NCBI RefSeq assembly: GCF_000191045.1 | Contig: NC_015185.1 | Span: forward strand, 62,001 to 126,000 | Direction of reading: 5' to 3' | DNA length: 64,000 bases | Origin: Desulfurobacterium thermolithotrophum DSM 11699 | GTDB taxonomy: Bacteria; Aquificota; Aquificia; Desulfurobacteriales; Desulfurobacteriaceae | Part shown: positions 1 through 64,000 of the stretch, piece after piece | Position numbering within the stretch: position 1 is the stretch's first letter | Layout: every line of letters starts with the position of its first letter | Made by a program: the position numbers and the translations under genes | Notes under the pieces: generated by a model | Told to the model about the DNA's origin: nothing | Seen by the model: only the letters and a program-made list of their open reading frames with translations | The model's database searches: none

Positions 1-132
1 ACGAAAGCTATTAACAAGGTTAGCTATAAAAAAGAAAAGCTCAGGATTTTTTTTCAAAAATTTAAGAAGTTCATCTATCTCTTTAGTCTTTAACTTCTTT
101 GCACTTTTCCCTTTTCTACAACTACAGCTCAT
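1..132 (-). CDS. Unknown protein, N-terminal 44 residues only
   Basis: An open frame runs from an ATG (complement of 130-132) off the left edge of the window. The product begins MSCSCRKGKSAKK, a Cys-x-Cys pair followed by a Lys-rich stretch, then an amphipathic helix-like segment. Its start overlaps the stop codon of the upstream gene by 11 bases, so it is translationally linked to the two unknown genes before it. No family is recognised. The early CxC pair could bind metal or be a short tag, but nothing here decides it. The C-terminus is outside the window. Confidence 0.55.
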   Translation of the reverse strand, partial: MSCSCRKGKSAKKLKTKEIDELLKFLKKNPELFFFIANLVNSFR

Positions 133-472
133 ATTCTATTTCCTTTACAGTTATTCCAGCTTTTATTAAGTAAAGAGGAAGAAAAGCTAAAAGCTCTTCT
201 ATTTTTCTTTTCATTACCTTTTTTGCAATTACCTTGTTAGCAGTTTTTTTATCTAAAGATAAGTTTGTAACGTTAACGAACCTAATATTTGCAATTTGTT
301 CATTGCCAGAGGTAAGAGAACCAAATATTTCTACTGTTACTTTACATGTTGTTTTTTCTTTCTTAACATCTGTAGCTACCTTAACGTTTAAGTTGCATTC
401 TACTGTTTTTCCCGCAATTCCTGGATCTATGAAAACTTCTTGAAGTACCCAGTAACTTGATTTTTCCTTCAT
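122..472 (-). CDS. Conserved-looking hypothetical protein, 116 aa
   Basis: Complete frame starting MKEKSSYWVLQEVF, with no signal peptide, membrane segment or recognised motif. The middle is beta-rich in appearance (alternating V, T, I), and the last third is a basic helix followed by a short hydrophobic stretch. Its ATG overlaps the stop of the preceding 131-aa gene by 4 bases and its end overlaps the next gene, so the three form a tightly coupled minus-strand operon of unknown function. I do not recognise the family. The gene call itself is supported by the overlaps and lack of a competing frame. Confidence 0.7.
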   Translation of the reverse strand: MKEKSSYWVLQEVFIDPGIAGKTVECNLNVKVATDVKKEKTTCKVTVEIFGSLTSGNEQIANIRFVNVTNLSLDKKTANKVIAKKVMKRKIEELLAFLPLYLIKAGITVKEIEYEL

Positions 473-864
473 TCTCTTTCTCCTAATACTCTTACCACTT
501 CACAAAGGAAATCTACTGAAGAGGTAGCCCAAACTCGGAGCTCTATCTCTTTTTCTCTTCCGGCATCTTCTGCCCATCTAAGTCTTTGAAAAACTCTATG
601 GAAGGAATTGTAAATTACCTTTCTTGCTTCCAGCGAAGAACAGTCAAGTTCTTTAAATTTTTTTTCTAAAAACTCTAACCTTTCTTTTCCTTCCTTTTTA
701 AATATTTCCTTAATTGCTCTATTTGTAACCTTATTTGGAGGAAGCTGATTAATTACTTTAAAAAGTTTTCCTTTAAAAAGGTCAAAAGCCTCTGAAGGCT
801 TCAAATTATAAATTGATGGCAAATCTGTTTTAGCAATCTTCACGCTAATCCTTATCTTTGTCAT
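469..864 (-). CDS. Hypothetical protein, 131 aa
   Basis: First gene of the minus-strand trio at the left edge, starting MTKIRISVKIAKTDL. It is rich in Lys, Glu and Arg, mostly helical in appearance, and ends VVRVLGERE. No domain, metal motif or membrane segment is visible. The start lies only 17 bases from the divergent pgeF start, so the two genes share one short promoter region. The stop overlaps the next ATG by 4 bases, indicating translational coupling. Function unknown; it might be a phage- or competence-associated protein, but that would be a guess. Confidence 0.7.
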   Translation of the reverse strand: MTKIRISVKIAKTDLPSIYNLKPSEAFDLFKGKLFKVINQLPPNKVTNRAIKEIFKKEGKERLEFLEKKFKELDCSSLEARKVIYNSFHRVFQRLRWAEDAGREKEIELRVWATSSVDFLCEVVRVLGERE

Positions 865-881
865 GTTAGAATTCTATCATT

Positions 882-1484
882 ATGAAGTATGAAATATTCA
901 TTTCTGAAAAACCAAAAGACGGGCGTGAAATAAATGAAATTAAGGGAATACCTGTTTTAAAACCTATTCAAGTTCATGGAACTAACATTGTTTTTGTGGG
1001 TCGCTCTGTTCCGTTCAATCTTCAGGCAGATGCCATAGTTACAGATAGTAAGAACTACTGGATAGGGGTTTTAACTGCCGACTGTCTTCCTGTTTTTCTT
1101 GTGGGAGAAGGAGTTGTAGGTGTTGTTCATGCTGGTTGGAGAGGAACTCTTAAAGGAATTGTCTTTAATACTGTAAAGTATATTTCTGAGTTTTCTGCTG
1201 TTAAAAAGGCTATCTTGGGAGTTTCTATTTGCAGTCAATGTTACGAAGTAGGAGAGGATGTTTACTCTCTTTACCCAAAAGAGTATTCCAAATGTTTTAA
1301 AAAGTTAAAAAACAGCAAATTTCTTTTTGACCTTAAGGAGGCAAATAAGATTCAACTAAAAGCTGCAGGAGTCCATGAAATAGAAGACATTAAAAAATGT
1401 ACCGTTTGTAATAATGATATTTTCCATTCCTATAGAGCAGAAAAAACAGACAAGAGAATACTTTCGGCAATAAGGATTATTTAA
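882..1484 (+). CDS. pgeF: PgeF/YfiH-type purine nucleoside phosphorylase (laccase-domain protein)
   Basis: Matches the DUF152/YfiH family, multi-copper-oxidase-like in old annotation but now known to act on purine nucleosides and to edit peptidoglycan precursors. Visible motifs are VHGTN (residues 31-35), TADC (65-68), HAGWRG (83-88) and CYEVG (120-124), with a late HSYR. The conserved His and Cys residues are the zinc ligands of the family. At 200 aa it is shorter than the usual 230-250, with a trimmed N-terminus. The stop overlaps the dprA start by one base (TAATG), so the pair is coupled. Confidence 0.9.
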   Translation: MKYEIFISEKPKDGREINEIKGIPVLKPIQVHGTNIVFVGRSVPFNLQADAIVTDSKNYWIGVLTADCLPVFLVGEGVVGVVHAGWRGTLKGIVFNTVKYISEFSAVKKAILGVSICSQCYEVGEDVYSLYPKEYSKCFKKLKNSKFLFDLKEANKIQLKAAGVHEIEDIKKCTVCNNDIFHSYRAEKTDKRILSAIRII

Positions 1485-2497
1485 TGGAAGAAACTTTAAT
1501 TTCGATAGCTTTTCTATTTAAAAGAGGAATTGGTGCACGAAAGTATATTTTTCTTCTTAAGAATTATGAAAGCTTATCTGAAGCTGTAAGAAAAGAGAAA
1601 ATAGATTTAAGTAAAGAGCTAAAATTAGCTGAAAAAGAGTTAAGAAAAGCTAAAAAGCTTGGTATCAAGATAGTACCTTTATGTTCGGAAAGTTATCCTT
1701 CCCTTCTTAAAGAAATTCATCAACCTCCTATTGTTCTTTATGTAAGGGGAACTTTACCAGATATTCCTTTTATTGCAGTGGTTGGTTCAAGGAAAACATC
1801 TAACTATGGAAGAAGAATTGCTTATTCGCTTGGGAAATTCCTTTCAGAGAACGATATATCAGTCGTAAGTGGTCTTGCCTACGGAATAGACTCTTATGCT
1901 CATAAAGGAGCAATTGATGGAAAAGGAAAAACTATTGCTGTTCTTGGAAGTGGAGTTGATTCTATCTATCCACGAGGGAATTTTTCTCTTGCTGAGAGGA
2001 TAGTTGATACAGGTGGAGCTATTATTTCTGAATTTCCACTGGGAACAAAACCTTCAAAAGAGAATTTTCCCCGTAGAAACAGAATAATAAGTGGTATTTC
2101 TCACGCTACTATAGTAGTTGAAGCAGGAGAAAAAAGTGGAGCTCTAATAACGGCCGATTTTGCGTTAGAACAGGGAAGAACTGTTTTTGCAGTACCAGGA
2201 AACATAGACTCAAGTTTTAGTAAAGGTACAAACAGATTGATAAAAGAAGGAGCTTCTCCTTTGCTTGACTTTAAAGACCTATTTGATGAACTATCTTTCC
2301 TAAAAAAGTCTTCTATCAAACAGTATATACCTGAAAACTTTAAAGGAATTTATGAACTTCTTTCTAGATCTCCTCTTTCAATTGATCAAATCGCTGATAA
2401 ACTTGACATGGATATTCCAACTTTAACCACACTTCTTTTGGAAATGGAAATATTAGGTCTTGTTAGAAAAGAAGGAGGCATTTACACAACACTCTAA
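1484..2497 (+). CDS. dprA: DNA-processing protein DprA
   Basis: DprA/Smf binds incoming single-stranded DNA during transformation and loads RecA. The Rossmann-like core shows GSRKTS (residues 101-106), SGLAYGID (129-136) and LGSGVDSIYP (154-163), followed by the FPRRNRIISG segment, all family hallmarks. The N-terminus has the short helical SAM-like region, and the last 60 residues look like the DprA winged-helix (DML1-type) domain. Length of 337 aa is normal. It overlaps pgeF by one base. Convergent lepB begins 18 bases after the stop. It implies the organism may be naturally competent. Confidence 0.95.
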   Translation: MEETLISIAFLFKRGIGARKYIFLLKNYESLSEAVRKEKIDLSKELKLAEKELRKAKKLGIKIVPLCSESYPSLLKEIHQPPIVLYVRGTLPDIPFIAVVGSRKTSNYGRRIAYSLGKFLSENDISVVSGLAYGIDSYAHKGAIDGKGKTIAVLGSGVDSIYPRGNFSLAERIVDTGGAIISEFPLGTKPSKENFPRRNRIISGISHATIVVEAGEKSGALITADFALEQGRTVFAVPGNIDSSFSKGTNRLIKEGASPLLDFKDLFDELSFLKKSSIKQYIPENFKGIYELLSRSPLSIDQIADKLDMDIPTLTTLLLEMEILGLVRKEGGIYTTL

Positions 2498-2515
2498 AGC
2501 TAATTTTTTTCACGC

Positions 2516-3169
2516 TCAATTAATAAGTTTAAAAATCCTATTAAATCTTGGAAGATGTTTTTCACCGTCCCAAGAGAAGAATATTATTCTGGCAATGCCT
2601 ACAATTTTACTTCTATCTACAAAACCCCAATAACGGCTGTCATAACTATTGTTTCTGTTATCTCCCATCATCAAGTACTTATCCTTTGGTATGACAAATA
2701 CCTGTGTATTGTCTCCTCTACCTCCTGTTTTTAGAATAAGATGCTTCTTTTCACCACCTTCTTTCCTTGGCAAAAATTCATAAAAGAGTCTTCCTTTATA
2801 ACTTGAACCTTTTTCAGTGTAGGAATAGGTACCACCAGGTTCGTATTTACACGGCTTTCCATTTATGTAAACTTTGCCGTCAATTACTTGAACTTTATCT
2901 CCTGGAACACCAATTATTCGCTTTATGTAGTAAACATCTTCATTAAGGGGAAAGTGAAAAACAACAACATCTCCCCTATCAGGTTCTCTAAGATGATATG
3001 TTATCTTATCGACAAGAATAAAGTCTCCAACAAGCAAAGTAGGAATCATAGAACCTGAAGGAATATGAAAGGACTGAACGAGGAAAGTTCTTATTATCAG
3101 AGCTAAAACCAATGCTATTGCAAAAGATTTCAGATTTTCTACTATTTTATTTTGCATTGCTATCTCCAC
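2516..3169 (-). CDS. lepB: Signal peptidase I
   Basis: Membrane serine protease that removes signal peptides of secreted proteins. One N-terminal membrane segment (about residues 15-32) is followed by the catalytic Ser motif PSGSM (Ser40), the Lys motif YIKRIIGVPGD (Lys83) and the GDNR box near residues 168-171, then SYDSRYWG. The length, 217 aa, is normal for a single-TM enzyme. The chosen ATG gives MEIAMQNKI; Met5 is an equally plausible start. It is divergent from the outer-membrane protein gene at 3219, with a 49-base shared promoter region. Confidence 0.96.
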   Translation of the reverse strand: MEIAMQNKIVENLKSFAIALVLALIIRTFLVQSFHIPSGSMIPTLLVGDFILVDKITYHLREPDRGDVVVFHFPLNEDVYYIKRIIGVPGDKVQVIDGKVYINGKPCKYEPGGTYSYTEKGSSYKGRLFYEFLPRKEGGEKKHLILKTGGRGDNTQVFVIPKDKYLMMGDNRNNSYDSRYWGFVDRSKIVGIARIIFFSWDGEKHLPRFNRIFKLIN

Positions 3170-3218
3170 AAGGTTGTTTTGATGGTGAAATTATACTCTT
3201 TGAAAGGAGAGAGGTATT

Positions 3219-3929
3219 ATGGATTATGGCAAAAAACTATTTTTTTTGATAGTTATGGCTTGTTTTCCATTAACAGCTTTAGGACAGAATAATCAGATAT
3301 CTATTTCATATTCAAATACAGCAGGAAATACGAATACTCAAAGTCTTACAGTAGGCTATAGATTTGAAAAAGGTTTAGAAGGAAAAAGATTTTACTCAAA
3401 CGGGTCTTACTTTTATAAAAAAGACGATGGAAAAGAAACAGCTAATAAACTTGTAGTTGATAATAGATTTGAACTAGATATAACAAATAGACTTCTTTTC
3501 TTCGTTAAAAATTTCATACACAGGGACACATTTTCAGGATATAACCTGCGGTTAGGAGTAGGTCCAGGTGTAGGTTATCAGCTGCTAAAGAAAGATAACG
3601 AAAACCTTAAACTGTTTTTTGGCGCAGATTTTACTTATAACAACTATGTAGACCAAGGTACTGAAAACTATGTTGCTGGAGATGTTGGATTAGAGTACAA
3701 CAGACAGTTATTAGAAAACTTGTTTTTCACACAGAAAGTGTCCTATTTAATGTCATTAAAAAACAGTAAAGACTATTTTGTTCATAGTGAAACGTGTTTT
3801 AAGGTACCTATTACAGAAAAAATGGCTCTTGGAGTTTCTTATAAGATTAATTATCACAATCTTTTACCAGATGGCGCCAAGTATCATACCGATAAGATGT
3901 TTTCTACAAGCCTAATATACAGTTTTTAA
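3219..3929 (+). CDS. DUF481-like outer-membrane beta-barrel protein
   Basis: A signal peptide is clear: basic start, hydrophobic core to residue 22, and a likely cut after TALG. The mature part has alternating hydrophobic strands and ends SLIYSF, with the terminal Phe typical of outer-membrane barrels. The pattern of short strands and conserved GYRFEKG and GVGPGVGYQL segments resembles the DUF481/YdiY family, whose role is poorly known. A strong GGAG site lies just before the ATG. The family assignment is inference; the barrel call is firmer. Confidence 0.7.
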   Translation: MDYGKKLFFLIVMACFPLTALGQNNQISISYSNTAGNTNTQSLTVGYRFEKGLEGKRFYSNGSYFYKKDDGKETANKLVVDNRFELDITNRLLFFVKNFIHRDTFSGYNLRLGVGPGVGYQLLKKDNENLKLFFGADFTYNNYVDQGTENYVAGDVGLEYNRQLLENLFFTQKVSYLMSLKNSKDYFVHSETCFKVPITEKMALGVSYKINYHNLLPDGAKYHTDKMFSTSLIYSF

Positions 3930-4004
3930 GGATAGGAAAAAACGCAGGAAATGATAATTAGAACTATATTTAAAAGTTAAAGGAAATCTACTTTGGAGAA
4001 AGTC

Positions 4005-4622
4005 ATGGGAATAATGTTTTTTTTGATTCTATTTCTGCTTTTCATTCTAATAGTTGTTCCTTTAATGAAAAGTAATAGACAAACAGTAAGTAGGCCTAAA
4101 ACAGTCGAAATCAAAGGACTTGACGGTTCTATCTTAATGTTTTCTAATGATGGTGTTTCGTACTTTAAGGATGGAAATTTCAAATTTTTTAAGAGCTCTG
4201 AAATAAAAAGGTTTTCTTTTGAGAAGTTAGATGAAAATACCTATGAAATAAAAGTAGATAATGGTAGCGAGATAATAACTGTTCCTGTAAAAAAAGAAGA
4301 GGTGCAAAAACTTTTTCAAAGGACGTATTCTCCTAATGGGGAACTGACCTATACCCCTGGATTTCCATGGCTTGGAACAATCTTAGGTACTGCGGCAGGT
4401 TTTTTCATAGCGGACCTTATAGCTGACTCTATGCACGATGCAGTAGCTCATCAACAGGAAAACCAAGAAAAGGATAATTCAGAAGAACACGAAAAAGACG
4501 TATCAAAGGAAACCGAAACTGATAGCGATGATAAAAGCAAAGACTATGTAGACTCGGAAGGACTGGATTTTGCTAGTTACAATGACGAGTTTGAGACGGG
4601 GGATTTCTTTGACGATTTTTAA
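4005..4622 (+). CDS. Membrane-anchored protein with acidic tail, unknown function
   Basis: The product has one N-terminal membrane segment (about residues 3-22), a soluble beta-rich region, a second short Gly/Ala-rich hydrophobic stretch near FPWLGTILGTAAGFF, and a C-terminal tail of about 70 residues that is strongly acidic. I chose ATG 4005 because GGAG stands 6 bases before it; an upstream TTG at 3993 is possible. The end overlaps the next gene's start. The hydrophobic stretch plus acidic tail recalls small scaffold or chaperone-like membrane proteins, but no family is recognised. Confidence 0.65.
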   Translation: MGIMFFLILFLLFILIVVPLMKSNRQTVSRPKTVEIKGLDGSILMFSNDGVSYFKDGNFKFFKSSEIKRFSFEKLDENTYEIKVDNGSEIITVPVKKEEVQKLFQRTYSPNGELTYTPGFPWLGTILGTAAGFFIADLIADSMHDAVAHQQENQEKDNSEEHEKDVSKETETDSDDKSKDYVDSEGLDFASYNDEFETGDFFDDF

Positions 4623-7032
4623 AGATGAATTGCTCTTACAGGAGCTTTATTCCGTTAAAAAACCTGCCTCTTATCTTTCGTTAGAGCTAAATAAAAGAGC
4701 TCCCAAGTTTGAAGAAAGGGAAGTCAGATTTGTTCTTACCTATCCTGACCTTTACGAAGTTGGAACATCACATATAGGTGGAAAAATTCTCTACTACATT
4801 CTTAATGACCTTACAGATTTTGCCCTTTGCCATAGAGCTTATCTTCCCCGCCCTGATATGCAGGAATTTATGAAAAGAAAGGGAATTCCTCTTTATACTT
4901 TAGAAGAATTCCGACCAGTAAAAGATTATGATCTCTGGGGACTTTCTTTTTCTTCAGAATTAACCTATACAAACGCATTGAGAGTAATAAATCTTGCAGG
5001 TCTTCCCTTAAAAAGAGAAGAAAGAGAAGGATTTCCTATTATCTTTGCTGGTGGTCCTTGTATGTATAATCCTATTCCAATTTCTCTATTTGTTGATTTA
5101 GTGTCTATTGGTGATGGAGAAGAAACTCTTGTTGAAGTAGCAAAACTTACAAGGGAAATCAAAAAAGCAGGTGGAACAAAAGAAGACTTTTTGTACGAAG
5201 CAAGAAAAATTGAGGGTATTTGGGTTCCTAAGTTTGGTAAGTATCCTGTCAAAAAGGCTGTTTTTACAAAAATACCTGAAGGTTTTTTCCCTACTTCTCC
5301 TCCAATTCCAGTAGTTGAGACATCTCAAGATAGAATAACTATTGAAGTTTCAAGAGGATGTCTTAGAGGCTGTAGATTTTGTCAAGCAGGATTTATCTAT
5401 AGACCTTACAGAGAAAGAAACGAAAAGTTAATAGAAACGCTTTTAGAAAGTACTTTTAAGAATACTGGTTATGAAGAGGCATCTCTTTCTTCCCTTTCTG
5501 TTTCTGACCATAGTCGCTTTAATAGTCTAATTCCTGAAGTTATGGAAGTCTGCTATAAAGAGATGATTTCTCTTTCTCTTCCTTCTATGAGGGTTAAAAG
5601 CTTTAATCCAGAACTTGCATCTCAGCTTATGCAGGTAAAGAAAACAGGCTTTACTCTTGCTCCGGAAGCTGGTTCAGAAAGATTAAGGAGAGCTATAAAC
5701 AAAGACCTTACAAATGAAGATTTATTTAGAGTTGTGGAAGGATTGTTTTCAAGAGGATGGGGAAGATTAAAACTTTACTTTATGATAGGACTTCCTTTTG
5801 AAGATGAAGAAGACATAGATGCTTTAATTGATATGTTATGGCAGGTTTACAAAATCGGAAAAAAATATAAAGGTAAAAAGCATCTTGCTGCAGGAATATC
5901 CATTTTTGTTTCAAAGCCTTTTACTCCTTTTCAGTGGGAATCTTTTGCTAGTGAAGAAGAAGTAAAAGAAAAGATAGCTTACATAAAAAAGAAAGCTCCT
6001 CGAAGTTTTAAACTAAGGTTTCATGATTATAGGCAATCTTTAATAGAGGCGATTTTAACAAGAGGAAATGAGGAAGTTAGTAAACTCATTGAAACTGCTT
6101 ACCTTGAAGGATGTCAGCTTGATGGTTGGGATGAATTCTTTAACTGGGAAGGTTGGTTAAGGGCTTTTGAGAAAACAGGATTTGACGTTAAAGAAGCTAC
6201 TAAGAAGAAAGATCTTGAAAAAGAGCTCCCGTGGGACTTCATAAAAGGAGTGGTAAGCAAAAAATTTCTTATTAGAGAGTTTGAAAAAGCAAAAAAAGCC
6301 CAGAAGACTCCAGACTGTAGAATTGTAGGTTGCCATGGTTGTGGTGCTTGTACTTTGCAGCAAATAAAAGAACTAAAGAACCATCCTATTCCAGAAAAAA
6401 TAGAATTTAACGTTCCTCCAAGACCAAAGAGAGAATTTCCATTAAAGAGAAAGGTTGCTCTTGTTTTTGAAAAGAAGGGATTTACAAAATTTTTATCTCT
6501 ACTTGATCTTACCAGAGCATTTACAAGGACTTTTCGAAAGTTTGGAGTTCCTCTAAGGTATTCTCAAGGGTTTAATCCTCATCCAAAAATAAATATACTG
6601 CTTGGACTTCCTGTTGGAGTTGAAGGTAATGGAGAAATTGTTGAAGTAGAACTTACAGAAGAAAGCTATGATTTTGAAAAGTTTATTGAGAATTCAAAAG
6701 AATTTTTACCAGAAGGATTAAGATTTAAGAAGTTTATTGAGCTTCACTCTAAGGAAACTTTACTAAGTAAAATAGAAACTGTGACCTATATAATTATTCC
6801 TTTTAAAGATTATAATATTTCTTTGCTAAGAGAAGAAAAGCTTTTTAATAGAAAGGGGAAAGAAGTAGTTTTAAAAGATCACATAGCTTGGTTTAAGGAA
6901 GAAAAAAATTTAATTAAAATTGCCATAAAAGTAATAAACGGCAATATTTTAAACATTCAGGATATACTAAATTGGATAGGATTGAGCCTTGGAACAGCAA
7001 AAGTGTGTAGAGAAGAACTCATCAAAACCTAA
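4609..7032 (+). CDS. B12-binding-type radical SAM protein (TIGR03960) with C-terminal DUF2344 domain
   Basis: The N-terminal half carries a B12-binding-like region and the radical SAM cluster motif RGCLRGCRFC (Cys-x3-Cys-x2-Cys). The C-terminal third (after KRKVALVFEKKG) matches the TIGR03936/DUF2344 domain, which is a separate gene in many bacteria. This family characteristically precedes RNase G, as here, suggesting a role in RNA or ribosome modification, though the substrate is unknown. A Cys-rich patch CRIVGCHGCGAC lies between the domains. I chose TTG 4609 because GGGGGA stands 5 bases upstream; TTG 4570 and ATG 4582 are alternatives. It overlaps the genes on both sides. Confidence 0.85.
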   Translation: MTIFKDELLLQELYSVKKPASYLSLELNKRAPKFEEREVRFVLTYPDLYEVGTSHIGGKILYYILNDLTDFALCHRAYLPRPDMQEFMKRKGIPLYTLEEFRPVKDYDLWGLSFSSELTYTNALRVINLAGLPLKREEREGFPIIFAGGPCMYNPIPISLFVDLVSIGDGEETLVEVAKLTREIKKAGGTKEDFLYEARKIEGIWVPKFGKYPVKKAVFTKIPEGFFPTSPPIPVVETSQDRITIEVSRGCLRGCRFCQAGFIYRPYRERNEKLIETLLESTFKNTGYEEASLSSLSVSDHSRFNSLIPEVMEVCYKEMISLSLPSMRVKSFNPELASQLMQVKKTGFTLAPEAGSERLRRAINKDLTNEDLFRVVEGLFSRGWGRLKLYFMIGLPFEDEEDIDALIDMLWQVYKIGKKYKGKKHLAAGISIFVSKPFTPFQWESFASEEEVKEKIAYIKKKAPRSFKLRFHDYRQSLIEAILTRGNEEVSKLIETAYLEGCQLDGWDEFFNWEGWLRAFEKTGFDVKEATKKKDLEKELPWDFIKGVVSKKFLIREFEKAKKAQKTPDCRIVGCHGCGACTLQQIKELKNHPIPEKIEFNVPPRPKREFPLKRKVALVFEKKGFTKFLSLLDLTRAFTRTFRKFGVPLRYSQGFNPHPKINILLGLPVGVEGNGEIVEVELTEESYDFEKFIENSKEFLPEGLRFKKFIELHSKETLLSKIETVTYIIIPFKDYNISLLREEKLFNRKGKEVVLKDHIAWFKEEKNLIKIAIKVINGNILNIQDILNWIGLSLGTAKVCREELIKT

Positions 7033-8515
7033 AAAGCAGATACTAATAAATGCTCATACAAAGGAAGTTAGAATAGCTGTTTTAGAAGAAGGTGAACTTG
7101 TAGAGTTTTATGTTGAAAGAAAGGGTAACAGAGGAATAGTTGGAAATATTTATAAAGGTAGAGTTGTAAAGATCGTTCCTGCTGTTCAGGCTGCTTTTGT
7201 TGACATTGGAATTTCAAAAAAAGCATTTTTGTATGTAAAAGATGCAGTTACGGTTGAATTTGAAGAGGAAGAAGATCTATTTGAAGAAACAACTCAACCA
7301 CAGGAAATAGAGCTCCCTCCAATAGAGGAAGTACTTTCAGAAGGTCAGGAAGTTCTTGTTCAAGTTTCAAAAGAACCTATAGGAACTAAGGGACCAAGAA
7401 TAACAACAAACATTACAGTTCCTGGTCACTACCTTGTTCTTCTTCCAACTGTAAACAAAATAGGAATTTCAAGAAGAATTACAGATGAAGCTGAAAGGGA
7501 AAGGTTAAAGAAAATAGCTGAAGATATTAAACCGGAAGATTATGGAATTATAGTTAGAACTGCAGCAGAAGGAGCTACAAAAGAAGATCTTAAGAAAGAT
7601 CTTGAATACATACTAAGGGTATGGAAAGGATTACTAGAAAAGGCTGAAAACAGACCACCTCCATCACTCCTTTATCAAGATCTGGAAATAGTACCAAAAA
7701 CACTGAGAGACCTTCTCACAGAGGAAGTTTCGGAAGTTATTATAGATTCAAAGGCTGAGTTTGAAAGGGCTTTAAGTTTTGCGAAAGCTTTTATTCCAAA
7801 ACTTGCTGGGAGAATAAAATACTACAGCAAAGATATTCCACTTTTTCAAAGATTTGAAGTGGAAAAAGCTATAGAGAAAACTCTTTCGAGAAAGGTATAT
7901 CTTCCAAATGGCGGCTACATTGTAATAGATGAAACCGAAGCTTTAGTATCTATCGATGTAAATAGCGGAAAATTTAAGAAGACAAAAACTCTTGAGGAAA
8001 CAGCTCTAAGAATAAATCTCGTAGCAGCAAAAGAAATTGCAAGACAACTAAGACTTAGAGACATAGGTGGAATTATTGTAATTGATTTTATTGATATGAA
8101 AGAAGAAGAAAATAAGCAACTTCTTCTTAAAACTCTTGAAGAAGAGTTATCAAAGGATAGAGCAAAAACAAAAATAGTCAGTATGTCTGATCTTGGTCTT
8201 GTGGAAATGACAAGAAAAAGGGTTAAGAAGAGTCTTGGAAAAAGTTTAACAATGACATGTCCTTACTGTGAAGGAAAAGGAAGAGTAAAATCAATAGAAA
8301 CCGTAGCTTTTGAAATAGAAAGGGAAATTTTATCTCTTTTAAAAACTAATAACTCAAAGGTGATAAAAGTTTATGCTAATCCGTTGGTTGCTGAAAAGTT
8401 AAAAGGTGATGAAAAGGATATAATTGATAAAATTGAGGAAGTTTATGAAAAAAAGATAAAGGTTATTCCTGTTGAGTATTATCACATTGAGAAGTTTACT
8501 GTTGTCAGAGGATGA
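6989..8515 (+). CDS. rng: Ribonuclease G/E family endoribonuclease
   Basis: Endoribonuclease for rRNA maturation and mRNA decay. It opens with the KKQILINAHTKEVR strand, followed by an S1-like RNA-binding region with an acidic insert (EFEEEEDLFEE). The metal-binding aspartates sit in VSIDVNSGKF and IVIDFIDM, and the zinc-link motif is CPYCEGKGR. At 508 aa it is RNase G sized, without the RNase E degradosome tail. The only workable start is TTG 6989, overlapping the radical SAM gene by 44 bases, so translation is probably coupled. Confidence 0.95.
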   Translation: MEQQKCVEKNSSKPKKQILINAHTKEVRIAVLEEGELVEFYVERKGNRGIVGNIYKGRVVKIVPAVQAAFVDIGISKKAFLYVKDAVTVEFEEEEDLFEETTQPQEIELPPIEEVLSEGQEVLVQVSKEPIGTKGPRITTNITVPGHYLVLLPTVNKIGISRRITDEAERERLKKIAEDIKPEDYGIIVRTAAEGATKEDLKKDLEYILRVWKGLLEKAENRPPPSLLYQDLEIVPKTLRDLLTEEVSEVIIDSKAEFERALSFAKAFIPKLAGRIKYYSKDIPLFQRFEVEKAIEKTLSRKVYLPNGGYIVIDETEALVSIDVNSGKFKKTKTLEETALRINLVAAKEIARQLRLRDIGGIIVIDFIDMKEEENKQLLLKTLEEELSKDRAKTKIVSMSDLGLVEMTRKRVKKSLGKSLTMTCPYCEGKGRVKSIETVAFEIEREILSLLKTNNSKVIKVYANPLVAEKLKGDEKDIIDKIEEVYEKKIKVIPVEYYHIEKFTVVRG

Positions 8516-8531
8516 ATAAAAGGAGGTTATC

Positions 8532-9482
8532 TTGAGAAAGGGAATTATCTTTTTTGTTTGTTTGCTTTTCCTATTTTCCTGTGAAAAGATTCCAAGAACC
8601 GCTGAAGGTCTTTATCAAGAAGGAATGAAAGCTGCAAAAGAAGGGGATTGGGGAAAGTCAACCGAAATGCTTGAAAAGGCTCTTGAGGGTGAACTTCCAC
8701 CAAGTAAGCAAGAATTAGCCAAAATTACATTAGCCAATTCTTATTTTAATGATCAGGATTTTGAAAACGCAGCTTTGAATTACGAAGAGTTTTTAGATCT
8801 TTATCCTGCATCTCCACGAGCAAAAGATGCCCTTTTTAGGCTAGGAATTTCTTATCTTAACCTTGTAAAAGGTCCCCAGTGGGATCAAACATTTACGAAA
8901 AAAGCAATTAGAGCTTTTGAAAAGTTTGTAAAAGAGTTTCCAAACGATCCACGAGTGGAAAAGGCAAAAATTTATAAGAATATAGCAAGAAAGATACTTG
9001 CAGAAAATGAAGTTTACATTGGTGGAACTTACGATATGCTTCATAAATTTACAGCTTCAATTAATAGATACAAGATAGTAAAAGAAAAGTACAGAGATGT
9101 AGAATCTTTAGATAGGATTGATTATCTAATAGGAAGGGCTTACTTCTTTACAGATATTCAGGCTAAGGAGGAAATAGATAGATTAAAAAGACAGCTTGAT
9201 AAGGAGAAAGAAAAACTAAATTCAAGCGATCCGGAAGCTAAGAAAGTTGCAGAAAATAGAATTAGATTAGTAGAAAAGGACATAGAAAAATGGCAGAAAA
9301 TAGCCAAGAAGAATAAAGAAATAGGTAAAAGGATACTTACTGAAGTAGCAGCAAAGTACCCTAATTCTACTTACGGTATAAAAGCAAAGAGAATTTTAGA
9401 GGGAGAGAAAATTTTAAATGTTGAACCTGTTATAAATCCTTTAAAGCGTTCAATTTGGTGGAAAATAAAAGAAACACTTTAA
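8532..9482 (+). CDS. bamD: BamD-like outer-membrane assembly lipoprotein (TPR repeats)
   Basis: A lipoprotein signal peptide ends in the lipobox LFSC, with Cys17 as the lipidation site. At least three tetratricopeptide repeats follow, beginning AEGLYQEGMKAAKEGDW, and a coiled-coil-like Lys/Glu segment lies near residues 215-265. This layout fits BamD/YfiO, the TPR lipoprotein of the BAM complex that inserts outer-membrane proteins. The start is TTG with GGAGG 7 bases upstream. It lies between rng and rsfS in a plus-strand operon. Other TPR lipoproteins look similar, so the specific name is less certain than the class. Confidence 0.75.
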   Translation: MRKGIIFFVCLLFLFSCEKIPRTAEGLYQEGMKAAKEGDWGKSTEMLEKALEGELPPSKQELAKITLANSYFNDQDFENAALNYEEFLDLYPASPRAKDALFRLGISYLNLVKGPQWDQTFTKKAIRAFEKFVKEFPNDPRVEKAKIYKNIARKILAENEVYIGGTYDMLHKFTASINRYKIVKEKYRDVESLDRIDYLIGRAYFFTDIQAKEEIDRLKRQLDKEKEKLNSSDPEAKKVAENRIRLVEKDIEKWQKIAKKNKEIGKRILTEVAAKYPNSTYGIKAKRILEGEKILNVEPVINPLKRSIWWKIKETL

Positions 9483-9492
9483 GGAGGAAAAT

Positions 9493-9861
9493 TTGGATAC
9501 TCTAGAAAAGCTAAAAATTGCTCTAAAAGCGGCCCTTGATAAAAAAGCAGAAAATCCTGTGATTATTGATTTAAAAGATTTAACGACTCTTGCAGATTAT
9601 TTTTTAATAATTACTGTTAACTCTGATGTACATGGAAGAACAATTGCTGATGAGATAAGGAAAAAGCTGAAAGAAGAGGGAATTGTACCTTTGAACATTG
9701 AAGGTTACGATGCTGCAAATTGGATTCTAATAGACTATGGTGATTTAATCGTTCATATATTTAAGGACGAATTCAGAGAGCTTTACAATCTCGAATCTCT
9801 GTGGATGGATGCTCCAAGAGTGGAAATTGCAGACCTCTTACCGGAGGAAACAGGCGTTTGA
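9493..9861 (+). CDS. rsfS: Ribosomal silencing factor RsfS
   Basis: RsfS binds L14 on the large subunit and blocks joining of the subunits when nutrients are scarce. The 122-aa product shows the family core: DLKDLTTLADYFLI, the GRTIADEI helix, GYDAANWILIDYGD and VHIFKDEFREFYNLE-type ending (here FRELYNLESLW). The start is TTG with a GGAGG site 7 bases upstream, and the stop overlaps the rlmH start. The rsfS-rlmH pair is a widely conserved arrangement, which supports both calls. Confidence 0.95.
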   Translation: MDTLEKLKIALKAALDKKAENPVIIDLKDLTTLADYFLIITVNSDVHGRTIADEIRKKLKEEGIVPLNIEGYDAANWILIDYGDLIVHIFKDEFRELYNLESLWMDAPRVEIADLLPEETGV

Positions 9862-10271
9862 AAATAAGAATTGTCGCTGTAGGAAAAATTTCTACTATTT
9901 TGAAAGAAGCACAAGAACATTATTTGCAAAAGCTTAGAATTTTAGAGATTGTAGAAGTCAAAAAGCAGAGAACAAAGGAAGATGAAGGGAAAAAGCTATT
10001 GGAGAAGGCTAAGGGATACATCGTGGCTCTTGATGAAAGGGGGAGGGAGATGACCTCAAAGGAATTTGCATCCTTTCTTCAAAAACACCCTTTCATTACC
10101 TTTATAATTGGTGGTGCAGATGGACTTTCAGAAGAAGTTAGAGAAAAGAGTAATTTTCTCCTCTCCCTTTCCAAGTTTACTCTTCAGCACGATATTGCAA
10201 GGATAGTTCTTTTAGAACAAATCTATAGAGCTGACCAGATAATCAAGGGAACACCTTATCATAGAGACTGA
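9858..10271 (+). CDS. rlmH: 23S rRNA (pseudouridine1915-N3)-methyltransferase RlmH
   Basis: SPOUT-class methyltransferase that modifies pseudouridine 1915 in helix 69 of 23S rRNA. The family motifs are present: VALDERG, the knot segment FIIGGADGL, and the C-terminal LLEQIYRADQII followed by PYHRD. I place the start at TTG 9858, overlapping the rsfS stop as TTGA, because it gives the usual N-terminus (KIRIVAVGK) and GGAGG lies 10 bases upstream. The product is then 137 aa, slightly shorter than E. coli RlmH. It converges on nifB with only one base between the stops. Confidence 0.95.
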   Translation: MKIRIVAVGKISTILKEAQEHYLQKLRILEIVEVKKQRTKEDEGKKLLEKAKGYIVALDERGREMTSKEFASFLQKHPFITFIIGGADGLSEEVREKSNFLLSLSKFTLQHDIARIVLLEQIYRADQIIKGTPYHRD

Positions 10272-10272
10272 A

Positions 10273-11241
10273 TCACTCTTCAATCTTTTCAAGTTCACAA
10301 CTTCTGCATACAACTATTTTTCCACTCTTCTCTAAGAAGACTTCAAACAGGTCATAACCATTTGAAGAAGCAACAGTTATAAATTTATTTTTTCTTTTCT
10401 GTTCTCCTCTTACTCTTCCTACTGCATCTGCTCTGCACCTTCCACAATGGTTCATTATTTTAAGACCAAGTTTTTCAAGTTCATTTTTTATTTTCTTTAA
10501 TTTTTCTTTTTGGGGTGTTTTTTTTATACCTTTTTTCCAAAAGACTGTACCTTCAACTGGTATCATAGGAATAACATTGTAAATATAGATTCCTAACTCT
10601 TTCATAAATTTTCCTATTTCAATTATATGGTTGTCATTAATGCCGGGAATCATAACGGTGTTAACTTTTACTAAAATGTTACGGGAAAGGAGTTTTCTTA
10701 TGCCTTTTATTTGATTTTCAATAATTAATTCAGCCATTTCTCTATTTTTGTAAACTTTTCCATCTTTTACAGCAAAGGAATAAATGTTTTCAACGATTGC
10801 TGGATCAATACCGTTAACTGTAACTGTAACATGTTTTATCCCAAGCTTTTCTATCCAGTCTATATTTTCAGGAAGACTTAAGCCGTTTGTACTAAGACAT
10901 AAATGCATATCTGGATAGATTTTTCTAATTAGGTTAAAGGTTTGTCTTGTTTTTTCTGCATTTGCAAGAGGATCTCCAGGTCCTGCAATTCCTGCAACTG
11001 TTAAGTAAGGAAGTTTTTCTCTATAGAAAATTGTTTTAAGTGCAGCTTCTTTTGGAGTCAGGACTTGACTTGTAACACCGGGTCTAGATTCATTTGAGCA
11101 GTCGTATTTTCTATTGCAAAAATTGCAAAGAACGTTGCATTTTGGAGCTACAGGAAGATGAATTCTTCCATAATCTTTTGCATTCTTGTTATAGCAAGGA
11201 TGTTTTCTTATCAGTTTTTCAATTTTTGTTGTTACTGTCAT
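10273..11241 (-). CDS. nifB: NifB, radical SAM protein of nitrogenase cofactor synthesis
   Basis: NifB builds the carbide-containing 8Fe-9S core (NifB-co) of the nitrogenase cofactors. Diagnostic signatures are HPCYNKNA (residues 14-21), YGRIHLPVAP, the SAM cluster Cys35-x3-Cys39-x2-Cys42, ESRPG (51-55), AGIAGPGDPL and the C-terminal HCGRCRADAVG that supplies ligands for an accessory cluster. At 322 aa it has only a short C-terminal extension instead of the full NifX-like domain of many bacterial NifB proteins. No other nif gene is in the window. It has its own sigma-54 promoter and upstream dyad. Confidence 0.93.
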   Translation of the reverse strand: MTVTTKIEKLIRKHPCYNKNAKDYGRIHLPVAPKCNVLCNFCNRKYDCSNESRPGVTSQVLTPKEAALKTIFYREKLPYLTVAGIAGPGDPLANAEKTRQTFNLIRKIYPDMHLCLSTNGLSLPENIDWIEKLGIKHVTVTVNGIDPAIVENIYSFAVKDGKVYKNREMAELIIENQIKGIRKLLSRNILVKVNTVMIPGINDNHIIEIGKFMKELGIYIYNVIPMIPVEGTVFWKKGIKKTPQKEKLKKIKNELEKLGLKIMNHCGRCRADAVGRVRGEQKRKNKFITVASSNGYDLFEVFLEKSGKIVVCRSCELEKIEE

Positions 11242-11274
11242 AATGACCTCCGTTTTTCTTTAAAAAACGAAGGA

Positions 11275-11290
11275 AGCAAGTAACATGCCA
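11275..11290 (-). promoter_or_regulatory. Sigma-54 promoter of nifB
   Basis: Read on the minus strand the bases are TGGCATGTTACTTGCT. This matches the -24/-12 consensus TGGCAC-N5-TTGCW with one change and has the required GG-N10-GC spacing. It predicts transcription starting near 11264, about 23 bases before the nifB ATG. Sigma-54 control of nif genes through NifA is well established; the match and position here are read directly from the sequence. Confidence 0.82.
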
Positions 11291-11344
11291 AAGAATTTTT
11301 ATTGAAATCAAAGATTTTAGAACAGCTCTTTTGTTATTTTTATT

Positions 11345-11372
11345 ACAAAGTGTAATTTTCCTTACATTTTGT
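11345..11372. promoter_or_regulatory. NifA-type upstream activator dyad for nifB
   Basis: An 11-bp inverted repeat (ACAAAGTGTAA and TTACATTTTGT, one mismatch, 6-base spacer) contains TGT-N10-ACA at 11351-11366, the classical NifA upstream activating sequence. It lies about 60 bases upstream of the -24 element of the nifB promoter, a normal distance for an enhancer-binding activator. Another dimeric activator could bind the same dyad. Confidence 0.65.
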
Positions 11373-11397
11373 AAGTTTTTCTACAGATAGAATTTTT

Positions 11398-12324
11398 CTA
11401 CAGTTTTGAGAATTTACATTTCGTTCCCTGAAAGGTATTTCTTTCTTCAAATCTTCTTCTTATCAAATTTATTACTCTGTTCTTCTCCTTATGGCTGCAC
11501 CATTCGGGGCCGATCAAAAGGTCTTCTGGAGCTTCTCCAGTTATTCTCTGAATAACTGTTTCTTTTGGTAATCTTTCGATAAAGTCAACGACTAAATCCA
11601 CATATTCTTCAAGCGTTAAAAGTCTGAACCGCTCCTCAAGGTAAATTTTTTCAAGCGCAGTATTTTTTATCACATGAAGTGGATGGATTTTTACGCCGTC
11701 AACTTTCAGTGCTGCTAAAAATTTTGCCGTCTCCATCATGTCATCGTAATCTTCTGTTGGAAGACCTAAAATCGTATGGACGCAAATGTTTATCTTTGAA
11801 AACTTCCGGGTTCTCAAAACAGCATCCACAAAATCGGAAACCCCATGTCCCCTATTCATCCATCTTAGGGATTTAAAGTGAGAGCTTTCCAGTCCATACT
11901 CTATCCACACAAGATAATCTTCTGTATAGGAGTTAATTAGCTTTAGCGTTTCATCTAGTACACAGTCTGGACGAGTACCAATAATAAGACCTACAACTTC
12001 CGGAAATTTCTTAATTTCATCGTATATGGGCTTCAAAACTTCCGGTGGAGCGTAGGTGTTGGTGTATGCCTGAAAATAAACGAGAAATTTCTTTGCTTTG
12101 TAGCGCCTCTTAACCCTTTCTATTCCCTCAGCTATCTGCTTCTCTATCTCCTTCCTTCTCTTTTCAGGATCATAATCAGAGCCAGAGTAACAGTAAATAC
12201 ATCCCCCTTTCCCTTTAAAGCCATCCCTATTAGGACAGGTGAAGCCGGCATCTACTGTTACTCGATAGACTCTTTCCCCAAATAGATTTTTAAGGTATCT
12301 GGAATAGGAGTAATACCTCTCCAT
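11398..12324 (-). CDS. YhcC-type radical SAM protein (TIGR01212)
   Basis: Radical SAM enzyme of unknown substrate, related to the Elp3-like group. The cluster ligands are Cys30, Cys42 and Cys45 in an unusual spaced form (CPNRDG then GGCIYC), which is typical of TIGR01212. Downstream are YFQAYTNTYAP, IGTRPDC, EYGLES and HTILGLPTED, all family blocks. Length 308 aa is normal. Its ATG overlaps the end of the acidic-protein gene by one base, so the two are co-translated. The nifB activator site lies just beyond its stop, so nifB is probably transcribed independently. Confidence 0.9.
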   Translation of the reverse strand: MERYYSYSRYLKNLFGERVYRVTVDAGFTCPNRDGFKGKGGCIYCYSGSDYDPEKRRKEIEKQIAEGIERVKRRYKAKKFLVYFQAYTNTYAPPEVLKPIYDEIKKFPEVVGLIIGTRPDCVLDETLKLINSYTEDYLVWIEYGLESSHFKSLRWMNRGHGVSDFVDAVLRTRKFSKINICVHTILGLPTEDYDDMMETAKFLAALKVDGVKIHPLHVIKNTALEKIYLEERFRLLTLEEYVDLVVDFIERLPKETVIQRITGEAPEDLLIGPEWCSHKEKNRVINLIRRRFEERNTFQGTKCKFSKL

Positions 12325-12704
12325 TAGAGTTCCTCTTCTTCTTCCTCAAACTCTATACCAATTGGTATGAGCTCTGCAACATCAGAAAGTTCCCACTCTT
12401 CAAATTTTTGTTTACCAAGTTCTTCGCATTCCATTGGGACAACAAAGAGAAAACCTTCACCTGATCTTCTGCAGTGTTCTGCTATTGTTTTTGCTTTTTT
12501 CTCAGATTCTTCTGCTTCAAGAGTTTGGCAATCTTCTACCTGGACAGCAATTTGCTGATTTTCGCCGTTTTCATCCGTATAAACGGCTAAAAAGTCAGGA
12601 AGGTATTCTTCGTCTGCCTCTACTTCGTAAATTTCAAATCCTTCTTCTTCCATTAAAGCAGCAATTACTTCTATTAATTCTTCTCTTGAAAGTTTTTCTT
12701 CCAT
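12324..12704 (-). CDS. Acidic hypothetical protein, 126 aa
   Basis: A soluble, very acidic protein (Glu over a quarter of residues) ending in a Glu run, FEEEEEEL. The middle segment, FLAVYTDENGENQQIAVQVEDCQ, read as short pieces, looks like a small alpha/beta domain with Cys residues at DCQT, EHCRR and MECEE. No named family is recognised; it could be a nuclease-fold-like or modification-associated protein. It precedes and overlaps the YhcC-type gene by one base, so the two probably act together or at least share expression. Confidence 0.7.
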   Translation of the reverse strand: MEEKLSREELIEVIAALMEEEGFEIYEVEADEEYLPDFLAVYTDENGENQQIAVQVEDCQTLEAEESEKKAKTIAEHCRRSGEGFLFVVPMECEELGKQKFEEWELSDVAELIPIGIEFEEEEEEL

Positions 12705-12737
12705 ACTTTATTCCTCCAATTTTAGTTAAGATTAATT

Positions 12738-12743
12738 TATAAT
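12738..12743 (+). promoter_or_regulatory. Likely -10 box for the phosphatidyltransferase operon
   Basis: A consensus TATAAT lies 29 bases before the ATG at 12773, in the 68-base divergent spacer. No good -35 hexamer stands 16-18 bases upstream, so this rests on the -10 match and position only. Confidence 0.4.
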
Positions 12744-12772
12744 TTTCCCTAACAATCACAAGGAAAAGGATA

Positions 12773-13354
12773 ATGATTAGTTCTACAGATATAAAGCTAA
12801 AGATTCAAGAGTTCCTTAAACCTTTTGCGGAACTGGCAGGTTCAATAGGAGTATCTCCCAATGTTATTACAATTTTAGGTTTTCTTTTCTCTATTTTTTC
12901 AGGTATTGCTATAGCTTTTAGTAATCTTACCCTTGGAATAATTTTTTTTACTATTTCTGGTCTTTGTGACATGCTTGATGGAATTATTGCAAGGGTTAAC
13001 GGTAAGACAACAAACTTTGGTTCTTTTCTTGATTCTTTTTTAGATAGATATGCAGATTTTTTCCCTCTTGCAGGAATTGCTACACTCGGGTTTTATCTTC
13101 AAGACTTTAATCTTTTTATTTTTTCTCTTCTTTCCATTGTTGGTTCTTTTGCAACAAGTTATGCAAGGGCAAAAGCAGAGTCCTTAGGCTTAGAGTGTAA
13201 AGTTGGGCTACTTGAAAGACCTGAAAGGTTTTTCATTCTTCTTGCAGGTTTTTTAACTGGTTTTTTAGTAGAGTTTCTATCTATTCTTGCTATTTTATCT
13301 AACTTTACTGCGTTCCAAAGGTTAATTTGCGCCATGGAGAAGTTAAAAAAGTGA
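12773..13354 (+). CDS. CDP-alcohol phosphatidyltransferase (PgsA-like)
   Basis: Integral membrane enzyme that joins a CDP-activated lipid to an alcohol such as glycerol 3-phosphate or inositol phosphate. The family signature DG-x2-AR-x8-G-x3-D-x3-D is present as DMLDGIIARVNG followed by FGSFLDSFLDRYAD, with about five membrane segments. The acceptor cannot be read from the sequence; PgsA-type phosphatidylglycerophosphate or archaeal-type inositol phosphate synthesis are both possible. An AAGGA site precedes the ATG. Its stop overlaps the mltG start (GTGA), so it heads an operon. Confidence 0.85.
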   Translation: MISSTDIKLKIQEFLKPFAELAGSIGVSPNVITILGFLFSIFSGIAIAFSNLTLGIIFFTISGLCDMLDGIIARVNGKTTNFGSFLDSFLDRYADFFPLAGIATLGFYLQDFNLFIFSLLSIVGSFATSYARAKAESLGLECKVGLLERPERFFILLAGFLTGFLVEFLSILAILSNFTAFQRLICAMEKLKK

Positions 13355-14382
13355 AAAGGTTTTTAGTTTTTGTCTTTATTTTTATCTTGGGAGTTTTTTT
13401 TGTTTTTTCTTATATTCGTAAATCTCTTAACGAAAAAAAACAAGTTGATTTTTCTTTAAAAATTGAAAGAAATCAAAAAATAAAAAAAGTGCTTGAAAAA
13501 CTAAAAAATTTAAAAGTCATAGAAAACGATAAAATTCTTTACTTTTGGATTCGTTTTAATCATATTCCTATAAGAGCAGGTTGTTATAGACTAAAGGGAG
13601 AGTATTCACCCATAGAAATAATTCAAGAACTTACAAAAGGAACTCCTTGCCTTACTAAGTTTACTATACCAGAAGGAGCCAATATTTTTGATGTAGACAG
13701 AATTCTTAGTGAAAAGGGTTTCTGTAAGAAAGGAGAAGTAATAAAACTATCAAAAGATAGAAATTTTCTGAATTCTCTAAAACTAAAATTTTTGGAAGGT
13801 TATGTTTTTCCAGATACTTACTACGTAAAAGAAAGTGCAAATTGTGAAGAAGTTTTGAAAATAGCTGTAGAAAACTTTAAAAAGAAGGTAGAGCCGCTCT
13901 TTGAAGGATACAATCCACCAATAATTGTAAAAAAAGGACTTGGAAAAGTCAACAAAGAGAAAATATTAACAGTAGCTTCCATAGTTGAAAAGGAAACATC
14001 TATACCAGAGGAAAAGCCTATAATAGCAGGAATTATTTACAATAGACTTATAAAAGGAATGAGACTTCAGTGCGACCCTACAGTTTACTACTCTTACCGT
14101 TTAGTAGGAATAGAAAAAAGGAAGCTTCACAAAGGAGATACATTGTTTCCTTCTCCGTATAATACCTATTATACGAAAGGGCTTCCTCCAACACCTATTT
14201 GTAATCCAGGACTAGAATCGATAGAAGCTGCAATGTTCCCAAAGAAAACTTCCTACCTTTACTTTGTTGCAGAAGACGGTAGGCATTTGTTTTCAAAAAG
14301 TTATAATCATCATTTAAAACTTATCAGGAAGATTTATAAGTATGGCGAAAAAAGAAAAGAGAAAACGGTACGTAATAGATAG
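13351..14382 (+). CDS. mltG: Endolytic murein transglycosylase MltG
   Basis: MltG cuts nascent peptidoglycan glycan strands in the inner membrane. One N-terminal membrane segment (VKRFLVFVFIFILG onward) is followed by a LysM-like region and the catalytic YceG domain with ILTVASIVEKET, containing the active Glu, then GIIYNRL and LQCDPTVYY. The start is GTG 13351, overlapping the previous stop, with GGAG 11 bases upstream. The 343-aa length is normal. It overlaps the following kinase gene by 41 bases. Confidence 0.93.
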   Translation: MKRFLVFVFIFILGVFFVFSYIRKSLNEKKQVDFSLKIERNQKIKKVLEKLKNLKVIENDKILYFWIRFNHIPIRAGCYRLKGEYSPIEIIQELTKGTPCLTKFTIPEGANIFDVDRILSEKGFCKKGEVIKLSKDRNFLNSLKLKFLEGYVFPDTYYVKESANCEEVLKIAVENFKKKVEPLFEGYNPPIIVKKGLGKVNKEKILTVASIVEKETSIPEEKPIIAGIIYNRLIKGMRLQCDPTVYYSYRLVGIEKRKLHKGDTLFPSPYNTYYTKGLPPTPICNPGLESIEAAMFPKKTSYLYFVAEDGRHLFSKSYNHHLKLIRKIYKYGEKRKEKTVRNR

Positions 14383-15502
14383 TTCGGGAGAAAAGTATCC
14401 TTTTTCAAAAGGTGTTCTTGTTCGGTCTCTTACTAAAACCGGTCTTTCAATAAATGAGGCTTATAACATTGCTGACGAGGTTGCTGCTAAGTTTAAAGGT
14501 ACAATAACTTCTGAAGATCTCACAAATCTTGTTTTCAAGGTTTTAAAAAACCAGTACGGTAAAAAAATTGCAGAAAAATACAAACAGCTTGTAGAAGAAA
14601 AAGAAATATTAGTTGTAGAGGCAGACGGAAAAACTTTTGTGCCCTTCTCAAGAGGCATTCTTGCTGGATCTATTAGGTCTGCAGGAGTAGATACTCAAGA
14701 AGCTTTTGAAATTGCTAAAAGAATTGCAGATTATCTAAGACGAAAGGGAAAATTCAGAATAAAAAGAGCTGAGCTCCGTGATATTACGGTTAAATTTTTA
14801 AAAAGAAAACTTGGAAAAGAGTACGCTCAAAGATATCTTCTTTGGCGTCAAATGAAAAGATTAGATAAACCCGTAATAATTTTAATAGGTGGAGCTACAG
14901 GAGTTGGGAAATCAAAACTTGCAGCAGAGCTTGCGGGAATTCTTGAAATTAACAGAATGGCTTCGACAGACTCTATTAGAGAAGTTATGAGGAAGATGAT
15001 TTCAAAAGAGCTTGTTCCTTCTATTCACGTTTCAAGTTACGAAGCAGGTGATGTCGTTTATAAATTTGGAGAGATGGAAAAGGAGCAAAAGATACTTTAC
15101 GGCTTTCTTGATCAGACTGAAAAAGTCCTCACTGGAGTTGAAGCAGTAATAAACAGAGCCATTAAAGAAAATATAAGTCTTATCGTTGAAGGAATTCACC
15201 TTATTCCTGGTGTTTTTGATAGGTTAAAGGAGAAAGCTTACGTAATTCACCTGATACTTACGACTCTTGATGAAGAAATACATAAAAGTCGCTTCAAATC
15301 TCGTGAAAAAGTTTCCCAAAGAACTAGCAAAAAATACTTGCGAAATTTTAAAGCGATAAGACTTATACAGGATTACCTTTATAAAACAGCTGCAGAAAAA
15401 AACATTCCTATAGTTGAAAATATCGATTTTGACCAAACAAGAGAAAAAGCAATCGAAATAATTACGGAAAAGATGATAAGAGAAGTAGGAGTAAAAATAT
15501 GA
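14342..15502 (+). CDS. 2-phosphoglycerate kinase-like protein with two ATP-cone domains
   Basis: Residues about 9-85 and 89-168 each resemble an ATP-cone nucleotide-sensing domain; the second half is a P-loop kinase with GGATGVGKS at 183-191 and family blocks STDSIREVMR and SLIVEGIHLIPG. This matches archaeal 2-phosphoglycerate kinase, the first step toward cyclic 2,3-diphosphoglycerate, a thermoprotectant in some methanogens. The second enzyme, cyclic 2,3-diphosphoglycerate synthetase, is not in the window, so the substrate is an inference from family. It overlaps mltG by 41 bases and crcB by 4. Confidence 0.8.
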   Translation: MAKKEKRKRYVIDSSGEKYPFSKGVLVRSLTKTGLSINEAYNIADEVAAKFKGTITSEDLTNLVFKVLKNQYGKKIAEKYKQLVEEKEILVVEADGKTFVPFSRGILAGSIRSAGVDTQEAFEIAKRIADYLRRKGKFRIKRAELRDITVKFLKRKLGKEYAQRYLLWRQMKRLDKPVIILIGGATGVGKSKLAAELAGILEINRMASTDSIREVMRKMISKELVPSIHVSSYEAGDVVYKFGEMEKEQKILYGFLDQTEKVLTGVEAVINRAIKENISLIVEGIHLIPGVFDRLKEKAYVIHLILTTLDEEIHKSRFKSREKVSQRTSKKYLRNFKAIRLIQDYLYKTAAEKNIPIVENIDFDQTREKAIEIITEKMIREVGVKI

Positions 15503-15873
15503 TTTTCCTCTATGTAGGCATTGGAGGATTCTTAGGAGCTATATCAAGGTTTCTTATTTCAGGATTTGTTCAAAAATTTTTTGGTATTTCTTTTCCTGTT
15601 GGAACTCTTGCCGTTAACGTTTTTGGAAGCTTCTTAATAGGATTTTTAGCAATGTTATTTGAAAACATAATAGCTCCTGAGTGGAAAGCAGTTTTCATTA
15701 CAGGTTTTTTAGGAGCTCTAACTACTTTCTCAACTTTTAGTTACGAAACTGTTATCTTGATCCAAGAAGGTCTTTACCAAAAAGCATTCTTAAACGTCTT
15801 TTTAAACGTTATCTTATGCTTGGTAGCTACCATTTCCGGAATGACTTTATTTAAATTAATGTTTAAAGTTTAA
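15499..15873 (+). CDS. crcB: Fluoride channel Fluc/CrcB
   Basis: Small dual-topology membrane channel that exports fluoride. The 124-aa protein has four hydrophobic segments and the family motifs GGFLGAISRF near the start, GTLAVNVFGSF (the pore Asn) and GALTTFSTFSYE. No fluoride riboswitch is visible, since the start overlaps the kinase gene by 4 bases. A single crcB copy in the window implies a homodimer. Confidence 0.95.
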   Translation: MIFLYVGIGGFLGAISRFLISGFVQKFFGISFPVGTLAVNVFGSFLIGFLAMLFENIIAPEWKAVFITGFLGALTTFSTFSYETVILIQEGLYQKAFLNVFLNVILCLVATISGMTLFKLMFKV

Positions 15874-15892
15874 ACCGTATTTAGAGGAAAAC

Positions 15893-16504
15893 ATGGAACT
15901 TTTAACTCTCAAAGAAGGGAAATTTTTAGTTAAACTTGCAAGAAAAACTATTGAAGATTATTTAAATTTTGGAATAAAGATTGATCCTCCCGAAAATACA
16001 CCTTCAAGGCTTTTTGAAGAAAGAGGAGTTTTTGTTACTTTAAAAAGGTATCCGTCAATGGAACTTAGAGGTTGTATAGGATATCCTGAACCTGTAATGC
16101 CTTTGGTTTTTGCAACAATAGATGCTGCAATTTCTGCAGCTACAAGAGATCCAAGGTTTTATCCAGTAAGACCAGAAGAATTAAGAGATATTTTGGTGGA
16201 GGTAACCGTTTTAACTCCACCTGAGCCTTTAGATGTTCCTCCTGAAAGACTTCCAGAAGAGATAAAAGTTGGGAGAGATGGTTTGATTGTTAGGTGTGGC
16301 CTTGCCAGTGGTCTTTTGCTTCCACAGGTTCCTATTGAGTGGGGATGGAGTGAAGAAGAGTTTCTTTCTCAAACCTGTGTAAAAGCAGGTCTTCCTCCAA
16401 ATTGTTGGCTTGATCCAAGATGTCAGTTTTATAGATTCCAAGGTCAGATATTTACAGAAGTTGAACCCTTTAGTGAAGTAGTGGAAGAAAAAATAATTAA
16501 GTAG
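15893..16504 (+). CDS. AMMECR1 domain protein (AmmeMemoRadiSam protein A)
   Basis: The AMMECR1 fold is shown by ELRGCIGYPEP (residues 57-67), ATRDPRFYPV and EVTVLTPPEPL, followed by GLIVRCGLASGLLLPQVP and a C-terminal CWLDPRCQFYRF. In many thermophiles the family accompanies a Memo protein and a radical SAM enzyme, but neither partner is adjacent. The biochemical role remains unknown. It lies between crcB and an M50 protease gene on the plus strand. Length 203 aa is normal. Confidence 0.92.
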   Translation: MELLTLKEGKFLVKLARKTIEDYLNFGIKIDPPENTPSRLFEERGVFVTLKRYPSMELRGCIGYPEPVMPLVFATIDAAISAATRDPRFYPVRPEELRDILVEVTVLTPPEPLDVPPERLPEEIKVGRDGLIVRCGLASGLLLPQVPIEWGWSEEEFLSQTCVKAGLPPNCWLDPRCQFYRFQGQIFTEVEPFSEVVEEKIIK

Positions 16505-16542
16505 TGAATAGTGATAAATAAGGTTTATAAAGGAGGTTTCAT

Positions 16543-17163
16543 TTGCACGAGTGGATAATGAACTTTTTAATTGCTTTACCAGCAATCCTTTGGGCTATAA
16601 CAATTCATGAATTTGCTCATGGATATATAGCCTATAAGTTGGGAGATCCGACACCTAAGATAACGGGAAGACTAACCTTAAATCCGTTTGCACACCTTGA
16701 TATTATAGGTTTCCTAGCTTTGGTTCTTGTTCACTTTGGATGGGCAAAACCTGTAATGGTAAATCCTAATAATTTTAGAATAGATCCCCGTAAAGGAGAA
16801 ATCCTTGTTGCTTCTGGAGGACCTTTAGCAAACTTTCTAAGTGCCTTTGTTAGTGTTTTAGTTCTTAAGTATTTTCCTTTTTCCTCTTTGCCATTTAACG
16901 TATCAGAACCGTTGTTTTTAATTTTTAAGTACAGCATATTCATAAACGTTGCCTTTGGAATCTTTAACCTTTTACCTATTCCACCACTTGATGGCTCAAA
17001 GATACTGGAAGCACTCCTACCACCGAAACTTTACTACTCTTATAAGAAAATAGAACCTTATGGTCCAATAATCCTCATTATTCTTGTCATAAGCCCTCTA
17101 CTTAATTGGATACTTGTTCCTTTGGTAAACATGGTAATCAATTTAATGCTTATGATAACTTAA
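16543..17163 (+). CDS. Site-2-protease family (M50) membrane metalloprotease
   Basis: Six or so membrane segments carry the zinc protease motif HEFAH (residues 22-26) in the first segment and the distal PPLDGSKIL motif that supplies the third ligand. The compact 206-aa form without a PDZ domain belongs to the YwhC-like branch rather than RseP. A strong GGAGG stands before the TTG start at 16543. It is followed 13 bases later by the broken deoA gene. The substrate is unknown. Confidence 0.92.
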   Translation: MHEWIMNFLIALPAILWAITIHEFAHGYIAYKLGDPTPKITGRLTLNPFAHLDIIGFLALVLVHFGWAKPVMVNPNNFRIDPRKGEILVASGGPLANFLSAFVSVLVLKYFPFSSLPFNVSEPLFLIFKYSIFINVAFGIFNLLPIPPLDGSKILEALLPPKLYYSYKKIEPYGPIILIILVISPLLNWILVPLVNMVINLMLMIT

Positions 17164-17411
17164 TCTTGAGAAAGATATGATTTTTAAAGAGCTCATAAGA
17201 AAAAAAAGAAATGGCGAGAAGCTTTCAAAAGAAGAAATAGAGTTTGTAGTTAATTCTTACACTTTGGGAGTAACTCCGGATTATCAAATGGCAGCTTTTC
17301 TTATGGCTGTTTACTTTCAAGGACTTGATTACGAAGAAACTTTAGGAAGAATTTTGCGCTAATCCTCTCCTTTTCAAAGGGGAGATACAGCGCACGGCGT
17401 AAGCCGTTGTT

Positions 17412-17420
17412 TGATATAAT
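17412..17420 (+). promoter_or_regulatory. Extended -10 promoter inside the deoA element
   Basis: TGATATAAT is a perfect extended -10 (TG-n-TATAAT) within the element. It points rightward and predicts a start near 17427, which would give an RNA of about 230 bases up to the element's right boundary. No convincing -35 is seen, as is usual for extended -10 promoters. Confidence 0.5.
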
Positions 17421-17426
17421 TTACGC

Positions 17427-17656
17427 AAGGCGATAACCAAGCCTACTGGTCTTTGAACAAGTGAATAGGCCGGGTGTGCTACTAGTAGACGGCCCATCCA
17501 CCTACCTAATGAACGGTGGATGCGGGGAGGGGACTGGTAGCGGGGTCGCTCACCTTACGAGCGGTAGGGTTGGAACGACCCGAACTTACGCCCGCAGAGA
17601 GTGCGAGCGCACTCGTTGAAGCGGGAAGCTCCTCATTTCAATGAGGAGTAGTTCAC
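17427..17656 (+). ncRNA. Candidate omega-RNA (TnpB guide RNA scaffold)
   Basis: The segment from the predicted start to the right boundary folds into at least five GC-rich stems and ends in the right-end hairpin. In TnpB systems the omega-RNA scaffold overlaps the right end and the guide is the flanking DNA immediately 3' of it. Here that flank is CTCTTACGAAATCAAT of deoA, beginning at 17657. No TnpB gene is in the window, so a nuclease would have to act in trans. The RNA call is inference from structure and position. Confidence 0.55.
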
Positions 17657-18844
17657 CTCTTACGAAATCAATGTTAAAGAGTGGAAAAACTATTGAGCTT
17701 AACATTAATGGAATAGCTGTTGATAAACATAGTACAGGAGGAATAGGGGATAAAGTTTCTCTTATTATAGCTCCGGTACTTGCAGAAATGGGATTTAAAG
17801 CTCCACTACTTGCCGGAAGAGCTTTAGGATTTACTGGAGGGACAATTGATAAGCTTGAAAGTACTGGAATGAAAGTGGAGCTTACAGATACGGAGATAAC
17901 TGATGTTGTTAAAAGGTTTGGGTTTTCAATATCTGCTCAAACAGAAAAAATAGCTCCAGCAGATAAAAAGATATACGCTTTACGGGACGCTACCTCAACA
18001 GTTGAAAGTATTCCTCTCATCGTTTCAAGCATTCTCAGTAAAAAACTTTCAGTCAACACAGAAGCAATAGTTTTTGATGTAAAGGTAGGAAGCGGTGCAT
18101 TTATGAAAACTATAAATGAAGCCACAGAATTAGCTGAAGGACTCGTGAATGTCTCTAAGCTCTACGGGAAAAAAAGCTGGAGCTCTGATAACCGAAATGA
18201 ACCAGCCCCTTGGAAGATATGCTGGAAATGCTCTTGAAGTAAAGGAATCAATTGATGCCCTTTCCGGAGATATTTCAAAAGATTTGTTAGAAGTTACTTC
18301 CTCCTTAGTCGGAGCCCTCTTTGAGCTTACAGGTTATGGAAGTTTTAAAGATGGAAAAAAGAGAGCAACGGAAATAATTCTTTCTGGAAAGGCAGTAGAG
18401 CGATTTATCCGATGGATTGAGTACCTTGGTGGAGCTCCTAGTGTAAAAGTTGCAGAGAAAAAGATGGAAGTAAGAGCTCCAGTCTCTGGCTACATAACCC
18501 ATATAAACGGCGAACAGCTCGGTTATCTTGTTATAGAGCTCGGCGGTGGGAGAAGAAGAGCTCTTGATAAAATTGATTACTCTGTTGGATTAAGGTTTTT
18601 CAAAAAGATTGGGGATTATGTAGAAGAAGGAGAACCTATAGGAGAGATTTACTACAGCAGAGGAAATCCAGAAAAGTTTTTGGAAAAGTTCCTGTCAGCT
18701 TACATAATTTCAGAAAAAGAGAAAGTAACTGCTCCTACTCTTGTGAAAAAGAAAATTATTTGAATTTCTTACGATTTTAAGAGATACTGCTATCATTTTA
18801 TCTACAGGAGTTTTTCAATTTTTTATCAACTTACGAGGTAAGAA

Positions 18845-20815
18845 ATGGTCATCATAGGCGTTGATACAGGTGGGACTTTTACTGATTTCATCTATAAAGA
18901 CGGTGATAAGTGGGGAGTTTTTAAAACTCTTTCAACTCCTGAAAATCCAGCAAAGGCTGTCCTTTTTGGAATTGAAAAAATTGCAAAGGATAAACCAAAA
19001 AACATTACTCATGGTTCGACTGTCGCAACAAATGCGGTTCTTGAAAGAAAGGGAGCAAAAACGGCTTTCATAACTAATAAAGGATTTGAGGATATTCTCT
19101 TTATAGGAAGGCAAAATAGAGAAAAGCTTTATGACCTTCACTACAGAAAAAATCCTCCCCTTGTTCAAAAAGAGCTCTCTTTTGGCGTTAAAGGAAGAAT
19201 CATTTATACAGGTGAAGAAATTGAAAAATTGGACGAAGCAGAAATAGAAAAAGTTGCAAAAATTTTAAAGGAGAAAGGTGTTGAGTCTGTAGCTGTTTCA
19301 TTCCTTTTTTCTTTTCTTAACCCCGAGCATGAAGAGATAGTTGAGAGGGTTTTGAAGAAACTTGGATTTGAGGTTTCTATCTCAAGCAAAATTGTTCCTG
19401 AGTTCAGGGAGTATGAGAGGAGCTCCACTAGCGTAATAAACGCCTACGTTATGCCGAAAATGAAAGGTTACATCTCTTTCCTTGAGAACCACTTAGGTAA
19501 GGAAGACAGACTCCGAATTATGCAGTCAAACGGTGGAGTTATCTCCTCTGAGACTGTAAAGGAGCAGCCTGTCAGGACAATCCTTTCGGGACCTGCTGGT
19601 GGTGTTGCTGGAGCGTGGAAAATAGGAAAACTGGCAGGATACGAAAAACTTATAACCTTTGACATGGGTGGGACATCAACGGATGTGTCTCTGATAGATG
19701 AAAAACCTATCATAACAACAGAGTCAAAAATAGAAGGATATCCCGTAAAAGTTCCGGTAATTGACATTCACACAGTTGGTGCTGGCGGAGGTTCTATTGC
19801 AAGGATTGATTCTGGAGGAGCTTTAACCGTAGGACCTGAAAGTGCCGGCGCAGACCCAGGTCCTATCTGCTACGGTAAAGGAGAGGAGATAACGATAACA
19901 GATGCAAACCTTTTCATTGGAAGGCTTATTTCTGATTACTTCCTCGGTGGGAATATGAAACTCCAATTTGAAAGGATTGTTCCATACTTTGAGGAAATGG
20001 CAAAGAAAGCAGGGATTACTCCCTTAGAGCTTGCAGAAGGGATTTTAAATATTGCCAATACAAAAATGGAAAAAGCTATTAGAGTAATTTCTGTAGAAAG
20101 GGGTTACAATCCTCAGGAGTTTTCCCTTTTCTCTTTTGGAGGTGCTGGAGGTCTTCACGCTGCTTTCCTTGCAAAAGCGCTGGGCATTCCAAGAGTTATC
20201 GTCCCTCAGAATCCGGGAATCCTCTCTGCAATGGGAATGGTTCTTTCAGATATTGTTAAAGACTACTCCCTAACAGTCATGCTTACAGGCAAAAGTGTAA
20301 ACAGAGAAAACATTGAAAGGTTCTTTAAAGTTCTTGAAGAAAGGGCTGTCGAAGACTTAAAGAGAGAGGGGATTTCAGAAAATAAAATAAAAGTAGAGAA
20401 ATATCTTGATATGAGGTACAAAGGACAATCCTTCGAGCTAATTGTCCCATTTGTAGATGACTTTATTGAAGCCTTTCACAAAGAACATGAGAGGGTTTAT
20501 GGATACTCCAGTCGGAAGATGGAAGTTGAAGTTGTCAACGTGAGAATAAGAGCAATTGGAGAAACAGAAAAGCCGGAATTGAAGAAATTCAATCTTGTTT
20601 CAGAAAAAGTTCCAGAAGGAGCTCTCTTAGAGAAGAGAAAAGTTTACTTTGATGGAAAGTGGATAGAAACCTCTGTTTATAATAGAGAAAAGCTCCTTCC
20701 CGGAAACAGGATAGAGGGAGCTGCTATTGTTGTTGAGTACAGCTCAACAACTGTGATTCCGCCTTTTGCAAAGGCTTTTGTAGATGAGTATAAAAACTTA
20801 ATTATTGAAGTCTGA
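18845..20815 (+). CDS. hyuA: Hydantoinase/oxoprolinase subunit A
   Basis: ATP-dependent ring-opening enzyme family (N-methylhydantoinase, acetone carboxylase and 5-oxoprolinase relatives). The actin-like ATPase fold is shown by GVDTGGTFTDF (residues 4-14), HGSTVATNAVLERKG, the second phosphate loop FDMGGTSTDVSL, HTVGAGGGS and SFGGAGGLHA. The length, 656 aa, is normal. Its partner hyuB starts 957 bases downstream, separated by a two-gene insert. The true substrate is not readable; hydantoins, oxoproline or a ketone are the family options. Confidence 0.93.
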   Translation: MVIIGVDTGGTFTDFIYKDGDKWGVFKTLSTPENPAKAVLFGIEKIAKDKPKNITHGSTVATNAVLERKGAKTAFITNKGFEDILFIGRQNREKLYDLHYRKNPPLVQKELSFGVKGRIIYTGEEIEKLDEAEIEKVAKILKEKGVESVAVSFLFSFLNPEHEEIVERVLKKLGFEVSISSKIVPEFREYERSSTSVINAYVMPKMKGYISFLENHLGKEDRLRIMQSNGGVISSETVKEQPVRTILSGPAGGVAGAWKIGKLAGYEKLITFDMGGTSTDVSLIDEKPIITTESKIEGYPVKVPVIDIHTVGAGGGSIARIDSGGALTVGPESAGADPGPICYGKGEEITITDANLFIGRLISDYFLGGNMKLQFERIVPYFEEMAKKAGITPLELAEGILNIANTKMEKAIRVISVERGYNPQEFSLFSFGGAGGLHAAFLAKALGIPRVIVPQNPGILSAMGMVLSDIVKDYSLTVMLTGKSVNRENIERFFKVLEERAVEDLKREGISENKIKVEKYLDMRYKGQSFELIVPFVDDFIEAFHKEHERVYGYSSRKMEVEVVNVRIRAIGETEKPELKKFNLVSEKVPEGALLEKRKVYFDGKWIETSVYNREKLLPGNRIEGAAIVVEYSSTTVIPPFAKAFVDEYKNLIIEV

Positions 20816-20892
20816 ATTTTTCTCGCTACTATTGTTGTCATTTCTAAAAGGGAAAGATAGATTAAGAATCGAACCTTCGGAGGAAAATAAGG

Positions 20893-21189
20893 TTGCGAGC
20901 TTTTGCAGCAGAAAGTGAAAAACTCAATAGTGAGGAATTAAAATATTCGTGGGATAAAAATAGAACTAAAAGTGTACTTGTAGCAAGAAGAATGATGTAT
21001 GACCATCCGAAGAAAGTTTTCCATGATTATAAAAGAGACTACTTAAAAGAGGTTTTTTTAAAACACTATAACCTGTTTAACAGGGTCAACAGAAACTTTT
21101 GGAAGATTATCTTAGGGATTTCCAATGAAGAGATTAAAAGAAAAGCAGAGAGAAGTTTTAGAGAAACTTGTAAAATCTGGAATTACTGA
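20893..21189 (+). CDS. Unknown protein next to AbiEii-type toxin, possible antitoxin
   Basis: A 98-aa basic helical protein with no recognised motif, starting at TTG 20893 behind CGGAGGAAA. It overlaps the following nucleotidyltransferase gene by 65 bases in another frame. Position and tight overlap suggest it is the partner of that toxin-like protein, but it lacks a clear AbiEi-type winged helix, so antitoxin is only an inference. It and its partner sit inside the hyuA-hyuB operon. Confidence 0.6.
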   Translation: MRAFAAESEKLNSEELKYSWDKNRTKSVLVARRMMYDHPKKVFHDYKRDYLKEVFLKHYNLFNRVNRNFWKIILGISNEEIKRKAERSFRETCKIWNY

Positions 21190-21751
21190 AGGATTTTATC
21201 TTGCAGGGGGTACAGCTTTACTCATCAGATACGGACATAGAGAATCTGATGATTTCGATTTTTTTAGCTTTTCCCAAAATAAAAACCTTGATTTTTTTAG
21301 ACGAATACAAAAAATTCCATCAGAATTCTTGAAAGTGGAAGAGTTAAAAAGTGATACATTGATCTTTTATCTAAACAGTGTGAAATTTAGCTTTTTTGAG
21401 TATCCTTATCCTGTTTTAAAATTTCCAGACAGGTTTGAAAAGCTGGGTATATATGTTGCTTCTGATGAAGATATAGCAGCTATGAAAGCAGTTGCAGTTA
21501 TTCAAAGAGGAAGCAAAAAAGATTTTTTTGATCTTTACTTTTTGATAAAGAAAAATAACTGGGAACTAGAAAAAATAATAACTTTTTGTAAGGAAAAGTA
21601 CGGAAATGTGTTTCCTGAACCTGCTTTTTTAAAAGCTTTAACGTACTTTAAAGAAGCAGAACTGGAAAGTTACAAAGATATCGATGTCGAATGGAATAGC
21701 ATTAAAAATTTCTTCATTAAAACAGTTACCGATTATGTAACATCCCTGTAA
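21125..21751 (+). CDS. AbiEii/AbiGii-type nucleotidyltransferase toxin-like protein
   Basis: The N-terminal signature LAGGTALLIRYGHRESDDFDFF (given in parts: AGGTAL at about 27-32, DDFDFF at 42-47) is the G(G/S)-x9-DxD nucleotidyltransferase core of the AbiEii/MenT group. These enzymes add nucleotides to tRNA in characterised toxins or mediate phage abortive infection. KKDFFDLYFLI, also conserved, lies near residue 137. The 208-aa length is normal for the short solo form. It ends 20 bases before hyuB, with the hyuB ribosome site directly after its stop. Confidence 0.85.
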   Translation: MKRLKEKQREVLEKLVKSGITEGFYLAGGTALLIRYGHRESDDFDFFSFSQNKNLDFFRRIQKIPSEFLKVEELKSDTLIFYLNSVKFSFFEYPYPVLKFPDRFEKLGIYVASDEDIAAMKAVAVIQRGSKKDFFDLYFLIKKNNWELEKIITFCKEKYGNVFPEPAFLKALTYFKEAELESYKDIDVEWNSIKNFFIKTVTDYVTSL

Positions 21752-21771
21752 ATTTTTCGGAGGAAGACAAA

Positions 21772-23346
21772 TTGCAGAACGTAAATCCAATTCTTCTTGA
21801 GATATTTAAAAATAGGTTTTCCTCTATTGCCGAGGAGATGGGTGTTGTCCTCCAGAGAACTTCATTTTCTCCCAATATAAAGGAAAGAAGAGACTTCTCC
21901 TGTGCCATTTTTAATGAAAATGGAGAAATGGTGGCTCAGGCTGCACACATTCCTGTCCACCTTGGTTCAATGCCTTTGTCGGTTAAGTCAGTTATTGAGA
22001 GTTTAGAATTAAAAGAAGGGGACATGGCAATTCTCAATGACCCTTTCAGGGGAGGAACACATCTACCCGATATTACAATCGTTGCTCCTGTTTATACCGG
22101 TGGAGATAAACCAGCCTTTTACGTTGCAAACAGAGCTCACCATGCAGACATTGGAGGAATTTCTCCCGGTTCGATGCCTCTTTCAAACTCTATTTTTCAA
22201 GAAGGATTGATAATTCCGCCAGTAAAAATTGTTGAAAATGGAGAGATTGATGAAAAACTCCTTGATTTCATAAAAGCTAACGTTAGAACTCCAGAAGAAA
22301 GAGAAGGAGACTTTGCCGCCCAAATTATGGCAAATAGGGTTGGAATAAAGAGATTAAAGGAGCTCATAAATAAATACTCTTTAGAAACTGTTAAAGGTTA
22401 CAGCAAAGCTTTGATTAGTTACTCAGAAAGAATTATGAGAGAAACTATAAAATCAATTCCAGATGGTGTTTATGAATTTGAGGACTTTATGGAAGATGAC
22501 GGTTCAGGAAACAGTGACATAAAGATAAAAGTGAAACTAACCATAGATGGAGAGCAAGCTTTAGTTGACTTTTCCGAGTCTGACTTTCAGGTTGAAGGAA
22601 GCATAAACAGCGTAAAAGCAATAACTCTTTCAGCAGTTCTTTATGTTTTTAGGTGTCTTGTTAAGGAAGATATTCCAACAAATGCTGGCTGTTTAGCTCC
22701 TGTTGAGGTAATTACAAAAGAGGGAACAATTGTTGATGCTAAATTCCCTGCCGCTGTTTCTGCGGGAAACGTTGAGACTTCACAAAGGATTGTTGATGTT
22801 CTGCTGGGAGCTCTCTCTGAAGCTCTTCCAGACTTTATTCCCGCTGCTAGCCAGGGAACAATGAACAACGTAACGATCGGCGGATTTAATCCAGAAACAG
22901 GAGCTCCCTTTACCTACTATGAAACAATTGGCGGTGGCATGGGAGCTTCTGCTAAAGGCGATGGAGAGAGCGCAATCCACTCCCACATGACAAATACGCT
23001 GAACACCCCTGTTGAAGCGCTTGAGTTTGCCTATCCATTCTTAGTTACTGAATACTCTGTAAGAAGGAATTCTGGAGGAGACGGACTTTTTAAAGGTGGT
23101 AATGGAATCGTAAGGGAATTCAAATTTCTGACAGATGTTGAGGTAACAGTTATCTCTGAAAGAAGAAGAGTTCCACCTTATGGACTCTTTGGCGGTGAAC
23201 CAGGAAGAACTGGAGAGAACTGGATTATTAAAAATGGAGAAAAGATTAGAAAAGATGGAAAGTTTACGGAGAAACTTTCCAAAGGAGATGTTTTACGAAT
23301 AGAAACTCCTGGCGGAGGAGGTTTTGGGCAGAAAGTCGTAAAATAG
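21772..23346 (+). CDS. hyuB: Hydantoinase/oxoprolinase subunit B
   Basis: Second subunit of the hydantoinase/oxoprolinase pair. Family blocks include FSPNIKERRDFSCA, HLGSMPLSV, NDPFRGGTHLPD, ANRAHHADIGG and the C-terminal RRNSGGDGLFKGGNG and PGGGGFG. Metal ligands probably come from the HHAD segment. The start is TTG 21772 with CGGAGGA upstream. It is 524 aa, normal. Separation from hyuA by the toxin-like pair is unusual, since the two are normally adjacent. Confidence 0.93.
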   Translation: MQNVNPILLEIFKNRFSSIAEEMGVVLQRTSFSPNIKERRDFSCAIFNENGEMVAQAAHIPVHLGSMPLSVKSVIESLELKEGDMAILNDPFRGGTHLPDITIVAPVYTGGDKPAFYVANRAHHADIGGISPGSMPLSNSIFQEGLIIPPVKIVENGEIDEKLLDFIKANVRTPEEREGDFAAQIMANRVGIKRLKELINKYSLETVKGYSKALISYSERIMRETIKSIPDGVYEFEDFMEDDGSGNSDIKIKVKLTIDGEQALVDFSESDFQVEGSINSVKAITLSAVLYVFRCLVKEDIPTNAGCLAPVEVITKEGTIVDAKFPAAVSAGNVETSQRIVDVLLGALSEALPDFIPAASQGTMNNVTIGGFNPETGAPFTYYETIGGGMGASAKGDGESAIHSHMTNTLNTPVEALEFAYPFLVTEYSVRRNSGGDGLFKGGNGIVREFKFLTDVEVTVISERRRVPPYGLFGGEPGRTGENWIIKNGEKIRKDGKFTEKLSKGDVLRIETPGGGGFGQKVVK

Positions 23347-23407
23347 CTTTTCTATTTGGAGTATGATACTCCGAGCGTATTAATTAGTTTTTCTAAGGAG
23401 TGGATAG

Positions 23408-25525
23408 TTGGAGAGTTTATTAAAAGGTTTAAATCCTCAGCAAAAGAAAGCAGTAACTTATTTTGATTCTCCTCTTTTAATCTTAGCAGGAGCAGGTTCT
23501 GGGAAGACAAGAGTCATTACATATAAGATTGCCTACATGATTGAGAAATTAAGATATAAACCTGAAAGAATTCTGGCAGTTACATTTACAAATAAAGCTG
23601 CTAAAGAAATGAAAGAAAGAGTGGAGAAGTTAGTTGGAAATTCAGCTCCAGTTCTTGTATCTACTTTTCACTCTTTTTGTGTAAGACTTTTAAGAACTCA
23701 CAGCGTAAGAGTTGGTTATCAGCCAAACTTTTTAATTCTTGATACAGATGACAAAAAGAGATTAGTAAGAGAAATAATAAGGGACATGAACCTTGATTCT
23801 GAACTCTACAATCCTTCGGCCATAGCATCTGTTATAAGCAACATAAAAAATGGCCTTTATTCTCCAGAGAGTATGACCACTTATTACGATAGAATCAAAG
23901 ATATATTTGAAATTTACAACAAAAGACTGAAGGAAAATAACGCTTTTGACTTTGATGACTTGCTGATTTATGGAAGAGAGCTTTTAAAGAGTGAAGAACT
24001 CCAAAGAAAGTATTCTGACTTTTTCCAGTACGTTCTCATAGATGAGTACCAGGATACAAACAGAATTCAGTATGAGATTGCAAGAGCTCTAACAAAGGAT
24101 AAAGGGAATATCTGCGTTGTAGGAGATGAAGACCAGTGTATTTACACGTGGCGAGGAGCAAATATAGAAAACATTCTTTCATTTGAAAAAGACTTTCAAA
24201 ATGCAAAAATAATAAAGCTTGAGAAAAACTATCGTTGTACAAAGGTAATCCTTGATGCTGCAAATGCAGTAATTGAAAATAACAAGCTGAGAAAGGGAAA
24301 AAAACTTTACACAGACAATCCCGCAGGAGAACCAATAAGACTTTACGTTGCAGAAAGTGACGTTGATGAGGCAAGGTTTGTTTCAAAAACGGTTAAACAA
24401 TTTTTGAAAAAGGGAGTAAAGCCAGCTGACATTGCTATTTTTTATAGAACGAACTCACAATCAAGGGTAGTTGAAGACGCTTTAAGAAGGGAAGGCATAT
24501 CTTATAAAATTGTTGGCGGGTTAAAGTTTTACGAAAGAAAGGAAATTAAAGACATTATAGCCTATTTAAGAGTGGTTTTATTTGAAAAGGATACTATTTC
24601 TCTCCTTCGAATTTTGAATGTTCCTAAAAGAGGACTAGGCTCTGCCGTAGAAAAGAAATTGAAAGAAATTCTTCAACAGGAAACTTCTAATATTGGAGCT
24701 TTAAAGCTTCTTTCTGATGAATTGAGAATGGAAAAGCAAAAAAAGGCAATTGAGGACTTGATAGATATAGTTGAGGAAATTAGAAAAAAGCTTTATAACC
24801 TAAAACCTTATGATCTTATTAAGTTCATCACTGTTTCAATAGGGTATGAGAAGTATCTTCGAAAAGAGCATCCAGAAGATTGGGAATCTAGAGTTGAAAA
24901 CATAAAAGAGCTTGGTAACACAATTCAAGAGTTTTCAGAAAGAGAAAAACTTCAAGGAGAAGATCTTTACTTAGAGTTTTTAAGCACGATTACTCTTTCT
25001 TCTGACCAGGATGAGTTAGATGAAGAAGATGAAAAGGTTACTCTCATGACCGTTCACGCTTCAAAAGGTTTGGAATTTCCCATTGTCTTTATCACAGGAC
25101 TTGAAGAAGGTCTTTTCCCTCACATAAAAAGTCTTGATACAAAGGAAGAGATAGAAGAGGAAAGAAGACTTTTTTACGTTGCAATAACAAGAGCTAAAAG
25201 GCTCCTTTCTCTTTCCTATGCTAAAAAGAGGAGAAGTTTTGGAAGTTATAAGGATACGAGAAAGTCAAGGTTTTTAGATGAAGTCCCGACACATCTAATT
25301 AAAGAGGTAAAAAGAAAAGTTGCTAAAAAAGAAAGTGAAAGAAGAAACGCTATTGATTTTGAAGTTGTCCAGAAGAAAAAACCTAAATTAGTATTTCATC
25401 AAAAGTTTGGAAAAGGAGTAGTAAAGAGAGTAGAAGGAGTTGGAGAAAGTGCAAAAGTGACTGCTTTTTTTGCTAATTATGGAGAAAAAACAATAGTCAT
25501 GAAGTTTTTAAAAGTAATTGGATAA
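23408..25525 (+). CDS. uvrD: UvrD/PcrA-type 3'-5' DNA helicase
   Basis: Superfamily 1A helicase for repair and replication restart. Motif I is GAGSGKT (residues 28-34), motif Ia TFTNKAA, motif II DEYQDTN near residue 217, motif III GDEDQCIYTWRGA, motif IV IFYRTNSQSR, motif V VTLMTVHASKGLEF and motif VI FYVAITRAK. The C-terminal basic tail with a Tudor-like KFGKGVVKRVEG segment is typical of PcrA. The length, 705 aa, is normal. Start is TTG behind AAGGAGTGGATAG. It is followed closely by an aminotransferase gene. Confidence 0.95.
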   Translation: MESLLKGLNPQQKKAVTYFDSPLLILAGAGSGKTRVITYKIAYMIEKLRYKPERILAVTFTNKAAKEMKERVEKLVGNSAPVLVSTFHSFCVRLLRTHSVRVGYQPNFLILDTDDKKRLVREIIRDMNLDSELYNPSAIASVISNIKNGLYSPESMTTYYDRIKDIFEIYNKRLKENNAFDFDDLLIYGRELLKSEELQRKYSDFFQYVLIDEYQDTNRIQYEIARALTKDKGNICVVGDEDQCIYTWRGANIENILSFEKDFQNAKIIKLEKNYRCTKVILDAANAVIENNKLRKGKKLYTDNPAGEPIRLYVAESDVDEARFVSKTVKQFLKKGVKPADIAIFYRTNSQSRVVEDALRREGISYKIVGGLKFYERKEIKDIIAYLRVVLFEKDTISLLRILNVPKRGLGSAVEKKLKEILQQETSNIGALKLLSDELRMEKQKKAIEDLIDIVEEIRKKLYNLKPYDLIKFITVSIGYEKYLRKEHPEDWESRVENIKELGNTIQEFSEREKLQGEDLYLEFLSTITLSSDQDELDEEDEKVTLMTVHASKGLEFPIVFITGLEEGLFPHIKSLDTKEEIEEERRLFYVAITRAKRLLSLSYAKKRRSFGSYKDTRKSRFLDEVPTHLIKEVKRKVAKKESERRNAIDFEVVQKKKPKLVFHQKFGKGVVKRVEGVGESAKVTAFFANYGEKTIVMKFLKVIG

Positions 25526-25547
25526 AAATTATACTAGGAGGTTAGCT

Positions 25548-26696
25548 TTGAAACCGATAAAGCAAAGACTTTTAACACCAGGTCCAACAGTGGTACCAGA
25601 AAGAGTTCTTGAGGCTTTGGGAAAATCTACTTTGTACCACCGCTCTCCTAAGTTTAAGGAAATTTTTCTTGAAGCAAGAAAAAGACTAAAAAAACTTTTT
25701 AGAACAGAAGGAGAAGTTCTCATTCTTACGTCTTCAGGAACTGGGGCAATGGAAGCTGCAGTTACAAATCTTTTTAATCCTGGAGATAGTGCAGTTGTCG
25801 TTGTTGGTGGTAAGTTTGGAGAGAGATGGAAAGAGCTCTGCGAAACTTTTGGGGTAAAACCAATAGTTATTGAGGTTGAGTGGGGAAAAAGTGTTAGATT
25901 AGAGGATATTGAAGAAGCTTTAAAAGCAAACTCAGACGTTAAGGGCGTTCTCGTTCAGATCTGTGAAACTTCCACAGGAACAATACACGATGTCAAAGGT
26001 ATTGGAGATCTCCTTAAAAATTATCCTGACGTTCTTCTTATAGCAGACGGAATAACAGCCTACGGGGTTTATGACATTCCTACAGATGAGTGGGGAATTG
26101 ATGTTGGAATAACAGGTTCTCAGAAAGCTTTGATGACACCTCCAGGACTTGCAATTATTTCTCTAAACGAAAAAGCACAAAAAAGACTATTAGAAGTAGA
26201 AACAAGAAGCTACTACTTTGACTTAAAAAAGGAACTTAAGAAACAACAAAGTGGACAAACTGCCTATACTGCAGGAGTAAATCTTGTTGTTGCTTTAAAT
26301 GAAGCTCTTAAGATGATCGAAGAAGAAGGACTTGAAAACGTTGCAAAGAGACACGAAAGACTTGCACAAGCCACAAGGGCTGGTGTTAGAGCTCTTGGAC
26401 TTGAACTTCTTTCTGAAAATCCTGCAAACGGTGTTACAGCAGTTCTTTCACCAAAAGGAATTAACGGTCAGGATATCGTGAAAATCGCTAGAGAAAAATA
26501 CGGAATTACAATTGCCGGTGGTCAGGAACATCTGAAAGGGAAGATTTTTAGACTTTCTCACATGGGATACGTTGATATATTTGACATCCTGACAGGCCTT
26601 GAGGTTGTTGAGTTTGCACTTTATGAGCTTGGATACAGAAACTTTAAGTTTGGTGATTCAGTATCTGCAGCTATGGAAACTTATCAAAATCTATAG
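25548..26696 (+). CDS. Alanine/serine-glyoxylate aminotransferase family protein
   Basis: Class V PLP-dependent aminotransferase. LTPGPTVVPERVLEAL at the N-terminus and SSGTGAMEAAV are hallmarks; DGITAYGVYDIPTDEWGID and TGSQKALMTPPG hold the PLP aspartate and Schiff-base lysine. The TTG start at 25548 follows AGGAGG by 6 bases. The 382-aa size is normal. In autotrophic thermophiles it probably serves glycine/serine or phosphoglycolate-derived glyoxylate metabolism, but the substrate is inference. Confidence 0.9.
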   Translation: MKPIKQRLLTPGPTVVPERVLEALGKSTLYHRSPKFKEIFLEARKRLKKLFRTEGEVLILTSSGTGAMEAAVTNLFNPGDSAVVVVGGKFGERWKELCETFGVKPIVIEVEWGKSVRLEDIEEALKANSDVKGVLVQICETSTGTIHDVKGIGDLLKNYPDVLLIADGITAYGVYDIPTDEWGIDVGITGSQKALMTPPGLAIISLNEKAQKRLLEVETRSYYFDLKKELKKQQSGQTAYTAGVNLVVALNEALKMIEEEGLENVAKRHERLAQATRAGVRALGLELLSENPANGVTAVLSPKGINGQDIVKIAREKYGITIAGGQEHLKGKIFRLSHMGYVDIFDILTGLEVVEFALYELGYRNFKFGDSVSAAMETYQNL

Positions 26697-26728
26697 TATA
26701 GTGGTTAAAAAAATTTTAAGGAGAGAAG

Positions 26729-27151
26729 ATGAATTACATCTACACAGTTGAGTACACTTTAAGAAACTCCGAAGGGAGAGTAATTGACACAAGCCAGGGA
26801 AGAGAACCTTTCAGGTTTGTAAGTGGAAGAAACGAAGTAATTCCAGGCTTTGAAAGGGAAGTTTCCTCAATGGAAGTTGGTGAAGAGAAAACTTTTACAC
26901 TTTCTCCTCAGGAAGCTTACGGAGAAAGAAGAGAAGAACTCATAGAAACGTTACCAAGACAGTATTTTCAGGGAGTAGAGCTCCAAAAGGGAGGCGTTCT
27001 TTACGGTCAAACTCCAGATGGACAAACAGTAATGGTTACAGTTCTTGATTTTAACGATGAAACTGTAACTATAGACCATAATCATCCTCTTGCAGGAGAA
27101 GCTCTTACATTTACAGTAAAACTTCTTAACAAAGAGGAGTTTAACGGCTAA
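26729..27151 (+). CDS. slyD: SlyD-like FKBP-type peptidyl-prolyl isomerase
   Basis: FKBP domain with an inserted-flap chaperone domain. The core blocks are VEYTLRNSEGRVIDTS, FVSGRNEVIPGFE and TIDHNHPLAGEALTF, the last being a SlyD hallmark (NHPLAG). The His/Cys-rich metal tail of E. coli SlyD is absent, giving 140 aa. It aids prolyl-limited folding and, with the tail, nickel delivery to hydrogenase; the latter is less likely here. The stop overlaps the next ATG by one base. Confidence 0.92.
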   Translation: MNYIYTVEYTLRNSEGRVIDTSQGREPFRFVSGRNEVIPGFEREVSSMEVGEEKTFTLSPQEAYGERREELIETLPRQYFQGVELQKGGVLYGQTPDGQTVMVTVLDFNDETVTIDHNHPLAGEALTFTVKLLNKEEFNG

Positions 27152-27735
27152 TGAAAGTAGCAAAAGTTGGGGAAACCGATCAGAAATTGATTAGTAAACT
27201 TATTTTCAATACAGTTGTTCCAAGACCCATAGCCTGGATTACAACCGTTTCAAATGAGGGAGTCGTTAATCTGGCTCCCTTTTCCTTCTATAATGCAGTG
27301 ACAACGAAGCCTCCTATAGTTGTTGTCTCAATCGGAAAGAGAAAAGATGGAACCCGAAAAGACACCGGAAGGAACATCAGGGAAACTGGAGAGTTTGTAA
27401 TAAACGTTGTCAGTGAAGAGTTTCTCAATAAAATGGTTGAGACAGGGAACGACTTTCCACCTGAAGAGAGTGAAGCCGAAAAGATTGGGATAGCTCTTGA
27501 ACCCTCCTTGATGGTTAAACCTCCAAGGGTAAAAGGTGTTCCAGCAGCCCTTGAATGTAGATGTCAGGAAATCGTTGAAATTGGCGATACGCCAATGGAT
27601 TTGGTTATTGGCGAGGTTGTTGCAATTCACTATGAGCCTTCTATCCTTGAAACTCAAAAAGGAATTGTTGGAAGACTTGGTGGCAAAAGATACTGCATTG
27701 TAAGAGAAGAAATAAATATTTCCGATTTGGATTAA
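27151..27735 (+). CDS. Flavin reductase / flavoredoxin-like FMN-binding protein
   Basis: The split-barrel flavin-binding family is indicated by TVVPRPIAWITT, LAPFSFYNAVTTKPP, GRNIRETGEFVINVV and GEVVAIH. Such proteins reduce free FMN or carry electrons as flavoredoxins in sulfate and sulfur reducers. At 194 aa it fits the flavoredoxin branch. It is translationally coupled to slyD (TAATG) and converges on the restriction endonuclease gene with a single base between the stops. The physiological partner is unknown. Confidence 0.88.
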   Translation: MKVAKVGETDQKLISKLIFNTVVPRPIAWITTVSNEGVVNLAPFSFYNAVTTKPPIVVVSIGKRKDGTRKDTGRNIRETGEFVINVVSEEFLNKMVETGNDFPPEESEAEKIGIALEPSLMVKPPRVKGVPAALECRCQEIVEIGDTPMDLVIGEVVAIHYEPSILETQKGIVGRLGGKRYCIVREEINISDLD

Positions 27736-27736
27736 A

Positions 27737-28639
27737 TTAATTTTTCGTTTCTTTTAGAATTACTTCTTTTAGACATCCTTCTTTCAACATTTCAAGGTTC
27801 AAAAGGTAATTTGATTTCTCAAAGTACTCTATTAGAGGAGCTTTTGCTGAGAGCCAGCCTTTTCCATCAGTGATCCATACAAAAATTATTTCTTGTTCCT
27901 TCCAGAATTTACTTATCTCTATGTATTCACCGGCAGTGGATTTTAACTTTGAACCTCCTCCGGAATAAAAGTTTACTTCAATGAAAAATAGGGTATCCTG
28001 GTAAAGGACAGCAAAATCAATTCTTCTATCAGCTTTATCCAGCTTAACTTCTAAATTCCATTTTTTCTTTATTTTTTCTCTATTAGCTTGAGAGATAAAA
28101 TCAGCATTCAGCTCGTTTGTAATGTCCCTTATGAAGAATTCAACAATACTCTCCATCAATTTTCCTGTTCTATTTTTTCTACCGTTACTATCAAGACCTA
28201 CTTCTACTCCAAAGACGTAATCTGCAACATTTTTTATTTCTGTTTGAAAAACTTCTTTCAATCCGCATTTGACAAAAAACTCAACTATTTTGTCTATTTC
28301 TCCTTCTGAGTATTCTTCCTTTCCAAAGTTGAAGTTTCTGTATTGAAAGCTTTTTATATCTGTTAAAAGTTGAATTCTATTTTTCCGTAGAGCAATCAGA
28401 TAAGGAATAGCTCGAGTAACCTTAGGATACTCACGTATAAGAGATTTTAATTCATCTTCTAAGTTTTTCTTTCCAATCAAGTAATCTAAAAGATGAAGTT
28501 CTTTTTCTATCTTTCTCAAATTTTCTCTAACTTTATTCCAGTTTACAAAATAATCCCATGTATTAATGTTGTCTTTTAGAGTTCTGAAAAAATAATCAAA
28601 GAATTTTTCTGTATTTCCATAGAGATTAAGGCAAGACAT
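27737..28639 (-). CDS. DpnII/MboI-type restriction endonuclease (GATC)
   Basis: Type II endonuclease resembling DpnII. The central block GVEVGLDSNGRKNRTG and the catalytic region DFAVLYQ, then FIEVNFYSGGGSKL, followed by FVWITDGKGWLSAK, match the DpnII/MjaIII family. At 300 aa it is of normal length. By homology it should cut at unmodified GATC. Its ATG overlaps the methyltransferase stop by one base (TAATG), so methylase is made first. Specificity is inference from family. Confidence 0.9.
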   Translation of the reverse strand: MSCLNLYGNTEKFFDYFFRTLKDNINTWDYFVNWNKVRENLRKIEKELHLLDYLIGKKNLEDELKSLIREYPKVTRAIPYLIALRKNRIQLLTDIKSFQYRNFNFGKEEYSEGEIDKIVEFFVKCGLKEVFQTEIKNVADYVFGVEVGLDSNGRKNRTGKLMESIVEFFIRDITNELNADFISQANREKIKKKWNLEVKLDKADRRIDFAVLYQDTLFFIEVNFYSGGGSKLKSTAGEYIEISKFWKEQEIIFVWITDGKGWLSAKAPLIEYFEKSNYLLNLEMLKEGCLKEVILKETKN

Positions 28640-29514
28640 TATGTAAATACCCCTTCAAAGTAATTGTTGGCGTCGTATTCTATTTCCTTTTCTTCTTTGA
28701 GAAATCTTTCACGATTTATTTGCTTAGCTTTGAGCTCATCTTCTATTCTTGGTATTGCAAGGTCTTTAAGATATTCTTCATTAAAGTCTATTCCAACGAA
28801 TCTCCTTCCATATCTAATAGCGACTACTCCGGTTGTTCCGCTACCGCAAAACGGATCGAGGACTATATCGCCCGGTTTAGTTGTCAAGAGGATGATCCTT
28901 TTTAACAAAAGTTCCGGTTTTTGAGTAGGATGTTTTCCATATCTTTTTTCCCATTTTTTAGGAGTAGGTATTGCCCATACACTTCTCATTTGTTTATTGG
29001 GTTTCTTAAGTAAATCTTCTTCCCAACTTCCGTTCTTGGCAAGATCATAATTAAAAGTGTGTTTAGCTTCTTTCTTTTTCTTTGCCCATAAGAGAGTTTC
29101 ATGACTTGCAGTAAACATCCTACAACTTAAGTTGGGAGAAGCATTTGGCTTATACCAGCAAATTTCATTTATTATGTGCCAACCTTGTTTCTGGAGAGAA
29201 AATCCACAAAGATAAATGGAATGATAAGTTCCGGAAATCCATATAGTTCCGTTTGGTTTTAAAATTCTTTTACACTTTTCTATCCATTGATAATGAAAAT
29301 TAAAATCTTTCTCAAAACCTTGGCTTCTATCCCACTCGCCTTTATTTACACTTACTCTTTTTCCTGCATGGCATGTAAAACCATCATTAGAAAGGTTATA
29401 CGGTGGATCGGCGAATACCATATCAACAGATTCGTCAGGTATCTTATCAAGGACATTTAAAGCATCATCAAGGTACAATCTGATGCCTTTACGTTTGTAA
29501 TAAGCTTTTAACAA
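28639..29514 (-). CDS. DNA adenine methyltransferase of the DpnII-type system
   Basis: Beta-class N6-adenine methyltransferase: catalytic DPPYNLS (residues 36-42) comes first and the AdoMet motif [10 protein letters not shown] comes late. The order and the segments [11 protein letters not shown] and [12 protein letters not shown] match DpnA/M2-type enzymes paired with DpnII. It should protect GATC from the adjacent endonuclease. DpnII systems usually also carry an alpha-class DpnM enzyme, which is absent here. The upstream pyrF stop region lies 19 bases away on the same strand. Confidence 0.9.
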
Positions 29515-29533
29515 ACCAAATCCTCCTCAAGAA

Positions 29534-30232
29534 TTACGAATTTATCTCTTCCAGTATTTTTTCTGCTGCCTCTTTTGGGTCTTCCGCTCTTGTTATTGGT
29601 CTTCCAATAACCATGTAATCGGTTCCCAGTTTCACAGCATCTGCTGGTGTTACGATTCTCTTCTGGTCATCCTTTGATGCCCAGGCCGGTCTGATTCCAG
29701 GAGTAACGGTCAAAAAGTCTTCTCCAAGGTTTTCTTTTATTTTCTTTACTTCCATTGCTGAGCAGACGATACCGTCGAGTCCCGCCTTTTTTGCCAGCTC
29801 TGCAAGTTTTAGGACCTCTGTTTCAACATCTGTATTAATTCCGATTTGTTTCAAATCCTCATTTCCCATGCTTGTGAGGATTGTAACAGCAATGAGGAGT
29901 GGTCTTTCAACTCCAATTTTTTGAGCATATTCTTTGTTGAACTCAGCTACCGATTTCATAAACTCAAAACCGCCAAGAGCGTGGATGTTGTACATCCAGA
30001 CACCGGCTTCAACTGCTACTTTAGCAGCAGATTTCACAGTATTTGGTATGTCGTGGTATTTAAGATCGAGGAAAACTTTACAGTTTTTATATGAAATTTC
30101 CTTTACTACTTCTATTCCGCACCTTGAAAAGAGCTCCAATCCCACTTTAAAGTGGCTTATCTTCCCTTTTATCCTGTCAACCAATGAAAGTGCTTTTTCC
30201 TTAGAGTCAAAATCAAGTGCTACTATTATCAT
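29534..30232 (-). CDS. pyrF: Orotidine 5'-phosphate decarboxylase
   Basis: Last step of UMP synthesis. The TIM-barrel family shows IVALDFDSKEKAL, FKVGLEL, the catalytic Asp-Lys-Asp network VFLDLKYHDIPNTV, and the phosphate loop TPGIRP followed by GTDYMVIGRPI. I chose the ATG at 30232 (MIIVALDF) because GAGGAG stands 8 bases upstream; it overlaps no more than the end of hom. The 232-aa size is normal. It may be co-transcribed with the upstream hom and alaC genes. Confidence 0.95.
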   Translation of the reverse strand: MIIVALDFDSKEKALSLVDRIKGKISHFKVGLELFSRCGIEVVKEISYKNCKVFLDLKYHDIPNTVKSAAKVAVEAGVWMYNIHALGGFEFMKSVAEFNKEYAQKIGVERPLLIAVTILTSMGNEDLKQIGINTDVETEVLKLAELAKKAGLDGIVCSAMEVKKIKENLGEDFLTVTPGIRPAWASKDDQKRIVTPADAVKLGTDYMVIGRPITRAEDPKEAAEKILEEINS

Positions 30233-30234
30233 TT

Positions 30235-31518
30235 TCAAAGCTCCTCTATCATGCAAACAAATGTTGGTTTTAAAATAACGTCAAGTTTGTCTATCTCTTC
30301 AATTGCTTTTTGAACATTGCTCTTACAGGCTGGATGAGTTGTCATTACAACAGGAACACCACCGTTAATGTTGATGCTCTTTTGAAGAGCCATCTTTATA
30401 CTTATTCCATAATCTGCAAGGATTTTAGAAATTTTTGCAAGAACTCCTGGTTTATCAACTGCTGTAAATCTTAGGTAAAAACTTGAGATAAACTCTTCAG
30501 GAGCTTTTATCTTAGGTTTATCACCTTCTTTAAAGAGACATTCTGGAACAAAGTATTTATTTCCAATTGCAATATCTACAATATCACTGACAACTGCGCT
30601 TGCAGTTGGCTTTTCTCCTGCTCCTTTTCCGTAGTAGAGAGTATCTCCAACGAAGTCTCCCTCTATCAGACAGGCATTGAAAACGCCGTTAACGTTTGAG
30701 AGAATGTGGTCTTCTGGAATCATTGTCGGATGGACTCTAACTTCTAACTCTTCATCGACGAGCTTTGAAATTGCAAGAAGCTTTACTTTGTAGCCAAATT
30801 CACGGGCGAGCTCTATATCAACGGGTGTAATGTCTTTTATTCCTCTAACATAAACGTTTTCAGTCTTTACCCATCTGCAGAACGAGAGTGTACTGAGGAT
30901 TGCTATCTTGTGAGCAGCGTCGTACCCTTCTACGTCAAGTGTTGGGTCTGCTTCAGCATATCCCAATTCCTGTGCTTTCCTTAGAGCTTCATCAAAAGTT
31001 ATACCTTTTTCCGTCATTTCAGTTAAGATGTAGTTGGCAGTTCCATTTATAATTCCGTAGATTCTTTTTATTCTATTTCCTACTAAGCCCTCTCTTAGAG
31101 CTTTTATAACAGGGATTCCTCCTCCAACACTTGCTTCAAATTTAAGAGAAACTCCCTTTTTCTTTGCTTTTTTAAATAATTCTTCTCCATAATCTGCAAG
31201 TAAAGCTTTATTCGCGGTTACAACGTGTTTTCCTTTTTCTATTGCAAGAGAAACAATGTCCTTTGCTATTGTTGTTCCTCCAATTAGCTCAACAACAACA
31301 TCACACTCAATATTGAGAGCTTTAAATCCATCATCAACTATTTTCTCCTCAGGGATTCCAAGCCTTTTTACTTTTTCAACATCTCTATCTGCAACAAAAG
31401 CTATTTCTATATCCTTACCTATTCGCTCACTTATGACTTTTTTGTTTCCCGTTAAAAGTTTTACAACACCACTTCCAACGGTTCCACAACCGATAATTCC
31501 AACCTTTAAGCTCTCCAT
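30235..31518 (-). CDS. hom: Homoserine dehydrogenase
   Basis: NADPH-dependent reduction of aspartate semialdehyde to homoserine, on the path to Thr, Met and Ile. The Rossmann motif GIIGCGTVGSGVV is at residues 7-19; GGGIPVIKALREGL and GYAEADPTLDVEGYDAA (in parts) follow, and a C-terminal ACT domain begins near FTAVDKPGVLAKIS, implying feedback control by threonine. Length of 427 aa is the usual monofunctional form. It precedes pyrF and follows alaC on the minus strand. Confidence 0.96.
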   Translation of the reverse strand: MESLKVGIIGCGTVGSGVVKLLTGNKKVISERIGKDIEIAFVADRDVEKVKRLGIPEEKIVDDGFKALNIECDVVVELIGGTTIAKDIVSLAIEKGKHVVTANKALLADYGEELFKKAKKKGVSLKFEASVGGGIPVIKALREGLVGNRIKRIYGIINGTANYILTEMTEKGITFDEALRKAQELGYAEADPTLDVEGYDAAHKIAILSTLSFCRWVKTENVYVRGIKDITPVDIELAREFGYKVKLLAISKLVDEELEVRVHPTMIPEDHILSNVNGVFNACLIEGDFVGDTLYYGKGAGEKPTASAVVSDIVDIAIGNKYFVPECLFKEGDKPKIKAPEEFISSFYLRFTAVDKPGVLAKISKILADYGISIKMALQKSININGGVPVVMTTHPACKSNVQKAIEEIDKLDVILKPTFVCMIEEL

Positions 31519-31526
31519 ACTATCTC

Positions 31527-32735
31527 CTAAACATTTATGTTTCTTAGTCCATATTTTTCAAAAGCTCTCTTTATTCCTCTAATTGCCTGCTTAATTCGGA
31601 GCTCATTTTCAACAAGAGCAAATCTTACGTACTTATCTCCATACTCTCCAAATCCTATTCCTGGAGAGACGGCAACTTTACCATCAAGAAGAAGCATTTT
31701 GGCAAATTCAAGAGATCCCATCGACTGAAACTTTTCTGGAATTTCAGCCCAAACGAACATAGTAGCCTTAGGTTTTTCTACTTTCCATCCAATTCTGTTT
31801 AAACCTTCAACAAGGACATTTCTTCTTCTTCCATAGACCTTCCTGTACTCTTCAACACAGGATTGATCACCTTTTAAAGCAATAATTGCAGCTATTTGTA
31901 TTGGTTGAAACATTCCATAGTCAAGATAGCTTTTCATTCTATAAAGAGCGTGTATTATTTCTTTGTTTCCAGCTGCAAAACCTACTCTCCAGCCGGCCAT
32001 TGAGTAACTTTTTGAGAGTGAGTAAAACTCAACAGCAACGTCTTTTGCTCCTTTTACCTGAAGAATACTGGGAGGTACGTATCCATCAAAAGATATTTCT
32101 GCATAAGCAATATCTTGAATAACTATGAGGTTATTATCCTTTGCAAAATCTACAATTTTTTCAAAGAAAGGAAGATCAACACATGCAGTTGTTGGATTAT
32201 GTGGAAAGTTTAGAATCAAAAGTTTTGGTCTTGGCCAGCTCTCTTTATAGGCCTTCACTATTGATTCGAAGAATCCTTCTTCTTCTCCAGGAATTAGTGG
32301 AACTGACCTAACGTCTCCTCCTGCGATGATTATTGAGTAAGGATGAATTGGATATGCAGGACTTGGAACAATAGCAACGTCTCCAGGATTTATGAGGGTA
32401 AGGGCAAGATGAGCAAGTCCTTCTTTAGAACCGATTGTTGTTATAACCTCTGTTTCCGGGTCAAGGTCGACGTTGTACTTTCTCTTATACCATAAAGCTA
32501 AGGCTTCTCTTAGCTTAAACAGCCCTTTAGTTTGAGAATAGCGATGATTTTTGGGATTTTGAGCAGCTTCACAGAGTTTATCAACTATGTGTTGAGGAGT
32601 TGGCAGGTCTGGATTTCCCATTCCAAGATCAACAATATCCTCTCCTGCACGTCTCATTTTAGTTTTTAGGTCGTTTACAACTGCAAAAACGTAAGGAGGA
32701 AGCCTATCTATCCTTGCAAACTGAAACTTTGACAT
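31527..32735 (-). CDS. alaC: AlaC-type class I aminotransferase
   Basis: PLP-dependent class I/II aminotransferase. [30 protein letters not shown], the Schiff-base region [14 protein letters not shown] and the C-terminal RFALVENE are present, close to the glutamate-pyruvate aminotransferase AlaC and to LL-diaminopimelate-type enzymes. The 402-aa length is normal. It stands 8 bases upstream of hom, suggesting an amino acid biosynthesis operon. Substrate preference between pyruvate/alanine and aspartate is not decided by sequence. Confidence 0.88.
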
Positions 32736-32805
32736 TTTTCACACTCTCCAAGAATATAGATTTTAGAAGTAAGAGTTATTTTACCTAAAAAAAAGCGTAA
32801 ATTAG

Positions 32806-32811
32806 TATAAT
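32806..32811 (+). promoter_or_regulatory. -10 box for the cobalamin riboswitch transcript
   Basis: A consensus TATAAT ends 7 bases before the first base of riboswitch helix P1, so transcription would start at or just before the aptamer. The -35 region (TTACCT at 32781, spacing 19) is weak. Confidence 0.55.
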
Positions 32812-32818
32812 CTCTCTT

Positions 32819-33020
32819 GCGCAGGTGAACGGGAAGTCCGGTGAAAGTCCGGCGCTGTCCCCGCAACCGTGAGCAGGGAACAAATAATGGGCTTTAACCA
32901 CTGGAGAGTGTGGGTGGAAAGCTCCCTCTCTGGGAAGGTTAAAGCCTATTTAACCCTGCGAGCCGGGAGACCGGCCTGCGCTGAGATTCTTTTGTCCTGC
33001 GGGGGGTCGGGACAAGGAGG
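32819..33020 (+). promoter_or_regulatory. Cobalamin riboswitch controlling btuFCD-btuB
   Basis: Helix P1 is GCGCAGG (32819-32825) with CCTGCGC (32975-32981). The conserved core GGGAAGTCCGGTGAAAGTCC is followed by GCAACCGTGAGCAGGGA, and the B12 box is AGCCGGGAGACCGGCC. A peripheral arm has a perfect 10-bp stem GGCTTTAACC/GGTTAAAGCC (32890-32946). Loop L5 holds CCCC at 32859-32862, complementary to the G-run at 33001-33006 in an 8-bp hairpin (TTGTCCTG/CGGGACAA, 32992-33015) that abuts the GGAGG ribosome site. This fits translational control by a kissing loop when adenosyl- or other cobalamin binds. Confidence 0.95.
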
Positions 33021-33024
33021 AAGG

Positions 33025-33801
33025 GTGAGATACTTTCTTGCTGTTTTATTAGCTTTACTTCTTGTTTTACCGGCTTATTCATTTAATAAGGTAGTTTCTC
33101 TTTCACCGGCAATAACTGAAATTATTTACTACGTTGGAGCTGATAGCAAACTTGTAGGTGATACTGTTTTTTGTGACTATCCTGATGACGCGAAAAAGAA
33201 GGTTAAAGTAGGTGGTATTGTAAATCCTAATGTAGAAAAGATTTACTCTCTACATCCTGATCTTGTAATAGCTTCAAATCTTACTCCTAAAGCAACTCTT
33301 AAAAAACTTGAAACATTAGGAATTAAAGTTATTGTTTTAAGACTTATTTCCTTAAAGGATATAGAAAATGCTATAGAAGTTATAGGTAATACTCTTTCTA
33401 ATAATGGAGAAGTAAAGAAAAAGGAATTCATAAAATCTTTAGAAAAAAAAGCAAAGACTTTATCTACTTGCCTTAATGGGAAAAATTTAATCATTCTTAT
33501 TTCCTTTCAACCTATTTATGTTGCTGGTAGTAAAAGTTTTATTGGAGAGATTTTTAGTTTAAGTAAGGCAAAAGTTGTTCCTGATATTTCTTTTGGAGTT
33601 GTGTCAAACGAATTTATCGTTATGAATAAGCCGGATTTAGCACTTTTGTCCTTTAAGGGAAATAAGCTTAAATTGGCAGAAAAATTTTTAAGAAAGTTTT
33701 CTATAAAGTCTATTTTTGTTACTCCTGATAATCTTTTACATCCAAGTCCCAGGATTTTAAAAAGCCTTGAGGAAGTGGAGGAAAATATTTGCAGAAAATA
33801 A
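33025..33801 (+). CDS. btuF: Cobalamin ABC transporter substrate-binding protein
   Basis: Periplasmic B12-binding protein. A signal peptide spans the first 18-20 residues, then KVVSLSPAITEIIYYVG opens the helical-backbone binding fold typical of BtuF/FepB. DPDLVIAS-type strand (HPDLVIASNLTP) and PIYVAGSKSFIGE are family blocks. The GTG start at 33025 follows AAGGAGGAAGG and lies directly after the riboswitch hairpin; a longer frame from 32869 reads through the riboswitch and is not real. The 258-aa length is normal. Confidence 0.9.
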   Translation: MRYFLAVLLALLLVLPAYSFNKVVSLSPAITEIIYYVGADSKLVGDTVFCDYPDDAKKKVKVGGIVNPNVEKIYSLHPDLVIASNLTPKATLKKLETLGIKVIVLRLISLKDIENAIEVIGNTLSNNGEVKKKEFIKSLEKKAKTLSTCLNGKNLIILISFQPIYVAGSKSFIGEIFSLSKAKVVPDISFGVVSNEFIVMNKPDLALLSFKGNKLKLAEKFLRKFSIKSIFVTPDNLLHPSPRILKSLEEVEENICRK

Positions 33802-34697
33802 TATTACTGTTAATTGTGATATCTTCTTTTGCTTTTTCTTTATTTTGGAACCTTTCGGCGTTTGACAAAACTATTTTAATCGACATTAGACTTCCAGAGC
33901 TCTTATTAGCTTTTTCTGTTGGAGGACTCCTTGGAATGGGAGGGGGTATTTTCCAAGGAGTCTTTCGAAACCCTCTGGCAGATCCTTACATTTTAGGAGT
34001 TTCTGCCGGAGGGGCTTTAGGAGCAACGATAAGTGCATGGCAGGGAATAAATATAGAATTTGGAGCTCTACTTGGAGGACTTTTAACTGTTTTTCTCATT
34101 TCTATAGTTAGCTTTTTTCTCATGGATAACCTTAAGATTCTCCTTTTTGGAGTAGGAATTAATGCTTTTCTTTCTGCTTTTATACTATTTCTCTTTGCAG
34201 TAATTCCTTTTTATTCTGTCCAAGATGCTTTCTTTTTTACTCTTGGTTACATTCCCTCTATAGAAATAGAAACTGCTCTTAGATATTTACTTCTCTCTTT
34301 ACTTGCTCTTTTAGTTTTTTTGCCAGTAGCTTTTAGACTTGATGCTTTAAGCCTTGGAGATGAGCTTTCATTTTTTTCAGGAATTTCACCAAATAAAGAA
34401 AAGTTTTTCTACATCATTGTTATTTCCTGTTTTGTTTCTCTTTTTGTTGCAAAAGCTGGAATAATTGGTTTTGTAGGAATTGTTGTTCCCCATGCTGTTA
34501 GATTCTTAGGATTTAGGCTTTACAAGGAAGTTTTACCTCTGTCTTTCATCCTTGGAGGTAGTATTCTTGTTTTTTCTCAAGGGTTGGCTAAAAATATCTT
34601 CTCTCCAGTTGTCCTGCCTGTAGGCGTTATAACTTCTATCATAGGAGTTCCTGCATTTCTTTACATCGTCTGGAGGTACTCTGTTGTTAGAAGTTAA
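33789..34697 (+). CDS. btuC: Cobalamin ABC transporter permease
   Basis: FecCD/BtuC-type permease with about nine or ten membrane segments. GGLLGMGGGIFQGVFRNPLADPYILG (cited in parts: GGIFQGVFRNPLA and PYILGVSAGG) is the classical N-terminal signature, and IGFVGIVVPHAVR marks the coupling-helix region that contacts the ATPase. The TTG start overlaps btuF by 13 bases, and its end overlaps btuD by 14. At 302 aa it is slightly short. It imports B12 delivered by BtuF. Confidence 0.93.
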   Translation: MQKIILLLIVISSFAFSLFWNLSAFDKTILIDIRLPELLLAFSVGGLLGMGGGIFQGVFRNPLADPYILGVSAGGALGATISAWQGINIEFGALLGGLLTVFLISIVSFFLMDNLKILLFGVGINAFLSAFILFLFAVIPFYSVQDAFFFTLGYIPSIEIETALRYLLLSLLALLVFLPVAFRLDALSLGDELSFFSGISPNKEKFFYIIVISCFVSLFVAKAGIIGFVGIVVPHAVRFLGFRLYKEVLPLSFILGGSILVFSQGLAKNIFSPVVLPVGVITSIIGVPAFLYIVWRYSVVRS

Positions 34698-35430
34698 AAA
34701 TCTCTCTTATCGAAATATACTTTATGATATTTCCTTCAAAGTAAAAAGAGGTTCAGTAGTAGGTCTTATAGGTAAAAACGGTTCGGGAAAAACAACTCTT
34801 CTTAGGTGTATCGGAGGGTTCTTAAAGTCTTCCGGCCTGATAACTCTTGATGGAGAAGACTTAAATAATTTTTCAACAAGAAAAAGAGTTTTAAAAGTCA
34901 ACTATTTCCCACAAATATTGGAAATTTCCTTTCCTTATACAGTTTTTGAATTTCTACTATCTTCACTCGTTCCGTTAAAGGGATTTTTTCCTTCTTTGGC
35001 TGATGAAGATATTAAAAAGGTTGAATCTTATCTAAAGAAATTGAATATATACCATTTGAAAGATCGACTTTTTTCTACTCTTAGTGGTGGAGAAAGAATA
35101 AAGGTTCTCATAACAAGGCTTCTTCTTATTGACCCTGACGTTTATCTTTTTGACGAACCAGCAGCTTTTTTAGATGTTAAAGTTCTTCCATTCCTTGCTG
35201 AAATAATAGAAAAATTAAAAAAAGCAGAAAAAATAGTAATTATTACAGCGCATGATCTTAATTTTCTTGTTGATATTGCAGATCAATTTTTAGGATTAAA
35301 AAATGGAAGGCTTTTCTTTACTGGTGGAAGAAAGGAATTTCTTGAGAACGTAGAACATCTTTTTGATACTAAGCTCAAAGTTTTAAAGTTAAAAGAAGAA
35401 GTTTTCATAAAATCAAATCTTAGGAGGTAG
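34684..35430 (+). CDS. btuD: Cobalamin ABC transporter ATPase
   Basis: ABC ATPase with Walker A GKNGSGKTTLL (residues about 30-40), a Q-loop at YFPQ, the signature LSGGERIKV, Walker B VYLFDEP and the switch His in TAHDLNFL. The start TTG at 34684 overlaps btuC. At 248 aa it is of normal size. One copy is expected to dimerise under a BtuC dimer. The upstream riboswitch places it under B12 repression. Confidence 0.93.
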   Translation: MLEVKNLSYRNILYDISFKVKRGSVVGLIGKNGSGKTTLLRCIGGFLKSSGLITLDGEDLNNFSTRKRVLKVNYFPQILEISFPYTVFEFLLSSLVPLKGFFPSLADEDIKKVESYLKKLNIYHLKDRLFSTLSGGERIKVLITRLLLIDPDVYLFDEPAAFLDVKVLPFLAEIIEKLKKAEKIVIITAHDLNFLVDIADQFLGLKNGRLFFTGGRKEFLENVEHLFDTKLKVLKLKEEVFIKSNLRR

Positions 35431-35433
35431 AGA

Positions 35434-37206
35434 GTGAGAAAAAGACTACTTGTTCTTTCTTTGTTGCTGATTTCTGGAGCTTCTGCTGAAGAAATACCGG
35501 AAGTACAGGTAACAGCTACAAGAGTAGAAGTTCCTGTTGAGCACGTTGGTGATGACGTTGACATCATTACTCAGGAAGAAATTAAAAAGTATGGATTTAC
35601 AAGTATTGCCGATGTTTTAAAGTATGTTGCAGGGGTGCATATTAGCTCAAATGGTGGTTTTGGACAGACGACAAGTGTTTATATGCTTGGGCTCCCGACA
35701 AAGTACATCTTAGTTATGATTGATGGCGTACCGGTAAATGATCCAAGTAGTATAGATTCTCAAGCTAATTTTGTTTACATAGACTTAAATAATGTGGAGA
35801 GAATAGAAGTTCTTAAAGGAGCTCAAGGAGCTCTCTATGGTTCTGAGGCAATTGCTGGGGTAATCAACATTATTACTAAAAAACCAGATAAAAATGAACT
35901 TAAGCTTAATTTTGAAGGTGGTAAGTACAAAACATTTAAAGAAAACCTTTATTCAGCACTTAAGCTAAAAGATGGATATTTGTCTTTATCTTTTGAAAAC
36001 TTTAAAACTAATGGATTTAGCGCTACTAACGATAAATCACCAAATTATGAATCAGATAGCGATAAGTATAGCTATAGAAGTGGTTGGATAAGTTATGGTT
36101 GGAATTTAACAGATACAGTTAAGATAACTGGAAACTTTAAGCTCAAAGAAGGAACTGTAGAGTATGATAGTAGCTGGACTCCAGATGCCTATACAACTTA
36201 TAACAATTATTTTGCTGGAGTTAAAATTGATAAGATCTTTTCTGATAACTTTATGATTACAACTAAGCTATCAAATAATAAAGAAGTTAGAAATTATGGA
36301 AGAGATATTATCGGAATTACACGCTATGTTTCAATTCAGCCCATTTATTATTTGTTAGATAACCTATTTTTGACAGGTGGGATTAACTACAAACAAGAGA
36401 TAACAAATACTTCAGGAGCTCCTAACCTTCACACAAAATCAGCATTTTTTGAAATTCATACAGATTATTTAGGAGTGCATAATACCTTTGCTATTAGAAG
36501 GGATTTCCATAGTCAGTTTGGAGCTAAAACTACTTATAAGGTATCTTCAGCTTACGACTTTAAAGAAACAGGAACAACTTTAAAGGGCCAATATGGAACA
36601 GGTTTTAAAGCTCCTAACATTAGCCAACTTTATGGATATGGAGGAAATCCAGATCTTAGACCAGAAATAAGTGAAGGTTGGATATTAGGAATAAAGCAAG
36701 GTATAAACTTTCAAAAACTTAATGGAAATGTTGAAGTTAACTACTTTAAAAATCACGTTTGGGATATGATTGACTGGTATCCTCCAGGTTCTTGGACTGG
36801 TAGTTATAGGAATGTTAATAAAGCAACTACAGAAGGTGCTGAAGTTAAAATTAATGCTGATATTACAGATTGGTTAAATGTTTACGGAACATATACCCAT
36901 CTCCATACTTCCAAAGATTTAAGGGCTAGAAGACCTGAAATTAGCTATACATTAGGTTTCAATTCTGTCTATCAAAAAATTAAGTTTTCAGCTTGGGCTG
37001 AACACTATAGCGATAGAGAGGACTCTAATGGAAAGACTCTTCCTTCTTTTACCACCTACAACTGCTACGCTTCTTACCAGCTTAACGACAGGGTTAACTT
37101 CTACCTTAAAGGGATTAATCTGACAGATAAAGATTACGAGCTCGCCTACGGCTACAACACAATGGGAAGAGCATTCTTTGCTGGCGTTAATTTGAATTTT
37201 AGATAA
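35434..37206 (+). CDS. btuB: TonB-dependent cobalamin receptor
   Basis: Outer-membrane receptor with a signal peptide (cut after GASA), a TonB box-like EVQVTATR, a plug domain with LKYVAGVHISSNGG, MIDGVPVND and VERIEVLKGAQGALYGSEAIAGVINI (in parts), and a 22-strand-type barrel ending GVNLNFR. The GTG start follows AGGAGG and the gene begins 3 bases after btuD, so it belongs to the riboswitch operon, which supports B12 or related corrinoid as ligand. Length 590 aa is normal. Confidence 0.93.
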   Translation: MRKRLLVLSLLLISGASAEEIPEVQVTATRVEVPVEHVGDDVDIITQEEIKKYGFTSIADVLKYVAGVHISSNGGFGQTTSVYMLGLPTKYILVMIDGVPVNDPSSIDSQANFVYIDLNNVERIEVLKGAQGALYGSEAIAGVINIITKKPDKNELKLNFEGGKYKTFKENLYSALKLKDGYLSLSFENFKTNGFSATNDKSPNYESDSDKYSYRSGWISYGWNLTDTVKITGNFKLKEGTVEYDSSWTPDAYTTYNNYFAGVKIDKIFSDNFMITTKLSNNKEVRNYGRDIIGITRYVSIQPIYYLLDNLFLTGGINYKQEITNTSGAPNLHTKSAFFEIHTDYLGVHNTFAIRRDFHSQFGAKTTYKVSSAYDFKETGTTLKGQYGTGFKAPNISQLYGYGGNPDLRPEISEGWILGIKQGINFQKLNGNVEVNYFKNHVWDMIDWYPPGSWTGSYRNVNKATTEGAEVKINADITDWLNVYGTYTHLHTSKDLRARRPEISYTLGFNSVYQKIKFSAWAEHYSDREDSNGKTLPSFTTYNCYASYQLNDRVNFYLKGINLTDKDYELAYGYNTMGRAFFAGVNLNFR

Positions 37207-37213
37207 AATTTTT

Positions 37214-37227
37214 GGGGCTTCTGCCCC
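37214..37227 (+). terminator. Probable terminator after btuB
   Basis: GGGGC-TTCT-GCCCC forms a 5-bp GC stem eight bases after the btuB stop, followed by a T-rich stretch GTTAATTTTAATT. The T-tract is imperfect. Confidence 0.55.
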
Positions 37228-37257
37228 GTTAATTTTAATTGTCTGAATTGGAGGAAA

Positions 37258-38235
37258 ATGGTGGAAGAGCTCTTTCAACTTGGTGAAAAGGTTTTAGCAG
37301 ATGAACTGAAAGTTGAAGAATTGAAAAGATATCCTGAAAATCTTCAGGAAAGAAAATTTTTTGAAAAGCCTTTCAGAAGGTCTGCACTTATAGTTTCTGG
37401 AGATAGGGTTAAACACTTGAGAAAAGTTTTTGGTAGGGATGCCGATATTATTATTTTTAACGTTGAAGATGGAGTTTCAGATAAGAATAAGCCTTTTGCC
37501 AGATTATTTTTGAGGAAGTTTCTAACTAACACCTCTTTTGATGGTTCAAAAGAGATTGTTATAAGAGTTAATCCTCTTGATTCACAATATTTTTGGGAAG
37601 ATATAACTAAGCTTCTTCCAGCTATTCCCCATGCCATTCGTCTGAGTAAGGTAGAAACAGCAGAAGACATCGTTGTACTTGAGGGAATTCTAAAAGCTTT
37701 TGAACTATCGAAAGGATTAGAGGAGGGAACTATAAAACTACAACTATCGATTGAAACCGGAAGAGCAATTGAGAATTTAGGAGAGATTTTAAGAGCTTCT
37801 AAGAGAATTAATGCTGCATATCTTGGAATACTTGACCTTTTTGCAGACCTAAAGCTTTCCCAGAAGCTTTTAAAAACATCAAGATTTGCAGACTACATTA
37901 GAGAAAAGTTTGTTCTTACCTGTAGAGCTCATAACGTTTCTTCAATTGCCCCAGCTTATCAGGATTACGAGGATCTGGAAGGTTTCAGGAAAGAGGTAGA
38001 AAGAGAGAAAGAACTTGGATTTGATGGAAAATCTTGTATTTCAGTTAAGCAGGTAGGGATAGCCAATGAAGTTTTCTCTCCTTCATTAGAAGAAATAGAA
38101 GAAGCTAAGGAAATTGTAAAACTTTATGAAGAAGCACTAAGAGAAGGAAAGGGAGGAATAACTTACAAAGGAAAGTTTATAGATCAGCCAATTTATAAAG
38201 ACGCTCTTAATAAACTTAAGTATTTTTCGAGTTAA
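37258..38235 (+). CDS. HpcH/HpaI (CitE-like) lyase family protein
   Basis: TIM-barrel aldolase/lyase of the citrate lyase beta and malyl-CoA lyase family. RRSALIVSGDRVKHL, IIIFNVEDGVSDKNK, EIVIRVNPLDS and QLSIETGRAIENLGEI carry the Mg2+ and substrate residues (Glu, Asp). An 82-residue C-terminal helical region follows. It has no citF or citD neighbour, so it is not a canonical citrate lyase subunit; a malyl-CoA or citramalyl-CoA type activity is likelier. GGAGG precedes the ATG. It overlaps the convergent LysR gene by 20 bases. Confidence 0.85.
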   Translation: MVEELFQLGEKVLADELKVEELKRYPENLQERKFFEKPFRRSALIVSGDRVKHLRKVFGRDADIIIFNVEDGVSDKNKPFARLFLRKFLTNTSFDGSKEIVIRVNPLDSQYFWEDITKLLPAIPHAIRLSKVETAEDIVVLEGILKAFELSKGLEEGTIKLQLSIETGRAIENLGEILRASKRINAAYLGILDLFADLKLSQKLLKTSRFADYIREKFVLTCRAHNVSSIAPAYQDYEDLEGFRKEVEREKELGFDGKSCISVKQVGIANEVFSPSLEEIEEAKEIVKLYEEALREGKGGITYKGKFIDQPIYKDALNKLKYFSS

Positions 38236-39118
38236 AGAGTTTTTCTAGATTATCCCAGAGTGTTCTTGCAGCCGGAATAGGTGTAATGTCATTTCTTCTG
38301 ACTGCATAAAAACTTCTTTTTATTGATAATCCTTCAATTTTTATTGTTTTTAGCTTGTTGCAGTCAAGTTCTTCTTTAATGGAGTACTTTGATACAAGAC
38401 CAAAGCCAACTCCTTTTTTTACTGCTTCTTTTATGGCAGTATTACTTCCAAGGAAGGCAGTAATATTAAGAGATAGTGAGCTAATTCCTTTTTCTTTAAG
38501 AGCTCTTTCGACAGCTATTCTTGTTCCTGAATCTTCTTCCCTTATAAGGAGTGGTAGTTTTTTAAAATCTTCAAGTGTCATTTTTTCGGAATTGTAGTAA
38601 GGTGGAGCTATTAAAACAATTTCATCGTCAAGTATTTTTTTGTATTCTAACTTCTGATCTGTAATTAAAGAACCGACAAATCCTATATCGTATTCCGGAA
38701 TCACTTCTTTAAGTTGTTTTATAACCTTTTTCGAATCAAAGATTTCAACTTGAACTACAACTTCAGGCATTAGGTGTTTTAATTTTAAAAGTATATGGGG
38801 GATTAGATAGTCCCCCGGAATATTACTTACTGCTAACTTTAAAGTTCCTTTTGACTTTTTTGTAACTGATAAAAGCTCAGAAAGTGCTTCTTCTTTCTTT
38901 TTTAAAAGCTCAACGGCATGTCTATAAAGAATTCTTGCTTCAAGGGTAGGAAGTATTTTCCTACCCATTCTATCAAAAAGTTTAATTCCAAGCTCATCCT
39001 CAAGATTTTGAATGTGCGCACTTACCGTAGGTTGAGAAATCCTAAGCTTTTCGGCAGCTTTTGAAAAGCTTTTGAGCTCAAAAACTTTAGAAAATACTTC
39101 TAGCTGCCTTAAATCCAT
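38216..39118 (-). CDS. LysR-family transcriptional regulator
   Basis: N-terminal winged helix is MDLRQLEVFSKVFELKSFSKAAEKL with SQPTVSAHIQNLEDELG (in parts), followed by a periplasmic-binding-protein-like sensing domain (KGTLKLAVSNIPGDYLIP). The CysB/CbbR-like group binds a small metabolite. It is followed by the convergent CitE-like gene and preceded by a small membrane-protein gene 8 bases upstream on the same strand. Its targets are unknown; the CitE-like gene or the membrane gene are candidates. Confidence 0.93.
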   Translation of the reverse strand: MDLRQLEVFSKVFELKSFSKAAEKLRISQPTVSAHIQNLEDELGIKLFDRMGRKILPTLEARILYRHAVELLKKKEEALSELLSVTKKSKGTLKLAVSNIPGDYLIPHILLKLKHLMPEVVVQVEIFDSKKVIKQLKEVIPEYDIGFVGSLITDQKLEYKKILDDEIVLIAPPYYNSEKMTLEDFKKLPLLIREEDSGTRIAVERALKEKGISSLSLNITAFLGSNTAIKEAVKKGVGFGLVSKYSIKEELDCNKLKTIKIEGLSIKRSFYAVRRNDITPIPAARTLWDNLEKLFNSKNT

Positions 39119-39125
39119 TCCTTAT

Positions 39126-39446
39126 CTATTCCAGTCCTAATATTTTAAGGATGACATCAACTGTAACAAAGAAAAGAATCCCTCCCATTAAAAGAGATAT
39201 CATTGCGCCAAATCCTTGCACTATAGGAGATAACTTGAGACTTTTAGCATAGTTTACATAGAACAGAAAAGTAATAAAGGCAAAAATTATAGAAAGAACA
39301 GTTTTAAGTCCCATGTAGTGTTCTAAATCAAGAACTTCTGAAAAGATACCTAGAGGTAAAAGAATAAACATTATCATCATCATAAAACCAACGATTGTAT
39401 TACCTATTCCAAGGCTTCTTGCAAGATCATCATTAAAGCTTCTCAT
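39126..39446 (-). CDS. Small four-helix membrane protein, unknown function
   Basis: A 106-aa protein with four predicted hydrophobic segments (starting near IGNTIVGFMMMIMFI, MGLKTVLSIIFAF, SPIVQGFGAMISL and ILFFVTVDVILK) and few charges. The start ATG follows GGAGG. It lies just upstream of the LysR gene and probably shares its transcript. No family is recognised. Confidence 0.65.
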   Translation of the reverse strand: MRSFNDDLARSLGIGNTIVGFMMMIMFILLPLGIFSEVLDLEHYMGLKTVLSIIFAFITFLFYVNYAKSLKLSPIVQGFGAMISLLMGGILFFVTVDVILKILGLE

Positions 39447-39491
39447 GACTTCCTCCTTTTGTTTATTCTCTGTATTTAGATGTTGATTTTA

Positions 39492-40109
39492 TCAAAACTT
39501 TATAACCTTATCTGAAGTTTGATTGCTCAATTCTTCTTCTTTTAATAGGTCAACGTTAACACTAAAGAGCACTCCCGAGTAAGGTTCTAAAAGTTTTTTT
39601 GCATTTTTTATTAGGTGTTCAAATCCTCTTGTATTGTAATTTGTGATGTGGTAATAAGCTACCCCAATTTGAATTAGAGCTTGCAAGAACTCTCTATACT
39701 TACCAAATTCTACCATCCAGAGCTCTTCAAGAAGTTCATGAACTTCAAAATAAAGTCCTGCGTCAAATAGCTTTCTAGCCATACGGACATTTCTTTCTAT
39801 ATCACTATCAACAGGTTCAAAACCGTTAAGTGAGTTAAGAAAATTTTTGTATGCTTTAACCTTTTTTGTTAGATATTCTTTAGTAAATGAATCTAACTCT
39901 TCCTGATTTAAGAGTAATTTCTCGTTTTTCCTTACAACGAGAGAAAATTCAAGGCTGATAGACTCGGCAATATCTTTTTTGGTCTTAGAACTTCCATTTT
40001 CTACTACTTCTATGACAGTTAAAAGTTTTTCTAAGGATTTTTTTTCTTTGTTTCTGAGATAGTTACATAGGTTTTGAGCAAACCAGTTTCTTATTTCGAT
40101 GATATCCAT
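39492..40109 (-). CDS. DUF309 domain protein
   Basis: The C-terminal half matches DUF309: ARKLFDAGLYFEVHELLEELW, cited as FEVHELLEELW, then FLQALIQIGVAYYHI and GFEHLIKNAKKLLEPY. These are helical, His/Glu-bearing proteins of unknown enzymology. The N-terminal 90 residues are a separate helical region. Start is ATG; the gene diverges from gmhB with a 76-base spacer holding a weak TTGTTTT/AAAACAA dyad. Length 205 aa. Confidence 0.8.
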   Translation of the reverse strand: MDIIEIRNWFAQNLCNYLRNKEKKSLEKLLTVIEVVENGSSKTKKDIAESISLEFSLVVRKNEKLLLNQEELDSFTKEYLTKKVKAYKNFLNSLNGFEPVDSDIERNVRMARKLFDAGLYFEVHELLEELWMVEFGKYREFLQALIQIGVAYYHITNYNTRGFEHLIKNAKKLLEPYSGVLFSVNVDLLKEEELSNQTSDKVIKF

Positions 40110-40185
40110 TATATCCTCTAATATTAGGTTACCATTCTAAACATAAATTAAATTGTTTTCTAAAACAAATTTTTGGGAGAGAATC

Positions 40186-40725
40186 GTGAAAAGAAAGGCT
40201 ATATTGCTGGATAGGGATAACACTCTTATAAAAGATGATGGGTATATTCATGAACCTGAGAAAGTTGAGCTTTTGCCAGGAGTTCCGCAAGGATTAAAAC
40301 TTTTGAAAGAGGCTGGTTTCTTACTTATAGTGGTTAGTAATCAGTCTGGAATTGGTAGAGGATACTTTAGAGAGGATAATTTTTGGGCTGTAAATAGAAA
40401 ATTACAAGAGCTCCTTAACCCTTTTGGTGTTCAGATAGACGACTTTTTTTTCTGTCCCCATAAACCTAGTGATAACTGTAACTGCAGAAAACCGAAAGTA
40501 GGGATGGTTGAAAAGGCAGTAAAAAATTGGAACATTGATTTGTCAAAAAGCTTTGTTATAGGAGATAAAGAGATTGATGTAATGTTAGCTTTTAATGCTG
40601 GTTGTAAAGGAGGAATACGTGTAGGAATTAAACCTTTTGAAAATTTTCTTATAGCTGCTAAGCATGTTATATCTATTTTGGAGGAAGATAATGAAACTTT
40701 ACAACAAAATAAAGAGAGAGCCTAA
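40186..40725 (+). CDS. gmhB: D-glycero-D-manno-heptose-1,7-bisphosphate 7-phosphatase
   Basis: HAD-superfamily phosphatase for ADP-heptose synthesis of LPS core. ILLDRDNTLIKDDGYIH carries the nucleophilic Asp and the family GYIH; VSNQSGIGRGYF follows, and the zinc site is CPHKPSDNCNCRKPK with Cys/His ligands typical of GmhB. GDKEIDVMLAFNAG completes the fold. I chose GTG 40186 behind GGGAGAGAA rather than the longer frame. It overlaps the following truD gene. Together with rfaE2 it indicates heptose-containing LPS. Confidence 0.9.
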   Translation: MKRKAILLDRDNTLIKDDGYIHEPEKVELLPGVPQGLKLLKEAGFLLIVVSNQSGIGRGYFREDNFWAVNRKLQELLNPFGVQIDDFFFCPHKPSDNCNCRKPKVGMVEKAVKNWNIDLSKSFVIGDKEIDVMLAFNAGCKGGIRVGIKPFENFLIAAKHVISILEEDNETLQQNKERA

Positions 40726-41860
40726 AGATTTTATAGTTGAAGAAATTCCTATTTTAGAGCCTAAGGAAGAGGGAAAATATTACTTTGTGAAGTTAAAAAA
40801 ATCAAATGTTTCAACTTTGGAAGCTTTGAGGGTGATTTCGCGATTATTGAAAATTCCTCTTAAAGAAGTGGGTTTTGCCGGTCTTAAAGATAGATATGCA
40901 ATTACAGAGCAATATTTAACAGTTCCTATTACTTATCAAATAGAAAGAAAGTGTTTTAAATTGATTAATAATCGGTGGAAAGAAGTTAATTCCGTAAATT
41001 TTGAAAAAGAAATGGGGTTTTGTCTTGAAGTTCTTGGATACGTAGAAAAGTTTTTAAGTCTTGGTGATTTAAAAGGAAACAGATTTATTATTACAGTGAA
41101 GAACTTTGAAAAGAATATGAGGGAACGTTTTTATAAAAATCTAGAAGTAGTCAAAAGTTATGGTTTTCCAAACTACTTTGGAGAGCAGAGATTTGGAAGT
41201 GTAAAAAGTCGAGATGATTTTGTTTTAAGGTATCTTTTGAAAGGAGATTTTGATGGAGCTCTAAGAAGTTACTTCTTTGGTAAGAGCTCAGTTGATTACT
41301 GGGGAGATTGGAGAAGACTTTATAAAACTCTTTCTCCAGCTCTTGAGGAATACGAAAAGGATTTAATCAGAGGTTTAATGAGAGGACTCACAGCAGAAAA
41401 AGCTTTTAGAATACTTCCAAAAAACGTAAGACTTATGTTTAACTTTGCCTTTCAAAGCTTTCTTTGGAATGAGTACTTAAGGGAGTATATTGAAGCAAAG
41501 TATCCTTTTGAAAGAGTTCCTTTTATAAACAACTGGAAATTAAGTTACTATACTCAAGTCTACGATATAGATTACTTGAGAAAACTTGAAATACCTTATA
41601 CAGGCCATCAGTTTTCTCCAGTAGATAAGACTTTAAAGAAGATTATTAAGAAAGTTCAGCAAAAATATGAAATAAAGAAGGAGTGGTTTGATAAAGAGGT
41701 TGGTGGTATGAGAGTTATGACTGATGGCTTAAGAAAGGCTGTAGTCTTTCCAGAAGAACTAAAGATACTGGAAAAAACAAAACGAACCATCAAACTCAAG
41801 TTTTCTCTTCCACCTGGTTCTTATGCAACAGTTTTATTAAGATTTTTGCTTAAAGTGTAG
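40691..41860 (+). CDS. truD: tRNA pseudouridine13 synthase TruD
   Basis: Makes pseudouridine 13 in tRNA-Glu and others. The first family block is REPKDFIVEEIPIL, followed by the catalytic-region GFAGLKDRYAITEQYLTV and NYFGEQRFGSVKSRDDFVLRYLLK (cited as NYFGEQRFG). The ATG start at 40691 follows GGAGG by 7 bases and overlaps gmhB by 35 bases. The 389-aa length is normal and includes the TruD insert. It converges with the HDOD gene and overlaps it by 11 bases. Confidence 0.94.
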   Translation: MKLYNKIKREPKDFIVEEIPILEPKEEGKYYFVKLKKSNVSTLEALRVISRLLKIPLKEVGFAGLKDRYAITEQYLTVPITYQIERKCFKLINNRWKEVNSVNFEKEMGFCLEVLGYVEKFLSLGDLKGNRFIITVKNFEKNMRERFYKNLEVVKSYGFPNYFGEQRFGSVKSRDDFVLRYLLKGDFDGALRSYFFGKSSVDYWGDWRRLYKTLSPALEEYEKDLIRGLMRGLTAEKAFRILPKNVRLMFNFAFQSFLWNEYLREYIEAKYPFERVPFINNWKLSYYTQVYDIDYLRKLEIPYTGHQFSPVDKTLKKIIKKVQQKYEIKKEWFDKEVGGMRVMTDGLRKAVVFPEELKILEKTKRTIKLKFSLPPGSYATVLLRFLLKV

Positions 41861-42527
41861 AAACTAATGCATGAGCCTTATTTTCAGATTCAAGACATAT
41901 TTGAATAAGTTCTTCTCTATCTAGTTCTGATAGAGAATTTGGAAGCTCGATATTTTCTCCTGTAATAATACTTCCACACAAATCTATTAGTTGTTTTGCA
42001 AGTTCCTTTAGTTTTCCTAATTCGCTCTCTGAATCTGAAAGACCTAAAATTACATGTTCGGATATACCTGCTTTTTCTAAGATTTCCTTTATTGTTTCCT
42101 CTCCAACTTCCTGTTTTACAGGTTCAAAAATTCCAACCATGTAAGCTTCATCAGCATGTTCTGGCAAAATTTTCTCAGCAAGAGCCCTTAAGAGATAAGC
42201 AAATTTTAAGACTTTTTTTATCTCTTCTTTACTTTTGTTTTTCAGTAAAGAAGAAGTAAGAAGTACAAATACATAATCCTTTAGATTATTGTAACCTAGA
42301 TAAGCTATTGCTTGAATGATAGATTTAATTTCTTTTCTCAGTCCAAAATAAGGGGAGTTGATAAGCTTTAAGAGTTTTGCAGAAAGATTTGGATCCATGC
42401 TTATTATATTTGCAATTTCTTCTAGTTCTTCACCATCTACGAGTGCTTTTATAAGTCTAAGCATTACTTCTCTATTTAACTCAAGTCTTTCTATATCATT
42501 TAATTCAAGTCTTTCTATGTCAGCCAT
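41850..42527 (-). CDS. HDOD domain signalling protein
   Basis: HDOD domain, a degenerate HD output domain without phosphodiesterase residues: ALVDGEELEEIANIISMDPNLSAKLLKLIN and SPYFGLRKEIKSIIQAIAYLG (cited in parts) are typical. The ATG at 42527 is chosen because GGAGGTTATA lies immediately upstream; an upstream extension to 42617 overlaps rsmB and lacks such a site. The N-terminus carries a tandem duplication DIERLELN-DIERLELN. Role in signalling is inferred. Confidence 0.85.
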   Translation of the reverse strand: MADIERLELNDIERLELNREVMLRLIKALVDGEELEEIANIISMDPNLSAKLLKLINSPYFGLRKEIKSIIQAIAYLGYNNLKDYVFVLLTSSLLKNKSKEEIKKVLKFAYLLRALAEKILPEHADEAYMVGIFEPVKQEVGEETIKEILEKAGISEHVILGLSDSESELGKLKELAKQLIDLCGSIITGENIELPNSLSELDREELIQICLESENKAHALVSTL

Positions 42528-42537
42528 TATAACCTCC

Positions 42538-43875
42538 TTACTTTTCAAATTTGCTGTAAAAGAAACCGTCCATATTATTTTTGTGTGGGAAGACTCTGAG
42601 AAAGTGTTTTTTTGCAAAAGATTTTAGCAGTTCTGGCAAATTATATAAAGAACTTTCTTTAAAGCCAATTTCTTGAGCAAATTTAAGAATGTCTTCGCCT
42701 TCTTCTTTTTCAAGAGAGCAAACACTATAAAGGAGGACACCTCCAGGCTTTAAGAGCTTATAGCAACTGCTTAAAAGATTTCTTTGGATTGTCTGATTGT
42801 ATTTAATCAATTTTAAAGACTTGTTCCACTTACCTTCTGGATGTCTTCTTATTACGCCTGTTGCACTACATGGAGCATCTATGAGAATTTTGTCGAAACT
42901 ATTTTCATGTTTTTCAATGAAGTTTTTGTCCTTTTGAATGTCTGTTAATACTAGTTCAACGTTTGATATGCCAAGTCTCTTAAGGTTGTTTTTCAAAAGT
43001 TTCATTCTCTCCTTGTTGATATCAACAGCAATTATCCTTGCTTTGTCTATAGTTAGCGATGAAAGAGCTGTGGTTTTCCCACCTGGTGCTGCACCGACAT
43101 CTAAGATAATCTCTCCCTGTTTTGGATCTAAAAGATAAGCTGATAAAAAAGAAGCTGGATCCTGAATGTAGAAGAAACCTTCTTTGTAACCAGGAATTGA
43201 CTCTATTGGAACTCGTCCTTTGATTCTTATCATGTATGGAATAAACGGATGGGGTTCAGCATCTATTTTGGTTTTTTCCAATAGATTTAAGAGCTCTTGT
43301 TGAGATATTTTTATTGTATTAACCCTTATAAAAAGAGGTGCAACTCTGTTTAAACCTTTTAAAAGTTTTTCAATTTCTTCTTTTCCGTAAAAATTACTCC
43401 ATCTTTTTACCATCCACGTTTCAAAAGAATAGAGAATGGATAATCTTTCAAAGTAATCAGAAATTCTTTCTATTTCTTTTTTATAGTCAAAACCTATAAT
43501 TTTTTTAGAAATAGCATTAACAAATCCTGCTGCTTTTTTTCCAAGAATTTTTTTTACTGCTTCAACGGTTTCATTTAGTGCTGCGTATGGTGGAACGTTT
43601 GTGAAAAATATTTGATAAGCAATAACTCTTAGGCTGTTTCTAACTGTATTCTTTTGCCTTTTTAAATTTTTTCCTGTTGCTTTTTCAATGGAAAAATCAA
43701 GGAGTCTTAAAAATCTTACAGTTCCTGAAACTATTTCTCTTATAAAAGCTCTATCCTGAGGATGTAGTCTTGAAGTAAATTTTTCTATGTGTTCTTTTAA
43801 CTTTTTATCTTTTTCAAATCTATTTAATATTTTTATAGCAATTAGCCTTTCATTCCAGCCAGTCAACTTCTTCAA
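42538..43875 (-). CDS. rsmB: 16S rRNA (cytosine967-C5)-methyltransferase
   Basis: RsmB joins a NusB-like RNA-binding domain (residues about 8-140, with RAFIREIVSGTVR and YAALNETVEAVK) to a Rossmann methyltransferase. The AdoMet motif DVGAAPGGKTTALS and the catalytic DAPCSATGVIRRHPEGKW with Cys, plus SVCSLEKEEGED holding the second Cys, are present. 445 aa is normal. It is 10 bases upstream of HDOD and its start overlaps the AK6 gene by 26 bases. Confidence 0.94.
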   Translation of the reverse strand: MKKLTGWNERLIAIKILNRFEKDKKLKEHIEKFTSRLHPQDRAFIREIVSGTVRFLRLLDFSIEKATGKNLKRQKNTVRNSLRVIAYQIFFTNVPPYAALNETVEAVKKILGKKAAGFVNAISKKIIGFDYKKEIERISDYFERLSILYSFETWMVKRWSNFYGKEEIEKLLKGLNRVAPLFIRVNTIKISQQELLNLLEKTKIDAEPHPFIPYMIRIKGRVPIESIPGYKEGFFYIQDPASFLSAYLLDPKQGEIILDVGAAPGGKTTALSSLTIDKARIIAVDINKERMKLLKNNLKRLGISNVELVLTDIQKDKNFIEKHENSFDKILIDAPCSATGVIRRHPEGKWNKSLKLIKYNQTIQRNLLSSCYKLLKPGGVLLYSVCSLEKEEGEDILKFAQEIGFKESSLYNLPELLKSFAKKHFLRVFPHKNNMDGFFYSKFEK

Positions 43876-44350
43876 AGACCTCCTTTCCTCCTATTCCTTC
43901 TAATATAAGATTAACTACATCTTCAGGTTTCCTTTTTGTTGTATCTATGTGAAGAATTCTTTTTGCTTTTGATTTTTCTATCGCTTCTGTTGCAATTACA
44001 GCAAATTTTTCGGCTTCTTCGTTTTCTCTTACTTTTTCTTCTGTATAGTTCCTTTCTGCAAGTCTTTCAGGAATTTTTTTTGGATTAACTCTTAAAATGA
44101 TGAGAATGTCAGAAGGAATGTAATGGGCGACAAGTCCTTCTGCTATGAAGTGTTTTTTATTGTGAAAAAACTCTCTTAGTTTTTCCGGATCAACTACAAA
44201 AGCATTTCTTTCACTATCAAACTCAATGTAAAGTTTTTCTTTTTTAACTAGTTCTGAAATGTTAAAAAGAGGCAAGTTTAGTTTTTTAGAAAGTATATTT
44301 GCTACAGTTGTTTTTCCAGTTCCGGGTGTTCCGGTTATGGTAATTTTCAA
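43850..44350 (-). CDS. AK6/Fap7-like adenylate kinase family protein
   Basis: Small P-loop nucleotide kinase: GTPGTGKTTVANILSKKL at the start, LVKKEKLY, FIAEGLVAHYIPSDILIILR and a C-terminal DW near residue 164. This combination (GTPGTGKTT and the ending VDWL) is characteristic of archaeal and eukaryotic AK6/Fap7, which helps cleave 20S pre-rRNA with uS11 and hydrolyses ATP. It is rare in bacteria. It sits directly upstream of rsmB, a 16S modification gene, which suits a ribosome-assembly role. Start ATG; 166 aa. Confidence 0.85.
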   Translation of the reverse strand: MKITITGTPGTGKTTVANILSKKLNLPLFNISELVKKEKLYIEFDSERNAFVVDPEKLREFFHNKKHFIAEGLVAHYIPSDILIILRVNPKKIPERLAERNYTEEKVRENEEAEKFAVIATEAIEKSKAKRILHIDTTKRKPEDVVNLILEGIGGKEVFEEVDWLE

Positions 44351-44441
44351 GATTGAACTCCTTAAATTAAAATAGTTCTTAAATTATAACCAGCCAAAAA
44401 TTTTTCGTAAAATTTTTCAAACAAGTTGTTGGAGGATTACT

Positions 44442-47400
44442 TTGCCAAAGAGAACAGATTTGAAGAAAATACTGATAATAGGCTCTGGACCAATAGTAAT
44501 TGGCCAAGCTGCTGAGTTTGACTACTCAGGAACTCAAGCCTGTAAAGCCTTAAAAGAAGAAGGTTATCAAGTTGTTCTTGTTAACTCAAACCCTGCAACA
44601 ATAATGACCGATCCAGATATTGCAGACAGGACATACATAGAGCCTCTAACAGTTGAAGTTCTTGAAAAGATAATAGAAAAAGAAAGACCTGACGCTCTTC
44701 TTCCAACAGTTGGAGGGCAGACAGCTCTTAACTTAGCAGTGGAACTTTATGAAGCTGGAATTTTAGAAAAATATGGTGTTGAGTTAATCGGTGCAAAGAT
44801 AGAGGCTATAAAGAAGGCAGAAGACAGAGAGCTCTTTAAAGAAGCTATGCTAAAAATAGGGCTGGAAGTTCCAAAAAGCGGACTTGCTCGTTCTTTAGAT
44901 GAAGCTATGGAAGTTGTAAAAGAGGTTGGGCTTCCAGCTATTATTAGACCTGCCTTTACCCTTGGGGGTGAAGGAGGAGGCGTAGCTTATAACATCGAAG
45001 AGTTTAAGGAAATTGCAAAAAGAGGTTTAGATGCAAGTCCAATTAATGAAATTCTCATTGAAGAAAGTGTTTTAGGTTGGAAAGAATATGAGCTTGAGGT
45101 TATGAGAGACCTTAATGATAATGTTGTGATTATTTGTTCTATTGAAAACATTGATCCAATGGGTGTTCATACAGGAGATTCTATAACTGTTGCTCCTGCT
45201 CAAACACTGACAGACAAAGAATATCAGGTACTAAGAGATGCTGCTATTGCAATAATTAGAGAAATTGGTGTCGAAACTGGAGGTTCAAACGTTCAGTTTG
45301 CCGTTAATCCGGAAAATGGACGTGTAATTGTAATAGAGATGAATCCGAGAGTTTCCCGTTCTTCAGCTCTTGCATCAAAGGCTACAGGTTTTCCGATTGC
45401 AAAAATTGCTGCAAAGTTAGCTGTTGGATATACGCTTGATGAGCTTCCAAACGATATTACTAAGAAAACTCCAGCTTCCTTTGAACCGGCAATTGATTAT
45501 TGTGTTGTCAAGTTTCCAAGGTGGGCTTTTGAAAAGTTTCCAGAAGCAAATTCAACTCTTACAACAAGAATGAAATCTGTCGGCGAAGTTATGGCAATTG
45601 GTAGAACATTTAAAGAAGCTCTCTTAAAGGCTATAAGATCTTTGGAGATAGGTAGATATGGACTTTTAATGAAAGGTGTAGACAAACTTTCTGATCAGGA
45701 TCTTGAAAGCAAAATTGCTGTTCCAAATGCTGACAGAATTTGGTATATCGCTGAGGCTCTTAGAAGAGGTTGGAGTTTAGATAAGCTCTATGAGCTTTCA
45801 AAAATAGATAAATGGTTCTTGCATAATATTAAGCAGCTGGTAGATCTTGAAAACGAAATTAAAAAATATTCTCTCGATACTATTCCTCCTATTCTTTTCA
45901 AGTTTGCCAAGAAGTGGGGATTTTCAGATAAGTACATTGCAGACCTTGTAGGCGTTTCTGAAAAAGAAGTTAGAGAAAAGAGAAAACAAGTTGCACAAGT
46001 TCTATACAAAACAGTTGATACTTGTGCTGGAGAGTTTGAAGCTTACACGCCGTACTATTATTCTACCTATGATGGAAGGGAATGCGAAGCTAATCCTTCT
46101 GACAAGAAAAAAGTTACAGTCTTTGGTTCTGGACCAAATAGAATTGGCCAGGGAGTTGAGTTTGATTACTGCTGTGTACATGCTGTTTGGGCTTTAAGAG
46201 AACTAGGTTACGAAGCTCACATGGCAAACTGTAATCCTGAAACTGTTTCTACTGACTATGACACTTCTGACAAACTCTTCTTTGAACCCCTTACTCTCGA
46301 AGATGCTCTCAATATTGTTGAAAAGGAAAAACCTGAAGGAGTTATTGTTCAATTCGGTGGTCAAACTCCGCTTAAGCTTTCAGTCCCTCTTGAAAAGGAA
46401 GGCGTAAAAATCCTTGGTACTTCGTCAGAAAGTATTGACATTGCTGAAGATAGAGAAAGGTTTAGAACTCTTCTTAACAAGTTAGGGTTAAAACAACCCC
46501 CTTCAGGGATTGCAAGATCTCTTGAAGAGGCTGAGAAAATCGCTGAAGAAATAGGTTTCCCTGTTCTTATGAGGCCTTCTTACGTTCTTGGTGGAAGAGC
46601 AATGAGAATTGTTTACGATATAAATGAACTTAGAACATATATGACAGAAGCTGTTGAGGTTTCTGAAGATAGGCCTGTTCTCATAGATAAGTTCCTTGAA
46701 GATGCCGTCGAATTTGACGTTGATGCTGTATGTGATGGTAAACGAGTTGTTATCGGTGGAGTAATGGAGCACATTGAAGAAGCTGGTATTCACTCAGGAG
46801 ATAGTGCTTGTGTTCTTCCAACTTTTTCAGTTCCAAAAGAAATTGTTGAGGAGATAAAAGAAATTACGAGAAAAATAGCTCTTGAATTAAATGTAAAAGG
46901 TCTTATAAACATTCAGTTTGCTGTTAAAGATGGTGAAATATACATAATTGAAGTTAATCCGAGAGCTTCAAGAACAGTTCCTTTTGTAAGTAAAGCTACT
47001 GGAATTCCTCTTGCGAAAGTAGCTACAAAAGTAGCAATAGGTAAAACCCTTGACGAACTTGGAATAGAAGAAGTTGAACCTAGATACTACTCAGTTAAAG
47101 AAGCTGTGTTCCCATTTAACAGATTTCCAGAAGTTGATCCAGTTCTTAGTCCGGAGATGAAATCAACTGGAGAAGTAATGGGAATAGATGATGATCTTGG
47201 AATTGCTTTTTACAAGGCTCAGCTTGCGGCAGGTTCAAGACTTCCTGTTGATACATCAAGAGGGAAAGTTTTTATAAGCGTTAAAGATAAAGACAAACCG
47301 AAAGTTTACGGAATAGCTAAGAAGTTAACAGATATGGGATTTAAAATCGTGTCTACAGAAGGAACTTATAAGTTCTTAAAGGAAAAAGGACTTCCTGTTG

Positions 47401-47657
47401 AAGTTGTCTTTAAGATTCAAGAAGGAAGACGTCCAAATGTTGGAGATTTAATTAAGAATGGAGAAATCATTCTTATAATCAACACTCCTTCCGGTACAAG
47501 GTCAACAAAAGATGCTGTTAGTATAAGAAGACTTGCAGTTAACTACAACATTCCTTACTACACAACGATAAGAGGAGCTCAAGCTGCTGTAATGGCAATA
47601 GAGTCTATGAGAAAAAGGCAGTTAGAAGTTAAGCCTCTTCAAGAGTATTATTCGTAG
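44442..47657 (+). CDS. carB: Carbamoyl phosphate synthetase large subunit
   Basis: Two homologous ATP-grasp halves, the first opening with [21 protein letters not shown] and the second with [20 protein letters not shown] (cited in parts: [10 protein letters not shown] and [10 protein letters not shown]), plus a C-terminal methylglyoxal-synthase-like allosteric domain near [14 protein letters not shown]. It makes carbamoyl phosphate for arginine and pyrimidines. 1071 aa is full length. The TTG start follows GGAGG. The carA partner is not in the window. Confidence 0.97.
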
Positions 47658-47670
47658 TTCTTTTTTGTTA

Positions 47671-47689
47671 TCCCCCTTCTTGTGGGGGA
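47671..47689. terminator. Possible terminator hairpin between carB and rfaE2
   Basis: TCCCCC-TTCTTGT-GGGGGA forms a 6-bp stem between the two convergent stops. The following sequence (TATATTCTTAG) lacks a good T-run on either strand, so its role is uncertain. Confidence 0.4.
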
Positions 47690-47696
47690 TATATTC

Positions 47697-48176
47697 TTAG
47701 GATTTATTGCTACAGTATAGCTTTACGACTCTTTCAATGATTTTACTCGTTGATATATCATACTCAAAAGGAATTCTTTCAACTCTTTCAGCAAATTCTT
47801 TTCCCACAATTTTTTCAATAGGCCAGTCTGTACCTTTCACAAGAACATGAGGTTTAATAATTTCTATAACTTTATAAGGGGTATCATCTTCAAAGATAAA
47901 AACGTAGTCAACAGCTTTTAAAGCAATTAAAACTTTTGCTCTATAATCTTGAGAAACTATAGGTCTTTTTTCTCCTTTTATTCTTTTTATGGAAGAATCA
48001 CTATTCATTCCAACAATTAAAACATCACCTAAAGACTTTGCTTTTTCAAGATAGTCAACGTGACCTGCATGGAGTATGTCAAAGCAACCATTTGTAAAGA
48101 CTATCTTCTTTTTTTCTCTTTTCAGATTTGAGACGATTGTTTTTAGGTTTTCTAAATCTTTTAAAATTCTATTCAA
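47697..48176 (-). CDS. rfaE2: D-beta-D-heptose 1-phosphate adenylyltransferase domain (RfaE2)
   Basis: Single-domain nucleotidyltransferase of ADP-heptose synthesis. The cytidylyltransferase-type motifs are VFTNGCFDILHAGHVDYL (HxGH) and GMNSDSSIKRIKG, then KGTDWPIEKIVG. Lacking the kinase domain of HldE, it is the two-gene form (RfaE2/HldC). 159 aa is normal. With gmhB at 40 kb it supports a heptose LPS core. It converges with carB and diverges from trmFO. Confidence 0.92.
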   Translation of the reverse strand: MNRILKDLENLKTIVSNLKREKKKIVFTNGCFDILHAGHVDYLEKAKSLGDVLIVGMNSDSSIKRIKGEKRPIVSQDYRAKVLIALKAVDYVFIFEDDTPYKVIEIIKPHVLVKGTDWPIEKIVGKEFAERVERIPFEYDISTSKIIERVVKLYCSNKS

Positions 48177-48230
48177 AGCTTGCTCCTTGACCTAAATTTG
48201 ATTTAAAAATTTATACAAAAAGGAGAAAAA

Positions 48231-49541
48231 GTGAAAGAAATTATAAACGTAATTGGGGCAGGACTTGCTGGAGTTGAAGCAGCGTATAAAGTAGCTAATA
48301 AGGGACATAAAGTTAGACTTTTTGAAATGAGGCCAAAGAAGACTACACCGGCACACAAAACTAGCCTATTTGCTGAGCTTGTTTGTAGCAATACCTTAGG
48401 AGGAAAAGAAGTAACAACTCCGCGGGGACTTCTTAAAGCCGAAATGGAACTTCTAAATTCTTTAATAGTTGAAGCTGCAAGAAAAACAGAAGTTCCAGCA
48501 GGTGGAGCTCTAGCTGTTGATAGAGAAAAATTTGCCGAGTATATAACTGAAAAGATTGAAAATCATCCTAACATTGAAGTAGTTAGAGAAGAGGTTACAG
48601 AAATTCCAAAAGAAGGAATAACCATTGTTGCAAGTGGTCCGTTGACTTCAGATAAGTTTTCAGAATATCTAAGGAATTATCTTGGAGAAAAAGAACTCCA
48701 CTTTTACGATGCTATCTCTCCAATAGTTTATGCAGATACTATTGATTACTCAAAGTGTTTTTGGGGTTCAAGGTACGGGAAAGGAGGAGATGATTATCTC
48801 AACTGTCCTATGACTGAGGAAGAATATGAAAGGTTTTACACTGCTTTAATGGAAGCTGAAAAGGTACCTTTAAAAGATTTTGAAAAGGCCTGTTACTTTG
48901 AAGGTTGTATGCCGATAGAGGAAATGGCAGAAAGAGGAAAACAAACTCTTCTTTTTGGTCCTTTAAAACCTGTTGGATTGATAGATCCTAAAACAGGGAA
49001 AAGACCTTTTGCGGTTGTTCAGTTAAGGAAGGAAAATAAAGAAGGAACTCTTTTAAATCTTGTTGGGTTTCAGACAAAGCTTAAGTATCCTGAACAAAAA
49101 AGGGTATTTAGACTAATTCCAGGCCTTGAAAATGCTGAATTTGCAAGATTTGGAAGCATTCATAGAAATACTTTTATAAAATCTCCAAAACTTCTTTTGA
49201 AAACTCTTCAACTTAAGAAAAATCCTAAGGTCTTTTTTGCTGGACAAATAACTGGAGTTGAAGGATATCCAGAATCAGCAGCAACTGGAATTATTGCAGG
49301 TATAAATGCTGTAAAACTAGCTGAAGGTAAAGAGCTAGTCTATCCACCGGAAACTACAATGATAGGAGCTCTTTTAAAGTACATTACAACTGCTGATCCA
49401 AAAACTTTTCAACCGATGAATGCAAACTTTGGAATTCTTTTACCACCTGAAAAGAAGATAAGAGGTAAAAGAGAAAGAAGAAAATATCTTGCAGAAAGAG
49501 CTTTAGAGGATATGAAAAAATGGTTAGAATTAGTTTATTGA
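48231..49541 (+). CDS. trmFO: Methylenetetrahydrofolate-tRNA-(uracil-54) methyltransferase TrmFO
   Basis: FAD-dependent folate methyltransferase that makes m5U54 in tRNA. GAGLAG at residues 9-14 is the FAD loop; [14 protein letters not shown] and [11 protein letters not shown] are TrmFO hallmarks; [11 protein letters not shown] holds a catalytic Cys and the C-terminal [12 protein letters not shown] closes the FAD site. The GTG start follows AAGGAGAAAAA. 436 aa is normal. It overlaps the LysM gene by 22 bases. Confidence 0.95.
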
Positions 49542-50719
49542 TTTTTTTTCTTTTTACAAAGCTTGTGTTTGCTCAAGTTTACGAGATAAAAATTATCAAG
49601 CATATAAAGGAAGAAAAACTTTCTAATCAAAGTGTTATTATTTATAAAGTTAAACGAGGAGATACCTTATCTGGCATAATATCTAAGTTAGGATTATCTC
49701 CTAACATACTGGATAAAGTAATAAAATTAAACAAGATAAAAAATCCAAATTTAATATATGCTGGGCAAAAGCTTAAGCTACCTATAGGAAAAAAAGGAAA
49801 ATTTTTAGATAAACGAAGAAGGAAAATAAAAGAAAGTATTCTTCCTGCTGTTTCTATGCTAGGAGGGAAAGTAGAGAAAAAAGGTTCTCTATTCTTGAAA
49901 AACGGTAAAGTAGATTTTAAAAAAAATCCTAAAATTTCTATTAATGGTAGAGAATATATCTTAGATTTTGATAATGGTTTGAATAAAGAGATTAAAGACG
50001 AGCTAAGTAGTCTTGGAATAAAGGTAATAACTTCCCAAGAGCTGAAAAAACTTTTAGAAAAGCTTATTGAATCAAACTTTGGTGTTATTGAAAAAAATGG
50101 CAAACTTATCTTAGGAATTAAAGATGTACTTACTTATAGATATGATTATTTAAGTTACGACGCTACTACGGGAAATAGAGTTATAATAAACTTAAAAAGA
50201 GATACTCCTACTGAACTTGTGAATCTACTTAAATCTTATAACATAAGAGTTTTGCAACCAGAAGGAAAAGAACTTGAAGGAAAAGAAGGAAAACTTAAAA
50301 TTCTAACTGGTGGTGGTATTGAAAAAATTTCTGAACTGCTGAAAATTGTTACTGGCGAAAAAGGAGTCTTTAAAGAAGATGGGATTGAATTTGCAAAAAA
50401 TCATTTGTTCATAGCTTTTGATTTTCTTGATCCAGAAAGAAAAGTAAAGTTAGAGCTAAATGGTTATAAAGTTGTAATACTAACTGGAAACTTTTTAAAG
50501 GATTTAGAAAATATTCTTTCTAGTATTCCTATTGTCAACAAACGAATAAATCTTATGGTAGTTGAACCACCTGGAAGTAATGGAGAAAGGTCAAAGTTAG
50601 AAGTTCCAGGACTTTTAATTTCTACGGAAAAAGGTGATTGGTTTGTTGTTGACTATGTAGATAAACCTGAAGAAATTCCTTATCTTAGAAGTAAAGGAGT
50701 GAATTTAATTGTTTATTAA
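49520..50719 (+). CDS. LysM domain envelope protein
   Basis: A signal peptide ends near VFAQ (residues 1-19). A LysM peptidoglycan-binding domain follows ([21 protein letters not shown] to [12 protein letters not shown]). The remaining 300 residues have two or three repeats of an alpha/beta module without a recognised name (compare the [16 protein letters not shown] and [14 protein letters not shown] regions). Probably a periplasmic, wall-associated protein. It starts inside the end of trmFO and is followed by a strong terminator. Confidence 0.8.
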
Positions 50720-50724
50720 GGGAA

Positions 50725-50749
50725 AAGGAAGGACAAAAAGTCCTTCCTT
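50725..50749 (+). terminator. Rho-independent terminator after the LysM gene
   Basis: A perfect 10-bp stem AAGGAAGGAC / GTCCTTCCTT with a 5-base A loop, followed by AACAATTTTTTTC. It separates the LysM gene from convergent pgk. Confidence 0.75.
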
Positions 50750-50762
50750 AACAATTTTTTTC

Positions 50763-51977
50763 TTATTTTTTGTCTGTCAAAGCCATAACACCTGGGAGCT
50801 CTTTTCCTGCAAGAAACTCTAAGAAAGCTCCACCGCCTGTTGAAACATGATCTATCTGATGCTCAAGGCCTAGCGCTTCTACAGCTGCAACACTGTCACC
50901 ACCACCTACAATTCTTAAAGCTTCAGCGTGAGAAGCAACAATTCTTCCTATTTCCATAGTACCGTATCCAAATTTTTCAAATTCGAAAACTCCCATTGGA
51001 CCGTTCCAGAGAATTGTCTTGGCATCTGAAAGAGCTTCTTTAAATAGTTCTACAGTTGCTGGACCAATATCAAGTCCCATCATGTCGTCTGGAATTTCCT
51101 TATAAGTTGTTAACTTAGCGTGTGCTGTAGGAGAGAATTCATCAGCATTATTACTATCAACAGGTAGGTAAAACTTAATGCCATTTTTTTCGGCTTTTTC
51201 CATTATCTCTTTTGCTGTGTCAAGGAGCTCTTCTTCAACAAGAGATTTTCCAACATTGTAACCAGCTGCTTTTAAAAAGGTATAAGCCATTCCCCCACCG
51301 ATAAGCATCTTATCAACAACTTTTAAAAGATTTTCTATTACTTCTAATTTTCCAGAAACTTTAGAACCGCCTATTATTAAAACAAGAGGTCTTTCAGGAT
51401 TGTCAAGAGCTTTCTGAAGGTACTTTATTTCTTTTTCAAGCAAGAATCCTGCAACTGCAATTTCTACATACTGAGCAATTCCATAAGTTGAAGCATGTTT
51501 TCTGTGAGCAGTACCAAAAGCGTCGTTTACGTAAATATCTGCAAGTTTTGCAAGCTTTTTAGCAAATTCAGGATCATTTTTTGTTTCTTCTTTATAAAAT
51601 CTTACATTTTCAAGGAGTGCAACTTCCCCTTCCTTTAAGTTGTTAACTTCCCATTCAACTTCTTCACCAACACAATCTGGAATGAACTTAACTTCTTTTT
51701 CAAGAAGTCTTGAAAGTCTATCTGCAACTGGCTTTAAAGAAAGTTTTGGATCCCAACCTTCAGGTCTATCAAGATGAGAACAAAGAATAACTTTGGCTTT
51801 ATGGTCTATAAGGTAATTGATTGTTGGAAGTGCTGCTCTAATTCTTTTGTCGTTTTGAATTACGCCATTTTCAAGAGGAACGTTAAAGTCAACTCTTACA
51901 AAGACTTTCTTTCCTTTAAGCTTTTCCGGAGAGATATCTCTAAGAGACATCTTGTTGCATATCTTTTTAAAAGGCAT
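50763..51977 (-). CDS. pgk: Phosphoglycerate kinase
   Basis: Gluconeogenic/glycolytic kinase converting 1,3-bisphosphoglycerate and 3-phosphoglycerate. [35 protein letters not shown] (cited as DAFGTAHR), [12 protein letters not shown] and the phosphate loop TGGGAFLEF are all present. 404 aa is normal. The start ATG at 51977 follows AAGGAGGTGG; Met10 is a weaker alternative. The N-terminal nine residues overlap the nadD end by 11 bases. Confidence 0.96.
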
Positions 51978-52608
51978 TTTTCCACCACCTCCTTAATGAC
52001 TTTTCAGCTTTGTCTGGGAGAAGATACCTTATACTTTTGTTTGATTTCAAGCGGTTTCTAATTTCTGTTGAGCTAATTTCTACCAATCTACCGTTATATA
52101 TAAGGATATCAATGTCATTAAGAACGTTGCTATCAACAGACTTCTCTTTATCAACTTCTGAAAACTTAATTGAATAGCCTATTTTCTTAGCAATTTTGTC
52201 AACGTCAATTTTATATCTAGGTCTTTTAACAACAATAATTTTGGCTAGTTTTAAAATTTCTGTTGGTTCTTTCCAAAGATGAAATGATTCAAAAGAATCT
52301 TCTCCTATTATGAAAATGGGTTTTTCTTTGTAGATTTTCCAAAACTCCCTTAATGTATCAACTGTGTACGAGATTCCTTTCTTTCTTATTTCATAGTCCC
52401 AGATGGAAAATCCTTTTTCTTCCTCTATTGAAATCCTTAAAAGCTCTAAGCGGAGCTCTGGAGGTAAAAACAGTTTATCCTTTAAAGGCTGCAAATATGC
52501 TGGAACGAAAATAATTTCTTCAAATCCAAAAGTTTCAAGGATATCCCTTGCAACTATCAAGTGACCTATGTGAACCGGATTAAAGCTTCCTCCAAAGAGA
52601 GCCTTCAA
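51967..52608 (-). CDS. nadD: Nicotinate-nucleotide adenylyltransferase
   Basis: NAD synthesis enzyme, first adenylyl transfer to nicotinate mononucleotide. GGSFNPVHIGH at residues 6-16 holds the HxGH motif and VPAYLQPLKDK the substrate loop; the C-terminal ISSTEIRNRL is the second catalytic motif. 213 aa is normal. It starts 43 bases downstream of the flippase-like gene end and overlaps pgk, so it may be part of the same minus-strand operon. Confidence 0.95.
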   Translation of the reverse strand: MKALFGGSFNPVHIGHLIVARDILETFGFEEIIFVPAYLQPLKDKLFLPPELRLELLRISIEEEKGFSIWDYEIRKKGISYTVDTLREFWKIYKEKPIFIIGEDSFESFHLWKEPTEILKLAKIIVVKRPRYKIDVDKIAKKIGYSIKFSEVDKEKSVDSNVLNDIDILIYNGRLVEISSTEIRNRLKSNKSIRYLLPDKAEKSLRRWWKNAF

Positions 52609-52651
52609 CTTCTCCTCTTAGACTTTTTTGCTGGCGGTATTATAAATGTTT

Positions 52652-53557
52652 TTAATACTCTTTTCTTTTTAATTTTTTTGAAAGATAGAACCATCCAACA
52701 AGCGCTAGAATGCCGGACATTAGGAGAAGGAGAAGGTGAAAATAAAAAGCAATCGTTAAAGCGTAGCTAACTTTAACTCCTATTAAAGAAAACCCTCCTA
52801 CAAGTCCTGCCTCATAAGTTCCAAATCCTCCAAAGCTGTGGATTGGTAAAATTGTTGTTACTTCTCCAAAGGTTGAAACAAAAACAGTCTTAAAGAAATT
52901 AAGCTCTATTTTTCCTGCTTTTAGAATAAAAAAGAAAGAAACAAACTTGAAAAGCCACGTTAGAAAAGAGTAAGAGAGGATTTTTCCAACTGCTCTAAAG
53001 GAGATGAAAGTTTGAACAAAGGAAAAAACTGTTCCAATGATAAGGAAACGACCGCGAAACTTTTTGAGCAGTTTAAATCCTAAATAAAGGAGAAGAATTA
53101 ATATGGAGATTGTAATAACAGGAATCCAGAGGAGCTCTTTACTTTTAGTAGCAACAAAGAGAACAGAAGTAAGGAAAAATAACGAAAGGACAATAAGGTC
53201 TAATATTCTTATAAAGAGAAGAGCTACTGAAGAAATTGTTGCATCGACTCCAAAGAGTTTCTTAAGAATTATAGGAAAAGATGCTTCTCCAGATCTAAAG
53301 GGAAGAATATTGTTAAAAAAGGTGTGAATTCCCATAACGGCAGCAAGATCTTGAGTGGAAATAGATGGAAAGATAATACTAAACCTTTTAGCCCTAAAAA
53401 TGTATGTGAGAAGGTAGAAGAAAAGAGAAAAAATTAAATAAATTGGATCAAGGTTTTTGATTATCTCTTTCAGCTTGAAAAAAACATCAAACCTATATAG
53501 AAAATAGGCAAATATAATCAGTATAAGCGTAGGGAAAAAAAGGCTATTCTTCTTCAA
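52652..53557 (-). CDS. UPF0104/AglD-like membrane flippase-family protein
   Basis: About eight membrane segments with the lysylphosphatidylglycerol synthase TM-domain family pattern: YIFRAKRFSIIFPSI near residue 55, FFNNILPFRSGEASFP, and LPIHSFGGFGTYEAGLVGG near residue 250, all typical of UPF0104 proteins. In lipid-carrier loci such proteins accompany a GT2 polyprenyl-phosphate glycosyltransferase, as here. Its start overlaps the GT2 gene's end by 14 bases. The transported lipid is unknown. Confidence 0.85.
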   Translation of the reverse strand: MKKNSLFFPTLILIIFAYFLYRFDVFFKLKEIIKNLDPIYLIFSLFFYLLTYIFRAKRFSIIFPSISTQDLAAVMGIHTFFNNILPFRSGEASFPIILKKLFGVDATISSVALLFIRILDLIVLSLFFLTSVLFVATKSKELLWIPVITISILILLLYLGFKLLKKFRGRFLIIGTVFSFVQTFISFRAVGKILSYSFLTWLFKFVSFFFILKAGKIELNFFKTVFVSTFGEVTTILPIHSFGGFGTYEAGLVGGFSLIGVKVSYALTIAFYFHLLLLLMSGILALVGWFYLSKKLKRKEY

Positions 53558-54509
53558 CGTTTATAGCTCTCCCAACAACGTAAGGTTTTTTATCCTGAGC
53601 TTCAAAGTATATTCTCATGAGAATTTCACTGATAATTCCCGTTGTAAACATTTGAATTCCCGAAAGTATAAATAAAACTGAAATAATTAAAAGAGGTCTT
53701 CCGCCAATAGAATGTCCAGTTAGCTTAAGTCCTATAAGGTATAAAAATGGAATTAAACCTACTAAAAAGAGAAAGAGTCCAAAGATTCCAAAAAAGTGGA
53801 TAGGTTTTTGCATGAATTTTTTTAAAAACCATATAAAGAAAAGATCTGCAAGAACTTTAAAGGTTCTTGATATACCGTACTTTGATTTTCCATAAATTCT
53901 CGGATGATGCTTTACTGGTATTTCTATAATCTTGCTTACAGAAGTAACAGTTGAGGCAAGAGCTGGAATAAATCTATGGAGCTCTCCATAAAGCCTTACC
54001 TTCTTTATAACGTTACTTTTATAAGCCTTTAAAGTACAACCGTAGTCGTGGATTTTCACTCCTGTTATCTTTCCTATTAACCAGTTAGCTATCTTTGACG
54101 GTAATTTTCTTGAAATTGCAGCATCCTGCCTATGTTTTCTCCAACCACTAACTACGTCGTAGCCTTCTTCTATCTTTTCAAGAAGTCTTGGGATATCTTC
54201 AGGATCGTTTTGAAGATCTCCGTCCATTGTTACTATTACGTCTCCAGTAGCATAGTCCATTCCGGCCATCATTGCTGGAGTTTGTCCAAAATTTCTTGCA
54301 AATTCAATTACTTTTACCTTTTTATCTTTAGAAGCAATTTTTTCTAAGAGCTCTTCTGTCCTATCAGTACTTCCATCATCAACAAAGATTATTTCATAAT
54401 CGTAAGGTAATTTTTCAAGAACTTTCTTTAATTTATCGTAAAGTATAGGAATGTTTTCCTCTTCATTGAAAACAGGAATGACGATGGAAATTTTCTTTAT
54501 GCTATCCAT
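53544..54509 (-). CDS. GT2 polyprenyl-phosphate glycosyltransferase (ArnC/DPM-like)
   Basis: Family 2 glycosyltransferase fold with ISIVIPVFNEEENIP at the start and DGDLQNDPEDIPRL (DxD) near residue 97, QPLVSGWR-type GYDVVSGWRKHRQDA, then two C-terminal membrane segments. It likely links a sugar to undecaprenyl phosphate, feeding ArnT-like enzymes next door. The start overlaps the ArnT-like gene's end by 8 bases. 321 aa. The sugar is not known from sequence. Confidence 0.9.
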   Translation of the reverse strand: MDSIKKISIVIPVFNEEENIPILYDKLKKVLEKLPYDYEIIFVDDGSTDRTEELLEKIASKDKKVKVIEFARNFGQTPAMMAGMDYATGDVIVTMDGDLQNDPEDIPRLLEKIEEGYDVVSGWRKHRQDAAISRKLPSKIANWLIGKITGVKIHDYGCTLKAYKSNVIKKVRLYGELHRFIPALASTVTSVSKIIEIPVKHHPRIYGKSKYGISRTFKVLADLFFIWFLKKFMQKPIHFFGIFGLFLFLVGLIPFLYLIGLKLTGHSIGGRPLLIISVLFILSGIQMFTTGIISEILMRIYFEAQDKKPYVVGRAINVEEE

Positions 54510-56049
54510 CTATTTTCTCCTTAGGATAGTTTGAGATAATAACTATACTGTGTTTAGTGATGAGTTCTTTTTTCTTATCTAAAATATAGAAACTTTCTCC
54601 TTTTAGTTTTTTCAGTCTATTTTCTCTTGTCACAATAATAACCGGTTCTTTTGAGCGCAGTAAAGCTTTTGCTCTATTTGAATCTATACTTTCAAGTTTT
54701 CCTTCTTTAAAGTAATAGACAATTTCAGGACTTGTATAGTCTAAAAAGTAGAATTTACACTCTTTACACTTTTTAGCAAGTTGTTGAATTTCTTTTCCAA
54801 CAGCAGGTTTAGCTCTATGAAATTCAAGAGAAGGAAGTGTTATCCACTTAAAAAGCACCATAGTTCCAATAAAGCCAAATGTAAGGGGTTTGAGATAATC
54901 TTTCTTAAGGAAAATAGTAGCTAAGAGTACCGGTAAAAGCATTACAAGAGAAAGAAGAGGCCATCCTTTTATCTTAAAGAAAATAAAAGCTATAACGGAG
55001 AAAACTATAAAAATAGCAGCTGTAATGTAAGCTGGTATTTTATCTTTAAACTTTGAAAGATACCAACTTGTGATAACAGCAAAAGCAGGAAAAGAAGGAA
55101 GGAGATAGTGGGCAAGTTTTGTATGAGCAATTTGGAAGAAAATAACAACAGTAAAAAACCACACAAGGGAAAAGTTAAGGACATTATCGGTAATTGATTC
55201 TTTTCTTTTAAACACTCTATATAGAGCAAAGGGGAAAAAGAAACTCCAAGGAAGATACAACCAGAAGTAGTTTGCAAGATAGTACCACCACTCAGTTGGA
55301 TGACCCGGTACTTTTGAGGTAAATCTATGGATGTTGTGGAATATGATAAAGTCTTTAAAAAATTGATAACCGTGCTTTTTAAAAATTGCAACGTACCACG
55401 GAGCTACAATAAGAAGATAGATACCAAATCCCTTAAACCAAGGAATTTCTTTAAGAGTTTTCAAAAGGTCTCTTCTAAGTAAGAGATAGATTATGGCAAC
55501 AAGACCAGGTAGAGCAAGACCAACAGGACCTTTAGTTAAGGTTGCAAATCCTGAGGAGGCAAAAGCAAGAAGGTAAAACTTTTCACTTTTTCTGTGGTAG
55601 GCTTCAAAGAAGAAGATCAAAGAAGCTGCAAAGAAGAAAGTCAAAACCACATCGGGCATTGCAACAGAAGACATGACTATGAAATCTAAAAGTGAAAGGA
55701 AAACGAGAGAAGTCCAGAAGGCAAGGTCTCTTCCTTTCCATCTTGTAAGCCACCAGTAAAGAAGAAGAACAGTAAAAACTCCAAAGATAGAAACAAAAAA
55801 CCTTCCACCAAATTCGTTAATACCAAAAATCTTGTAACCTAAGGCTATAAGCCAATAAACAAGAATAGGTTTGTCAAAACGGTATTCATAATTGTAGTAA
55901 GGGGTAATGTAGTCTCCCGTTTTAACCATTTCCCAAGCTGCTTCCATGTACTTCGGTTCGTCTTTATCAAAAGCCGAATAGAAACCGTTGGGTAAAAGAA
56001 GGAGAACTGTTGAAATTAAAGCTAAGAGCCAAAAGCGTCTATCCTGCAT
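54502..56049 (-). CDS. GT39/ArnT-like lipid-linked glycosyltransferase
   Basis: Polytopic membrane glycosyltransferase with about 11 segments. The periplasmic motif FDKDEPKYMEAAWEMVK, containing the catalytic Asp-Glu-Pro, and RFDKPILVYWLIA, then GRFFVSIFGVFTVLLLY, are the ArnT family start. It should transfer a sugar from a polyprenyl phosphate donor to lipid A or protein. Its end overlaps the GT2 gene, forming a flippase-GT2-GT39 locus. 515 aa is normal. Confidence 0.9.
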   Translation of the reverse strand: MQDRRFWLLALISTVLLLLPNGFYSAFDKDEPKYMEAAWEMVKTGDYITPYYNYEYRFDKPILVYWLIALGYKIFGINEFGGRFFVSIFGVFTVLLLYWWLTRWKGRDLAFWTSLVFLSLLDFIVMSSVAMPDVVLTFFFAASLIFFFEAYHRKSEKFYLLAFASSGFATLTKGPVGLALPGLVAIIYLLLRRDLLKTLKEIPWFKGFGIYLLIVAPWYVAIFKKHGYQFFKDFIIFHNIHRFTSKVPGHPTEWWYYLANYFWLYLPWSFFFPFALYRVFKRKESITDNVLNFSLVWFFTVVIFFQIAHTKLAHYLLPSFPAFAVITSWYLSKFKDKIPAYITAAIFIVFSVIAFIFFKIKGWPLLSLVMLLPVLLATIFLKKDYLKPLTFGFIGTMVLFKWITLPSLEFHRAKPAVGKEIQQLAKKCKECKFYFLDYTSPEIVYYFKEGKLESIDSNRAKALLRSKEPVIIVTRENRLKKLKGESFYILDKKKELITKHSIVIISNYPKEKIDG

Positions 56050-56129
56050 CTTTTCATCCTCTTAAAGTTGCATTTTGAAGTATAACAGAGAAATTATTGT
56101 TTGTAGAAAAATTTTTTAAAGAGGTATCT

Positions 56130-56378
56130 ATGTACAAAAGGCTTTTAAAGTGTAGCACTTGTGGAAATACAGGAGAATTTGAATATGTAGGTTCTAGAGA
56201 CGTAAATAAAAAGGGAGATGTCAAAGATATCATAGGAAACAAAGAAATGTGGATAAGCTATTTTAAATGTCCTGAATGTAGTTCTATTGAGGTAGAATTT
56301 CACCCTGTAGGTGAAAAACCAGATATTCCAGAGGAATTTTTCAGAGAGGTGGCTGTTGAAGAAGGAAATGATAGATAG
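56130..56378 (+). CDS. Small zinc-ribbon-like protein, 82 aa
   Basis: CSTCGN near residues 9-14 and CPEC near residue 51 form two CxxC knuckles about 40 residues apart, like a zinc ribbon. I choose ATG 56130, which has AGAGGT 5 bases upstream. It overlaps the next gene's start by 11 bases, so it is coupled to the second ArnT-like enzyme. No family name is recognised; a metal-dependent regulatory or chaperone role is speculative. Confidence 0.65.
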   Translation: MYKRLLKCSTCGNTGEFEYVGSRDVNKKGDVKDIIGNKEMWISYFKCPECSSIEVEFHPVGEKPDIPEEFFREVAVEEGNDR

Positions 56379-57933
56379 AACTTTTAAACTTTTTCTGGTT
56401 TTTCTTTCATTTGCTCTTTTAATAAATATTGGAACATTTGTTCTTTACCATGAAGAACCAAGAAGAGGAATAATTACCTTTGAAATGTTAAAAACTCATA
56501 ATTTTTTTCAGCCAACAGTTCTTCTAGAGCCATATTTTAGAAAGCCACCTTTTCACAATTGGATTTTAGCTATTTCCTCAGAGATTTTTGGTTCTGTATC
56601 TGAATTTTCATTAAGATTACCTTCTCTTATTTCGGTTATTTTAACTTCCGTTTTTCTGTTCTTTTTTTCTTCCAAGCTCTTTGAAAGAAAAGTAGCTCTT
56701 TTTTCAGCAGTTATATTCCCAACATTTTTTATGGTTCTTTTTGGATATTCTACAAAAGCTGAACCAGACACTCTTTTTACTTTTTTAGTTTCGTCATCCA
56801 TAATCTCGTGGTATTACTTTATAGATAAGGGAAAAGAAAGAATTGCTTGGTTTTTAGGATACTTCTTCACATCTCTTGCTGCTTTAACAAAAGGCTTTCC
56901 AGCTTTTCACTTTTTCTTAGTAGCTATATTCGTTTACTTTTTCTTAAAAAAAGATTTAAAAGGACTTCTTTCCCTTAATCATATAGTTGGCTTTGTTTTA
57001 GGAATTATTCCTTTTGTTGGATGGATACTTATAGTTCCAACAGAACAAGCTTTAAAGACGCTTTTTTCAGAAGTTATTTCTCGTGCTCCTACTCAGTTTG
57101 ATTTGTTAGAAACTATCAAAAGATTTATTTCCTTTCCATTTAGATTTCTGTTTGCAACTTTCCCGTGGTCAGTAATTGTTCTTTTTTATCTATATAGAGA
57201 AAAGGAAGGTTATAAAAAGCTAATAAGCGATAAAACTACTCTTTTTTTAATTCTAACATTTATTGGAAACTTTCTTATCTATTGGTTTTTCCCGGGTTCA
57301 AGAATGAGATATACAATGCCTTTACTTCCGCTTTTGTCAATTCTAATTGCAGTTTATTTAAAAGATAAATATTTCATTCATAAGAGAGCAAAAAATATAC
57401 TCCAATTTACGTTAGAGCTCATAGTTCCCCTAGGGATTGTTGTGGGTGTAATTATTACTGGTAACTCATCTCTCATACTTAAGGAAACGATTATATTTTT
57501 AATATTTGCTTATCTTTTCTATTTCTACTTTCTTCCAAGGATTAACTTTACTCCTATTGTAATTCTCTTTGCTTTATTAATGCTTTTGTTTAGAGGATTT
57601 TACAGTTCTTATTATTTACCAATTGCAGAGTCTAAATATCCTCCAGTTAGAGAAGTTGCAAAAGAGATTGCAGATTTAACTAAAGAATATCCTCTCTTTA
57701 CAAAAACAAAATACCTTCAACTCTGTTTTTATGTTGAAAAGTTTAAGAATTCAGTTTTACCTTATTCTTCAAAACCTCCAAAAGATTCTTTATTCCTTTC
57801 TGAAAGACCAGAAGGCAATGTTTTAAAAGAGTTTTCCCTGGGTAAGCATAAATTTTACTTATGTTCTTTTAGTATTGAAAGAATAGAAGGTAAAACTTTA
57901 GAAGCTGAATCTCGAAAAACAAAGTTACAATAG
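56368..57933 (+). CDS. GT39/ArnT-like glycosyltransferase, second copy
   Basis: Membrane glycosyltransferase with about 11 segments. The N-terminal catalytic loop reads HEEPRRGIITFEML, a variant of the DEP motif, then FRKPPFHNWILAIS, SLRLPSLISVI and KAEPDTLFTF. A Met start at 56368 behind GAAGGAA is preferred. The length is 521 aa. It converges with the Sir2 gene, and the two 3' ends overlap by 79 bases. Donor and acceptor are unknown; it likely shares the lipid carrier with the neighbouring locus. Confidence 0.85.
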   Translation: MIDRTFKLFLVFLSFALLINIGTFVLYHEEPRRGIITFEMLKTHNFFQPTVLLEPYFRKPPFHNWILAISSEIFGSVSEFSLRLPSLISVILTSVFLFFFSSKLFERKVALFSAVIFPTFFMVLFGYSTKAEPDTLFTFLVSSSIISWYYFIDKGKERIAWFLGYFFTSLAALTKGFPAFHFFLVAIFVYFFLKKDLKGLLSLNHIVGFVLGIIPFVGWILIVPTEQALKTLFSEVISRAPTQFDLLETIKRFISFPFRFLFATFPWSVIVLFYLYREKEGYKKLISDKTTLFLILTFIGNFLIYWFFPGSRMRYTMPLLPLLSILIAVYLKDKYFIHKRAKNILQFTLELIVPLGIVVGVIITGNSSLILKETIIFLIFAYLFYFYFLPRINFTPIVILFALLMLLFRGFYSSYYLPIAESKYPPVREVAKEIADLTKEYPLFTKTKYLQLCFYVEKFKNSVLPYSSKPPKDSLFLSERPEGNVLKEFSLGKHKFYLCSFSIERIEGKTLEAESRKTKLQ

Positions 57934-58676
57934 GAAGATATAAGAGTTTTATCTATATTGATCTCAACAAGAACTGCTCCCTTTTTCTTTGCAATTAGCG
58001 GCAAAGAAGCTGCTGGTTGAACCAATGCTGATGTTCCAATGGAGAAAAAGATTTTGCTTTTCTCTGCTGCTTGAAAAGCTTTCTGGAGAGCATCTTCGGG
58101 GAGATTTTCGCCAAACCAGACAACTCCGGGACCAACAAAGTTTCCACAAATAGAACACTTTGGTAAATCTTTTGCCTCTAAACCCTCTAAAATTCTTTTT
58201 CTGAAATCTTCCTCTCTTAGTCCTTTCAGGAATTTCCTATCTGCAAGGGGAAATAGGTTGAAAAGTTCTTTCTCATTGTATCTTTTACCACAGTACCTAC
58301 ACTTTCCTTCAAAAATGTTGCCGTGGAGCTCTACAAGTTTTTTAGAACCAGCTATTTTGTGAAGACTGTCTACATTTTGAGTTATGAGAAGAAAGTCAGG
58401 AAATAACCTTTCCATTTCAGAAATCGCATAATGAGCGTGATTAGGTTTTGCGTTTGCTATGAGTCTCATTCTCCATAGGTGCCATTTCCAAACTCTTAAA
58501 GGGTCTTCTTCAAAGGCTTCAAATGTCGCAAGTTCTGTTGGATCGTACTTATTCCACAGTCCATCTTTTCCACGAAACGTAGGAATGCCGCTTTCGGCAC
58601 TTACACCAGCACCTGTAAGAACGGCAACTGATTGGAAACTTTTAAGTATTTCTGAAAGCTTTTCTATGTCTTTCAT
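57855..58676 (-). CDS. cobB: Sir2-family NAD-dependent protein deacylase
   Basis: Removes acetyl or other acyl groups from lysine using NAD+. VLTGAGVSAESGIPTFRGKDG, TQNVDSLHKIAGS, the catalytic His in ELHGNIFEG, two zinc Cys pairs (CRYC and CSIC) and GTSALVQPAASLP are all in order. 273 aa is normal for a class III-type bacterial sirtuin. Its 3' end overlaps the GT39 gene by 79 bases in antisense, and its start lies 15 bases from the tRNA-Leu 3' end. Confidence 0.94.
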   Translation of the reverse strand: MKDIEKLSEILKSFQSVAVLTGAGVSAESGIPTFRGKDGLWNKYDPTELATFEAFEEDPLRVWKWHLWRMRLIANAKPNHAHYAISEMERLFPDFLLITQNVDSLHKIAGSKKLVELHGNIFEGKCRYCGKRYNEKELFNLFPLADRKFLKGLREEDFRKRILEGLEAKDLPKCSICGNFVGPGVVWFGENLPEDALQKAFQAAEKSKIFFSIGTSALVQPAASLPLIAKKKGAVLVEINIDKTLISSYCNFVFRDSASKVLPSILSILKEHK

Positions 58677-58690
58677 TTTTACTATTCCTT

Positions 58691-58777
58691 TGGTGCCCGG
58701 GGCGGGATTTGAACCCGCACGGGATTGCTCCCACAGGATCCTGAGTCCTGCGCGTCTGCCAATTCCGCCACCCGGGC
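58691..58777 (-). tRNA. tRNA-Leu (CAG)
   Basis: On the minus strand the gene begins GCCCGGGTGGCGGAATTGGC and ends CCCGGGCACCA, so CCA is encoded. The acceptor stem is 7 bp and perfect. The anticodon loop reads ACTCAGGA, giving CAG. GGTTCAAATCC is the T-arm, and a long variable arm (TGGGAGCAATCCC region) is typical of leucine tRNAs. Total length 87 bases. Confidence 0.95.
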
Positions 58778-58887
58778 ATTTAAATTAAAGAAAAGTTATT
58801 TCTTTTCAAGGCTTTTTAACTATAATATATGCAATTTATCTTTAGCTGCATAAATTGACAGCAGTAAGAAAAAAGTTGAGGTTAAGA

Positions 58888-59601
58888 ATGGAAAATCTAA
58901 AGATCCTTTACGATAATAGAGCTCTCCCTGACTATAGAGAAGATTGGGGATTTGCTGCTCTTATAGAGCTCTCAGACGAAACTATACTTTTTGATACAGG
59001 TGCAAAACCGGAGGTTCTTGCAGAAAATTTAGAAAAGTTTGGTGTAAATATTGAGGAAGTAGATGTTGTTTTTATATCTCATAACCACTGGGATCACGTC
59101 GGAGGATTACCGTACATTTTGAAGAAAAATAGGGACTTTGAGCTTTTTGTTCCTGAGCCAGATTGTGTAGAGTTTGAAGAAAACCTGCCAGAAAGTGTTG
59201 TGTGCGTTCCAATAACTACACCGACTTACATATCAGAAAGAGCAGTCTCTACGGGTATAATGGAAACGGGAATTGAAAAACCTTCCTTTGAGCATTCTCT
59301 AATAGTGAGTACAGCAGAAGGTTTTGTCTTATTAACAGGTTGTAGTCATCCTGGAATAGTCGAGATAGCTAAGAAAGCTGTGACAATCTGTGGAGAGGAA
59401 CTGTTCCTCATAGTTGGTGGATTTCACCTTTATAGATCACCAGATGAGAAAATCATCGAAGTGGCTGAAGAACTTAAAAAGTTTACTCGCTTTGTTGCTC
59501 CCTGTCACTGTACAGGAGAGAGAGGAATAGAACTTTTCAAGGAAATCTTGAAAGATAGATTTGTAGAAGCAGCAGCTGGTGTGGAAATCCCGCTCGAATA
59601 G
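58888..59601 (+). CDS. MBL-fold metallohydrolase
   Basis: Metallo-beta-lactamase fold with the metal motif SHNHWDHVGG (HxHxDH), then GCSHPGIVEI and GGFHLY with further ligands. This resembles the 7,8-dihydropterin-6-methyl-4-(beta-D-ribofuranosyl)-aminobenzene-5'-phosphate synthase type of MBL proteins. I choose ATG 58888 behind GAGGTTAAGA instead of the TTG at 58855. 237 aa. It is followed by ffh after a 10-base gap. The true substrate is unknown. Confidence 0.88.
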   Translation: MENLKILYDNRALPDYREDWGFAALIELSDETILFDTGAKPEVLAENLEKFGVNIEEVDVVFISHNHWDHVGGLPYILKKNRDFELFVPEPDCVEFEENLPESVVCVPITTPTYISERAVSTGIMETGIEKPSFEHSLIVSTAEGFVLLTGCSHPGIVEIAKKAVTICGEELFLIVGGFHLYRSPDEKIIEVAEELKKFTRFVAPCHCTGERGIELFKEILKDRFVEAAAGVEIPLE

Positions 59602-59611
59602 GAGGTAGTTG

Positions 59612-60958
59612 ATGTTTGATGCTTTAGCAGAAAAAGTTCAATCTGCAATAGAAAAAATTGGCAGAAAAGGAAGAATAGATGAAGAGACTCTAGAAAAAGG
59701 TCTTAGAGAAATAAAACTAGCTCTTCTTGAAGCTGATGTTAACTACAGGGTTGTTTCAAACTTTATCAAAGATATTAAAGAGAAAGCCCTAGGAGCCAAG
59801 GTAATAAAAGGGGTAAATCCAGCACAGCAGCTTGTAAAAATAGTTCACGACGAGCTTGTTCAAACTCTTGGTGGAGAAGCAGAAAAACTTAACTTAAAAG
59901 GAAAACCTTCTGTTATTCTTTTAATTGGTCTTCAAGGTTCGGGTAAGACTACAACGGCAGCAAAGTTAGCAAATTACTTGAAAAAACAAGGGAAAAGAGT
60001 ACTTCTGACATCTGTTGACGTTTATAGACCTGCTGCAATGCTTCAGCTTAAAAAGCTTGGAGATCAGATTGGGATTCCGGTATTTCTTGAAGAAAAAGAA
60101 AAGGATGCTGTAAAGATTGCAAAAGATGCTCTCTTGAAGGCTAAAGATGAAAGCTATGATGTTCTCGTTGTTGATACAGCTGGAAGACTTCACATTGATG
60201 AAGAGCTACTTGAAGAAGCAAGGAAAATAAAAGAAGAAGTTGTTCCTGATGAAACACTTTTTGTTATTGATTCAATGACTGGTCAGGAATCTGTAAATAT
60301 TGCAAAAGCTTTTGATGAAAGAGTGGGAATGACAGGAATTGTTCTTACAAAGATGGATTCAGATGCAAGAGGAGGGGTAGCTTTATCTGTTAAAGGTGTA
60401 ACAGGTAAACCTATAAAATTTGCAGGTGTGGGTGAAAAAATTGATGACTTTGAGCCTTTTTATCCAGATAGAGTCGCGTCACGAATCCTTGGAATGGGAG
60501 ATATTGTTTCCTTGGTTGAAAAGGCACAAGAAGTAATAGATGAAAAAGAAGCTCTTTCTATGCAGGAAAAGCTTTTGTCTGGTGAGTTTACCTTAGAAGA
60601 TTTTAGACAACAACTTAGAATGATACAGAGATTAGGACCTCTTCAACAGATAATTAGGATGATTCCAGGACTTTCCAGTCAAAAAATGTTAAAGCAACTT
60701 GAAAAAGCAATAGATGATAAGAAGCTAAAAAGGATTGAGGCTATAATAAATTCAATGACTCCGGAAGAGCGTAGAAATCATGCAATTATAAACGCTAGTA
60801 GAAAAAGGAGAATTGCAAAAGGTAGTGGAACATCGGTTAAAGAGGTTGATGCTCTTATAAAACAGTTTGTTCAAGCAAAGATGGCTATGAAGCAGATGAA
60901 GAAAATGCAGAGGAAGATGGCTAAGAAAGGTGGAAGATTTCCATTTCCTTTTATGTAA
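59612..60958 (+). CDS. ffh: Signal recognition particle protein Ffh
   Basis: SRP54 GTPase binding 4.5S RNA and signal sequences. N domain precedes GLQGSGKTTTAAKLA (G1), VDTAGRLHIDEEL (G3), TKMDSDARGG (G4) and the Met-rich M domain ending in a basic Met/Lys tail. 448 aa is normal. ATG 59612 follows AGGAGGTAG. Conventionally ffh is followed by rpsP and khpA; here a mobile element follows 21 bases after the stop and rpsP is missing from this place. Confidence 0.97.
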   Translation: MFDALAEKVQSAIEKIGRKGRIDEETLEKGLREIKLALLEADVNYRVVSNFIKDIKEKALGAKVIKGVNPAQQLVKIVHDELVQTLGGEAEKLNLKGKPSVILLIGLQGSGKTTTAAKLANYLKKQGKRVLLTSVDVYRPAAMLQLKKLGDQIGIPVFLEEKEKDAVKIAKDALLKAKDESYDVLVVDTAGRLHIDEELLEEARKIKEEVVPDETLFVIDSMTGQESVNIAKAFDERVGMTGIVLTKMDSDARGGVALSVKGVTGKPIKFAGVGEKIDDFEPFYPDRVASRILGMGDIVSLVEKAQEVIDEKEALSMQEKLLSGEFTLEDFRQQLRMIQRLGPLQQIIRMIPGLSSQKMLKQLEKAIDDKKLKRIEAIINSMTPEERRNHAIINASRKRRIAKGSGTSVKEVDALIKQFVQAKMAMKQMKKMQRKMAKKGGRFPFPFM

Positions 60959-60979
60959 GCTGTTGAAGTTCAGATAGAA

Positions 60980-62066
60980 GGTGGACACCCTACAATAACC
61001 TTTGAATACCACAAGGAGGTGTCCACCGATGAAACAATTGAAAAGATTCAAAGGAACATCCCTCCATATATCAAGCACAAATACAGCATTCAAAGAAACC
61101 CTGAAAGAAGGAAGAAGAGTAAAAAAGAAACTTGACCTAACAAAAGACAGAAACGTTAAAAGGAGACTCAAATGGATAGAGTACTACCACAAAACAGGCA
61201 ACGCCAGAAAAACATGCAGATACTTTGGCATCAGTCCAACAACCTTCTACAAGTGGAAAAAAAGATACGACAAGTACGGGATAGAAGGACTCCAAGACAG
61301 AAACAAAAGACCTCATAAAGTAAGACAACCCCAAACAGAACCTGAAATAGAACACATCATCGTCACAATAAGGGAAAAATTCCCAACCTGGAGCAAAGAA
61401 AAGATAGCAGCCTTCATGGAAAGATACCTAAATGTAAAAATATCATCCTCTACAGTTTACAGGGTCTCAAAAGACACGGACTAATAGAAAGAACGGAAAA
61501 ACTAAAAAGTACCTACAAGAGGAAGAAACAGAAAGGGAAAAAGAACCGCACCAGAAAAGGACTAAGAGCAGACAAACCAGGAACAATCCTCATGGACGTT
61601 AAATACCTCTACTGGTGCGGTAAAACCTTTTACCAGTTCACGGCAATAGACAAGTTCACCCGAATAGCATTTGCCAAGGTTTATTCTACAAAAAGCAGCA
61701 GGAGCGGAAGAAGGTTTTTTGAAGAACTTGAAAAATTTCTTCCCTTCAAGATAGAGAAAGTTCAAACGGATAACGGGAGCGAATTTTTAGGGGAGTTAGA
61801 CGAATATCTTAAAAGAAAAGGGATAGAACACTACTTTAGTTATCCGAAATCTCCCAAGACTAATGCGCATGTAGAAAGGTTTATTCAAACGACAGAAAGT
61901 GAACTATGGATGATAGAAGGAACAGAACCGACTGTTGATGAGATGAATAAAAAACTTTTTGAGTATTTAAAGATTTACAACTTTCTTAGACCCCATCACT
62001 CTTTAAATTACAAGACTCCCGCTGAGAAGTTTGAGGACTATATTAGAAGTCATCAAGGTGTCCACC
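60980..62066 (+). mobile_element. IS481-type insertion sequence with terminal GGTGGACACC repeats
   Basis: Ends are GGTGGACACC (60980-60989) and the complement GGTGTCCACC (62057-62066), a 10-bp perfect inverted repeat with one or two further matches. It carries a helix-turn-helix plus DDE integrase transposase of the IS481 group. No target duplication is visible in the flanks (GATAGAA and ATGTATT). A third copy of the end motif, GGTGTCCACC, stands inside the left end at 61018-61027. The element is 1,087 bp and sits between ffh and the KH domain gene. Confidence 0.88.
61029..61484 (+). CDS. IS481-type transposase, upstream frame
   Basis: Begins [12 protein letters not shown] with AAGGAGG 9 bases before the ATG. 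Residues about 50-110 are a helix-turn-helix ([25 protein letters not shown], cited in parts) followed by the second HTH-like region [14 protein letters not shown]. Family alignment continues smoothly into the -1 frame at about 61466 ([14 protein letters not shown]), but the zero frame stops at 61484. So the frame is broken or shifted at the run AAAAG (61469-61473). Confidence 0.8.
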
Positions 62067-62284
62067 ATGTATTGAACTCGAACAAACTAGTTGATAATCC
62101 TGATGCTGTTTACGTTGTAGAGACAGAAGGAGAAAGAACAATTATTATTGAGCTTAAGGTAGATCCAAAAGATCTTGGAAAAGTAATTGGTAGACAAGGA
62201 AGAACTGCAAAAGCTTTGAGAACTCTTCTTTCTGCAGCTGCAACAAAGATAGGAAAGAGAGCTGTTCTTGAGATAATTGAGTAG
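61592..62284 (+). CDS. IS481-type transposase catalytic part fused in frame to KhpA
   Basis: The DDE integrase domain shows the first Asp in [10 protein letters not shown], the second in QTDNGSEF and the Glu in HVERFIQT, with a normal ending near [11 protein letters not shown]. Coding in this frame extends upstream to about 61466. There is no stop before the insertion end, so the frame reads through the right repeat into the KH domain and ends at the khpA stop. The full chain would be a transposase-KH fusion; it may be an artefact of insertion rather than a used protein. Confidence 0.75.
62072..62284 (+). CDS. khpA: KH-domain RNA-binding protein KhpA, 5' end disrupted by the insertion
   Basis: The single KH domain of the KhpA/YlqC family: LVDNPDAV, then [30 protein letters not shown] (cited as [13 protein letters not shown], the GxxG RNA-binding loop) and AVLEIIE. 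The normal family start, about 10-12 residues before LVDNP, is gone; the nearest start in frame is TTG 62072, giving 70 aa. It lacks a recognisable ribosome site. Expression may depend on the insertion. Followed by a strong palindromic terminator. Confidence 0.8.
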
Positions 62285-62302
62285 CGGGTACCCGCTACTC
62301 AA
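62277..62302 (+). terminator. Palindromic terminator at the end of khpA
   Basis: A perfect 26-bp palindrome centred on GGTACC, containing the khpA stop codon and followed by AGTTTTTTAATC. This is a strong intrinsic terminator on the plus strand; the opposite gene lies 14 bases beyond it. Confidence 0.8.
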
Positions 62303-62315
62303 AGTTTTTTAATCT

Positions 62316-62978
62316 TTATTCAAAAATAGAATCCTTTCCTGGTACTTTTGCCCAATCTTCCAAAAATCTTTCTAGTCCTATGTCTGTTAGTGGATGTTTT
62401 GCTAACTGCTTTATTACTTTAAATGGTATTGTTGCAATATCTGCACCAAGAAGTGCTGCCTGAAGAACATGTTGAGGGTGTCTTATACTGGCAACGATAA
62501 TTTCTGTATTAAATCCGTAGTTATCATAAATTTGAACAATCTGAGATATTAATTCCATTCCATCATGTCCAATGTCGTCAAGTCTTCCAACAAATGGAGA
62601 AACGTAAGTAGCTCCAGCCTTTGCTGCAAGAAGTGCTTGAAGAGGTGAAAATACAAGAGTGACGTTTGTTTTTATTCCTTCCTTAGAAAGTGTTTTTACT
62701 GCTTTTAAACCTTCTGTCGTCATTGGTATTTTTATGACAACGTTATCTCCAAACTTTGCAAGTTGTCTTGCTTCGTTTATCATTCCTTGAGCGTCTAAGC
62801 TAACTACTTCTAAACTCACAGGACCAGGAACTGTTTCTACTATTTCCTTTGCAACCTCAAGGAATGGTCTTCCCGTTTTTGAAATGAGAGTTGGGTTAGT
62901 TGTAACCCCGTCAACCATTCCCATTTCCATTGCAGCCTTTATTTCGTTTATGTCGGCAGTGTCTATGAAAAACTTCAT
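62316..62978 (-). CDS. tal: Transaldolase of the TalC/FSA type
   Basis: Small TIM-barrel transaldolase of 220 aa. [14 protein letters not shown] opens it, [11 protein letters not shown] follows, and the Schiff-base Lys is in [29 protein letters not shown] is the phosphate region. Either a transaldolase or a fructose-6-phosphate aldolase is possible; the VVIKIP sequence fits both. Its ATG overlaps the stop of the upstream DUF457-like gene by 4 bases. Confidence 0.93.
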
Positions 62979-63484
62979 CCTCTAACCTCCTCTATTAACT
63001 TTTTTAGAACTTCGAGAATATCTTTGTCTATGAATCCTGCGTAGCTAAGTTTTCCTGAATCTACAAAATAAATCAGCATTACAACTAGCGTAAGTATAAC
63101 AAAAATTTCACCAAATTTTCCTGAACGAACAAGTTTTAAAGATAAACGAGGATAGTACTTAAAAGAGAATGGAACTCCAAGAGGATTTAGAATATCAAGA
63201 AGAATGTGAGAAGCGTAACCTATTGAAAAAGAAAGGAAGTAGCGTCCTATTTCGTAGCTGTAATGATCTCTAAGATATAGAGAAAGAAAAACTAAGACTA
63301 TTGGTATAGCAATATGATGTGTAATTCCTCTGTGAGAGTTAAAAAGGGTTCTATTTTGTCTAAATGGCAATCCCTTTTTCAAGTCAATATCTGGTAAAAC
63401 ACTTCCAAAAGCTGCCGGAATTATGGGTAATTGAAAAAACGCAGCAAGGAGAATTCCTCCTAAGATATGAGTACCTGCTGTCAT
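62975..63484 (-). CDS. DUF457/YdjM-type membrane metal-dependent hydrolase-like protein
   Basis: Integral membrane protein with the conserved N-terminal [21 protein letters not shown] and [10 protein letters not shown] (His-rich, likely metal binding), then about three more membrane segments. This fits the YdjM/LexA-regulated membrane hydrolase family, of unknown function. 169 aa is normal. It overlaps transaldolase and the next gene by 4 bases each, forming a tight minus-strand operon. Confidence 0.88.
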
Positions 63485-64000
63485 CCTATAAACTCTCTTA
63501 TAAAAGGATTGTTATTTATTTCTTCTTTTACAGTTGTTCTAGGGCCGTGTCCTGGAATGATAAGCGTATCAGGATTTAGCTGATTTAAAACTTTTACTAC
63601 TGAACGTTTAAGTTCATGGCGATTACTCATAGGAAGATCGTATCTACCTATACTTCCCTTGAATATTAGGTCTCCAACAATTGCTACATCTGCTTTTGGA
63701 GAAAATAAGACAATACTTCCAGGAGAATGACCAGGAGAGTGAATAATTTTGAAATTAAAGTTTCCAAGTTTTAGCTCGTCTTCATCTTTTAAAGTTTTTT
63801 CTGGAGATGGAGAATACTCTGCACCTGCAAGTTCTCCGATTTCACTTTCAACCCAAAAGTTTAAATGCTTAGCTGCTTCTTCGTGCATTATTAAATCGGC
63901 CTTAGGAAATTTTAGCTTTGCCCATGCATTTGCAGCTATGTGATCAGGATGTTCATGAGTGTTTATTATGTACTTTACGTTAAGGTCTTTCCTAGAAAGT
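63481..64000 (-). CDS. MBL-fold hydrolase (glyoxalase II-like), C-terminal part
   Basis: Runs off the right edge; the frame is open to base 64000, so the N-terminus is missing. The metal motif THEHPDH is visible just inside the edge, followed by SPGHSPGSIVLFS, GDLIFKGSIGR and the late GHGPRT with the last His. This is the glyoxalase II-like MBL subgroup, which cleaves thioesters. Its end overlaps the DUF457-like gene by 4 bases. Confidence 0.9.
   Translation of the reverse strand, partial: LSRKDLNVKYIINTHEHPDHIAANAWAKLKFPKADLIMHEEAAKHLNFWVESEIGELAGAEYSPSPEKTLKDEDELKLGNFNFKIIHSPGHSPGSIVLFSPKADVAIVGDLIFKGSIGRYDLPMSNRHELKRSVVKVLNQLNPDTLIIPGHGPRTTVKEEINNNPFIREFIG

Follow-up and report, generated by a model that had tools for sequence, protein, structure and literature searches.

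The DNA analysed here (the window) is a stretch of 64,000 nucleotides, positions 62001-126000 of the single-contig genome of the thermophilic vent bacterium Desulfurobacterium thermolithotrophum BSA-T (1,541,968 bases). The genome is complete and consists of one circular chromosome, and the published nitrogen sources of the strain are nitrate, tryptone and yeast extract (PMC3368423). A nifB open reading frame encoding a 322-aa product lies at 11241-10273 on the minus strand, and a 156-base gap separates it from a yhcC-like gene. The features of the locus are as follows; G123 and G126 are nif-bearing genomes of the same family.

9801-10271, plus strand: rlmH, from the list of open reading frames; convergent neighbour, the stop codons of the two genes nearly touching; boundary of the nif insert
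10276-10359, minus strand: NifZ-derived tail, residues 295-322, GYDLFEVFLEKSGKIVVCRSCELEKIEE, identified by local alignment; the stop codon follows at 10273-10275
10357-11241, minus strand: NifB-derived part, residues 1-295, comprising the radical-SAM core and, from the NifX domain, the first strand (FITVASSNG); TIGR01290 match
11247-11251, minus strand: ribosome-binding site GGAGG read from the sequence, 5 bases ahead of the ATG at 11241
11275-11290, minus strand: sigma-54 -24/-12 promoter TGGCATGTTACTTGCT, exact match to TGGCAY-N5-TTGCW; predicted start near 11264
11332-11347, minus strand: TGT-N10-ACA box TGTAATAAAAATAACA, starting 57 bases upstream of the -24 TGG; G123 has it at -58 and G126 a near-match at that position
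11351-11366, minus strand: TGT-N10-ACA box TGTAAGGAAAATTACA, starting 76 bases upstream of the -24 TGG; both G123 and G126 have it at -77
11370-11385, minus strand: third TGT-N10-ACA box TGTAGAAAAACTTACA, starting 95 bases upstream of the -24 TGG and keeping the 19-bp register; present in the window but not in G123 or G126
11398-12324, minus strand: YhcC/YtqA-type radical-SAM tRNA-modification gene (TIGR01212, 363 bits), upstream neighbour and other boundary

The description of nifB in the first-pass annotation as an isolated gene flanked by rlmH and a YhcC-type gene was borne out by the TIGR01290 and TIGR01212 matches, and no second nif gene was found near it in the window. The YhcC/YtqA-type gene is present in 22 of 22 family genomes. 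Adjoining it family-wide is a gene (12324-12704 in the window) for an acidic 126-aa protein with a weak TnsA-like endonuclease match at its N-terminus.

The product scores 366.5 bits against the NifB equivalog TIGR01290 of NCBIfam (cut-off 343.65). PDB structures of NifB match it over the radical-SAM domain, the matching solved chains being 288-296 aa long. A set of 12 other NifBs has 63 invariant columns, and the product keeps every one of them, as well as the conserved motifs HPC, CX3CX2C, NESRPG, AGPGD and CX2CRADAVG. The NifB part ends in KFITVASSNG, which aligns with RFIAVTSSDG, the strand that opens the NifX domain of the relatives. The break follows this strand, so that the C-terminal NifX/NafY domain is incomplete and the NifZ tail stands in place of its remainder. 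This domain is usual in bacterial NifB and absent in archaeal NifB, and is thus not strictly required.

The last 28 residues align with the C-terminus of NifZ from G123 and G126 with local scores of 98 and 100, and with NifB of the same genomes with scores of only 26-27. Shuffled tails gave a mean of 22 (s.d. 4.3, maximum 46 in 2000), placing the NifZ match at a z of about 18. In both relatives NifZ (Pfam PF04319, E 1e-13 to 1e-14) is the product of the last nif-cluster gene. A Pfam search with the tail region alone gave no hit, the region being too short: of the NifZ domain, about 90 residues long, only the final 28 are left. The glycine codon GGT at 10357-10359 is common to the NifB and NifZ parts, and is present in both parent genes of G126. 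Since the last 28 residues are NifZ and not NifB, the predicted gene is shown to be an in-frame nifB'-'nifZ chimera joined at this codon. No description of a NifB-NifZ fusion, or of nifB in Desulfurobacterium, was found in the open-access literature, although one may exist.

The sigma-54 promoter proposed earlier for nifB was confirmed, TGGCATGTTACTTGCT fitting TGGCAY-N5-TTGCW without mismatch at 11290-11275 on the minus strand. The exact motif has six matches in the whole 1.54-Mb genome, three of which are correctly oriented for the gene that follows, namely nifB, glnB-amtB and, at 884 kb, a gene neighbouring a sigma-54 activator. When one mismatch was allowed, 101 genome matches were obtained against 40 for the reversed control. 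The NifA-type dyad claimed upstream of the promoter proved to be part of a richer element: three TGT-N10-ACA boxes follow each other in exact 19-bp steps, and the TTACANNNTGTAA dyads are the abutting edges shared by adjacent boxes. When these 156 bases were simulated with a dinucleotide Markov model, two or more such boxes arose in 0.075% of trials. Equivalent sigma-54 sites precede nifB in G123 and G126, and the boxes lie at -76/-57 in the window, at -77/-58 in G123, and in G126 at -77, plus a near-match at -58. As box spacing and position are kept before nifB in these NifA-encoding relatives, and rpoN is present in the BSA-T genome, assignment of the promoter to the NifA/sigma-54 type is well supported. 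The glnB promoter was considered as a sister site and rejected, boxes of the nifB type not being found upstream of glnB. The perfect site at 884 kb (L038 4347-4362, genome 884347-884362) precedes a rubrerythrin-like/cytochrome gene pair; it adjoins the second sigma-54 response regulator of the genome with its kinase and is probably that regulator's own target.

The genome encodes two full sigma-54 activators, both receiver-AAA-Fis response regulators: NtrC, beside its kinase, and the one at 886 kb. Further candidates (L003-L005), weak and partial domain matches in ORFs of 812-854 aa, were not counted. NifA of G123 is a GAF-AAA-Fis protein of 531 aa whose gene adjoins nifV, and of the 22 family genomes only G126 has an ortholog of it (81% identity). 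No NifA was found in the complete BSA-T genome, where matches to the G123 protein span the AAA and helix-turn-helix part only, and neither resident activator has the NifA recognition helix TPRQINYR. Directly after ntrB-ntrC lie two small 4Fe-4S ferredoxin genes (L040 10058-12146, genome 823-825 kb), with a flavodiiron-type gene and molybdopterin genes on the opposite strand.

Nitrogenase genes are likewise absent. No match to PF00148, the family of NifD, K, E and N, was obtained in the complete genome, and no true NifH was found there, the best score of 25.7 bits falling short of the cut-off of 394. The diazotroph minimum gene set is nifHDKENB (PMC3464626); nifH, D, K, E and N of this set were not found in BSA-T, which thus does not count as a diazotroph by it. 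Two stand-alone NifX-family (PF02579) proteins above the cut-off are encoded at L093 2879-3247 and L094 9592-9948, one beside a carbon monoxide dehydrogenase gene and one near a hydrogenase cluster.

These results bear on the first-pass reading of nifB as a member of a scattered NifA regulon. The sigma-54 promoter and NifA-type boxes at nifB are what such a regulon would display, and rpoN, one of the genes to be looked for, is there. However, the searches for nifHDK and nifA found none of these genes in the complete genome, and the lack of nifA had been named in advance as fatal to the idea. A search for further copies of the dyad before nif genes had also been proposed; no other copy of the 32-bp double dyad was found genome-wide, even with up to 3 mismatches allowed. 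Because the combination of a sigma-54 site with a TGT-N10-ACA box occurs only once in the genome, at nifB, a NifA regulon does not exist in BSA-T, and the scattered regulon is refuted for this genome, with virtually no chance of being correct. What stands of the earlier interpretation is the NifA/sigma-54 type of the promoter; the regulon falls, and the promoter appears to be a remnant before a nifB-nifZ chimera that had been missed.

A live nitrogen-control regulon of nifB and glnB-amtB under NtrC could also be considered, as ntrB-ntrC and rpoN are in the genome and glnB-amtB has a perfect sigma-54 site. The boxes before nifB have no counterpart at glnB, however, the promoter-plus-box combination is unique, and the recognition helix of NtrC (RNTLRKK) differs from that of the relatives' NifA (PRQINYR). 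Such a regulon is therefore very unlikely.

To see what may once have surrounded the gene, the relatives are informative. In the G123 cluster nifB is the first gene and nifZ the last, in the order nifB, modA, modB, modC, nifH, D, K, E, a NifX-family gene, N, X, two PII genes, a ferredoxin gene, a small gene and nifZ, with nifV-nifA divergent from nifB. These names were read from ORF sequences, NifZ and NifA being confirmed with Pfam and NifB separately. The cluster of G126 has the same ends and is spread over three contigs. In a NifB tree, which holds 13 sequences only, the window protein is sister to G123/G126 (support 100/99), and its branch is the shortest of the three. The available NifB orthologs are only 58-59% identical to it in protein, and when named genomes were searched with this one protein a single relative, Alkalibaculum, was returned.

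The chromosomal slot itself is variable. Both same-genus draft genomes, G121 and G122, are without nifB, and no nif remnant was found in them, the rlmH-yhcC gap included. In G121 the slot (L104 2644-2991) holds a CRISPR-like array with five repeats TTGAAATGCCCTRAAAAGTGGAAGGGATTG, and in G122 (L098 about 2470-2720) an ORF for a RelB/DinJ-like antitoxin; in more distant genomes (L109 and L112), rlmH and yhcC abut tail to tail, with no insert between them. The slot resembles a hotspot for insertions, and given its variability in the genus a nif cluster there could have been either inherited or acquired. The NifB/NifZ junction might accordingly be an older natural fusion that was transferred horizontally, as such, into this site. 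The varied contents of the slot (a CRISPR array, a toxin-antitoxin-like gene) and the sparse occurrence of nif within the family would suit such a transfer. Against it, the NifZ tail is carried by no other NifB among those compared, breaks inside the NifX domain and in mid-NifZ suit a deletion, and the composition of nifB is ordinary (GC3 0.207 versus 0.253, s.d. 0.045). Transfer of a ready-made fusion is highly improbable.

The locus is, in all likelihood, the scar of a lost nif cluster, left by a deletion from nifB to nifZ with in-frame fusion, nifA also having been lost and the gene being probably silent or weakly expressed. The ancestor of D. thermolithotrophum would have had a nif cluster with nifB first, under a NifA/sigma-54 promoter, and nifZ last, as in G123 and G126. 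One deletion, from the start of the NifX domain of nifB to the last third of nifZ, would have removed all that lay in between, nifHDKEN included, and its ends would have been fused in frame, leaving 28 residues of NifZ as a tail on the radical-SAM core of NifB. A deletion is suited by the two breaks, in NifB inside the NifX domain and in NifZ in mid-domain. The nifB promoter would outlast such an event, and the boxes and the sigma-54 site are indeed present; nifA and nifV would have been lost separately. Since no NifA remains for the intact sigma-54 promoter and its three boxes, the chimera is probably silent or weakly expressed; weak expression could come, for example, from NtrC acting without a site of its own. 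The chimera, the conserved promoter and the absence of NifA and of NifH/D/K/E/N are shown directly, whereas we infer that one deletion was the mechanism, that it was recent and that the gene is silent.

Several observations speak against the loss of a cluster at this site. The lost cluster is reconstructed from relatives of another genus, whose own cluster lies beside TetR-pgsA and not in the rlmH/yhcC slot, and the same-genus drafts G121 and G122 are without a nif remnant. No sequence decay is visible: the reading frame, the ribosome site and the promoter are undamaged, and none of the 63 invariant residues is lost. An intact gene on the shortest branch is compatible both with continued use and with a recent loss; with the NifB-invariant residues kept, either the loss was recent or the product is still used. 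In another Aquificota genome without a nifB match, nifDK-family genes with many internal stops were seen (G079:C11:30756-36057); the nif genes there have decayed by mutation, in contrast to the clean fusion in D. thermolithotrophum.

The chimera could thus be a retained, working NifB, kept by selection and supplying [8Fe-9S-C] NifB-co to a non-nitrogenase acceptor, as in nitrogenase-less methanogens. In addition to the invariant residues, its branch is shorter than those of the diazotroph orthologs, and solved NifB chains of 288-296 aa match it, archaeal NifB functioning as a bare radical-SAM core. Two stand-alone NifX-family proteins are at hand in BSA-T. The nitrogenase-less Aquificota genome G033 likewise keeps nifB, the sigma-54 site and three boxes. 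Against a working NifB, no PF00148 protein, the best-known class of receivers of the NifB cluster, is encoded in the genome, no activator with a NifA recognition helix is left there, and both same-genus genomes manage without nifB. A working product is unlikely on these grounds, and a silent relic is preferred because the genome encodes no cluster-receiving PF00148 protein.

When compared with NifB (TIGR01290), the FeMo-cofactor maturase with a NifA/sigma-54 promoter, the window protein shares the radical-SAM core and all invariant residues, and its promoter shares with other NifA/sigma-54 nifB promoters the -24/-12 site and the TGT-N10-ACA boxes in the usual arrangement. It differs in that the NifX domain is cut after the first strand and replaced by a NifZ end, and in that the BSA-T genome is without NifA, NifEN and nitrogenase. 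G033 (1,559,514 bp), probably Hydrogenobaculum sp. Y04AAS1, is a parallel case of retained nifB: there too nifB is kept without PF00148 proteins and is preceded by a sigma-54 site and three TGT-N10-ACA boxes (L089 8649-8776), but it is full length, is followed by an intact nifZ, and modABC is kept. That two Aquificota lineages retained nifB and its NifA-type promoter after nitrogenase loss for a non-nitrogenase role of NifB-co or NifB, the D. thermolithotrophum chimera being functional, is distinctly unlikely.

Loss of a nif operon thus seems to be recorded in a deep-branching thermophile, with both operon ends in one fused gene, the promoter intact and the activator gone. Hence nifB, even with an equivalog-level NifB call, does not imply nitrogen fixation. 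The question is also raised whether bacterial NifB, like that of methanogens, can have a role where nitrogenase is missing. Archaeal NifB works as a bare radical-SAM core and is essential in some methanogens that lack nitrogenase genes, probably for MCR activation (PMC12176620). The BSA-T gene resembles it as a NifB with a bare radical-SAM domain in a genome without nitrogenase; the methanogens, however, have a receiver system in MCR activation, whereas none is known in BSA-T, whose gene has a nif promoter in front and a NifZ tail at its end.

Follow-up and report, generated by a model that had tools for sequence, protein, structure and literature searches.

The window analysed here, a stretch of 64,000 nucleotides from Desulfurobacterium thermolithotrophum DSM 11699, is part of a complete 1.54-Mb genome. 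On its forward strand, a pyrimidine-nucleoside phosphorylase gene (deoA) is split into a 5' part (17177-17345) and a 3' part (17657-18763) by a genuine insertion of 311 bp (17346-17656), designated MITE1, which contains neither tnpA nor tnpB. When position 17345 is joined to 17657, the reading frame is recovered (...YEETL-A-LTKSML...), and in 14 family relatives, where the site is empty, deoA runs uninterrupted over residues 1-229, spanning the insertion point. The left flank ends in TTTAG (17341-17345), the target and presumed TAM, and no target duplication is present. Taking TTTAGG as the target would yield an out-of-frame deoA product; the start of the element is therefore fixed by the frame, with TTTAG as the target and a length of 311 bp. 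The same pentamer is present at all full MITE1 copies as well as at L016 and L018, with CTTAG instead at L017. Such seamless frame restoration is to be expected from any IS200/IS605 excision.

MITE1 is gene-free, its sole gene overlap being the 3' end of an inherited tnpB frame, which was the only coding remnant detected by tblastn. Folded as RNA, the region 17425-17672 reaches -100.5 kcal/mol (z = -4.4), a stability attained by none of 200 shuffled sequences. The insertion by itself already disrupts deoA, and the 3' part has a second lesion, a +1 frameshift in a run of seven A residues (18169-18175) that is independent of the insertion and at which the relatives remain in frame. This frameshift may mark a pseudogene or may be a sequencing error, the latter of which cannot be excluded. 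deoA is regarded as a pseudogene in this genome, and the MITE1 insertion there as merely one landing site. Elsewhere in the window, a cobalamin riboswitch was recognized at 32806-32993 (93.7 bits).

Three copies of the full element, 99-100% identical, are present in the genome, the other two lying at C1:1351450 (100%) and C1:1267831 (99%); the left half of a truncated fourth copy, cut by a different insertion sequence, was found at C1:560086. The copy at C1:1351450 (L019, about position 1950) sits near codon 10 of a small nucleotidyltransferase-like gene (FGSR..GGDIDLLV), which is likewise in frame once joined, and the copy L020 is apparently intergenic. Two tnpA-tnpB elements of ~1.75 kb have both ends in common with MITE1: L016 (C1:644075-645825), in which the genes for TnpA (151 aa) and TnpB (393 aa) are both open, and L017 (C1:770222-771972), in which a stop breaks tnpA and TnpB has 385 aa. 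MITE1 positions 1-69 share 97% identity with the left end of L016 and 94% with that of L017; for positions 197-311 and the right ends, the values are 95% and 87%, respectively. The left end contains an imperfect palindrome (17355-17394) of the IS200/IS605 hairpin type, and the DNA fold of 17346-17415 reaches -14.3 kcal/mol (z -3.5). The TnpA of L016 belongs to Y1_Tnp/NF033573, whose solved relatives include the ISHp608 transposase. Its TnpB belongs to NF038281, possesses the RuvC motifs and a zinc ribbon, and has as its best natural PDB match 8bf8 (E 1.5e-76), which is ISDra2 TnpB. Across the genome, 21 stretches match the TnpB C-terminal domain, and a single intact Y1 transposase gene exists, at L016.

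Considering the shared ends, the TTTAG target without duplication, the absence of genes, the multiple copies and the intact TnpA encoded in the same genome, MITE1 is a non-autonomous IS200/IS605 element (MITE/PATE), with TnpA-driven excision and insertion being inferred. The initial annotation, made from the sequence alone, had claimed a 311-bp block splitting deoA with seamless frame restoration, without target duplication, without a transposase or TnpB, and with an IS200/IS605 TnpB-type right end; all of these claims held, the coordinates to the base. Its proposal that the block could be mobilized in trans is supported by the intact L016 TnpA with the same ends, although mobilization itself remains an inference. 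It would have been refuted by a lack of copies or of a TnpB partner, together with the block forming a conserved part of intact deoA genes; neither is the case, as copies and a TnpA/TnpB partner occur in this genome and intact deoA lacks the block. Three features had been missed, namely a promoter-like -10 box, an RNA domain referred to here as M, and the spread of this domain over several TnpB lineages.

Downstream of the left end lies an extended -10 box, TGATATAAT (17412-17420), and a -10-like hexamer is found in all 12 of the M-carrying RNAs (12/12). Its distance to M is characteristic of each subgroup (31-33 nt in MITE1-like elements, 95-97 nt in the larger MITE2 elements described below, and 25 nt in L108 and L116). 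The one exception is L026, whose box is the weakest (TAGAAT) and lies 106 nt before M, its left side having been replaced by another IS. No recognizable -35 box was found upstream of the -10 boxes in the M-carrying elements. The box is followed by a 5' hairpin, AGGC-GATAACCAA-GCCT (17428-17444), which is left over from the part of tnpB coding for RuvC-II and shares 13-14 nt of identity with the tnpB genes of L016 and L017, exceeding all 200 shuffles. The loop GATAACCAA recurs with different stems in the tnpB genes of relatives and in small elements of genome G056. The area of tnpB from which this hairpin derives corresponds in location to the AmaTnpB mRNA region adjoining RuvC-II, which inhibits cleavage (PMC10278001).

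Related hairpins were observed in several other settings. The form CGGC-GATAACCAA-GCCG lies within the tnpB coding region by the RuvC-II site in L084, L089, L090 and L016, and in TnpB-less elements the loop is carried on other stems between the left end and the scaffold. In G056, which represents another family of the class, several TnpB-less elements of roughly 220-250 bp (L092, L093 and L094) consist of a left end, a hairpin and a complete omega-RNA scaffold without M, the hairpin directly adjoining the scaffold. A comparable hairpin (GATAGCCAAA) is present in element L097 of G053.

The M domain (17446-17542) comprises ~95 nt (element positions about 103-196) with a highly conserved GGUCUUUGAACAANUGAAUA stretch, an H-type pseudoknot in which RRYCG pairs with YGRYY (17468-17472 with 17490-17494), and two stems, P2 (17478-17485 with 17534-17541) and P3 (17495-17502 with 17515-17522). 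The pseudoknot covaries, with GG/CC replaced by AA/UU in L079 and a C-G pair by U-A in L108; P2 also covaries in L108, and the sequence of P3 differs among subgroups with its pairing kept. These pairs were counted by script in 11 sequences on a block alignment, because MAFFT misaligned L108, and without a shuffle control. For so small a set, support for the pseudoknotted structure is good but not overwhelming. A local hairpin, P1 (GGUC/GGCC), was considered as an alternative, but its changes are one-sided only and the crossing pseudoknot is preferred.

The right end (17542-17656) corresponds to an omega-RNA (reRNA) scaffold, a stretch that in the full elements L016 and L017 consists mostly of the tnpB 3' end, the tnpB stop codon of L016 falling inside the final 20 bases. 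The scaffold structure, compared over 17 right ends drawn from 8 genomes, comprises five helices with 97.2% of cells paired; 14 of the 32 pairs have changed on both sides, and neither any of 500 shuffles nor any slid version reached the covariation score. The structure may be partly inherited from tnpB-bearing parents. Within it, a RAGATH-18-like core (TGAAGCGGGAA, 17591-17627) scores 30.0 bits (E 0.0012), short of the gathering score of 44.9, and the right ends of L016, L017, L022 and L024 likewise give sub-threshold scores. Since L016 is an intact TnpB element and also scores below gathering, the RAGATH-18 model is too narrow for the MITE1/L016 group. RAGATH-18 RNAs have been identified as guide RNAs of IS607 TnpBs (PMC11061315); they represent one TnpB-guide subgroup and do not define the class. 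The core is followed by a right-end hairpin, CTCCTCAT-TTCA-ATGAGGAG (17629-17648), in which 6 of 9 pairs covary, and by the terminus TAGTTCAC (17649-17656), which is the same in L016, L017, L019, L020 and most MITE2 copies, with the next base variable; MITE1 terminates in TTCAC. On structure, covariation and homology, this right end is likely a TnpB guide-RNA scaffold, whereas its expression, TnpB binding and guide use are inferred.

The guide itself is predicted from the known reRNA layout. In ISDra2, the reRNA carries ~16 nt of flanking DNA at its 3' end, and the target motif serves as the TAM (PMC8612924). By analogy, the guide of MITE1 would be the deoA sequence CTCTTACGAAATCAAT (17657-17672) with TTTAG as the TAM, a combination expected to match deoA once the element has been excised; no cleavage data are available. 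Allowing at most 2 mismatches, no other TTTAG-plus-guide site was found in the genome, and MITE1 in place would therefore not cut its own host site. In addition, Rfam HgcC (RF00062) gave a weak match at 17597-17669 of the window (21.8 bits, E 0.0076), and no HgcC member was found in this genome at a cut-off of E <= 0.001. As the 3' end of HgcC (GGGAGGAGGUCAG) resembles the right end of L080, it is conceivable that archaeal HgcC is itself a TnpB-type guide RNA.

M is not confined to one scaffold. The sequence 3' of M matches the TnpB elements L027/L028 in MITE1, L037 (and L034, as well as L027 at 81%) in L080, L040/L041 in MITE2 (L021, L025, L026 and L081-L083), and L038/L039/L042 in L108, and these scaffold-matching TnpBs are only 25-36% identical to the L016 protein. 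Because the first two scaffold types are mutually related, the safe count is four scaffold types on at least three divergent TnpB lineages. A cognate TnpB is intact in G000, G003 and G006 and is fragmentary (type A) in G002; the type C TnpB was not found in the incomplete assembly of G011, although MITE2 is present there. L079 has lost its right end, and therefore not all relatives are functional.

MITE2 is a second, larger TnpB-less element of about 430 bp that combines M with an extra 5' stem domain. Its loci L021 (1503-1776), L025 and L026 (C1:1418144, 1372864 and 699623) have right ends matching another TnpB lineage, and its copies differ in their terminal hairpins, which are exchanged as whole units. 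The right end of L026 matches Rfam sot0042 (E 0.0011); sot RNAs are sense-overlapping transcripts of TnpB genes, and this match thus fits the guide-scaffold reading. M RNAs of a third lineage, at L108 (1501-1616, minus strand) and L116 (20-45, minus strand), lack a recognizable IS200/IS605 left end and might be fixed guide-RNA genes.

The distribution of M is narrow. A covariance model, R1, detected it in 6 genomes from 3 genera, all of the Desulfurobacteriaceae, whereas the remaining 130 of the 136 genomes searched in the class gave no hit. When 84,980 species genomes were scanned for the motif pattern, M was not found outside this family, and a search of viral sequences (IMG/VR) returned no match. 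At M loci, tblastn with four TnpB types identified 3' remnants only and no tnpB gene. Two candidate identities for M were discarded: no Rfam family matches M at MITE1 or MITE2 loci, and its longest complementarity to tnpA or tnpB is at shuffle level, which does not favor an antisense RNA, with a marginal exception of 9 nt in L038. In the open literature searched, no description was found of M or of a module common to divergent-TnpB scaffolds; a prior mention cannot be excluded, as the search did not cover the main subscription-only papers on TnpB biology. To this extent, M is likely a previously undescribed RNA module.

Taken together, we interpret MITE1 as a non-autonomous IS200/IS605 element for which TnpA and TnpB both act in trans, the former mobilizing it and the latter receiving the guide RNA that the element itself encodes, a reading to which we assign a probability of ~0.72, with transcript, binding and cleavage all inferred. 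The initial annotation had likewise suggested a guide RNA for a TnpB encoded elsewhere, with the deoA flank as guide; structure, covariation and homology support this, without experimental demonstration. Judging from the anatomy, the Y1 TnpA of L016 would recognize the end hairpins of MITE1, excise one strand after TTTAG and paste it 3' of another TTTAG. An RNA of ~230 nt would begin downstream of the -10 box and run from the 5' hairpin through M and the omega-RNA scaffold into flanking DNA serving as guide. A TnpB from elsewhere in the genome may then take up and trim this RNA and cut the TTTAG-CTCTTACG... junction left by excision, upon which repair would copy the element back. It has been proposed that TnpB cuts its own excision joint, and TnpB can process its own mRNA into omega-RNA (PMC8612924, PMC10278001). 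With TnpA and TnpB both supplied in trans, MITE1 would thus be a parasite of both.

Under this proposal, M would be a separately maintained RNA module that has been recombined onto the scaffolds of several TnpB lineages. Our first choice for its role, which is no more than possible in the absence of data on M function, is that of a leader or handle through which the RNA, in place of the tnpB mRNA, becomes a stable stand-alone transcript that can be loaded into TnpB. A bolder reading, which we judge less likely than not, holds that M is a new functional RNA class, a pseudoknotted 5' domain recombining among the guide RNAs of unrelated TnpBs, with which gene-less transposons gain control over TnpB and, within one bacterial family, parasitize several nuclease lineages by means of guide RNAs. 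In this case, M might provide a shared handle for loading, mark the RNA for processing or act as an inhibitor.

Several other explanations deserve consideration. One is that MITE1 is a plain MITE or PATE, a passive internal-deletion derivative of an IS605 element mobilized by TnpA, whose RNA structure is a leftover of the tnpB 3' end without guide function. Its ends match the full element, MITE1 retains a tnpB RuvC-II fragment, and PATEs consisting of ends only have been described (PMC7290912). However, it would be surprising for a mere leftover to preserve, in several lineages, a -10 box at fixed spacing, or to carry M with compensatory changes, a domain that no tnpB element possesses; moreover, the scaffold pairs are still kept in L078 and L080 despite long divergence. 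This explanation is accordingly considered unlikely. Less probable still is a regulatory or decoy RNA, in which M and the scaffold titrate or inhibit TnpB (or TnpA) and so keep damage or competition in check. The attachment of M to divergent-TnpB scaffolds would suit such a role, as would, by an analogy that remains untested, the origin of the 5' hairpin next to RuvC-II, as in the inhibitory region of AmaTnpB mRNA (PMC10278001). Against it, the scaffold has the full guide-proximal structure and an exact end, and antisense complementarity of M to IS mRNAs does not rise above shuffles, save for the marginal 9 nt in L038.

The initial annotation had also raised, as a weaker idea, a splicing IStron-like RNA that restores deoA mRNA. 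The exact restoration of the frame upon removal speaks for it, but every IS200/IS605 excision is seamless, the second deoA frameshift could not be cured by splicing, and the L020 copy is apparently intergenic. Rfam models of group I introns, group II introns and HEARO found no match in MITE1 at gathering or relaxed thresholds. Self-splicing is thus not supported and is considered very unlikely, and an identity with HEARO/IscB was likewise rejected for want of a match.

Both PATEs and TnpB guide RNAs are already known, and the trans-guided reading of MITE1 is best placed against such systems. MITE1 shares with ISDra2-type IS200/IS605 elements (TnpA Y1 plus TnpB) the end hairpins, a TTTAG-type target in the left flank, the lack of duplication and an omega-RNA scaffold at the right end, but is geneless, with a -10 box and M in place of genes. 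Like PATEs and IS605-derived MITEs (PMC7290912), it has the ends of an autonomous IS without a transposase; whereas PATEs were described as ends only, it adds a complete omega-RNA scaffold, a promoter-like box and a conserved RNA domain. With TnpB omega-RNAs or reRNAs (PMC8612924, PMC10278001) and RAGATH-18 (PMC11061315), it has in common the conserved hairpins, the TGAAGC core, an end at the transposon right end and the use of the flank as predicted guide, yet its scaffold is detached from tnpB and preceded by M. In addition, RAGATH-18 has been reported with IS607 TnpBs, whereas the partner of MITE1 is an IS200/IS605 TnpB and its score is sub-threshold. Stand-alone omega-RNAs are reported to exist for IscB (Altae-Tran et al. 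2021), and these resemble MITE1 in being guide RNAs encoded apart from the nuclease; MITE1 differs in being of the TnpB type, in being a mobile element with full ends and in carrying a module common to several TnpB lineages. IStrons, which combine an IS605 element with a group I intron, are likewise intragenic elements with an omega-RNA, but MITE1 has no intron core and shows no sign of splicing.

Cas12 probably descends from TnpB, a nuclease whose guide RNA is ordinarily processed out of the tnpB mRNA. The M-carrying elements resemble guide RNAs released from the nuclease gene and equipped with their own promoter-like box and an additional RNA domain; the contribution of M on divergent-TnpB scaffolds can be tested directly. 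They may therefore offer a small natural model for how a guide RNA becomes a separate trans-acting locus, a step needed toward CRISPR-type systems.
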